A stretch of 33,296 nucleotides of DNA, from NCBI GenBank assembly GCA_903902705.1, contig CAIUVX010000174.1:1-33296 (forward strand). The letters are read 5' to 3'. This DNA is from an uncultured Methylococcales bacterium. GTDB taxonomy: Bacteria; Pseudomonadota; Gammaproteobacteria; Methylococcales; Methylomonadaceae. The notes beneath the pieces were generated by a model that was given only the letters and a program-made list of their open reading frames with translations, was not told the DNA's origin and did no database searches. Position numbers and translations under genes: made by a program. The first letter of the stretch is position 1. Each line of letters begins with the position of its first letter. Shown one piece after another: positions 1 through 33,296 of this stretch.

Positions 1-147
1 TATTGGAATTTCTTTTTTAGGGCTAGGCACAATAACAACTCGATTATCTTTGCAATATTTTTGATGGCTACCTTTCTGACTCACTTTTGTAAAACCATGC
101 GCCAATAGTATGGTGATAATTTCTCTTGATGATAGTAACTTAGGCAT
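1..147 (-). CDS. hicA: HicA-family mRNA interferase toxin (partial, 3' end outside window)
   Basis: The gene reads from an ATG at 145-147 toward the left edge, giving 49 codons without a stop. The peptide begins MPKLLSSREI and contains the HicA/YcfA signature GF-x-x-V-x-QKGSH, whose histidine is the catalytic residue of this double-stranded-RNA-binding-fold ribonuclease family. HicA cleaves mRNA during stress and is held inactive by HicB. Its start overlaps the hicB stop by 8 bases, so the two are translationally coupled. It lies downstream of the antitoxin gene. The C-terminus cannot be judged because it leaves the window. Confidence 0.85.
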   Translation of the reverse strand, partial: MPKLLSSREIITILLAHGFTKVSQKGSHQKYCKDNRVVIVPSPKKEIPI

Positions 148-361
148 GAAGTGCGAACTCGCCCAGCATAAATTCACCGACTTCGTGAAACACTGCACCG
201 TTTTTATCATCTTCAAAATATAATTCAACGGCTTCTTTTAAATTAGCTAGAGCTTCATCAATGGTTGAGCCAAAACTAGCAACTTCGATATTTAAACACT
301 GCGAAACGTAATAATCCCCTTCGCGGTAAATGATATATTTCAGGTTTTTCATCGTTGGCAT
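140..361 (-). CDS. hicB: HicB-family antitoxin (short form)
   Basis: This 73-residue protein has the typical HicB partial RNase-H-like fold pattern: KYIIYREGDYYVSQCLNIEV, then GSTIDEALANLKEAVELYFED. It should bind and block HicA. It has no room for the C-terminal HTH or ribbon-helix-helix domain found in longer HicB proteins, so autoregulation by this protein alone is doubtful. Gene order is antitoxin first and toxin second, with an 8-base overlap. The family call is secure; the absence of a DNA-binding domain is read directly from the length. Confidence 0.85.
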   Translation of the reverse strand: MPTMKNLKYIIYREGDYYVSQCLNIEVASFGSTIDEALANLKEAVELYFEDDKNGAVFHEVGEFMLGEFALHA

Positions 362-741
362 TTCCTAAAAGATTTAAGTGTAAGCGTTGTGTTTAAATCT
401 TGTGTGACAGTCGGGTGATTTTAGTCATGAGCGTTTGTTTTCCTGTTTTGACATGAATGTTCCACGTGGAACATTGTGGAACATTTAATCGTCTGACTGC
501 TGTGTTTACATAATTATACACGATGGTCGTATCGGGCGTGTTATGGGGTTAATCATGCGATCTACTCTCATCGCCGTTTTTCATAAGTAGTTACGCAGAA
601 TTTATGTTGTGTTCTAATGTTACAATATTCTGGGTAGAGCAATCTAAAAACCATTGTCTTGTTAATTAATGATGGGGTTCAGGGATTGCCTTTTTTCACT
701 CTGCATTTTGCCCGACCATTCGTTTGCGAACATAAATACTG
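362..741. other. Gene-free stretch between hicB and gmhB
   Basis: These 380 bases separate the divergent hicBA and gmhB genes and should hold both promoters. The only strong signal is the palindrome at 458-473 (listed separately). I see no convincing RNA gene or conserved ORF, and no clear sigma-70 promoter that I would defend. Confidence 0.5.
458..473. promoter_or_regulatory. Candidate parS (ParB-binding) site
   Basis: TGTTCCACGTGGAACA is a perfect 16-bp palindrome and fits the widely conserved chromosomal parS consensus (TGTTNCACGTGNAACA). A further half-site-like TGTGGAACA follows at 475-483. ParB loads on such sites to form the partition complex, and they usually cluster near the replication origin. 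The neighbouring gmhB-plsC and def-fmt-rsmB blocks are also origin-proximal in Pseudomonas, which fits. An operator for a local regulator such as HicB is the main alternative. Confidence 0.65.
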
Positions 742-1287
742 ATGCAAAAAAAACACTACGTTTTACTAGACCGCGATGGCGTGATTAATCATGATTCTGA
801 TGCGTTCATTAAATCCCCCGATGAATGGCTACCCATTGAAGGCAGTCTTGAGGCGATTGCGTTATTGAATGCGCACGGCTATCAGGTTATTGTCGTGACT
901 AATCAATCGGGCGTGGCACGGGGTTTATTTGATGAATCGATGTTAGATCAAATTCACGCTAAAATGCACCGTTTGGTAAGTGAACACGGCGGACAAATTA
1001 GCGCGATTTATTTTTGTCCACACGGTGCGGACAGTGCTTGCGAGTGTCGTAAACCGAAAGCTGGGCTACTAAAAACCTTTGCCGCTGACTTTGATGCTGA
1101 TTTGACGACGATAGCTGTTATCGGTGATTCGTTACGCGATTTACAAGCCGCAGAGCAGGTGGGCGCAATCCCGATTTTGGTTAAAACGGGCAAAGGGCAA
1201 AAAACTTTACTGAATAATCCACAACTTACATTTCTTGTTTTTGAGAACTTATATGACGCAGCAAAACACATCATTTCAAGACCCTAG
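742..1287 (+). CDS. gmhB: D-glycero-beta-D-manno-heptose-1,7-bisphosphate 7-phosphatase
   Basis: This 181-residue HAD-superfamily phosphatase removes the 7-phosphate from heptose bisphosphate in ADP-heptose synthesis for the LPS inner core. The nucleophile motif DRDGVIN puts Asp10 and Asp12 in place. VVTNQSG is HAD motif II, and IGDSLRDLQAA is the C-terminal acidic motif. A zinc loop is formed by Cys92, His94, Cys100 and Cys102 (CPHGADSACECRKPKAG), diagnostic of GmhB as opposed to histidinol phosphatase. It overlaps plsC by 35 bases, as in many gammaproteobacteria where both follow glyQS. Length is normal. Confidence 0.93.
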   Translation: MQKKHYVLLDRDGVINHDSDAFIKSPDEWLPIEGSLEAIALLNAHGYQVIVVTNQSGVARGLFDESMLDQIHAKMHRLVSEHGGQISAIYFCPHGADSACECRKPKAGLLKTFAADFDADLTTIAVIGDSLRDLQAAEQVGAIPILVKTGKGQKTLLNNPQLTFLVFENLYDAAKHIISRP

Positions 1288-1996
1288 ACCTAAAAATTAT
1301 ATCGGTTCAACAATCTTATTTGTGGGCATTTTTTTTACCGCGACTATTATCGGCATTCTGCTTATTACGGGTATGTTAACGACTTTCAAATTCCGCTGGA
1401 AAATTGGTCATATCTGGTGCGCAATTATCAGTTGGATAACTAAAGTGTCTTGCGGTCTTACTTTTGAAGTCGAAGGCATGGAAAATATCGACCCAAATCA
1501 ATCTGTGGTTTTTTTGAGCAATCATCAATCCGCTTGGGAAACCTTGGCATTGCGTTATATTTTGCCGCCGCATTCGGTGGTGATTAAAAAAGAGTTGCTG
1601 TATTTTCCCATTTGGGGATGGTCATTGCTGACGCTAAAATCCATTGTGATTGACCGTAAAAAGCAACGTGCGTCATTACGCGCTTTGCTTGAGCAAGGCA
1701 CACGCTATTTGAATGAAGGTTTATCAGTACTGATTTTCCCAGAAGGTACACGCACTGCACCTAAAGAACTCAAAAGTTTCAGTATTGGTGGCGCGATGTT
1801 AGCGCATAAATCAGGCTATCCTGTGATTCCTGTCGCCCATAATGCAGGCGATTTTTGGCCGCGTTATAGCTTTTTTAAATATCCAGGGGTGATTAAAGTA
1901 AAAATCGGCTCTGCCATTGAAAGCAAAGGGCGTAAAGCTACTGAGATTAATAGCGAGGCAGAAAACTGGATAGCTCAAGCCCTGAAAGATATGTAG
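1253..1996 (+). CDS. plsC: 1-acyl-sn-glycerol-3-phosphate acyltransferase (PlsC family)
   Basis: This membrane acyltransferase adds the second acyl chain to lysophosphatidate in phospholipid synthesis. I chose the ATG at 1253 (MTQQNTSF), giving 247 residues; an in-frame ATG at 1235 would add six residues and overlap gmhB further. A hydrophobic N-terminal helix lies at about residues 19-41. The catalytic motif is NHQSAWE at residues 90-96, where the usual final Asp of H(X)4D is Glu. The second hallmark, FPEGTRT, is intact. Such E variants occur in the family, so activity is expected. It is co-transcribed with gmhB. Confidence 0.9.
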   Translation: MTQQNTSFQDPRPKNYIGSTILFVGIFFTATIIGILLITGMLTTFKFRWKIGHIWCAIISWITKVSCGLTFEVEGMENIDPNQSVVFLSNHQSAWETLALRYILPPHSVVIKKELLYFPIWGWSLLTLKSIVIDRKKQRASLRALLEQGTRYLNEGLSVLIFPEGTRTAPKELKSFSIGGAMLAHKSGYPVIPVAHNAGDFWPRYSFFKYPGVIKVKIGSAIESKGRKATEINSEAENWIAQALKDM

Positions 1997-2050
1997 ACGT
2001 ATTTTTATACGTTCCAACCACCCAATTTTTAAACCAACCACGGTAACTCC

Positions 2051-2473
2051 ATGAAAAAAAAACTATTACTTGTTCTTTGTGTCTTATTGCTAACGGCGTG
2101 TGCCGATAAAAATCAATATGAACAAGCAATCTTGGTACAAATGCAACAAGAACAAGATGTTAAAGATTATAAAATACCACCAGAGGATATGGTGAAGTGT
2201 GTGGTCGCACAAACATCTGAAAAAATGCCTGGGATTTTTGCGTTTGACCCGACGCGTTTAACCGCTTATAAGAACTATGCAAAAATGCTAAGTTTAACTA
2301 CCCCTAAAGATCCAAAATCAACGGTAGATCAAAAAGCAGTCATGGAGCAATTACGCACCGATTTTGGATCACCGCAAGCTCTCTCTGAAGCACATTCTAA
2401 CTATACAGAAAGCGTGGTGGAATGTTATTCGGTGATGATTTCAAAGTCTGAAGACGCAGCAAAAGCAAAATAA
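2051..2473 (+). CDS. Small putative lipoprotein of unknown function
   Basis: The 140-residue protein starts with a type II signal peptide ending in a lipobox, LLTAC, with Cys17 as the probable lipidated residue. Asp19 follows two positions later (CAD). The mature part is soluble and charged, with two cysteines (in KCVVAQ and ECYSVM) that could pair in the periplasm. I recognise no family. It lies 54 bases after plsC and about 110 before the protease gene, all on the same strand, so it may belong to the same transcript. Confidence 0.75.
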   Translation: MKKKLLLVLCVLLLTACADKNQYEQAILVQMQQEQDVKDYKIPPEDMVKCVVAQTSEKMPGIFAFDPTRLTAYKNYAKMLSLTTPKDPKSTVDQKAVMEQLRTDFGSPQALSEAHSNYTESVVECYSVMISKSEDAAKAK

Positions 2474-2585
2474 ACCAAGATTACAAGGGGGTAATGGACT
2501 ATAAAAACAGTTGTTCTAGTTCATTGAATTAAGGTTTTTTAAACCCATAGTGGTGATACACACTAACAAACGATGGAAAATAATA

Positions 2586-3950
2586 ATGAATAGTAAATTA
2601 GTCAAACAACTGCTATTGATGACGCTGTTACCCGTGTTCTTGTGTCTTCATGCCCCCGCCTTTGCCACGGGTTTACCGCCTGCGGTTGATGGGCAGCTCA
2701 TGCCCTCATTAGCACCGATGCTAGAACGCAGTACGCCTGCTGTTGTTAATATTTCTACCTCAACCAATATTGAGATTAAAGAAAACCCGCTGATGCAAGA
2801 CCCATTTTTTCGGCAATTTTTTCAAGTCCCCAATATGCCACGCCATCAAGAACGTAACAGCTTAGGTTCAGGCGTAATTATCGACAGTGCGCAAGGGCTG
2901 GTATTGACTAATAACCACGTTATTGCCAAAGCCGATAAAATCAAAGTCACCTTACAAGATGGTCGCCAGTTGGCGGCGCAGTTGGTAGGTGCGGATGCCG
3001 AAGCCGATGTGGCGGTGATTAAAATTCCTGCCGAAAATCTAACGCAAATACCCATTGCTGATTCCAGCCGCTTGCGCGTGGGTGATTTTGTGGTGGCAAT
3101 TGGCAATCCGTTTGCCTTAGGGCAATCGGTGACTTCAGGGATAGTCAGTGCCTTGGGTCGTTCAGGTTTGGGTATTGAAGGCTATGAAGATTTCATTCAA
3201 ACCGATGCCTCGATTAATCCAGGCAATTCAGGCGGCGCATTAGTGAATTTACGCGGTGAATTAATTGGCATGAATACCGCCATCCTCGCGCCTAACGGGG
3301 GCAATGTCGGTATTGGTTTTGCCATTCCCACTAACATGGCAATGACTATTAAAGACTCGCTAGTCAAGCACGGTGAAGTTAGACGCGGTTTGTTAGGTGT
3401 GACCACCCAAGATTTAACCCCTGAGTTGATGACCGCTTTTAACATGACGCAAAAACAAGGCGCGGCGGTTAGTCGCATTGAAAGTAATTCTCCCGCTGAA
3501 AAAGCAGGTTTACAAACAGGTGATGTGATTATTGCGGCAAATGGTCAAGCGATTAAAAATAGTCATGATATTCGTAACCTCGTGGGTCTGCTACAAGTCG
3601 GTGATGGCGTTGAACTTGAATACATTCGTGGCAACGAAAAGAAAACCGTCACTGCCACCATTAGCAAGCCCGAACAAGTTCAACTTGCGGGTGATAAATT
3701 ACACCGCACGCTAAAAGGTACGCTATTAACCACAACGCAAAAAGACCAGCTTGAAGGCGTGGTGTTTAGCAAAATCAATGCTAATTCCTACGCGGCGCGG
3801 GTTGGTTTGCAAGCGGGTGATGTGATTGTTTCCGCTAACCGTTATCGGGTACATAATCTTGATGAGTTAAAGCAGGCGGTGAATCCCAATAGCGCGTTAC
3901 TGATAAATATTCAACGGGGCGAAGAAGGTTTGTTTGTTGTGTTACAGTAG
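2586..3950 (+). CDS. degQ: Periplasmic Do-like serine endoprotease (DegQ/DegP, HtrA family)
   Basis: This 454-residue periplasmic protease and chaperone degrades misfolded envelope proteins. The ATG at 2586 gives a clean signal peptide ending APAFA; a GTG at 2550 would add 12 polar residues and is less likely. The catalytic triad is visible: His111 in LTNNHVI, Asp141 in EADVAVIKI and Ser215 in NPGNSGGALV. Two PDZ domains follow, at about residues 255-345 and 365-450, each with the GLQxGDVI motif. The length matches DegQ better than DegP. DegP and MucD are close alternatives. Confidence 0.92.
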   Translation: MNSKLVKQLLLMTLLPVFLCLHAPAFATGLPPAVDGQLMPSLAPMLERSTPAVVNISTSTNIEIKENPLMQDPFFRQFFQVPNMPRHQERNSLGSGVIIDSAQGLVLTNNHVIAKADKIKVTLQDGRQLAAQLVGADAEADVAVIKIPAENLTQIPIADSSRLRVGDFVVAIGNPFALGQSVTSGIVSALGRSGLGIEGYEDFIQTDASINPGNSGGALVNLRGELIGMNTAILAPNGGNVGIGFAIPTNMAMTIKDSLVKHGEVRRGLLGVTTQDLTPELMTAFNMTQKQGAAVSRIESNSPAEKAGLQTGDVIIAANGQAIKNSHDIRNLVGLLQVGDGVELEYIRGNEKKTVTATISKPEQVQLAGDKLHRTLKGTLLTTTQKDQLEGVVFSKINANSYAARVGLQAGDVIVSANRYRVHNLDELKQAVNPNSALLINIQRGEEGLFVVLQ

Positions 3951-3966
3951 TATTTTAAATAATACC

Positions 3967-4000
3967 GTAGATTGGGTTAGCGTAGCGTAACCCAATCTAC
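3967..4000. repeat. REP-like hairpin (GTAGATTGGGTTA family)
   Basis: A 34-base inverted repeat between degQ and moaB. The left arm GTAGATTGGGTTA pairs with TAACCCAATCTAC around a short loop. It is the same design as the element at 30383-30460, with arm bases changed in pairs (ATTGGG here, GTCGGG there). It has no T-tract after it, so it is not a classic terminator. Confidence 0.75.
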
Positions 4001-4021
4001 AATTCTCCGAGGTACAACCCC

Positions 4022-4543
4022 ATGACCACAGAAAAATCCTTCATCCCGCTTAACATCGCCGTGTTAGTTATTTCCGATACTCGCACCTTAGCCGATGATG
4101 TCTCAGGCAGTATTTTAGCTGAGCGTGCATTAGTCGCAGGGCATCACCTCAGCGAAAAAAAAATCGTCCCTGATAATATTTACGCCATTCGCGCTGCTGT
4201 GTCCAATTGGCTACTTGATGAGCGCGTTAATGTCATTATCAGCACAGGCGGTACGGGGGTAACAGGTAGAGACGGCACACCCGAAGCGGTGTTACCGTTA
4301 CTCGATAAAGTGCTAGACGGTTTTGGCGAAACCTTTCGGATGTTGTCTTACTCAGAGATAAAAACCTCCACCATCCAATCCAGAGCAATTGCAGGCGTGG
4401 CGAACGGAACTTATATTTTTTGCTTACCTGGTTCTAGCAATGCCTGTCGCACCGCGTGGGATTTACTCATCAAAGACCAACTCGACTACCGCACCCGCCC
4501 TTGTAATTTAGTCCAACTCATGCCGCGCTTACTGGAGAAATAA
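4022..4543 (+). CDS. moaB: MoaB/Mog-family molybdopterin adenylyltransferase
   Basis: The 173-residue protein belongs to the MoaB/MogA fold, which adenylylates molybdopterin before molybdate insertion. The core motif STGGTGVTGRDGTPEAV is intact, with the N-terminal strand IAVLVISDTRT and the C-terminal CLPGSSNACRTAWD. The nearest style is MoaB, the single-domain protein of proteobacteria, rather than MogA. Its stop overlaps the next start in TAATG, so it is coupled to the DUF423 gene. No other molybdenum-cofactor genes are in the window. Confidence 0.9.
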   Translation: MTTEKSFIPLNIAVLVISDTRTLADDVSGSILAERALVAGHHLSEKKIVPDNIYAIRAAVSNWLLDERVNVIISTGGTGVTGRDGTPEAVLPLLDKVLDGFGETFRMLSYSEIKTSTIQSRAIAGVANGTYIFCLPGSSNACRTAWDLLIKDQLDYRTRPCNLVQLMPRLLEK

Positions 4544-4932
4544 TGCAAACCACTCTATTCCTCGGCGCGTTATGCGCCTTCACAGGCGTGGCATTCGGCG
4601 CGTTTGGCGCACACGGATTAAAAGCCATACTCAGCCCAGAAATGCTCACGGTTTATCAAACAGGTGTAACTTATCAAATGTGGCACGCGCTGGGTTTAAT
4701 TCTAGTGGCGTTGTTACAGCAAACATCACCGACTGCAAAATTATTAAGCTGGGCAAGTCACTTGATGTTCATCGGTATCCTGTTATTTTCGGGTAGCTTA
4801 TACGCACTGGCAATCCTAGACATCAAAGCACTAGGCATGATTACCCCATTTGGTGGCGTGTTTTTTTTAATCGCGTGGCTGCTGGTGGCGGTGTATGCGG
4901 TTAAGAAAAAAACGCATAATCGGTATAGCTAG
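4543..4932 (+). CDS. DUF423 family inner-membrane protein (YgdD-like)
   Basis: A 129-residue protein with about four transmembrane helices. It carries the family signature GAFGAHGLK near residues 22-30 and YQMWHALGL near residues 47-55, both diagnostic of DUF423. The function of the family is not established. It begins on the last base of the moaB stop codon, so the two are translated together. Length is normal for the family. Confidence 0.88.
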   Translation: MQTTLFLGALCAFTGVAFGAFGAHGLKAILSPEMLTVYQTGVTYQMWHALGLILVALLQQTSPTAKLLSWASHLMFIGILLFSGSLYALAILDIKALGMITPFGGVFFLIAWLLVAVYAVKKKTHNRYS

Positions 4933-4982
4933 CTTGTATTTTATGGACTATTAATTTTAGTAAGTAGGAATCATAAAACATT

Positions 4983-5789
4983 ATGTCTACAGAAAATAAG
5001 CCTAAGTCTAAAAAAATTATGACAAGATTTCGACTTTTTTTTAAAAGATTGTTACTTATTAGCGTTATATTTGGACTTGTCGCTTCTAATATTCTGACTC
5101 TCCTTAACGAGGAAATTCATACTAGGGCTTTTAAAGCTTTAAAATCAGTTATTGCCTCTGTGACTAATGATGAAGTCTTATTGCGTGTATTAGCTCTTAG
5201 TCCGACAATAACAACAATTTCTTCTTTAGAAAAATCTCTCGAAGAAATTAAGACGGAAAATGCTGAATTAAAGAAATCTCTCCAAACAATTAGAGTACAA
5301 CGTAGTGAGTTAGAAAAATTTTATGACGAAATTAAAGTTCAATATGCTAAGTCAGAGGAGCAACGTATTGGTTTAGAGAAATCTTATGACGAAATTAAAG
5401 TTCAATATGCTAAGTCAGAAGAGCAACGTATTAGTTTAGAGAAATCCTCGGAAGATCTCAAACAGCTTTATAATCAATTAGATAAAAATCATAATGAACT
5501 ACAGCAAAAGTCTAAAAAACGAGTTTATACCGCTAATAGAATCTCAAAACGAATTGCACAGCGTGCTATAACAAATGCAACTAAAAATGCCTCTTCATTT
5601 TTTTCTGAAATTATTCCTGGTTTAGGTACAGTGGTAATAGTAACATTAACGATTTCTGACGTTTATGATGACTGTCAAACATTACAAGACTTGAACCAAT
5701 TAAATGGTGATTTTGAATTTGAAAAAACAGATGAAACTACAGTTTGTGGAATGGATATGTCATTTTTAACAGACTATTTACCTGATTAA
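4983..5789 (+). CDS. Coiled-coil membrane protein with tandem 21-residue repeats, unknown function
   Basis: The 268-residue protein has a basic N-terminus and a membrane helix at about residues 20-42. A long Lys/Glu-rich coiled coil runs from about 80 to 180, followed by a second hydrophobic segment around 208-225 (IIPGLGTVVIVTLTI) and an acidic tail. Within the coil two 21-residue units (LEKFYDEIKVQYAKSEEQRIG and its neighbour) are nearly identical and encoded by two 63-base direct repeats at 5310-5435. Codon use is visibly more AT-rich than the housekeeping genes upstream, suggesting transfer. I recognise no family; the shape suggests a membrane-anchored scaffold or spacer. Confidence 0.8.
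   Translation: MSTENKPKSKKIMTRFRLFFKRLLLISVIFGLVASNILTLLNEEIHTRAFKALKSVIASVTNDEVLLRVLALSPTITTISSLEKSLEEIKTENAELKKSLQTIRVQRSELEKFYDEIKVQYAKSEEQRIGLEKSYDEIKVQYAKSEEQRISLEKSSEDLKQLYNQLDKNHNELQQKSKKRVYTANRISKRIAQRAITNATKNASSFFSEIIPGLGTVVIVTLTISDVYDDCQTLQDLNQLNGDFEFEKTDETTVCGMDMSFLTDYLPD
5310..5435 (+). repeat. Two 63-bp direct tandem repeats inside the coiled-coil gene
   Basis: Units 5310-5372 and 5373-5435 differ at only a handful of bases and encode 21-residue coiled-coil units, each beginning LEK and ending SEEQRI-G/S. The period of 21 residues equals three heptads, so copy number can change without breaking coil register or reading frame. A more diverged LEKS start follows. Confidence 0.9.
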
Positions 5790-5804
5790 ATTGGATAAAT
5801 TATT

Positions 5805-5840
5805 TTAGTGCATAGGATGGGCTGAGGCACGAAGCCCATC
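5805..5840 (+). repeat. Short dispersed repeat: TTAGTGCATAGG leader plus TGGG..CCCA hairpin (copy 1)
   Basis: The leader TTAGTGCATAGG (5805-5816) runs into a hairpin with stem GATGGGCT / AGCCCATC and loop around GAGGCACGA. A second copy with the same leader and the same loop edges TGAG..CGAA lies at 24423-24457; there the C-G pair of the stem is A-T. The element sits just upstream of higB. Confidence 0.7.
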
Positions 5841-5876
5841 AATCGCGTTGAATAAATCCGAATAACTGAAAAAATA

Positions 5877-6164
5877 ATGCACCTTATCACAAGGAAACGG
5901 TTAAATGATTTTGTGGCGTTATATCCTGAGGTAAAAACCGCTTTGCAGCATTGGTATCGACTGATTAAATTGAATAACTTTGATTCATTTAATGAACTAA
6001 AGCTATTATTCCCTCATGCCGATCAAGTGGGTAGATTGACTGTTTTTAATATCGCAGGGAATAAAGTTAGATTGATAGCGGCTATTCATTACAACAGTCA
6101 TAGAGTTTATATTGGTAACGTACTCACTCACAGTGAATACAATAAAAACAAATGGAAGGAGTGA
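5877..6164 (+). CDS. higB: HigB-type mRNA interferase toxin
   Basis: This 95-residue protein matches the HigB_toxin branch of the RelE-like superfamily. It starts with HLITRKRLNDF, followed by ALQHWYRLIK, then FNIAGNKVRLIAAIHYNSHRVYIGNVLTHSEYNK. Toxins of this group cleave mRNA on the ribosome. It is complete and four bases ahead of its partner antitoxin gene, in the toxin-first order usual for higBA. Since the antitoxin gene is damaged, the toxin may be weak, silent or still restrained by the remaining N-terminal half. Confidence 0.88.
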   Translation: MHLITRKRLNDFVALYPEVKTALQHWYRLIKLNNFDSFNELKLLFPHADQVGRLTVFNIAGNKVRLIAAIHYNSHRVYIGNVLTHSEYNKNKWKE

Positions 6165-6168
6165 ATAA

Positions 6169-6402
6169 ATGTCAGCCGTTTATCTCGAAAAAATAACCCC
6201 AGTTTGGAATGATATTTCAACTTTTATTCACGTTTTACATACTGAACAAGATTACCAACAAGCGGTTGCTTTATTGGATAGTATAATTGATGTGGTGGGT
6301 GAAAATGAAAGCCATCCATTAGCCTCATTAATGGAGTTGATCGGGGTATTAATTGAGCAATATGAAGATGCTCATATTCCTGAAATTACCGATAGCCAAT
6401 AG
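6169..6402 (+). CDS. higA: HigA-type antitoxin, truncated before its HTH domain
   Basis: The 77 residues match the N-terminal half of the COG5499-type HigA: ALLDSIIDVVGENESHPLASLMELIGVLIEQYEDAHIP. Full members continue about 50 residues further with a Cro/C1-type HTH; here a TAG stop follows ITDSQ. Downstream bases 6410-6469 still read in other frames as GVLEL and PAQILSLEEIG, which looks like the start of the missing HTH, and the IS1-like left end begins at 6470. So the gene was probably cut by the insertion and then decayed. Whether the remaining half still neutralises HigB is unknown. Confidence 0.75.
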   Translation: MSAVYLEKITPVWNDISTFIHVLHTEQDYQQAVALLDSIIDVVGENESHPLASLMELIGVLIEQYEDAHIPEITDSQ

Positions 6403-6469
6403 ATACACAATACTGGAGTGTTGGAACTATCCACTATGACCCGCCCAGATTTTATCCTTAGAAGAAATT

Positions 6470-7302
6470 GGTAGCGGGTGAAACTTGTTAATTCGATTTA
6501 TAATTAGTCAAATAACATTGCAATCGATATGAGACTCTTCGGCTATGACCTGCTATCAAGAAAACCTGCCCCAAGTGTGGCGACAATCAGCACTGAAGGC
6601 AGGTCGAAACGCAAGCGGCACCCAGAGATACCGCTGCCAAAATCCGAGTTGTCCTACCAAGATGTTCATGATGACGAGCCTATCAAGCGGGGATTAAGGA
6701 ACAGGTGGTAGAGATGGCAATCAATGGGAGCGGCATTCGTGACACCGCACGGGTACTAAAAATCGACAAGAACACCATCATCAGCACATTAAAAAAAAGC
6801 AACCACGCTGGTGCAGGTCAACGCAAAGCTGTTTGAGTTAGGCGCAGACGGCGGACTGGAAGTCAGACTAGAAGCTGACTGCGAGGTTGAGATGGACGAA
6901 CAATGGTCTTATGTCGGTAACAAGTCTAACCAACGCTGGCTATGGTACGCCGTTGACCACGCCACGAATACGGTGCTGGCTTATGTGTTTGGTAAGCGTA
7001 AGGATGAGGTATTTAAGGAACTCAAAACCTTACTTGAACCGTTTGACATTGCTCGCTACTACACCGATGACTGGGGGCATATCAACGTCACCTAGAGACC
7101 GATAAACATGAGATTGGTAAGCGTAATACGCAAAAAATAGAACGTAAAAATCTGACAATCGTACATGGATCAAGCTGCTTACCCGCAAAACCTTATGTTT
7201 CTCAAAATTGGAATTGATGCACGATACTGTCATCGGTTTACTGATTAACAAGGTCGTTGTGGACGAGATATTTATGCTTAATTACAGGTTTCACCCACTA
7301 CC
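6470..7302 (+). mobile_element. Degenerate IS1-family insertion sequence with both terminal inverted repeats
   Basis: The left end (from 6470) starts GGTAGCGGGTGAAACTTGT and the right end (to 7302) read backward starts GGTAGTGGGTGAAACCTGT, differing at few positions over about 23 bases. The 833-base length suits IS1. Inside are remnants of InsA and InsB. The 9 bases before (GAAGAAATT) and after (TATAAAGTC) do not match, so there is no target duplication; a deletion or rearrangement beside the element is likely. The element is dead through several frameshifts and stops. Confidence 0.85.
6547..7265 (+). pseudogene. IS1-family transposase remnant (insA/insB)
   Basis: The InsA part reads KTCPKCGDNQH, stop, then KAGRNASGTQRYRCQNPSCP with the paired zinc-finger cysteines. 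After another frameshift comes an HTH-like segment, VVEMAINGSGIRDTARVLKI. The InsB part (from about 6811) keeps the first two catalytic acidic motifs, MDEQWSYVG and TDDWG, then shifts frame. It resumes with HEIGKRNTQKIERKNLT, carrying the catalytic Glu region, and later LMHDTVIGLLIN. At least three lesions separate these pieces, so no active transposase can be made. Confidence 0.85.
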
Positions 7303-7309
7303 TATAAAG

Positions 7310-7451
7310 TCACAACAAGTCTAATGCAGTTTGTAGCGTTTGATATTCATCAAGCGTCATTGTGTAGCGGTACAGCGGTTGCCCGCTATCACGCAGTAGA
7401 TTGTCTGTCTTGATGGGTTAAATAGTGATTGAGCCAGTCTTTAGGGTGCAT
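7310..7451 (-). pseudogene. Unidentified gene tail, frameshifted
   Basis: On the minus strand an ATG at 7449-7451 opens MHPKDWLNHYLTHQD. The neighbouring frame then reads KTDNLLRDSGQPLYRYTMT and LDEYQTLQTALDLL up to a TGA at 7310-7312. The two pieces look like one protein end broken by a frameshift near 7400. I do not recognise the family. It begins exactly where the IS1 right end stops, so it may be the far side of an IS-associated deletion. Confidence 0.3.
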
Positions 7452-7476
7452 GGTTACGCTTGTATTCGACAGCTAA

Positions 7477-7509
7477 AAACCTGTCAGTTTTTTAAAACCT
7501 GACAGGTTT
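7477..7509 (-). terminator. Hairpin after the cytochrome peroxidase gene (CCTGTCAGG family)
   Basis: Arms AAACCTGTCAG and CTGACAGGTTT form an 11-bp stem around an A/T loop. Read on the minus strand, the hairpin lies about 30 bases after the peroxidase stop and is followed by TTTTT, so it can act as an intrinsic terminator. A close copy is at 26623-26655. Confidence 0.65.
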
Positions 7510-7539
7510 AAATAAGTTTGCGTAGTGCCAAACTTACGA

Positions 7540-8544
7540 TTAATTAGTGGTGTGATCTAACGTAGGCGGCAACGTAGGCATGGTTTGTTTAGGGAACTCG
7601 CCAGTCAAACCTTCCAAGAAAGCCACAATATCGGCAATCTCTTCTTTTGATAAATCCTTATCTAACTGTAATTTAGCCATAATTTTAACGGCTTCTTCTA
7701 AGGTTTGAACCGAACCGTTATGGAAATAAGGCGCGGTTAAAGCGATATTGCGCAGCGTTGGTACTTTCCAAAAATGTTCATCGGCTTCATTTTTGCTGAC
7801 TTCAGCCAAACCTTTATCTTTTTTGAAATGATATTGCGCGGCAAAATAAGGATTGTCATGCACAGGAAATTTTTGGAATGCGCCTGCACCATTAAATGCC
7901 GCACCACTATGACAGCTAGTACAACCTAATTCAGCCATTTTAGTCATGCCACGCACTTGCTGTTCAGTGAGTGCCGCTTTGTCACCACCAACATACTTGT
8001 CATAAGGGCTATTAGGCGTAATTAGCGTTCTTTCATACGCAGCAATGGCTTTAGTTGCATTGTCCTTAGACACTGAATTATCACCAAACGCACGAGCAAA
8101 GGCTTCGTTGTAACCTTTAATGGTTTTTAATCTGGCAACTACTGCATCCCAATCTTTCATACCCATTTCAATTGGATTAGTCACAGGGCCTGCGGCTTGC
8201 GCTTCTAAGCTAGCCGCTCTACCATCCCAAAACTGCACTGCGTTGAATGCTGAATTCCATACTGTTGGCGCACTGCGTCCCCCTGTTTGACCATTAACAC
8301 CCATTGAATTAGGTCTATTATCCTCACCACCTAACATAGTGTTATGGCAAGACGCACAAGAAACCGTGCCTGTAGAAGATAAACGAGGATCGTGATACAA
8401 CATTTTACCCAATTCAACTTTTTCTTCTGTGGTCGGATTGTCAGCAGGAGCAGGTGCTGTCGTTGGCAGAGCATCCCACGCTGAAGCCACCGAAATAGAA
8501 CCTACTAAGGTCAATGCTGTCACCAGCAAACGAATTTTAAACAT
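7540..8544 (-). CDS. ccpA: Di-heme cytochrome c peroxidase (CcpA/MauG family)
   Basis: This periplasmic enzyme reduces hydrogen peroxide to water with electrons from small c-type cytochromes. I chose the ATG at 8542-8544 because GGAG lies six bases before it; a TTG four codons upstream has no such site. The 334-residue precursor has a signal peptide ending VASA before WDALP. Two heme c sites are present: CASCH (Cys63, Cys66, His67) and CTSCH (Cys208, Cys211, His212). WKVPTLRNIALTAPYFHNGS is the typical C-terminal family motif. It stands alone between an IS remnant and a long intergenic region. Confidence 0.92.
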   Translation of the reverse strand: MFKIRLLVTALTLVGSISVASAWDALPTTAPAPADNPTTEEKVELGKMLYHDPRLSSTGTVSCASCHNTMLGGEDNRPNSMGVNGQTGGRSAPTVWNSAFNAVQFWDGRAASLEAQAAGPVTNPIEMGMKDWDAVVARLKTIKGYNEAFARAFGDNSVSKDNATKAIAAYERTLITPNSPYDKYVGGDKAALTEQQVRGMTKMAELGCTSCHSGAAFNGAGAFQKFPVHDNPYFAAQYHFKKDKGLAEVSKNEADEHFWKVPTLRNIALTAPYFHNGSVQTLEEAVKIMAKLQLDKDLSKEEIADIVAFLEGLTGEFPKQTMPTLPPTLDHTTN

Positions 8545-8938
8545 ACCATTCTCCAAATATTATTAGTTATAGTGGCGACTTTTTACAGTAAAGGATATAA
8601 GTTAAGTCACCCAAAAACTCAATACCCTGCTTGAATCGTAAAATATAACACCCGCAGGCGATAATCAAGAAAAGAGAATGCAAATATCTTGGTATAGCGT
8701 GAAATTCAAATCTTATGAATAATAGCTCATTTTGTCAAACAAGACATTGACGACGAGAGTTAGGCGAGATTAGCATGGTACAATTCAAAATATAGGCTAG
8801 GTTTTATACTGAATAAACCATGAGTCATTGCAGTACAAGTATTCAAAAAGTGTTGGTATATTAGCCACGCAACGTAATCAGTCCAAGAGAACGCCGTAAA
8901 AATATTTCAATGTCTTAAAACTTTTAGAAGGAGTATTT
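8545..8938. other. Divergent intergenic region between peroxidase and deacetylase genes
   Basis: About 390 AT-rich bases separate two divergent genes and must hold both promoters. I found no clear FNR, OxyR or Fur site, no RNA gene and no conserved ORF. A good ribosome-binding site (AAGGAG, 8929-8934) precedes the deacetylase start. Confidence 0.4.
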
Positions 8939-9898
8939 ATGTTTAATCAGTATTTATCAGGAATTGCAACCGTTTTTATGCTTCATAGCATTTATCCACT
9001 TGACGGTGATAAGCTGTTGCCAAATGAAAATCTGAAAGTATCCCCCGATTATTTAGAGTCATTCATTGTTAAAGCAAAAGCAAAAGGCTACTCATTTATC
9101 AGTCTCGATACATTACATGATGCCTTATTGAATAATAAAACACTATCCAAAGCTATTGTGCTGACATTAGATGATGGTTATGCGGATAACTACACCCACG
9201 GCTATTCAATTTTTAAAAAACATAACGTTCCATTTGCTATTTATATCACCACGTCTTTTCCTGATAACACCGCTATTTTGTGGTGGTACACATTGGAAGA
9301 CATTATTATTCAAAATAATTCAATTACCCTAAGTGATGGATCGAGTTTTGAATGTAAAACACAGCAACAAAAAGTCGATACCTTTTGGGCTATTCGTGAA
9401 AAGATTATTCACTTGCCTACGGAAAATTTTATTGATTCAATACAGGCTCTGTTTACCCACAACAGTGTTGATTGGCGATCAAAAGTCACTGAGTTAGCAC
9501 TGACTTGGGCGCAAATAGAAGAAATTAGTCATGACCCTTTAGCAACTATTGGCGCACATACTATCAATCATTTTGCATCATCTGAGCTTTCCAAAGAAGA
9601 GTTAATCAATGAAGTAATCGGCAGTAAAAATATTATTGAATCACACATCAATAAGCCTGTTGAACATTTCTGTTATCCTTTTGGTAGTGCTAAAGAAGTG
9701 GGTGAAAAAGAATTTGCCATAGTCAACGAGCTAGGCTTTAAAACCTCTACAACGACGCGTATTGGAAGTATTTTTCCCGAACACAAAAATCATCTTGCCG
9801 CACTACCAAGAGTTATGTTGACCAATGGTTTTTCATTATCCAGATTTGAATTGACAGCGATTAAACGGCTTTTGAAGGGAAGGGTAGTTGTTGCCTGA
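8939..9898 (+). CDS. Polysaccharide deacetylase (NodB-homology, CE4 family)
   Basis: The 319-residue protein has the CE4 layout: FMLHSI near residue 13, motif 1 LTLDDGYADN with Asp78 and Asp79, and motif 2 GAHTINH with zinc-binding His207 and His211. It also has the YPFG motif near residue 230. Such enzymes remove N-acetyl groups from surface or exported polysaccharides. No signal peptide or membrane helix is evident, so it may act on a cytoplasmic or lipid-linked substrate. AAGGAG precedes the start. Immediately after its stop comes the tail of a hexapeptide acyltransferase, hinting that it once sat in a polysaccharide gene cluster. Confidence 0.88.
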   Translation: MFNQYLSGIATVFMLHSIYPLDGDKLLPNENLKVSPDYLESFIVKAKAKGYSFISLDTLHDALLNNKTLSKAIVLTLDDGYADNYTHGYSIFKKHNVPFAIYITTSFPDNTAILWWYTLEDIIIQNNSITLSDGSSFECKTQQQKVDTFWAIREKIIHLPTENFIDSIQALFTHNSVDWRSKVTELALTWAQIEEISHDPLATIGAHTINHFASSELSKEELINEVIGSKNIIESHINKPVEHFCYPFGSAKEVGEKEFAIVNELGFKTSTTTRIGSIFPEHKNHLAALPRVMLTNGFSLSRFELTAIKRLLKGRVVVA

Positions 9899-9991
9899 AA
9901 ATCTGTCAGTGAAATTGTGGTGGGCAATCCAGCAAAGATAGTTAAGTTCATGACAATAATCGACTGCATAAGACCACTTCAACAATCATGA
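9899..9991 (+). pseudogene. C-terminal remnant of a hexapeptide-repeat (LbH) acyltransferase
   Basis: Directly after the deacetylase stop and in the same frame, the bases read KSVSEIVVGNPAKIVKF. VVxGNPAKxVK is the standard ending of left-handed-beta-helix sugar acetyltransferases. The frame continues to a TGA at 9989-9991 that overlaps the next ATG. No start or body of such an enzyme is present. The most economical reading is a deletion that joined the deacetylase gene to the end of an acetyltransferase gene. Confidence 0.55.
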
Positions 9992-10917
9992 AACTGCCTA
10001 TCTTCGCTAAACTATTCATTGCTTTACTGCTGAGTTTAGCGGTTATGATTACGGCGATGATAGGCACAGCCGATTGGCTTTTTCGGCAAGGGTTCACGGA
10101 ATATTTACAACAAGTTGAAGCGAATCGCTTAGGTTTTTTAATCAGCAATTTAGAAACGGCTTATCAACAACAAGGTAGCTGGAGTTTTTTACAAAACAAC
10201 GAAAGAGAATGGCGGTCATTTTTAGCAAAACTTTCTGGTAAGGAAAAATCAACGCCTGCCGATAATCGTCCGCCGCCGCCTGATGATAATAATTTTGCTC
10301 CAGAAGAATATCCACCGCCACCTGAACACGGTAGTTTTGTTCCCGCCGATCATCCACCCTACAATTTTCCGCCTCCACCCCGTCCACCTGACGCGTTACA
10401 GTTAGGTAAACGTTTACGGCTATTAAATGCCAATCATGATTATGTTGTTGGGGCGCATTTTGAAGAAAAACCCATTCTCCGTGAACTAAAATTGGACAAG
10501 AAAATAATCGGTTGGCTAGAAATTCAACCTAATGAAATCATGACAGATGAACTTGCTAATACTTTTTTACAGCAACAAAAACAAGCCAAGGCGCGGATGA
10601 TTATATTTGTAAGCCCCGCTTTGCTCAGCCTAGACGCACGCAGTTATCGCGTCAGTGTCGGTAATCAAAGCATTAGCTTATCCACCATCGAATTTACTTT
10701 ACTCAGTACGCTATACCAGGAACCTACCCGCCTTTTTTCCCGCAATCAACTCATGGACAGTATTTATACTGATCAGCGTATTGTTTCAGACCGTACCGTA
10801 GACAGTCACATCAAAAAACTCAGAAAAAAACTGACCATATTGTTGCCAGACTATGAGTTGATTCATGCCATGTATGGCGCAGGGTATTGTTATGAGGCGC
10901 GGTTGAAACAGGGGTAG
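9988..10917 (+). CDS. In-frame fusion of BaeS-like sensor N-terminus and BaeR-like DNA-binding domain
   Basis: Residues 1-205 look like the first part of a BaeS-type histidine kinase: membrane helix at 9-27, WLFRQGFTEYL, periplasmic sensor with a proline-rich insert (95-134), then GWLEIQPNE and LQQQKQAKARMIIFV, the start of the second membrane helix. From about residue 210 the protein becomes the winged-helix output domain of an OmpR/BaeR regulator, ending SDRTVDSHIKKLRKK and AMYGAGYCYEA. HAMP, dimerisation, ATPase and receiver domains are all missing. In baeS-baeR order a single in-frame deletion explains this. With one full helix the winged helix would end up outside the cytoplasm, so a working regulator is doubtful. 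Confidence 0.8.
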   Translation: MKLPIFAKLFIALLLSLAVMITAMIGTADWLFRQGFTEYLQQVEANRLGFLISNLETAYQQQGSWSFLQNNEREWRSFLAKLSGKEKSTPADNRPPPPDDNNFAPEEYPPPPEHGSFVPADHPPYNFPPPPRPPDALQLGKRLRLLNANHDYVVGAHFEEKPILRELKLDKKIIGWLEIQPNEIMTDELANTFLQQQKQAKARMIIFVSPALLSLDARSYRVSVGNQSISLSTIEFTLLSTLYQEPTRLFSRNQLMDSIYTDQRIVSDRTVDSHIKKLRKKLTILLPDYELIHAMYGAGYCYEARLKQG

Positions 10918-10936
10918 TGGATTAAATCTGTTGAGC

Positions 10937-10970
10937 ATGACTGCCAGTCCTTTAAAGGACTAGCAGTCAT
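10937..10970. repeat. Near-perfect 34-bp palindrome between convergent genes
   Basis: The half ATGACTGCCAGTCCTTT mirrors AAAGGACTAGCAGTCAT with a single mismatch and essentially no loop. It lies 19 bases after the fusion gene and 8 before the end of ntrX, so it could stop transcription from both sides, though neither flank has a strong T-tract. Confidence 0.65.
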
Positions 10971-10978
10971 TAATATCG

Positions 10979-12340
10979 CTATAATTTAATATTTAAAGAA
11001 TGTAGTTTACGATACAAATGGGTGCGTTCCATGCCGACAGCGGCGGATAATCTGGCGACACTACCGCCTGTGCGTTCAAAATGGTATTCCAAATAGGCTT
11101 TTTCAAAATGATCTCTGGCTTCTTTTAAGGGCAAATTAAAAAAATCAGGGACTGAGCCAGAAGTAGCAAGATCGCCAACAACTGAGCCAAGTGCTGATTT
11201 AACTTCATCCAGTTCTATTTCTTCACCCACCCCTAAAATCATTAAGCGTTGCACTAGGTTTTTTAATTCGCGTACATTGCCGCGCCAACTATAGTTGCGT
11301 AAAAAGTTTTGCGCCGCCATAGAAAATTTGCGAAACGGTAGTTTGTCTTGGCTGACAAAATAATCGACATAAAAACTGAGTAAGGCGGGTATGTCTTCGC
11401 TGTGATTTCTCAGTGGTGGAATTTCGACGGTGATTTCATTCAGCAGATAATATAAATCTTGTCGAAACCGCCCCGCTTTAACTTCTTCATCTAAAGCAAT
11501 GCGTGTTGATGCCACGATGCGCACATCGACAGTCACGGCTTCACTACCACCCACACGCAAAAATGAACTCGATTCTAACGCACTGAGCAAACGTAATTGG
11601 GTTTCTTTGTCCATACCACCAATTTCACCTAAAAACAGCGTCCCTCTGTGCGCTCGTTCCAATAGGCTAGGATAAATTTTACCGCCAATTTCTTTGCCAA
11701 AAAATTCAACTGCGGAGTTTTCTGGCGAGATGCTACCCACGGCAACATCAATAAAAGCCCCGTCACGGTGGGTGCTGTTGTTATGCAAATAGCGTGCATA
11801 CAGTTCTTTACCGACTCCTGCTTCACCGACAAATAGTACCCGTGCATCATGTTGTCCGAGTCGTTTTAGTTGTTCTTTGGTTCTGGCAACGGTAGCACTT
11901 TTACCGACTGGCTCAATATCAGCAACCAATTGTTGTTTAAGCCCAGCATTTTCTAGCTGAAGACTACCCGCTTCTAAGGCTCTAGCGACAATGAGTAATA
12001 ATTTTGCTAACGATAACGGTTTTTCTAAAAAGTCATAAGCCCCCAAACGCGTGGCTTCTACTGCCGCTTCTACTGAACCATGCCCTGACATCATCACCAC
12101 AGGACACAATAGCGCGTCTTCGGCGACCCATTCTTTTAATAGCGTGATGCCATCAGTATCTGGCATCCATATATCGAGCAATATGAGATGTGGCTTGGTG
12201 GATTCTTTTAGCTGCCGAGCGGTACTGGCATTTTCTGCCATAGCGACTGAGTAGCCTTCATCTTCGAGAATTTCGCTAACTAAACGGCGAATATCGGGTT
12301 CGTCATCAACAACTAATATTCTTGGTAATTGTATATTCAT
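10979..12340 (-). CDS. ntrX: NtrX-type response regulator with degenerate AAA+ domain
   Basis: The 453-residue partner of NtrY. The receiver domain (1-120) is intact: Asp12, Asp13, phospho-acceptor Asp56, Lys107. The central AAA+ domain keeps Walker A (GEAGVGKE, 172-179). GAFTGA, which contacts sigma-54, is replaced by EIGGKI around 217-222; the Walker B Asp is Gly238 in GTLFLGE; the presumed arginine-finger position is Leu299 in FRQDLYYL. The C-terminal Fis-type HTH (GGSVARLSAAVGMERTHLYRKL) is intact. So it probably binds DNA under phosphorylation control without remodelling sigma-54 polymerase. It is the last gene of the operon, six bases after ntrY. Confidence 0.9.
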   Translation of the reverse strand: MNIQLPRILVVDDEPDIRRLVSEILEDEGYSVAMAENASTARQLKESTKPHLILLDIWMPDTDGITLLKEWVAEDALLCPVVMMSGHGSVEAAVEATRLGAYDFLEKPLSLAKLLLIVARALEAGSLQLENAGLKQQLVADIEPVGKSATVARTKEQLKRLGQHDARVLFVGEAGVGKELYARYLHNNSTHRDGAFIDVAVGSISPENSAVEFFGKEIGGKIYPSLLERAHRGTLFLGEIGGMDKETQLRLLSALESSSFLRVGGSEAVTVDVRIVASTRIALDEEVKAGRFRQDLYYLLNEITVEIPPLRNHSEDIPALLSFYVDYFVSQDKLPFRKFSMAAQNFLRNYSWRGNVRELKNLVQRLMILGVGEEIELDEVKSALGSVVGDLATSGSVPDFFNLPLKEARDHFEKAYLEYHFERTGGSVARLSAAVGMERTHLYRKLHSLNIKL

Positions 12341-12346
12341 AGTGTG

Positions 12347-14506
12347 TTATGTTTCAAAGTTACACGCTGGCAGCTGAATGATAAATCCCGCGCCTACTTT
12401 ACGACTGGTATCAACCCAGATCGCGCCTCCATGCTCTTCTATTATTTTTTTGACTATCGCCAATCCCAAACCTGTTCCTTTGGCTTTGGTGGTCACATAA
12501 GGTTCAAAAATGGTTTCTATTTGTTCGTCTTTGATACCCGTCCCATCATCATAAAGGGCAATTTCGATAAAATCACTGTCATTTTTTTGTACTCTGTGCA
12601 AATTGATTTCAATCAGCCCTTGAGCTTCTATGGCTTCTAGGGCATTTTTAATCAGATTATGTAATACCTGCCGAATACTAACAGGATCTCCCATAATTAG
12701 CAGGGAAGTAGCTTCGTAATCGGCTTTAAATTTAACGCCTGACTTTAACACATAAAGAGCCATAATTTCCTGTACTAACACAGGCAAATCGATAATGACA
12801 GTTTGTTTTTTAGACGGTTTGGCGTATTCAGAAAAATCATCGACCATTTCTTTCATCGCAACCACTTGCTGAACAATCGTCCGCGTAGAACGTTCTAGCA
12901 TATCAGCATCGTTAGGCTCTAGTTTATCAGCAAGTTTATGTTGCAATCTTTCTGCGGAGAGCTGAATAGGCGTAAGCGGATTTTTAATTTCATGCGCCAA
13001 GCGTCTTGCCACTTCACCCCACGCAGCATTTTTTTGTGCTTGAATTAAATCAGTGACATCATCAAATACCACCACCGCGCCTACCCGTTGACCTTCTTGG
13101 GAAAATAACGGTGTGCCTCGACACAGTAATTCTTGCCGCCCATTCGCCCCTAAAAATGCTATCCGCTGTTGCCAAATATCATCCCCTTGCTCAAGTAAAC
13201 GTTGAATAGATTTTAACGGCTCTGCTAATTCGGAATAACTCAAGGCGATTTCCAACAAAGTTTGCCCAACAAAATGCTGAACCTGAATACGAAATATGCG
13301 ATACGCCGCTTGATTGGCAGTACGAATTTTATAATCTGCATCAAAACTAATCACCCCAGCCGTCAAATTGGCGAGTATGGTTTCCAAATAGGCGCGTTGA
13401 TTTTCAACTTCAAAACCTGCCATTTTGGTTTCATCACGCGCGACGGCAATGCGCTTGGTCATATCATTAAATGATTCCACCAAAAAGCCTAAATCATCTT
13501 GTGCCATGACGGGCAGTTGTTGGTCATACTGTCCTGACGCTACGGCTCGCGTGCCTTTTACCAATTCTTTAACAGGCGCGATAATGTGGCGAATGCTAAT
13601 AAACGCCACCCAAATTGCTGCCAGTAAACTCATCAATAACACCAGCGACAATGCCAGCGAAAAACTCCAGCGCAAAGAATTTCGTAAATAATTCATTTCT
13701 TGATAACGCAAAAAGGCAAATTCCACCGAATCGGCTAAATCAGCTATGCGTATCGGCACAGGGTATAGAGCTTGTAAATATTTCGAGTCTTGCTCTTGGG
13801 TTTTTACCGCGACAATCACTCGAATCATCAACACATCATCATGCACAGGGGCTAAGGCAACATATTGAGAATTTTGCTTTAACCGTAGCCACACATTTTC
13901 ATCGGGTAAACTGGGCAGAATGTCGCTGGGATTAATACTGCTGGAGGCAATAATTCTGCCTTGGCGAGAAAATAGCGTCATTTCTGATGCTTCTGAAAAA
14001 TTGCGTAAATTTTCCAATTCCAAGGTCGCTATGTTCTCAGTGGAGGTTTCCAGCTTTTCAGCCAATTGTTGGGTTTGCTTAGTGTGCCAGCGCATACGTT
14101 GATCTAATGACGATTGACTCAATTCCAGCGCGTCTTCCATTGCCCTGTCTATTTCGACATTAAACCAACTATCAATACCTTGATGCAAAAACTGCATGGA
14201 AAAATAAAACACGATAGCCGCAGGAGCTAATGCCAATAATACAAATAGCGACACCATGCGCGTGGTAAGCCGTGAACCTGCCTCACGTTTTTTTAATTGC
14301 TTGATTAGTGCGAAAATATTCACGCCCACCAAACCCAGCAACACCACAGAACCTAAACCATTGGCTAATAACAGCCACGAATACATCGCACTGAGTTGTG
14401 AGGACTCTTGGGTTGCCGAACTCATCAACTGCAAGGACAATAAAATTAAGCCAAACAGAATAGAGACTGACAAATAGATAGGCAGTTTTATTTTTTTAAT
14501 CGCCAT
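12347..14506 (-). CDS. ntrY: NtrY-type membrane sensor histidine kinase
   Basis: A 719-residue kinase that should phosphorylate NtrX in response to nitrogen, redox or envelope signals. Membrane helices lie at about 9-28, 42-69, 85-107 and 281-305, with a periplasmic region between the last two. Then come HAMP (306-355), PAS (about 375-485) and a HisKA domain with His505 in RRLAHEIKNPLTPIQLS. The ATPase domain has NLIKNALEAIE, DDGTGIKDE and GTGLGLAIVKKI. All catalytic boxes are intact. It follows the TPR gene by 29 bases and precedes ntrX by six. Confidence 0.93.
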   Translation of the reverse strand: MAIKKIKLPIYLSVSILFGLILLSLQLMSSATQESSQLSAMYSWLLLANGLGSVVLLGLVGVNIFALIKQLKKREAGSRLTTRMVSLFVLLALAPAAIVFYFSMQFLHQGIDSWFNVEIDRAMEDALELSQSSLDQRMRWHTKQTQQLAEKLETSTENIATLELENLRNFSEASEMTLFSRQGRIIASSSINPSDILPSLPDENVWLRLKQNSQYVALAPVHDDVLMIRVIVAVKTQEQDSKYLQALYPVPIRIADLADSVEFAFLRYQEMNYLRNSLRWSFSLALSLVLLMSLLAAIWVAFISIRHIIAPVKELVKGTRAVASGQYDQQLPVMAQDDLGFLVESFNDMTKRIAVARDETKMAGFEVENQRAYLETILANLTAGVISFDADYKIRTANQAAYRIFRIQVQHFVGQTLLEIALSYSELAEPLKSIQRLLEQGDDIWQQRIAFLGANGRQELLCRGTPLFSQEGQRVGAVVVFDDVTDLIQAQKNAAWGEVARRLAHEIKNPLTPIQLSAERLQHKLADKLEPNDADMLERSTRTIVQQVVAMKEMVDDFSEYAKPSKKQTVIIDLPVLVQEIMALYVLKSGVKFKADYEATSLLIMGDPVSIRQVLHNLIKNALEAIEAQGLIEINLHRVQKNDSDFIEIALYDDGTGIKDEQIETIFEPYVTTKAKGTGLGLAIVKKIIEEHGGAIWVDTSRKVGAGFIIQLPACNFET

Positions 14507-14535
14507 GCTGGATATTTTCTTAATGGTGGGAGTGT

Positions 14536-15564
14536 TTAGGCGGACAAAGCATCAAGCATTAACAATAGTTCTGCCGCGCTGATGAAGTCTAGTTCTGGAT
14601 CATCGGCTAGGTTCGGATTGCGCTCGCCTCGCAAAAGGGCGATAAGTTTGGCAATCACGGGATTAAAGTAACCTTGATCTGGAAGATTGAGTAGCTCTTG
14701 TTCAGCGACAGCGGAATTGTTTTCTTGAATGGCGCGTAAAGTCCCGCTACAAAACTGCGGAACTGGCGAGCCACTTCTGTTGTCATTTCCGTCACGACGA
14801 TAGGCTAAATAGCTGTGTATCGCTTGTTGTTTAGCGGCGTGAGCGGCGGTGAAGTTATTCATAGCGTGTTCCAATTCGAATAAAATATTCCACGTTTTCC
14901 AAGGTTCAGCAGCGTGTCCACCGTCTTGTTTACAGATGATTGCCCGTTGTAATTCAACACGCGCTTCGTCATAGCGTTGCAGTGGAATTAAGCTATCAGC
15001 ACTATTACTGCGCGTCACGCCTTCATGGCAATTATCGCCTAGTTGCGCATAAATATCCGCCGCTTGCTGATAAAACACCACCGCTGGTTCTAACTTACCC
15101 CAATCACTATAAATATTACCTAATTGGTTTAAGGTACTGGCGATGTCGGCTTGATTACCTTGCTCATTTTTAATGCTTAATGACTCATGACACGCCTGTT
15201 CTGCCTGTACATAATCCTGCATTCGGGTGTAAACCACGCCGATTTGATGCCAAGCTACCGCGATGCTGTGCGGTTCGTTTAGTTCGCTGAATAACTCTTT
15301 AGCGTGTTGATAAGTCGTCAGCGCGGCTGGGTAATCTTGTTGAAAAAAATACACAGTGGCTAATTGTTCTTTAGCAACCGCAACTTGGCGCAGGTCTTGT
15401 CGTTGTTCAGCTAAGGTAATCGCGTGTGCATAAAGCTCTATCGCTGACTCAAATTGTCCGATAGCCGTTAAATAATCGCCTTGGGCTAATAACTGTTCAA
15501 TGTCCACGCATTGGCTTTCAGGTTGAACAGGTTCAGCATCGTGACTGAAAAAGGAGTTGAGCAT
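14536..15564 (-). CDS. Tetratricopeptide-repeat protein
   Basis: The 342-residue protein has about five TPR units between residues 28 and 240, with the A-x-x-x-G-x-Y-x-x-A spacing visible in QGDYLTAIGQFESAIELY, QQDYPAALTTYQHAKELF and TLNQLGNIYSDWGKLEPAV. There is no signal peptide, so it is likely a cytoplasmic protein-protein adaptor. It starts on the last base of the DUF4390 stop (TAATG). Normally DUF4390 is directly followed by ntrY; here the TPR gene sits between them, so it may tune NtrY/NtrX signalling. No enzymatic domain is seen. Confidence 0.85.
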   Translation of the reverse strand: MLNSFFSHDAEPVQPESQCVDIEQLLAQGDYLTAIGQFESAIELYAHAITLAEQRQDLRQVAVAKEQLATVYFFQQDYPAALTTYQHAKELFSELNEPHSIAVAWHQIGVVYTRMQDYVQAEQACHESLSIKNEQGNQADIASTLNQLGNIYSDWGKLEPAVVFYQQAADIYAQLGDNCHEGVTRSNSADSLIPLQRYDEARVELQRAIICKQDGGHAAEPWKTWNILFELEHAMNNFTAAHAAKQQAIHSYLAYRRDGNDNRSGSPVPQFCSGTLRAIQENNSAVAEQELLNLPDQGYFNPVIAKLIALLRGERNPNLADDPELDFISAAELLLMLDALSA

Positions 15565-16166
15565 TATGGTTTGCCTTGTGTGTTAGGAACTGGGGGTAAA
15601 TCCCATGTCGTCCAATCGCTGGATAAATACCATTGCGGGTTAATATAGGCGATAGGTTGTAGCGGTAAAGGTAACTCCTCAATCTCAAAGTTTGCTTTTA
15701 TTTGTACGACATAATGTTTTTCTGGATTGATGTTTGACTGTTTAAGTAGGGGAAGTTTGTCTACCGATGCCATTAAATTCAGTGCCGATGATAAGGTGGA
15801 AAAATTGTAACTATCAGCATTTTTTTCCTGACTATCAGGCTTAACAATCACCACGCGGTACATATTCAGCAGGGCGTGATATTGCAGACGGTAACGAATG
15901 GAGGTATCGAGTTCTGTTGTAGCCCATAGATAATCCCGTTGACGCATGACTTTAATGTGCAGTGTCCAAAATAAAGACACGCCGTTTTCTAGGGCTTCTT
16001 TGGCTTTTTCACTCAGTTGATAATCTAACTCGGCAAATAATACATAATTATCGCCGCGTAATTCGGTGTGAGCGTGCGTGACTTCGGTAGCCATAGCAGG
16101 GACGGCGAATAGCCAAATAAGCAGTCCCACTAGCAAGCGTATCTTATTGTTTTTGCAGTCGCGCAT
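15564..16166 (-). CDS. DUF4390 domain secreted protein
   Basis: A protein of 200 residues starting at MRDCKNNKIRL, with a signal peptide ending VPAMA; an ATG four codons upstream is possible but lacks a better ribosome site. The mature part has the DUF4390 pattern: LFAELDYQLSEKAKEALENG, FWTLHIKVMRQRDYLWATTE, then the YRLQYHALLNMYRV segment. DUF4390 genes regularly sit between rsmB and ntrY in beta- and gammaproteobacteria, so a periplasmic input role for NtrY is a reasonable inference, not shown. It overlaps the rsmB end by 23 bases. Confidence 0.87.
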   Translation of the reverse strand: MRDCKNNKIRLLVGLLIWLFAVPAMATEVTHAHTELRGDNYVLFAELDYQLSEKAKEALENGVSLFWTLHIKVMRQRDYLWATTELDTSIRYRLQYHALLNMYRVVIVKPDSQEKNADSYNFSTLSSALNLMASVDKLPLLKQSNINPEKHYVVQIKANFEIEELPLPLQPIAYINPQWYLSSDWTTWDLPPVPNTQGKP

Positions 16167-17430
16167 AATAAAAACCATCCATTGCGGCTGTTCCCGTTAA
16201 AATTTGTCGTCCGTGAGCAGTGGCTATTCCCCAATCTGCATGAATAGGTAATTCAGTTGCATCGGGATGTGTCGCTAAAAATTCATGAATTTGCTGTTCA
16301 TTTTCTTGTTTTAATACGGAACAGGTTGCATAAAGCAATAGCCCGCCTGAGGCTAACATCGACCACGCGGCGTTAAGTATGTCGCGCTGTAATATTTGCA
16401 AAACGGCAATATCTTCGGGGCGGCGTAATAATTTTATGTCTGGATGACGACGAATAACACCCAAGGCAGAGCAGGGCGCGTCTACTAAAATTCGCTCAAA
16501 CAGTTGACCATCCCACCATGCGTTTGGTTGTGTTGCATCACCAATAATCAGAGTGGGTGAAAGTTGCAAGCGTTGGCAGTTTTCTCGAACCCGCTGCATT
16601 CTGGCAGCATCTATTTCTAGCCCGACTAGCTCTTTTAATTGTGGTTGTGATTCGAAAATATGTGCGGTTTTTCCTCCAGGTGCGGCACACATATCTAGCA
16701 CCCGCTGTCCTGCTTGTGCATCCAATAAACCAGCGGCTAATTGCGCGGCGGTGTCTTGCACAGAAACGTAACCGTTGGCAAAATCAGGCAATAATTCAAC
16801 GGCAACAGGTTTGTCTAACACAATGGCGGATGGGCAAAAATCAACGGTAGTGCCTGTGATGCCTTGCTCAACTAAGCGTTGTAAATAATCAGCCGTGTTG
16901 GTTTTGCGCTTGCACACACGCAACACCATCGGCGGTTGTTGATTATTTTCATAGAGGATTTGCGCGGCATGATTTGACCAATCTTGAGTGAACCGTTTAA
17001 TTAGCCAATCTGGATGACTGGTAGCGGCGGTATCAGTTTGATTTGCCAGATTGTCCAGTATTTCTTGTTCACGCAAATAGCGTCTTAATAGCGCATTTAA
17101 CAAACCTTTAGCCCACGGCTTTTTCTTGGTTGCCAACACCGTTTCTGACACAGCAGCATGAGGTTTAACGCGCATAAAACTGAGTTGATACAAGCCAACT
17201 AAGGCTAGGGCTTTTATCTCGCTGTCTTTTAATGGCTTATCCAATAACTGACTAAGAATAAAATCCAAACGATGATATTGCCGACAAACACCGTAACAGA
17301 TTGCTTGAACAAAGGCTTTGTCTTGACTGGATTCAACGCTTAACAAGGCAGGTTCTAAAGCGGCGGTGAGCGATTGCCCTTCTTGCAAAACGCGAGACAG
17401 CACTTTGGCTGCCAGTAATCGTGTATTCAA
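16144..17430 (-). CDS. rsmB: 16S rRNA (cytosine-967-C5)-methyltransferase
   Basis: The 428-residue enzyme methylates C967 of 16S rRNA using SAM. An N-terminal NusB-like RNA-binding domain (about 1-140) is followed by the Rossmann methyltransferase: SAM motif LDMCAAPGGKTAHI, the DAPCSALGVIRRHPD motif with one conserved Cys, and YATCSVLKQEN with the second Cys. Length equals the E. coli enzyme (about 429). Its ATG overlaps the fmt stop by four bases. It belongs to the def-fmt-rsmB core. Confidence 0.95.
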   Translation of the reverse strand: MNTRLLAAKVLSRVLQEGQSLTAALEPALLSVESSQDKAFVQAICYGVCRQYHRLDFILSQLLDKPLKDSEIKALALVGLYQLSFMRVKPHAAVSETVLATKKKPWAKGLLNALLRRYLREQEILDNLANQTDTAATSHPDWLIKRFTQDWSNHAAQILYENNQQPPMVLRVCKRKTNTADYLQRLVEQGITGTTVDFCPSAIVLDKPVAVELLPDFANGYVSVQDTAAQLAAGLLDAQAGQRVLDMCAAPGGKTAHIFESQPQLKELVGLEIDAARMQRVRENCQRLQLSPTLIIGDATQPNAWWDGQLFERILVDAPCSALGVIRRHPDIKLLRRPEDIAVLQILQRDILNAAWSMLASGGLLLYATCSVLKQENEQQIHEFLATHPDATELPIHADWGIATAHGRQILTGTAAMDGFYYARLQKQ

Positions 17431-18350
17431 CCGAGTTTGACTCCATCCACTGCGTGAGCATTTAAAAAGGCTTGGGCGGTCATGCGCTTACCATTGGGAA
17501 GCTGAACTTCTAATAATCGAACGATACCCTGAGTTGTTGCCACATCTAATTTTTTATGCGTACTATCAACCGTACCAGCGGGTAAGTTGCTAGTTTCATT
17601 CAACGCCTCCGCTTGCCAGATTCGTAACACCTGCCCTTGGTAATCTGTTTGTGCCACAGGCCAAGGATTCAAGCCGCGTATTTTTCTGGAGATAGCTTCT
17701 GCGGATTGTGTCCAATCAATAGTCGCTTCACTTTTATCCAACTTTTCTGCATGAGTGACGAGGCTTTCATCCTGTATTTCAGGCTTTAACAAGCCATTTT
17801 CTAGTTGCGTCAAGACCTTCGCTAACCCTATCGCACCTAAGTCGGCTAATTTGAGGTATAAATCATGAGAAGTGTCAGTGTCACTAATGAGCAGTTCTTC
17901 TTTATGAAGCATATCGCCAGCATCTAGCTTGCGGATGATTTTCATAATAGTCACGCCTGTTTTTTCATCCCCCGCCATTAAAGCGCGTTGAATCGGTGCA
18001 GCACCGCGCCAACGTGGTAATAATGAACCATGCACATTGATACACCCTAAGGGCGGAAAATCTAAAACTGCTTGGGTTAAAATCATGCCGTAAGCAACCA
18101 CCACTATCAAATCAGCATTCAATGCCGCCATTTGCTGACAATCCTCATCGGTTTTGAGCGTGAGCGGTTGAAACACAGGAATACCAGCGGCTAATGCCAA
18201 AGCTTTAACAGGGCTAGGATGCAATTGCCGTCCTCTACCTGAAGGACGGTCTGGCTGGGTATAAACCGCACAAATTTCATGATCTGAATCAATCAGTGTT
18301 TGCAAACTGGGTACAGCAAATTCTGGCGTACCAGCAAAAATAATTTTCAT
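17427..18350 (-). CDS. fmt: Methionyl-tRNA formyltransferase
   Basis: This 307-residue enzyme formylates the initiator Met-tRNA using 10-formyl-tetrahydrofolate. It begins KIIFAGTPEFAVPSL and carries GRGRQLHPSPVKA, the catalytic Asn-His-Asp region NVHGSLLPRWRGAAPIQRAL and GVTIMKIIRKLDAGD. The C-terminal OB-fold domain starts near residue 205. It lies five bases after def, the enzyme that removes the formyl group, an arrangement found in most bacteria. Confidence 0.96.
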   Translation of the reverse strand: MKIIFAGTPEFAVPSLQTLIDSDHEICAVYTQPDRPSGRGRQLHPSPVKALALAAGIPVFQPLTLKTDEDCQQMAALNADLIVVVAYGMILTQAVLDFPPLGCINVHGSLLPRWRGAAPIQRALMAGDEKTGVTIMKIIRKLDAGDMLHKEELLISDTDTSHDLYLKLADLGAIGLAKVLTQLENGLLKPEIQDESLVTHAEKLDKSEATIDWTQSAEAISRKIRGLNPWPVAQTDYQGQVLRIWQAEALNETSNLPAGTVDSTHKKLDVATTQGIVRLLEVQLPNGKRMTAQAFLNAHAVDGVKLG

Positions 18351-18355
18351 CCGTT

Positions 18356-18856
18356 CTATCCCTGTTTATGCAGTTTTTCCAGCTTCTTTTTAATGCGCTG
18401 GCGTTTTAATGAGGAAATATAATCGACAAATAATTTGCCTTCTAAATGATCCATTTCATGCTGTACACAAACCGACAGTAAATCAGTTGCCTCAAATTCA
18501 AAGGGGCGACCATTTCTATCTAACGCTTTGACTTTAATACGTTCTACCCGTTTTACTTTTTCAAAAAAATTGGGTACAGAAAGACAGCCTTCTTCGCTTT
18601 CTTTCAATCCGTATTTTTCAATAATTTCAGGATTGATAAGACATAAGGGGGCATCTTTGTTTTCACTGACATCAATCACAATCACCCGTTGATGCACATT
18701 GACTTGGGTTGCGGCTAAACCAACACCATGTTCTTGATACATGGTTTGAAGCATATCATCGACCAATTTTCTGATGTTATCATCGACTGTTTTCACCTTA
18801 GCGGCAATTTTGCGCAGTCTTTCATCAGGAAACTCGAGAATAGTTAGGATACTCAA
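18356..18856 (-). CDS. def: Peptide deformylase
   Basis: The 166-residue metalloenzyme removes the N-formyl group from nascent proteins. All three motifs are intact: [16 protein letters not shown] with the metal-binding Cys, and [12 protein letters not shown] with the HExxH pair. I chose the TTG start at 18854-18856 ([15 protein letters not shown]), because GGAG lies six bases before it and the start fits family length; a GTG four codons upstream has no ribosome site. It leads the minus-strand operon def-fmt-rsmB-DUF4390-TPR-ntrY-ntrX. Confidence 0.93.
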
Positions 18857-19038
18857 CGAACTCTCCACTACTAATAATTAAACATGGCGGGGATTCTATC
18901 TGAATTTAGCCTAACTTTGAATGCAAAGTGTAAATGGGGGCGACAAATTCGTGCTTTTGTTGCCAATGAATAAAAACAGCAAATTATTCACTAGCCAAAT
19001 ATACGACAGAATACGCTATCGTTATTTCGTTTACCGAG

Positions 19039-19132
19039 TTACCGTTGAAACTTATCTTGTTTGAATTTACCGACAAATTTTTCACCATTAGGAAAAATCA
19101 ATGTACCTTGACCATCGGATAAACCATTTTTT
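19039..19132 (-). other. Out-of-frame MORN tail of the upstream gene
   Basis: After a run of six A (19127-19132, minus strand) the alternative frame reads NGLSDGQGTLIFPNGEKF then VGKFKQDKFQR and stops at TAA 19039-19041. This completes a normal MORN repeat. Five A instead of six would join it to the preceding coding region and give a protein of about 424 residues. Confidence 0.8.
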
Positions 19133-20314
19133 AAATTGACCAATATATTTACTACCATCGGGATAAGTTTGTGTGCCGTGTCCATTACCATTAACACAAT
19201 CGCCTTTAATACAACGCGGTTGCGTTCCGTCAGGTTTGGATGGTGGGGTCACAGCATCGGAGTCTAATTTGCTATTATCCGTTTGCGGTGTAACTTGTGG
19301 GTTATTTTTGACGAGTTTACCGTTTTTAAATTCGCCAACGTATTTATTGCCATCTGCATAAGCAAGTGTTCCATGCCCATCTGCCTTGTTATTTTTAATA
19401 TCACCAACGTATTTATCGCCATTGGCGTAATTAATTGTCCCTTGACCGTTGGTACAGTTGCCAAAACATCTAGTGACAGCTTGTGGCGGACTTAGTGTTG
19501 GTACGGAAGCTACTAGAGGCTGTTCTGGAGTATTGTTGTTTTCAGACTGAGTGCCAGAAAAAATATAAACGATAGCGATAAAAATAAATCCCGCGATCCA
19601 CCATGCAAAAAATTTTGATAACAATTGAGTTATAGGCAGATTTGCTAAAACAGGCGGTAGTATCATTGCGACTTTATGTACAAGCCTAACAGCACCTTTG
19701 GCATTATAGCCATCCCACATGATAAATTTACCGATGCGTTGTTGTGTTGTGATAGTTTTTGTCGGCAGTGGTGGTTGAATGTGAAGTTTTGTTAATCTTG
19801 ATTGTATCGCGCCTTCTGTTCTGTGCAGAAGTTTGGCAAGCTCACCAATTGTAGAGCCTTCAGCGTATTTTTTCCTTAGGCTATCATCGTCAAGCGCAGA
19901 CCATTTTGCATAAGCATTAGGATGTTTTTTGCGTACCACTTCGACACGATCTGCTTTTCCTTCTTTTACTGGCGGTGGTGTTGGTGATGTTTTTACCGTC
20001 GATTGATTCACACCTAAAGCCAATGCCCACGATTCCACCGCCCAATAAGCAAACTCTTCTTTCATTCCAACAGTATCATGCAAGCGTTTTGCTAAACGCT
20101 CTAGCTGCATATTGAGGGGAATTAACGCACTGGGTTGTAATAATTCTTGTGCGACTTTCTGCTCTAATGCGGAAACCAGTAAATTATTTTCTAAGCGGTG
20201 GTGCGGGGCTAAATCACTTAACATCCCGCGACAACGTTTTGGTTCAGCAATAATATTTTGACCATATTGCTGAATAATCAAACACAGTTGTGCGCGAGGA
20301 TGTGGGTCTAGCAT
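19088..20314 (-). CDS. Shared-module protein with HTH-like motif, membrane helix and MORN repeats (frameshifted end)
   Basis: Starting at MLDPHPRAQL (four bases after the PP2C stop begins), residues 1-102 form a cysteine-containing helical module, 87 of 102 positions identical to the protein at 23270-24151. Residues 132-178 (AKWSALDDDSLRKKYAEGST, then GELAKLLHRTEGAIQSRLTKL) look like a Myb/SANT or HTH unit. QRIGKFI at 192-198 is again shared with the paralogue. A membrane helix lies at 235-254, then at least three MORN repeats (NYANGDKYVG, AYADGNKYVGEFKNG, TYPDGSKYIGQFK). The frame is lost after QFK, giving a false end KWFIRWSRYIDFS. A membrane-tethered output of the kinase cluster is my inference. 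Confidence 0.75.
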   Translation of the reverse strand: MLDPHPRAQLCLIIQQYGQNIIAEPKRCRGMLSDLAPHHRLENNLLVSALEQKVAQELLQPSALIPLNMQLERLAKRLHDTVGMKEEFAYWAVESWALALGVNQSTVKTSPTPPPVKEGKADRVEVVRKKHPNAYAKWSALDDDSLRKKYAEGSTIGELAKLLHRTEGAIQSRLTKLHIQPPLPTKTITTQQRIGKFIMWDGYNAKGAVRLVHKVAMILPPVLANLPITQLLSKFFAWWIAGFIFIAIVYIFSGTQSENNNTPEQPLVASVPTLSPPQAVTRCFGNCTNGQGTINYANGDKYVGDIKNNKADGHGTLAYADGNKYVGEFKNGKLVKNNPQVTPQTDNSKLDSDAVTPPSKPDGTQPRCIKGDCVNGNGHGTQTYPDGSKYIGQFKKWFIRWSRYIDFS

Positions 20315-20315
20315 T

Positions 20316-21125
20316 TTATTTTTCCTCAGCACCATAAATGACCGCTAAGCTAATATCATCACCACTACCTTGTTGTGAGGTTTCATTAAGCCAGCCTGCT
20401 AAATCTTGTTTCACTGAATCCGCGCCATCGGTGCTTATAAATTCGTTAATATCGGTTAAGGCTTGATAAAAACCATCCACCTGTTTGAAGGAATTTTTAT
20501 AACCATCGGTGATTAAAAAAATGGCTTTTGGTGGTTCAACAATTGGTATAAACGCATCACGAAAATCTTGCCACGGTTTTTTATTGCATAAAGAAGTGGT
20601 GTCATTGCCCAATAAACGTGCATCGTTTGGAATCGGCGTAATTAGCATCCCATCCGCTTGAATGACAACAATATCACCATCACCGATTTGCCAATATAAA
20701 ATACAATCTTTTAAAACACAGGTGACCAGTAATGTTGTACCAAAGGGTAAATAACGGTTTTTAGTCGGTGTTTTTGTGCGTAAACAATCTTCTATACCTA
20801 ATTTTTTTAGATAACTATCGACTTTATCGTGCCAGCAATGGGTAAGTGTTTGCGGCAATTTTTCTGCTAAAGTGCGAATTTGTGGCAAAGTTAAATCAGG
20901 TGAATCAAACACCGTTAGCACACTGTCAATTGCCGCTTCAACAGCAAACTTCGCGCCTAAATGACTGTGCGTACAACGTGTGCTACCGTGACCATCGGCA
21001 ACGGCAACAATCAGCGGTAAGCCTCCTTCTGCTTGATAATGGTCAACTGCATCTTGATTACGCAAACCATTACGGTGATGCGTTGCCCCGCGTACACTTT
21101 CTGTTAAAACCTGCCAAGTTACCAT
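20316..21125 (-). CDS. PP2C-family serine/threonine protein phosphatase
   Basis: The 269-residue protein has the metal-binding PP2C motifs: RNQDA at 22-26, VADGHGS with Asp44 and Gly45, the middle IGDGDIVVI, LITDGYKN, and the last motif GSGDDISLAV near residue 256. It is expected to dephosphorylate the kinase and its targets. Its start overlaps the vWA gene end by 7 bases and it is nearly contiguous with the MORN gene, so these three are one transcript. This kinase-vWA-PP2C combination is known from TerY-P triads. Confidence 0.9.
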   Translation of the reverse strand: MVTWQVLTESVRGATHHRNGLRNQDAVDHYQAEGGLPLIVAVADGHGSTRCTHSHLGAKFAVEAAIDSVLTVFDSPDLTLPQIRTLAEKLPQTLTHCWHDKVDSYLKKLGIEDCLRTKTPTKNRYLPFGTTLLVTCVLKDCILYWQIGDGDIVVIQADGMLITPIPNDARLLGNDTTSLCNKKPWQDFRDAFIPIVEPPKAIFLITDGYKNSFKQVDGFYQALTDINEFISTDGADSVKQDLAGWLNETSQQGSGDDISLAVIYGAEEK

Positions 21126-21820
21126 ACGTCCGCCGATGTTGTAGGGTCAACAGTGGGAATAGCGGGTAATGGTACATTACCACTGGTTTCTGTAGTGACT
21201 TGGCTAGGTGGTGCAGAAGCCGCTTGTAATACTGCCGTTGATACCCAACGAATATAATTAACCAGTTGTTCTGCGTTTTGTGCTTGTAACGGTGGCAATT
21301 CTGGATTACCAATAAATTGTTCCATCACGTCTAAATCGACATCATCACCTATGGCAATAGCAATGCGCACGGCTTTTTTACCCCACGGCAATTTCATTAA
21401 CGCCGCTAAGCCACTGGCAAAATCATCAGTGGGTTGACCATCTGAGATTAACACTAATACAGGGGGTAAACCGCGTTCTTCCATTGGGGGCATTTTCAAT
21501 TGATCAGCCACTAAATGTAGTGCTGCACCCATTGCCGTCATGCCCTCAACGTGTAAATCTTGCCAGTTGAACTCATCGACTTTGGTAGGTTGTGCAACGT
21601 GCCATTGTGCGCCAGTGGAAAATTTAACCGCTCTTACCAGCACCTCTGCATTGACATTATCAGCCGCTACCTGTCGCATGGCGGGAATGGCTTCTTTAAT
21701 GGCGTGATTAAGGGATTCAATTTTACTGCCGTCCATTGAATATGAACAATCGGCTATCCATATAAAATGCAAGGGACGAGTGGCTAATTCTCCACCGGGG
21801 CGTTTTTTTACTTTGGTCAT
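21119..21820 (-). CDS. TerY-like von Willebrand factor A domain protein
   Basis: The 233-residue protein is essentially one vWA domain with a complete metal-ion-dependent adhesion site: Asp24-x-Ser26-x-Ser28 (ADCSYSMDG), Thr95 (EGMTAMGAAL) and Asp127 (LISDGQPTDD). It should bind a protein partner through a divalent metal. The short C-terminal tail after residue 200 is low-complexity. No signal peptide, so it is cytoplasmic. Together with the adjoining PP2C and kinase it matches the TerY-P triad described in tellurite/stress systems, although no terB/C/D gene is in the window. Confidence 0.9.
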   Translation of the reverse strand: MTKVKKRPGGELATRPLHFIWIADCSYSMDGSKIESLNHAIKEAIPAMRQVAADNVNAEVLVRAVKFSTGAQWHVAQPTKVDEFNWQDLHVEGMTAMGAALHLVADQLKMPPMEERGLPPVLVLISDGQPTDDFASGLAALMKLPWGKKAVRIAIAIGDDVDLDVMEQFIGNPELPPLQAQNAEQLVNYIRWVSTAVLQAASAPPSQVTTETSGNVPLPAIPTVDPTTSADVW

Positions 21821-21867
21821 GAAGTTTCCTGTTGTTTAGTGTGATACAGCGGTTTTAAATTGCATAC

Positions 21868-21893
21868 GGAATACAAACCTAGGTTTGTATTCC
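21868..21893. repeat. Perfect 26-bp palindrome between kinase and vWA genes
   Basis: The half GGAATACAAACCT is followed directly by its exact complement AGGTTTGTATTCC, with no loop. It lies 7 bases after the kinase start-distal end region and 48 bases before the vWA start on the minus strand, so it may attenuate or separate transcription within the cluster, or bind a dimeric regulator. Confidence 0.7.
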
Positions 21894-21899
21894 AGCAGA

Positions 21900-23219
21900 T
21901 TAAATGCGAATTTCAGCTTGCGTTTGTCCAAAATTAAGCGTGATGCCAGTCGTTAAAGTCACGCTTTGCCCTTGAGCAACCGTTTTAACAGCATTGTTTT
22001 CGGTGAATGTCCACGCCTCCGCTGTTAAATTTTTTAAACCCCAGATAGTGGGATTTTGTGGATGCTGAACCACTTGAGCAACCGCAGGTCTTAACTCATT
22101 CTTACGGTTAGGATAAAGATGATACGGATATAATTGCGTACCGCTATTTAAAACCACCGTCATTTCTTGTGTAGGGTGTTTAATGCGAATGCGCGGCGGC
22201 AGTTGCAAGCGTTTTTGACAATCCCAACAAGGCTGCATTTGTCGTGTCGCTTTAAACTGAACAAAATCATAAAAATTCTCCGCTCCACACGCACATTCAA
22301 TAATATTGTCTTTTAAGCGCAATAACTGTTGTCGCCAAACACTACCCCGCACTCGACTGTGGGTATCATTCAAACCTTTAGTAAATGACAGCATAAACAA
22401 GTCTTTAATAAACTGTGGATAAATTGCCCAATAAATAAGCGCGTTATCTTGATAGCCCTTCACAGGGTAATTGCTGTTATCGTTGGGATCAAAAATGAAC
22501 AACGGTTGCGAACCGTATAATTGATTCATCGCAGGCAAATCAAAGCATTTAATATCAGCTTCACGTTTACCTTCTAACGGATGATGTAAAAATAGCAGAT
22601 AAAACAATAACACGGCTAAAGAAAACAAATCGCTGTCACTGTTGGGATTGCTATCACGGCGAACAATCTCAGGCGACATAAAACGCGGCGTACCAATCAC
22701 CCCCGTCGTTTGCGTACCATTGATAGTGACGTTATCGTTATCACAAATCAAAATCGCGCCCGTATCAGGGTCAATAAAAAAATTACCAAAAGAAATATCG
22801 CGGTAACACAAACCTTTAGCATGAAGCTGTAAAAAGCTATCAGTTAATTCAACGGTTGCGGTCAGTAATTGGCTAAAGTCCAACTCAATACGGCGTTTGA
22901 TTAAATCAGAAATATTTTTGTAATTGGCAGGGCGTAAGGGCATGACATAACCAAAGCCTGTGTTATTAATTGCAGGAGCTAATGCCAGTGGAAATAAAAA
23001 ATTAGCATTCGGCGCACCAATTTTTAATAAGTGCTGTAACGCGGTGTATTGTTCGGGGGTCGCTTGTTGAGGAAAATACCATTTAAGCGCGACTGCCGCG
23101 CCGTTTAAATCAGCACGATAGACTTCACCTTGTCCGCCTGAGCCTAAGAATGCTTGCACGGTACAGCTTGCGCCATTGTCTAGTTGGACGGTTTGATTGA
23201 GTTTTAGGAGTTGGTTCAT
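21900..23219 (-). CDS. Serine/threonine protein kinase with C-terminal zinc ribbon
   Basis: The 439-residue protein has a kinase domain at about 15-305: glycine loop LGSGGQGEVY (25-34), Lys46 in VALKW, catalytic YRDISFGNF with Asp141 and Asn146, DND (160-162) replacing DFG, and SPE for APE. A zinc ribbon follows (Cys309, Cys311, Cys331, Cys334), then a beta-rich C-terminal domain of about 90 residues. This kinase plus zinc-ribbon layout is typical of the TerY-P kinases. No membrane helix is seen. The start has no clear ribosome site. It should phosphorylate partners in the same cluster; its substrate is unknown. Confidence 0.88.
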   Translation of the reverse strand: MNQLLKLNQTVQLDNGASCTVQAFLGSGGQGEVYRADLNGAAVALKWYFPQQATPEQYTALQHLLKIGAPNANFLFPLALAPAINNTGFGYVMPLRPANYKNISDLIKRRIELDFSQLLTATVELTDSFLQLHAKGLCYRDISFGNFFIDPDTGAILICDNDNVTINGTQTTGVIGTPRFMSPEIVRRDSNPNSDSDLFSLAVLLFYLLFLHHPLEGKREADIKCFDLPAMNQLYGSQPLFIFDPNDNSNYPVKGYQDNALIYWAIYPQFIKDLFMLSFTKGLNDTHSRVRGSVWRQQLLRLKDNIIECACGAENFYDFVQFKATRQMQPCWDCQKRLQLPPRIRIKHPTQEMTVVLNSGTQLYPYHLYPNRKNELRPAVAQVVQHPQNPTIWGLKNLTAEAWTFTENNAVKTVAQGQSVTLTTGITLNFGQTQAEIRI

Positions 23220-23269
23220 GGGCGTTATTTTTTATTGTGTTGTTATGGGGGGAGTGAAAACTAAAAAAC

Positions 23270-24151
23270 TTATTGTTTTCCTCGCATGATTCGAACAGAG
23301 TGGCAGGAATATTTATTGTCACTGAAACCATGACCATTACCGAAGTTCATAAACCACGCCTTGCCATTACTATCCTCACTGGGCGAAGATGCCCAAAACC
23401 AACGGTTATTCTTGGGAAAAACATCTGCATCAATGTAATTACCTGTTTTACCTTTGACTTTATCAATCAGTGTTTTTAACTCATCAATTGTGGGTAATCG
23501 CCAATCGGTATAACCTGCATAACTACTTTGTTTAGCTACATCAAAAGCTGTTTTCCAATTGCCTTCTTTTGCATTACCAGTGGCTGTGCCATTTTCCCAC
23601 GTTTGCCCATGTGCAAAACGACACCACATTAAGCCTGTTTCTGTATCCGTAGCGATACCCTCTTGCACAATAAATTTACCAATACGCTGTTTTGTAGCTG
23701 ATGGTGGAATAATTTTTGGTGCTGGTGTGGGTGTCACTGCAACTTTAGGGGCTGGCATTGCTTGAGGTTTTGGTATTGATTGAACAGGTGGCGGAGAAAC
23801 ATTTGCTATTGATTGAACCGTTTGTTTAGGCATCGGCTGTTGAATCACACCCAAAGCCAACGCCCACGATTCCACCGCCCAATAAGCAAAGTCTTCTTTA
23901 ATACCCACAGTGTCATGCAGCCGTTGTGCTAACCGCTCCAACTGCATAGCCACTGGAATTAAAGCAGTAGGTTTCAATAATTCCTGTGCGACCTTCTGCT
24001 CTAACGCCGCGATGAGTAAATTTATTTCTAAACGGTGGTGTGGTGCTAAATCACTTAACATCCCTTTACAGCGTTTCGGTTCGGTAATAATAACTTGCCC
24101 ATATTGCTGAATAACAAAGCACAATTGGGCGCGTGGATGTGGGTCTAGCAT
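23270..24151 (-). CDS. Shared-module protein with C-terminal DUF1566 (Lcl) domain
   Basis: The 293-residue protein opens the kinase cluster; AAAGGAG precedes its ATG. Residues 1-102 are the same helical module as in the MORN protein (15 differences in 102). A proline-rich linker (105-152) leads to QRIGKFI (155-161), and then to a DUF1566/Lcl domain: TDTETGLMWCRFA, GYTDWRLPTIDELKTLID, WFWASSP and CHSVRIMRGKQ. That domain belongs to the formylglycine-enzyme/C-type-lectin-like fold group and usually serves in binding. There is no signal peptide, so a cytoplasmic sensor or kinase substrate is plausible. Function is not established. Confidence 0.82.
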   Translation of the reverse strand: MLDPHPRAQLCFVIQQYGQVIITEPKRCKGMLSDLAPHHRLEINLLIAALEQKVAQELLKPTALIPVAMQLERLAQRLHDTVGIKEDFAYWAVESWALALGVIQQPMPKQTVQSIANVSPPPVQSIPKPQAMPAPKVAVTPTPAPKIIPPSATKQRIGKFIVQEGIATDTETGLMWCRFAHGQTWENGTATGNAKEGNWKTAFDVAKQSSYAGYTDWRLPTIDELKTLIDKVKGKTGNYIDADVFPKNNRWFWASSPSEDSNGKAWFMNFGNGHGFSDNKYSCHSVRIMRGKQ

Positions 24152-24244
24152 GATGAACTCCTTTGTGCTAAGGGGATTTTCTTATAATGCTTAAATAATC
24201 ATAATGAGTTGCGGATGATATAGCTAAAGAACAATAAAATGATA

Positions 24245-24301
24245 CCGTTCGTGGTGAGCTTGTCGAACCACAACACCCTTCGACAAGCTCAGGGCGAACG
24301 G
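24245..24301. repeat. REP-type long hairpin (GAGCTTGTCGAA / TTCGACAAGCTC)
   Basis: Outer arms CCGTTCG and CGAACGG enclose inner arms GAGCTTGTCGAA and TTCGACAAGCTC, with small internal mismatches (TGGT against AGGG). The sequence resembles the widespread proteobacterial repeat containing TTCGACAAGCTCAGGGCGAA. It is probably an extragenic palindrome mobilised by REP-associated transposases. Confidence 0.75.
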
Positions 24302-24422
24302 TTTTACAATCAACACAACTGCTTTTGCTATAGCTACACACCTAGTTGTGGGTAATGGACGGGACGAAGCCGAACCAAAGTGGGATTTGCTGAAGAGCAA
24401 AGGCTCTAAAATTGTTGATGAC

Positions 24423-24457
24423 TTAGTGCATAGGCTTGGGATGAGTTGCGAATCCCA
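24423..24457 (+). repeat. Short dispersed repeat: TTAGTGCATAGG leader plus TGGG..CCCA hairpin (copy 2)
   Basis: The leader TTAGTGCATAGG (24423-24434) is identical to that at 5805-5816. The hairpin TGGGATGAG-TTG-CGAATCCCA differs from copy 1 by A-T replacing C-G in the stem and by the loop bases. It lies just beyond the end of ribD and could serve as its terminator. Confidence 0.7.
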
Positions 24458-24487
24458 GTATTTTATCGATGTTATGCCTTTATCATT

Positions 24488-25576
24488 TCAACGTGCAGTC
24501 AGAGTCAATTTTAAATCTGCACCAATCTGTCGAACATCACGCAGTTTTAGCATTTTTTTATCCGCCATCGTGTGTAAAGAGGGCAGGTGAAATAAGCCAC
24601 GCCCTTGGTCGCCTAATACACAGCTTGCCATGTAAATAATAGCTTCATCAATCAAACTGTGTTCGAGTAACGCGCCATTAAGTATCGCGCCTGCTTCAAC
24701 TAATAAATCATTAACCTGACAATTGCGGGCTAAAAATTTCATGACCTCAAATAAATCCAGTCGTGCATTTTGTGCGGGTAAACTATAAACTTCAAAGCCC
24801 GCTTGCTGTAAGCGTTGTTGTTTATCGGTGTCGGTTGAGCAGGTCAAGATGATGCTACGTCCTGCCAATGTTGCCATTTTTGCAGTGACTGGCATTTGTA
24901 ATTGTGAGTCTAATACTATGCGCAACGGTTGTTGTACGTCAAAATCCACGCGGGTAGTTAGAGAGGGATCATCGGCTAATACGGTACCGATGCCTGTTAA
25001 AATTGCCGAGCTTTCGGCTCGTAATTTATGCACATCGGCTCTGGATTCAGCGGAGGTAATCCATTGACTTTCACCTGATGCCATTGCGGTACGACCATCG
25101 AGACTCATGGCTAATTTACTGCGTACAAATGGACGAACTTCTGTCATGCGTTTAATAAAGCCACGATTTAGCGCGTAGGCATCATCGGCTAATACGCCAC
25201 AAAGCACTTCAATACCTGCGTCTTGTAGTTTGGCAAGCCCTTGACCTGACACTAATGGATTGGGATCAGTCATGGCGGCAACTACGCGACTAACACCTGC
25301 TTTAATCAATGCGTCACAACAGGGTGGGGTTTTTCCATGATGACTACAGGGTTCAAGGGTGACGTAAGCGGTCGCGCCTTGGGCATTAGCTATTTGTTTT
25401 AGGGCTTCGACTTCCGCGTGTCCTTGCCCTGCTTTTTTATGCCAGCCTTCGGCTATGATTTGCCCGTTTTTTACCAGCACACAGCCGACATTAGGATTGG
25501 GGGCGGTGGTGTAACGCCCACGTTTTGCCAGTTGTATGGCTTTTGCCATATAAAAAGTATCTTGTGCAGCGGTCAT
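24488..25576 (-). CDS. ribD: Bifunctional riboflavin deaminase/reductase
   Basis: The 362-residue enzyme carries out the second and third steps of riboflavin synthesis. The N-terminal deaminase domain (1-145) has the zinc site GQGHAEVEAL and PCSHHGKTPPC. The C-terminal NADPH-dependent reductase domain (146-362) has RPFVRSKLAMSLDGRTAMASGESQWITS and the TGIGTVLADDPSLT motif. Length is normal. It starts on the last base of the nrdR stop codon, the common nrdR-ribD arrangement; ribE and ribBA are not in the window. Confidence 0.95.
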   Translation of the reverse strand: MTAAQDTFYMAKAIQLAKRGRYTTAPNPNVGCVLVKNGQIIAEGWHKKAGQGHAEVEALKQIANAQGATAYVTLEPCSHHGKTPPCCDALIKAGVSRVVAAMTDPNPLVSGQGLAKLQDAGIEVLCGVLADDAYALNRGFIKRMTEVRPFVRSKLAMSLDGRTAMASGESQWITSAESRADVHKLRAESSAILTGIGTVLADDPSLTTRVDFDVQQPLRIVLDSQLQMPVTAKMATLAGRSIILTCSTDTDKQQRLQQAGFEVYSLPAQNARLDLFEVMKFLARNCQVNDLLVEAGAILNGALLEHSLIDEAIIYMASCVLGDQGRGLFHLPSLHTMADKKMLKLRDVRQIGADLKLTLTAR

Positions 25577-26028
25577 TATTTTTTTTGTAAATCTTCAATC
25601 ATGTCAGTAAAGTCGCTGACATCTTGAAAACTGCGATACACCGACGCAAAACGGACATAAGCAACGTGGTCTAAGGTATTTAACTCCTGCATGATTTTTT
25701 CACCCAGTTCTTGGGTGGATATTTCTCTATCGCCTCTGTCCATTAAGCCTTTTTTAATACGATTAAGCGCGGCTTCAATATCATTGCTATCAACAGGGCG
25801 TTTTTCCAAGGCTTTTAACATCCCTGAACGTAATTTTTTTTCTTCAAAAGGTTCACGGATGCCATTACGTTTAATCACCGTTGGCATATTGAGTTCGACG
25901 GTTTCAAAAGTCGTAAAGCGTTCTTTGCAAACATTGCATTCACGCCGCCTACGCACTTGATCGCCTTCATTGATTAATCGAGAATCCAGCACTCGAGTAT
26001 CTTGTGCCGCACAAAACGGACATCGCAT
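25576..26028 (-). CDS. nrdR: Transcriptional repressor NrdR
   Basis: The 150-residue repressor of ribonucleotide reductase genes. The N-terminal zinc ribbon has MRCPFC and [12 protein letters not shown], and the ATP-cone domain (about 49-139) starts [20 protein letters not shown]. It senses ATP/dATP and binds NrdR boxes before nrd operons. I saw no NrdR box in this window. It overlaps ribD by one base and shares a divergent control region with the metal-efflux gene block. Confidence 0.96.
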
Positions 26029-26156
26029 AACTTAAAGTCACTCTGTAGATTGCCGATAATCGGCAGTTAAATTCAAAACAGGCAATTTTATAACATTTCT
26101 TGCTATACACGACAAAAAATAAGTTTAAATCACCATATTGCAGGTAAAAAACTAGA

Positions 26157-26172
26157 CATTTTGTCCAAAATG
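26157..26172. promoter_or_regulatory. Palindromic candidate operator between nrdR and the efflux block
   Basis: CATTTTGTCCAAAATG is a perfect palindrome with a 2-base centre, flanked by outer arms ACTAGA (26151-26156) and TCTAGT (26176-26181). It lies in the divergent promoter region, 76 bases before the 119-residue protein. A dimeric metal-responsive regulator site is possible; a hairpin in the leader RNA is the alternative. Confidence 0.4.
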
Positions 26173-26247
26173 GTTTCTAGTAGCCTAAAGCTGTCTAAGC
26201 TATTTAAGTAACAAGGCAGCGAACAGCCACTTTCAATTCATAGCCCA

Positions 26248-26607
26248 ATGACTAGCCGACGGTTTTTATTCCTGTTAATACTGATCATGTTTATAACGCC
26301 GATGATCTCGGTGTTTACGCATTATTCGAGTATGGCTGGTTCTGTGCTTGCCGAGCATAGCACTGTGCTAACTGATTCGATTGACAACGTGAGTCATGAT
26401 GCCTGTCATCAACACAATAAAGCCAAATTATTATGTACTACCAGCAGTGCCTGTAGTTTTTCTGTCTGTGGTGACGGTGACATCAGCACTGTTTTTCTAC
26501 TGTTGTCGTTGGCTTATGGCAGTTATCGCTATCGTCAAAAAACTAATACCTTTCCCCGTTCGTTTGCTGTTGCGCCCGAAATAAAACCGCCGATTTATAG
26601 TTTTTAG
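26248..26607 (+). CDS. Small Cys/His-containing membrane or exported protein
   Basis: The 119-residue protein has an N-terminal hydrophobic segment (5-22, FLFLLILIMFITPMISVF) that may be a signal peptide or anchor. A Cys/His-rich middle follows (DACHQHNKAKLLCTTS and SACSFSVCGDG), then a second hydrophobic segment near 80-93. It precedes the efflux genes, where small metal-binding periplasmic proteins are often found, so a metal-trapping role is a fair inference. I recognise no named family. Confidence 0.7.
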   Translation: MTSRRFLFLLILIMFITPMISVFTHYSSMAGSVLAEHSTVLTDSIDNVSHDACHQHNKAKLLCTTSSACSFSVCGDGDISTVFLLLSLAYGSYRYRQKTNTFPRSFAVAPEIKPPIYSF

Positions 26608-26622
26608 CTGATGCTAATCACT

Positions 26623-26655
26623 AGACCTGTCAGGTTTTAAAAACCTGACAGGTCT
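26623..26655. repeat. Hairpin of the CCTGTCAGG family between efflux genes
   Basis: Arms AGACCTGTCAGGTTTT and AAAACCTGACAGGTCT give a perfect 16-bp stem around a single A. It is the same palindrome core as at 7477-7509. It follows the small protein by 15 bases and precedes the porin gene by 32; it lacks a T-tract on the plus strand. Confidence 0.75.
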
Positions 26656-26687
26656 TAGATATTTTAAAACTATGTTTAGAGGCTATT

Positions 26688-27974
26688 ATGTCATTCCCAC
26701 TTTTTTTAAGAGTGGTTGGTTTGTATGGGCTATTGTTTGCCTACAGTTTTTCTGTCACTGCACAGCCAACCGCTTTAACACTACAAGCCGCCACCGAACT
26801 GGTTATTGCTGATAATCCAGACCTCGCACAAATGCAGGCACGCGCCAAAGCAATGGCGGCGATTCCTTCACAAGAAGGCACATTACCTGATCCGCAAATC
26901 AGTTTTAATGCGATGAGCTTGCCTGTCAATTCTTTTAGCACACGCCAAGAAGATATGACTCAGTTAGGAGTCAGTGTTTCTCAAACCATTCCTTTTCCTG
27001 GAAAATTAGCGTTACGCGAACAGGCGGCACAGTTTGAAGCAGAGGCAGCTTCTGCCAATATTACCGAAGTACGCCAACGCTTATTGAGTGAAGTTAAGAG
27101 CATCTGGTGGTTAATTTTTTATCTGGATCATGCACTGGCATTAGTCGAAAGCAATCACACTTTGCTGCAACAGTTTGTTGAAATTGCCAGAACTAAATAT
27201 GAAGTTGGTGTTGGATTACAACAGGATGTCTTGCTTGCACAATTGGAATTATCCAAATTATTGGATCAACAACTGATGTTAAAAGGCTCACGCCGTAATG
27301 CGATTGCCAGCTTGGATGCACTGCTCAATAAATCCGCTGATAGTGAGTTGAAATTACCAGAAACCGTTGCTTTGTCTGTACCTAATATCAAACAGGAAAA
27401 ACAGCTTTATTCAATGGCTGAAACTTCACGCGCCGTTCTCGATAGCAATCGTCAAACCATTCATGCGGCTGAATCACGGTTAGAATTGGCAAAAAAGGAT
27501 TATCTGCCAGATTTTACTGTCGATGCAGGTTATGGCGCACGCGCTAACACCCCAGACGGGAATCGCCGCTCAGATTTATTAAGCATGAGTTTAAGCATGA
27601 ATGTACCGATTTTTGCCGCCCAAAAACAGGCGAAAGCAGTCGATCAACGTGCCAGTGAATTAATGCAGCAAAAATACACCTTGCAGGATGAATGGAATAA
27701 AGTTCGTTCACAAATCACTCAAGCCTATACCGATTATCAACGCGCTAAAGAGCAGTTTGTGTTGTATGACACAGGCATCGTACCGCAAGCCAGACAAACG
27801 GTTGCTTCCATGTTGGCAGGTTATCAAGTCAATAAAGTCGATTTTCTGAATTTAGTTCGCAGTCAGATTACTCTGTTTGAATACGAAATCCAGTATTGGA
27901 AAGCATTTTCTGAGGCAAATCAGGCGTTAGCGCAACTCACCGCCACGGTTGGGCAGGAGGAAATTTATGAATAA
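26688..27974 (+). CDS. TolC/CusC-family outer-membrane efflux protein
   Basis: The 428-residue protein has a signal peptide ending SVTAQ and the two-fold repeated layout of outer-membrane factors: helical coiled-coil arms with LRQ/ALN-type motifs (LVIADNPDLAQMQARAKAM, QDVLLAQLELSKLLDQQL) and strand segments such as FTVDAGYGAR. QTIPFPGKL near residue 100 is typical of the CusC/CzcC-like branch of metal pumps. It forms the exit duct of a tripartite efflux complex. It overlaps the adaptor gene by 8 bases. Confidence 0.88.
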   Translation: MSFPLFLRVVGLYGLLFAYSFSVTAQPTALTLQAATELVIADNPDLAQMQARAKAMAAIPSQEGTLPDPQISFNAMSLPVNSFSTRQEDMTQLGVSVSQTIPFPGKLALREQAAQFEAEAASANITEVRQRLLSEVKSIWWLIFYLDHALALVESNHTLLQQFVEIARTKYEVGVGLQQDVLLAQLELSKLLDQQLMLKGSRRNAIASLDALLNKSADSELKLPETVALSVPNIKQEKQLYSMAETSRAVLDSNRQTIHAAESRLELAKKDYLPDFTVDAGYGARANTPDGNRRSDLLSMSLSMNVPIFAAQKQAKAVDQRASELMQQKYTLQDEWNKVRSQITQAYTDYQRAKEQFVLYDTGIVPQARQTVASMLAGYQVNKVDFLNLVRSQITLFEYEIQYWKAFSEANQALAQLTATVGQEEIYE

Positions 27975-29352
27975 GTCGATAATCATTACAGCGGTATTTA
28001 TGCTGAGTTTAGGCGCGGGTGGTGGTTATTTGTTCTCCGTCTCTTTACGACCGCCAGTCCTTAAAGAACTCGCAGTCGTTAAAAAGCCATTGTTTTATCG
28101 TAACCCAATGAATCCATCCGTCACCTCGCCTGCCCCTGCAAAAGACAATATGGGTATGGACTATGTGCCTGTTTATGAGGAAGTTGAAAAACCGAAAATC
28201 CTTTTTTATCGCAATCCGATGAATCCATCCGTCACCTCACCTGTCCCTGCAAAAGATAATATGGGTATGGATTATGTGCCTGTCTATGCAGATGACAAAA
28301 ACTCAGCCGAAGTAGCGGGTAGCGTTAAAATCGATGCCGTGACTATTCAAAATATCGGCGTTCGTACCACGCTGGCAAAAAACAGCCAACTTTCTCATAT
28401 CGTTCATGCGGTAGGGAGAATTGCCTACGATGAAGAACATATCACCCGTTTACATCCCAAAACCGAAGGCTGGATTGAAACCTTGCGCGTCGATAAAACG
28501 GGCGAAAAAGTCAGCAGTTATCAAGAGCTACTGAGTATTTATTCCCCACAACTGGTTGCCAGTCAGCAAGAATATATTTTGGCATTGGATAATCAGAAAA
28601 TTTTAGCAAAAAGTCCGCTTGAAGAGATACGCCGTGGTGCGAAAGAATTGGCTGAAAGTTCGCTTGAACGTCTAAAACTATTGGATGTTCCAGAACATCA
28701 ACTACATGAACTGACTAATAGCCATAGCATTAAAAAAAGTCTGCATATTCATAGCCCAACGAATGGCATTGTGATTAATATCGGAGCGCGTGAAGGGCAA
28801 TATGTCACGCCAGAAACCGAACTTTATATGATTGCTGATTTAGCCACTGTGTGGGTTTATGCTGATATTTATGAACACGAATTACCGTGGGTAAAAGAGG
28901 GCGATGCAGTAGAAATGCGTTTGGATGGTGTGCCAGATCGGGTATTTAAAGGGCGACTCGCGTTTATTTATCCCTATGCCGAAGCTAAAACCCGCACAAT
29001 TAAAGTTCGTCTGGTGTTTGATAATGCCGAACGCTTATTAAAACCTGATATGTTTGCCGATGTAATAATTTATGCTGATAAACAAGTGAATGCGGTGGTG
29101 ATTCCTGTCGAAGCGGTGGTGCGTTCAGGCACAAAAAATCAGGTATTTGTAGTGCAAGGCGCGGGTAAGTTTGAACCGCGTGAAATTACCACTGGCTTAT
29201 CATCAGATGGCAATGTCACCGTGCTTAAAGGATTGAAAGCAGGTGAAGAAGTAGTTACATCAGCACAATTCTTGATTGACTCTGAATCGAAACTGCGTGA
29301 GGCGACTGAAAAAATGATCGAGCCGCAGTCTATAGGTCGTCAACATGAATAA
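27967..29352 (+). CDS. CusB-family periplasmic adaptor with two heavy-metal-binding modules
   Basis: I chose the ATG at 27967 because AGGAGG precedes it; 461 residues. After an N-terminal anchor (5-25) come two copies, 37 residues apart, of the metal-binding unit FYRNPMNPSVTSPxPAKDNM-GMDYVPVY (43-70 and 80-107). The classical Cys and His ligands of that unit are replaced by Asn and Met. Then come the lipoyl/hairpin region (SIYSPQLVASQQEYILAL), the hybrid domain (SPTNGIVINIGAREGQYVT) and the membrane-proximal domain. It should link the porin to an RND metal pump (copper/silver or similar), but no pump gene follows. Confidence 0.9.
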   Translation: MNKSIIITAVFMLSLGAGGGYLFSVSLRPPVLKELAVVKKPLFYRNPMNPSVTSPAPAKDNMGMDYVPVYEEVEKPKILFYRNPMNPSVTSPVPAKDNMGMDYVPVYADDKNSAEVAGSVKIDAVTIQNIGVRTTLAKNSQLSHIVHAVGRIAYDEEHITRLHPKTEGWIETLRVDKTGEKVSSYQELLSIYSPQLVASQQEYILALDNQKILAKSPLEEIRRGAKELAESSLERLKLLDVPEHQLHELTNSHSIKKSLHIHSPTNGIVINIGAREGQYVTPETELYMIADLATVWVYADIYEHELPWVKEGDAVEMRLDGVPDRVFKGRLAFIYPYAEAKTRTIKVRLVFDNAERLLKPDMFADVIIYADKQVNAVVIPVEAVVRSGTKNQVFVVQGAGKFEPREITTGLSSDGNVTVLKGLKAGEEVVTSAQFLIDSESKLREATEKMIEPQSIGRQHE

Positions 29353-29419
29353 AGATACTGTTTCCACGTTAGATTTTTTAGGTAACATAGTTTTAAAATG
29401 TTCGTTTCTGTATTTTTAA
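29345..29419 (+). pseudogene. Possible start remnant of the missing RND pump gene
   Basis: An ATG overlaps the adaptor stop by 8 bases, exactly where a cusA-like gene would begin, but the frame runs only 24 codons (MNKDTVSTLDFLGNIVLK...) to TAA. The overlap geometry suggests a coupled gene start; the body is absent. It could also be a chance short frame. Confidence 0.35.
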
Positions 29420-29436
29420 TTTAAAGAGGAATTTTT

Positions 29437-30396
29437 ATGAAAAAACCTATTGATTGGATTGAAGTTGATTTAGAAGATCTAATAAATACGCAAAGAAAAG
29501 AATCTATTGATTTAGAATATAAAGGTTCACGCGCTCTTATGAATGATGATAACCATAAAAACGAGATTAGCAAAGATGTCTCTGCTTTTGCTAATTCTGC
29601 TGGAGGGATAATTATCTATGGAATTTGTGAAAATGGACATATACCAACAAAAATTGAAGGAATAGATTTAACTAAGTTTTCTAAAGAATGGCTAGAACAA
29701 GTCATTTCTTCTAATATCCAAAGAAAAATCGACGGCATAAAAATTAATCAAATTGATTTAACTAAAGGTAATGCTGGAAAAGTTGCTTATGTTGTTTGTA
29801 TTCCTCAAAGTAATCGCGCACCTCATCAAGCAAATGATAAAAAATTTTATAAAAGATATAACTTTGAATCTAAAGCGATGGAAGAATATGAGGTAAGAGA
29901 TGTTAGTCATAGAAATGAAACACCATTATTAAAATTAACAACTGACAATTTAAATAAAAAAATTGAAATTAATTTCGACAGCAGTGATTCAGAAGGTAAA
30001 TACACTGGTTTTGATTTGGGATTTTCTTTAACGAATGAATCTATTGAGCCTGCACATTATGCTGTCGTTAGAATATCAATAGACAGTCGATTAAAGTTTT
30101 TACATTCAAATATAATACAAAGATCATGCAAATTAACTATAAACGGAAATAATATAGATGCACTTATGTTTGAGTATACTCATGGAAATACAAATCAAAT
30201 GCCAGTATTTGACGGATTAAATTTTAACTTTTCAGATACACGAATTATTATTCGTGAAAAATATGGTGAGACTGCTTATTTTATACATTGGGAAATTCAT
30301 TCACCAAAAATGAACAAACAAACAAAACTATATGCTCTTGGTGTTTTTCAAACTAATGACAAATGGTATGCAAAATTAGTGCGTAGGTCGGGTTAG
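29437..30396 (+). CDS. AlbA_2 (Schlafen-type) domain protein with unknown C-terminal domain
   Basis: The 319-residue protein has an AlbA_2 domain at about 18-150: ESIDLEYKGS, then ISKDVSAFANSAGGIIIYGICENG and PHQANDKKFYKRYNFESKAM. Such domains are found in ATP-binding or nucleic-acid-linked proteins, often near defence and toxin genes. The C-terminal half (165-319) is beta-rich and I do not recognise it. Codon use is strongly AT-rich compared with the efflux genes, suggesting acquisition. The last codons and the TAG stop lie within a REP-like repeat, so the original C-terminus may have been replaced. AGAGGA precedes the start. Confidence 0.8.
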   Translation: MKKPIDWIEVDLEDLINTQRKESIDLEYKGSRALMNDDNHKNEISKDVSAFANSAGGIIIYGICENGHIPTKIEGIDLTKFSKEWLEQVISSNIQRKIDGIKINQIDLTKGNAGKVAYVVCIPQSNRAPHQANDKKFYKRYNFESKAMEEYEVRDVSHRNETPLLKLTTDNLNKKIEINFDSSDSEGKYTGFDLGFSLTNESIEPAHYAVVRISIDSRLKFLHSNIIQRSCKLTINGNNIDALMFEYTHGNTNQMPVFDGLNFNFSDTRIIIREKYGETAYFIHWEIHSPKMNKQTKLYALGVFQTNDKWYAKLVRRSG

Positions 30397-30460
30397 GCTT
30401 GCCGTAACCCGACATTAATCTATGAATATGTCGGGTTACGCTATCGCTAACCCGACCTAC
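30383..30460. repeat. Double REP-like hairpin (GTAGGTCGGGTTA family)
   Basis: Outer arms GTAGGTCGGGTTAG and CTAACCCGACCTAC enclose inner arms CGTAACCCGACA and TGTCGGGTTACG, so either two small hairpins or one large one can form. It starts inside the AlbA_2 gene and supplies its stop codon. A single-hairpin relative with paired arm changes is at 3967-4000. Confidence 0.8.
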
Positions 30461-30468
30461 ATAACTAC

Positions 30469-30496
30469 GGAGTCCAAACTCATGAGTTTGGACTCC
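30469..30496. repeat. Perfect 28-bp palindrome upstream of brnT
   Basis: The half GGAGTCCAAACTCA is followed directly by its exact complement TGAGTTTGGACTCC without a loop, then AAAA. It resembles in style the palindrome at 21868-21893. It lies 38 bases before brnT and might bind a dimer such as BrnA, or be a mobile palindrome. Confidence 0.7.
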
Positions 30497-30533
30497 AAAA
30501 ATATACCGTAACACTTATGAACAATGCCAAAAA

Positions 30534-30830
30534 ATGAAACCACTCACTGATATTAATTTTGAATGGGATACCCGTAAAGACAAATCAAATCAGAAAAAAC
30601 ACGGTATATCATTTATCGAAGCACAATCTGTTTTTTACGATGAATATGCCATACAATTTTTTGATAGTGAACATTCCACCCATACCGAAGAACACTTTTT
30701 AATGTTGGGTATGAGTGCGAATGAACGTCTTTTATTAATTTGTCATTGCGTTAGAAATAATAATACCATTCGCATTATTTCGGCACGCAAAGCGACAAAT
30801 ACAGAAAGTAAATCTTATACAGGTGATTAA
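30534..30830 (+). CDS. brnT: BrnT-family ribonuclease toxin
   Basis: This 98-residue RelE-fold toxin has the BrnT pattern: FEWDTRKDKSNQKKHGISF, EAQSVFYDEYAIQFFD, EEHFLMLGMSANERLLLICH and IRIISARKATNTESKSY. It should cleave RNA and arrest growth unless bound by BrnA. BrnA follows after two bases, the standard brnTA order. Length is close to the family norm and no lesion is visible. Confidence 0.92.
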   Translation: MKPLTDINFEWDTRKDKSNQKKHGISFIEAQSVFYDEYAIQFFDSEHSTHTEEHFLMLGMSANERLLLICHCVRNNNTIRIISARKATNTESKSYTGD

Positions 30831-30832
30831 TC

Positions 30833-31051
30833 ATGAAAAAAGAATATGACTTAACAAAAATGAAAAGTCGAAAAAATCCTTATGCTACTCAATTAAAACA
30901 GCAAACCGCCTTAATTGAAATAGAAAATGATGTAATTGAGTATTTTAAAAATATGGCAACTGAAACAGGTATTTCTTATCAAAACCTAATTAATTTATAT
31001 CTGCGTGATTGTATGAAACAACATCGTAAAGCAGATATTAATTTTAGCTAG
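30833..31051 (+). CDS. brnA: BrnA-family ribbon-helix-helix antitoxin
   Basis: The 72-residue antitoxin begins KKEYDLTKMKSRKNPYA and ends in a ribbon-helix-helix segment: ALIEIENDVIEYFKNMATET then GISYQNLINLYLRDCM. It neutralises BrnT and represses the brnTA promoter in characterised cases. It follows brnT by two bases. The pair appears complete and functional. Confidence 0.9.
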   Translation: MKKEYDLTKMKSRKNPYATQLKQQTALIEIENDVIEYFKNMATETGISYQNLINLYLRDCMKQHRKADINFS

Positions 31052-31123
31052 TCAGATGTCAGAAAATAACCAAACTCATCAACGCAATCTGGGCAAGCAG
31101 TTAATTAACAAAAAGGAAAAATC

Positions 31124-31330
31124 ATGTACGCTATTGAATTTGAAACAGAGGTTCATAACAACACCATTCAAATCCCCGTTGAATACAAAGAACTTGAAAA
31201 AAAACATATCAAAGTTTTTATCATAGAAGTCAAAGCAACAGCCAATAAACTACCCGCAGGATTTTTAAATCCTGTTGCCGTCAATAGCTATAAAAACATT
31301 GCTAAACGGGACGAATTATATGACCGCTAA
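31124..31330 (+). CDS. Putative antitoxin of the PIN-domain pair
   Basis: The 68-residue protein starts MYAIEFETEVHNNTIQIPVE and continues KHIKVFIIEVKA. It looks like a short swapped-hairpin/AbrB-like DNA-binding N-terminus followed by a flexible toxin-binding tail. AAGGAAAA precedes its start. Its stop overlaps the PIN gene by 11 bases, the translational coupling usual for vapBC. The call rests mainly on size and position. Confidence 0.72.
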   Translation: MYAIEFETEVHNNTIQIPVEYKELEKKHIKVFIIEVKATANKLPAGFLNPVAVNSYKNIAKRDELYDR

Positions 31331-31754
31331 AGCGTTTATTGACACCAACATCTATATTTACGCACTCACCGAATCAGAAGATCCAAAAGATGAAAGAAAA
31401 AGAAGCATTGCCTTATCTATTTTTGAGACACTTATACAATCTCAAACCATTGTCACTTCAACTCAGGTTTTAAATGAATTTCATAGCAATTTGGTTAAAA
31501 AGTTCAAATTAGAAGATGCGGTTGTTTTCAATATGGTGGAACAAAATATTCTACCCATTTCTTTAATTGCACCTATCGGTTTTCAAACTTATCAATTAGC
31601 TTTTAATCTTCGCTCTCAATATAGCTTATCTTTTTGGGATTCTTTGATTGTTGCCAGCGCATTAGAAAATAATTGCTCTACACTTTATAGCGAAGATATG
31701 CAGCATCAGCAGAATATTGAAAACCAGCTATTGATTATTAACCCGTTTAAATAA
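31320..31754 (+). CDS. vapC: VapC-like PIN-domain ribonuclease toxin
   Basis: I chose the ATG at 31320 (MTAKAFIDTNIYIYA), giving 144 residues; an upstream TTG-type start at 31275 would add 15 residues lying in the antitoxin gene. The PIN acidic residues are visible: Asp8 in FIDTNIY, Glu in VLNEFHS, Asp in SFWDSLIVASA and a final acidic pair in YSEDM. VapC toxins cleave tRNA or rRNA. It is complete and forms the second of two toxin-antitoxin pairs in a row. Confidence 0.88.
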   Translation: MTAKAFIDTNIYIYALTESEDPKDERKRSIALSIFETLIQSQTIVTSTQVLNEFHSNLVKKFKLEDAVVFNMVEQNILPISLIAPIGFQTYQLAFNLRSQYSLSFWDSLIVASALENNCSTLYSEDMQHQQNIENQLLIINPFK

Positions 31755-31786
31755 AAATTAACCTTGCTTGTTATTTAGGATTTGAA

Positions 31787-33178
31787 ATGGCTATCAATGA
31801 CAACGAAGCACAAAGCGTAGATATTCCTGTAATAAAAGCACTGGAGGCTATCGGCTGGAAACTGGGCGATACTTTGTTATATCAACCCGAATATAAATTG
31901 AGTGAAGTACAGCAACAAGAATATAACTGTCAATCCATTAAAACCGATTTAGTGTTACAGGATTTAAACGGCGAAGTTATTGCTGTTATTGAAAATAAAC
32001 TAGAGAAAAAAAACGAAAAGAAAGCGATAGCTAAATTACGTTTGCTGTATGCAGTAATATTAAAGCCGCGCTTTTTATATGCCTGTTCAAAAGAGCGAAT
32101 TTTATTTTACGATATGGCGTGGCGTGGATTAGACGCTGGCGAATTTAAACGCTGTAATGAATTCTTAACGCTGGAACAAATGCAGCTTAAGAAAAAACAG
32201 CACCGCGCCGCTACCCAAGAAAAACCCATTGTTATCGATTCATTATTGGCAGGTGGTTATGATGCTGTCATCGGTAAAACCCGTTATTATCAAACAGACT
32301 GTATTGAAATCCTGATTGACCGCTACAAACAGGGCGAAACCAAAATGCTGGTTCACATGGCAACAGGTTTGGGTAAAACCAGAACGATGGTGGCATTAAC
32401 AAAAGCCTTATTAGCGCACGGTTTAGCCAGAAAAATTCTATTTGTGGTCGATAGGGTGTTGCTTGCTGAACAGGCGATTGATGATGGTTTTGCGCTGATT
32501 AGCAAGGAATACACTTCAACGCGGCTGCGGTCGGGTAATTATAAACAGCACAAACACACCTCAATTCATGTGGTGGTGATTGATACGCTGGAACGCATTT
32601 TTCAGGAAATGCCTAATCAATTTTATGATTTGATTATTGTCGATGAATGCCACCGCTCCATATCCGTTAGTCGCAAATTGATTTTTGACCATTTTCTGTG
32701 TCCGCGTATTGGTTTAACGGCAACGCCGAAAATAGCCGTCGCTAAAAAAGACAATGAGGTTTCGCCCGAAGATTTAGCTATCCGCGATACTTATAAATTA
32801 TTTGGTTGCGAAACCCAAGAAGCCACTTATACATTTGATTTACAACGCGGTATTGAAGAAGGTTTTTTAGCAGAATATAACGTGCAGGAAATTTTGACGC
32901 ATTTGACTCGCGAGGCACAAGCGGCAGGTATTCCTATTGAATATGTGCTTGACCCAGAAACCCGAAAACGTATTGATTTACCCAAAGAAAAAAAGCTAAA
33001 ACTGGAACAATTAGAACGTAAATATTTATCAGAAGAACGTTGTGACCGTATTGCGGAAGAAATCCGCAAAAATTCCAGTTATGGCGAAAAGATGATTATA
33101 TTCGGCGTGAGTCAGGCGCATTGTTATTTACTTTGCAATGCGTTAAATAAAGTATTGGTAGTCATAAACAGTGAGTGA
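31787..33178 (+). pseudogene. hsdR: Type I restriction endonuclease R subunit (HsdR), interrupted by an IS1-family element
   Basis: The N-terminal nuclease region carries KTDLVLQDLNGEVIAVIENK, with the Asp and Glu-x-Lys of the PD-(D/E)xK site. Then come superfamily 2 translocase motifs: MATGLGKTRTMV (Walker A, near residue 190), IIVDECHRS (motif II) and IGLTATPK (motif III). Full HsdR proteins are roughly twice this length; here coding is native to about 33156 (FGVSQAHCYLLCNALNKV), and the last codons VVINSE come from an IS end. So the second helicase lobe and the HsdM-binding tail are lost. No hsdM or hsdS is in the window. Confidence 0.85.
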
Positions 33179-33296
33179 TTAAGAGAATCTCAATTGGTTA
33201 CGAATATTGTCATTATAGTGATGAATAAAATACCAAATCGCACCGATATGATTTTCAAGTTTTTTGGAAAACGAAAGTGTTTTTCTAACCAATCGA
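33157..33296 (-). mobile_element. IS1-family insertion end (continues beyond window)
   Basis: The element starts at GGTAGTCATAAAC (33157), sharing the first GGTAG with the IS1-like end at 6470. The point of entry is where HsdR stops matching its family. Inside, the minus strand encodes the C-terminus of a transposase. The other end is outside the window, so the length and target duplication cannot be read. Confidence 0.75.
33179..33296 (-). CDS. IS1-family transposase, C-terminal part
   Basis: The minus strand reads 38 codons from the window edge to TAA at 33179-33181: RLVRKTLSFSKKLENHIG, then AIWYFIHHYN and DNIRNQLRFS. LxRKTLSFSKxxxxH is the InsB C-terminal motif of IS1 transposases. It is in one open frame, unlike the remnant at 6547-7265, and could be intact beyond the edge. 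Confidence 0.82.
   Translation of the reverse strand, partial: RLVRKTLSFSKKLENHIGAIWYFIHHYNDNIRNQLRFS

Follow-up and report, generated by a model that had tools for sequence, protein, structure and literature searches.

A kinase, a vWA protein and a PP2C phosphatase are encoded side by side in the window (the whole stretch of DNA analysed here, 33,296 nucleotides), between two genes whose products begin with the same module and end differently. Our reading, to which we give a probability of roughly 60%, is that the five genes form a mobile phospho-signalling cassette in which recognition arms of various kinds are connected by a docking adaptor to a hub of kinase, phosphatase and vWA protein.

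Gene order and motifs of the locus

Five co-directional genes were confirmed, all on the minus strand. The first (23270..24151, 293 aa) encodes the module (residues 1-102; 23846-24151), a proline-rich linker and an Lcl_C/DUF1566 C-type-lectin-like arm (Pfam PF07603, E 5.8e-25). It is followed by a Hanks-type kinase (21900..23219, 439 aa; Pkinase, E 7.1e-18), a stand-alone TerY-like vWA protein (21119..21820, 233 aa; Pfam E 6.6e-07) and a PP2C phosphatase (20316..21125, 269 aa; PP2C_2, E 6.4e-38), adjacent Pfam matches that bear out the TerY-P-like triad placed at the centre by the initial annotation. The last gene (19088..20335, 415 aa as read) shares 20 bases with the PP2C gene and carries its module at 20009-20314, followed by an HTH-like segment, a membrane helix and MORN repeats (Pfam E 1.4e-08). 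The C-termini had been said to differ in all these features; the Lcl_C and MORN parts stand by Pfam match, whereas the HTH has a Pfam match below threshold only (Sigma70_r4_2, E 0.0052) and the membrane helix is a judgement by eye. Read in the same manner, the last gene is frameshifted close to its 3' end, the ORF ending at 19088 and MORN-like sequence running on in another frame to a stop at 19039, the coordinate at which the initial annotation starts the locus. The MORN end is uninterrupted in the orthologue of Crenothrix sp. D3 (locus L065), and the orthologues in L065 and L066 are 440 and 604 aa long. The last gene also retains what looks like the relic of an Lcl_C domain that has been lost.

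The TerY-P triad has been described as a TerY vWA protein, a PP2C and a Ser/Thr kinase with a C-terminal zinc ribbon (PMC11090510, PMC4978471). Catalytic and MIDAS motifs are kept in the triad proteins of the cassette: VALK, YRDISFGN and ICDNDN are in place in the kinase, and the vWA MIDAS residues DxSxS...T...DG are invariant in a 23-row alignment. The kinase tail (21903-22328, minus strand) is predicted to fold as a C-terminal zinc ribbon and an FHA-like beta-sandwich. Four cysteine columns are conserved in 36 aligned kinase tails, some of which give weak zinc-ribbon Pfam matches (best E 0.0002); the window's own tail gives none. By the cysteine columns, the weak matches and the predicted fold, the kinase is C-terminally fused to a zinc ribbon. 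The likeness to FHA comes from a fold search; by eye, the tail does not show clear counterparts of the canonical phosphopeptide residues of FHA domains. PADLOC matches of the kinase (PD-T4-6, mad6) were taken as generic kinase similarity. A Pfam scan of the 10 flanking window genes, the nearest being rsmB, fmt, def and ribD, nrdR, found no ter, restriction or helicase gene; linkage to ter or DNA-restriction/processing genes is thus not seen here, and it does not strictly define TerY-P. Three adjacent genes of the TerY-like vWA, PP2C and Ser/Thr kinase types make the core of the cassette a TerY-P-like triad.

From the lack of ter genes the initial annotation had suggested a stand-alone system. 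This holds for the flanking genes but not for the genome, which has seven TerD matches (at C158:8181-11214 and elsewhere); the ter cluster lies on a different contig, where 16 kb contain neither a triad gene nor a module gene. TerD was found in 17 of 33 module-genome handles, this genome included (the 17 count two genomes twice, each under a second handle), and no match in the other 16. Hence the system can exist without ter genes, though this host has them. These data bear on a further explanation, namely a ter-type metal or oxidative-stress switch, in which the triad would sense metal through the vWA protein and the zinc ribbon and the arms would be mere outputs. The composition of the triad equals that of TerY-P, for which a metal-sensing switch is the published hypothesis (PMC11090510), and ter genes do occur in this genome. 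Their position away from triad and module, the 16 handles with no TerD match and the prevalence of binding scaffolds among the arms (see below) make such a switch improbable in our judgement.

The shared helical module

Over residues 1-102 the modules of the first and last gene share 85% identity (BLASTP 2e-63), in agreement with the initial annotation. AlphaFold predicts a confident six-helix domain (pLDDT 96.4), so by its predicted fold the module is small, all-helical and non-enzymatic. It matches no Pfam family and no named function was found for it in Pfam, where an unrelated function would have spoken against a role in signalling. Foldseek against the PDB returned nothing below E 1.6 and a module profile against PDB sequences gave no convincing match (best E 0.34), and assignment to a known fold was dropped. 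We found no prior description in the literature searched, which left out most subscription papers; as far as that literature goes, the module is a domain family undescribed so far. Of a list of 116 module proteins, which excludes two ORFs of over 1000 aa (L154), 111 were aligned. S95 (79%) is the only position at which a hydroxyl residue is conserved above 75%. Because this single serine lies in a helix next to conserved tryptophans, it is doubtful, judging from residue conservation, that the module is the main phospho-acceptor.

Using the module alone as query, we found at least one triad gene nearby in 49 of 77 loci and all three in 24, the loci coming from the best 80 among 102 stretches in which the module was confirmed; the figure is 47 of 72 once five loci of the window's own genus (L113, L119, L126, L132 and L149) are removed. 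(At L101 the module is present though the ORF filter shows no module ORF.) In the triad-bearing loci, 76 of 77 module ORFs lie on the same strand as the nearest triad gene, at a median gap of 87 b and within 200 b in 48 of the 77. The other 28 loci, 12 of which were retrieved with more than 5 kb to either side of the module gene, belong to 27 genomes, and 21 of the 27 encode the vWA protein somewhere. The module is therefore not found mostly apart from kinase, vWA and PP2C genes.

The vWA protein was found at E<=1e-30 in 27 of 33 module genomes and gave no match in the remaining six. Among the first-look candidates scored, whose number was capped in some genomes, module and vWA occur in the same 3 of 201 Chloroflexota genomes, one of which supplied the query locus. 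A single plasmid of 72,556 has both the module and a vWA at least 60% identical, and 2270 other plasmids have vWA matches below 60% only and no module. In the Gammaproteobacteria, again among the candidates scored, 4 of 369 genomes have the module and two have the vWA (E<=1e-50); in the two without it, one module protein is short and the other match is weak. Of the 23 sequences behind the vWA profile, 21 come from module-bearing loci, so this co-occurrence is shown for that vWA subfamily only. The present genome and the seven others searched in the genus all have a second vWA, of 62-66% identity, and in the two copies read it sits in a triad with no adjoining module gene. No phage-borne module was found in 50,697 phage records. 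When the ORFs around the modules were clustered, no additional core gene stood out convincingly as a constant operon partner. The largest such cluster (13 loci) looks by eye like antisense ORFs.

Furthermore, kinase distances correlate with those of the nearest module (r 0.813, 36 loci with duplicates skipped, 0/2000 permutations), a correlation that may reflect shared descent alone. The association spans Gammaproteobacteria, Chloroflexota, Acidobacteria and cyanobacteria; from phylum to phylum, the module goes with this subfamily of the triad.

Exchange of arms on the module

In three related genomes the first gene of the same cassette carries Lcl_C, LRR and vWA, respectively, and the flanks of the cassette differ. 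An inverted repeat of the TTCGACAAGCTCA type lies directly upstream of the first gene in the window (24250..24295, no strand assigned). A repeat of this type is also found upstream of the Crenothrix sp. D3 cassette, with 14-base matches at 5579 and 5601, and no match to it was found in L066. Among 110 proteins, kept after leaving out those under 170 aa and duplicate loci, the C-termini are unalignable in 15 of 42 pairs whose modules are at least 85% identical, pairs that are not independent of one another. The one plasmid with both module and vWA, from Methylomonas, encodes five modules, 89-98% identical, with five different partners, including what look like a ClpA N-domain and a ClpX zinc-binding domain. 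Arms are thus swapped on a near-constant module, and together with the 49 triad-bearing loci this supports the earlier proposal that proteins with one module in common, but with C-terminal parts that can be exchanged, belong with a kinase/vWA/PP2C core.

Binding scaffolds are the most frequent arms. Pfam matches in 111 proteins (best 25 of 121 families) were led by LRR_4 (26), Lcl_C (18), FGE (11) and WD40 (9); arm counts rest on Pfam, labels from regular expressions being rough. Ankyrin, Sel1, MORN with a membrane helix, and beta-helix arms also occur, and the module is joined in addition to a chemoreceptor signalling domain or to a further copy of the vWA that belongs to the triad. A diversity-generating (DGR) origin of the variable Lcl_C arms was dropped: RVT_1 had no match in this genome (the control was positive in 3 of 14 genomes), and a rough regular expression found no RT-like ORF in the loci scanned.

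Exchange of this kind could also come about by operon hitch-hiking, a recombinogenic module being spread by a mobile cassette while having no joint function with the triad. Differing flanks, inverted repeats adjoining two of the three related cassettes and similar modules on unrelated partners are as expected from it. The breadth of the association from Gammaproteobacteria to cyanobacteria at a between-locus module identity of around 44%, the near-universal co-direction and tight spacing, and the vWA genes in 21 of the 27 genomes in which no triad gene was seen at the module locus leave it very improbable.

A homotypic adaptor role has been proposed for the effector-associated domains (EADs) of NTP-dependent conflict systems (Kaur et al. 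2020, PMC7159879), and the module could likewise be an EAD-like adaptor whose proteins bind each other and not the triad core. The module is small, all-helical and non-enzymatic, is present more than once per genome, joined to differing partner domains, and has FGE-type, TPR-type and other partners that resemble those of Kaur et al. 2020 (PMC7159879). Identity within a locus has a median of 75% as against 44% between loci, but the closest relative lies in the same locus for only 22 of 65 modules of multi-module loci (duplicate loci skipped). However, by the rule given there (PMC7159879) a core component always carries one of the EAD copies as a fusion, and we found one module/core fusion ORF in 77 loci (L119, module with vWA, an extra vWA copy). 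A single module gene is present in the fetched stretch of 7 of the 24 full-triad loci. No EAD family appears among the Pfam matches of 82 modules at E<=0.1, and hhalign to a single EAD1 sequence gave a probability of 0.2%, the other EADs being compared through Pfam only. The module as EAD1 itself was rejected on these two results; an EAD-like homotypic role we consider unlikely.

Proposed model and relation to known systems

In the preferred reading, a docking adaptor serving a phospho-signalling hub, the PP2C phosphatase would oppose the Ser/Thr kinase and the MIDAS vWA protein would probably keep the complex together. The six-helix module of each adaptor would physically plug its arm into this core. 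On binding a ligand or placing the complex at a membrane, the arm would shift the kinase/phosphatase balance locally, the arms or their neighbours being likely substrates. A role in recognition or defence may follow.

ClpX zinc-binding domains and ClpA N-domains are docking sites for proteolysis adaptors. The plasmid modules fused to these apparently captured host domains, along with the vWA copy, the chemoreceptor domain and the LRR, WD40 and lectin-like arms joined to the module elsewhere, raise the speculative and rather improbable idea that arms are baits. The system would then resemble, in bacteria, those plant immune receptors that have integrated decoys, the hub watching its exchangeable baits for tampering by phages or rivals or else using them to redirect Clp proteolysis. 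If arms are sensors or baits, a phosphorylation-based design would join the known repertoire-bearing bacterial conflict systems. A widespread, unnamed helical domain linking the triad to exchangeable arms offers a concrete hypothesis for the triad's inputs or substrates.

Among known systems, YegL of E. coli is a vWA protein. In the same YegI/PphC/YegL system, PphC (YegK) is reported to dephosphorylate YegI, and kinase and PP2C genes neighbour each other as they do here; YegI differs in being reported as membrane-bound (PMC13232886). The KKP antiphage module, likewise part of a mobile element, also switches through the balance between kinase and phosphatase, but consists of two kinases and a phosphatase, and its abstract mentions neither a vWA protein nor a shared docking module (PMC11341870). 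A theme of kinase, PP2C and stand-alone vWA is found in the GAP1-N2 GTPase systems of actinobacteria (Kaur et al. 2020, PMC7159879). In the window, the genes scanned include neither a GTPase nor a GAP1 gene, and the kinase here has a beta-rich tail that is FHA-like by fold search; a helical module like the present one is not named in section 29 of that paper. With EADs the module shares the small helical adaptor, the several copies per genome and the swapped partners (PMC7159879); it differs in being rarely core-fused, in matching no Pfam EAD and in its attachment to a kinase triad as opposed to MoxR-vWA or GTPase cores.

The closest likeness in composition is to TerY-P, with the same three components in adjacent genes, a zinc-ribbon kinase, and MIDAS and catalytic motifs (PMC11090510, PMC4978471); modules related to TerY-P have been called stand-alone (PMC11090510). 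The present cassette differs in the company it keeps: in place of ter, restriction or helicase genes, absent from the 10 flanking genes scanned, it is linked to proteins whose arms vary while their helical module is the same. We class it as a variant of the TerY-P kind with an added module family.

The five-gene cassette and its parts

The cassette lies at 19088-24151 on the minus strand, and Pfam assigns Lcl_C to the first of its five proteins, kinase, vWA and PP2C to the middle three (the triad) and MORN to the last. This bears out the initial annotation of a triad bracketed by two proteins with a common 102-residue module, residues 1-102 of the outer proteins being 85% identical. Its account of their C-termini holds for Lcl_C and MORN (Pfam), the HTH-like segment of the last protein giving a match below threshold only. 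The module segment has no covering match in Pfam, NCBIfam or PADLOC. Its predicted fold consists of six helices (pLDDT 96.4), for which Foldseek against the PDB gave nothing below E 1.6. The last gene is frameshifted close to its 3' end, its own frame ending at 19088 and another continuing to 19039; the MORN end of the Crenothrix sp. D3 orthologue is unbroken. The closest flanks are housekeeping genes, with rsmB, fmt and def on one side and ribD and nrdR on the other. An IS1-type-transposase-like fragment was seen by eye at 6811-7095 of the window.

The kinase retains the lysine and the YRDISFGN and ICDNDN motifs, YRDISFGN being printed in 36 of the 48 kinase matches listed. Its tail is predicted (pLDDT 92.7) to combine a zinc ribbon with a beta-sandwich. 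Among the 50 Foldseek matches listed of 494 for this tail, most are described as FHA and one is the SMAD3 MH2 domain; the best E value among them is 0.011, none being at or below 0.001. The other chains (TIFA, EmbR, kinesins, GarA complexes) we take to hold FHA domains. By eye, the canonical FHA phosphopeptide residues are not evident in the tail. Section 29 of PMC7159879 mentions a 'beta-strand-rich domain', which, judging from the fold matches of the kinase tail, can likely be named FHA-like.

The non-module parts, or arms, were surveyed in 111 full-length module proteins. Among the families listed are LRR_4 (26), Lcl_C (18), FGE (11) and WD40 (9), and single cases include an MCP signalling domain, cyclase, ankyrin, RDD, SH3, GtrA, GYF and beta-helix.

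Association of module and triad across phyla

The module-triad association is old and wide. A pattern-based scan with a module alignment covered 84,980 species, each represented by a single genome. It gave 102 confirmed stretches, the best 80 of which were retained as 77 loci spanning Gammaproteobacteria, Chloroflexota, Acidobacteria, cyanobacteria, Armatimonadetes, Gemmataceae, Riflebacteria and other records. Profiles from four triads found at least one triad gene at 49 of the 77 loci: the full triad at 24, kinase and PP2C at eight, vWA and PP2C at seven, kinase and vWA at two, and single genes elsewhere (four kinase, three PP2C, one vWA). The initial annotation had proposed such a profile search and neighbour tabulation, and the finding it named as contrary to its reading, a module mostly away from the triad, did not emerge. 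At the triad-bearing loci 76 of 77 module ORFs share the strand of the closest triad gene, with a median gap of 87 bases. A Competibacteraceae MAG has the layout module-FGE, kinase, module-FGE, module-ankyrin, module-FGE, vWA, PP2C (FGE by motif).

Twenty-eight loci show no triad gene in the fetched stretch; 12 of these have more than 5 kb either side, and many others end near the module gene. The vWA profile (23 rows, most from module-bearing loci) matches at E<=1e-30 in 21 of the 27 genomes behind these loci, three of the 21 (G441, G443, G450) belonging to the window's genus. With six further module genomes the figure is 27 of 33, the remaining 6 giving no match.

In Chloroflexota, the phylum of an Anaerolineae MAG, module (E<=1e-6) and vWA (E<=1e-50) occur in the same three of 201 genomes, one of which supplied the query locus. 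Among 369 gammaproteobacterial genomes four have the module and two the vWA, both of the latter being module-positive, and the other two module genomes gave no vWA match. Among 61 relatives the module was found in eight (one marginal) and the vWA in 10 (one weak), with seven common to both; these counts are not independent because most of the positive genomes share the genus. The module is present in one of 72,556 plasmid records, which also holds the sole vWA at least 60% identical (the vWA matches in 2270 other records are all below 60%), and in none of 50,697 phage records. Kinase distances correlate with nearest-module distances (r 0.813, 36 loci; none of 2000 permutations as high), much of which common descent alone could give.

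Several loci carry unusual proteins. At L086:11336-12745 a vWA protein is interrupted by an apparent second, internal vWA domain. In Chloroflexota a protein of 844-898 residues lies beside the triad (L142:10982-13627, L146:9299-11995, L147:11014-13548); that of L146 is an ordinary PknB-like kinase fused to a triad-type kinase part lacking the CDNDN motif, perhaps a pseudokinase. Two giant ORFs, of 2268 and 1058 residues, match the module profile at L154:10001-20302 and apparently hold several module copies.

Movement of the cassette and exchange of arms

The cassette is mobile, and its proteins exchange arms. It recurs in two more genomes of the genus, with vWA proteins 97-98% identical, and by eye the flanks differ among all three. 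Those of Crenothrix sp. D3 are gcvH-like and glutaredoxin-like genes; in a Methylococcales MAG one flank has type II secretion-like genes and the other toxin-antitoxin-like and integrase-like genes. The window's first gene has Lcl_C as its arm, that of D3 has LRRs and that of the MAG an additional vWA. In the last gene of the MAG, Lcl_C follows the HTH-like part and precedes the MORN repeats, a position at which the window and D3 genes keep what look like short Lcl_C remnants. Modules are at least 85% identical in 42 protein pairs (several sharing a protein); in 15 of these pairs the C-termini lack an alignable 50-residue stretch.

An inverted repeat of the TTCGACAAGCTCA type lies directly upstream of the cassette at different sites (24250-24295 in the window, L065:5579-5614 in D3) and may mark the place where the cassette moved; it is also present at loci L014 and L012. 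By eye, PIN-domain-like toxin-antitoxin pairs lie within a module/triad operon at L075:9138-9825 and 13536-14223.

The 3.97-Mb host genome, of which the window is a contig, has seven module copies, two in the cassette, one with Sel1-like repeats, one joined to repeats and a membrane helix (both by motif or eye), one with a cyclase domain and two in a tandem gene pair. At 1581-7810 of L011 (G000:C133:20000-34000) this pair, with Lcl_C-like arms, adjoins DnaK-like and DnaJ-like genes (by motif or eye), and a chaperone link is possible; E. coli yegD, the neighbour of yegI, is an Hsp70-like gene.

The host also has a second vWA/PP2C/kinase triad, which has no adjacent module gene in either of the two copies read from the genus; its vWA was found in all eight genomes of the genus searched. 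In both copies an unrelated gene separates vWA and kinase (L014:7149-7988, L074:6366-7115), HNH-endonuclease-like in the host and a different ORF in the relative, and this slot may be a site of exchange.

The Methylomonas sp. AM2-LC plasmid CP157007.1 encodes kinase, vWA and PP2C and five successive module proteins, their modules 89-98% mutually identical. Four of the partners are Sel1 repeats, a Tim44-like domain, a Clp_N domain and a ClpX zinc finger; the fifth has no Pfam match. In PDB sequence searches the Clp_N partner matches ClpA residues 1-144 (E 3.4e-44) and the ClpX-type partner ClpX residues 3-79 (E 4.6e-30). In these two fusions the module is C-terminal, so it is not tied to the N-terminus. 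By sequence, the module appears to acquire domains that serve the proteolysis machinery for docking.

A docking hub as the proposed mechanism

In the arrangement we propose, both the module and the triad, as the core, would stay constant, and variation would lie in the arms. The module and triad most likely work as a docking hub, which is the simplest mechanism: the module would bind a core protein, the vWA or the kinase tail being the best guesses, and the arms would recruit ligands, membranes or enzymes, which would then be controlled by the kinase and PP2C. Seven of the 24 full-triad loci show a single module gene in the fetched stretch, so pairing of modules between different proteins is probably not the sole mode. 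The arms are binding scaffolds by nature, which favours sensors rather than substrates. Against the hub we count the modules far from triads, the second triad without an adjacent module and the module genomes without a vWA match.

A link of the cassette to ter stress responses is possible because TerD occurs in 17 of the 33 module-genome handles, the host included (two of the 17 being repeat handles of the same genomes, G258/G426 and G032/G433); the 16 handles without TerD argue against it. The earlier statement that terB/C/D are absent holds near the cassette, where none of the 10 flanking genes scanned with Pfam is a ter gene, but not for the host genome as a whole. Four clustered TerD-family matches lie on another contig of the host (G000:C158:8181-11214), with no triad or module gene inside the 16 kb fetched.

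Neither the TerY-P triad nor the exchangeable adaptor domain is a new idea. As far as our literature searches reach, what is new is the family formed by the module, together with its repertoire of arms and its tight association, across phyla, with a single triad subfamily.
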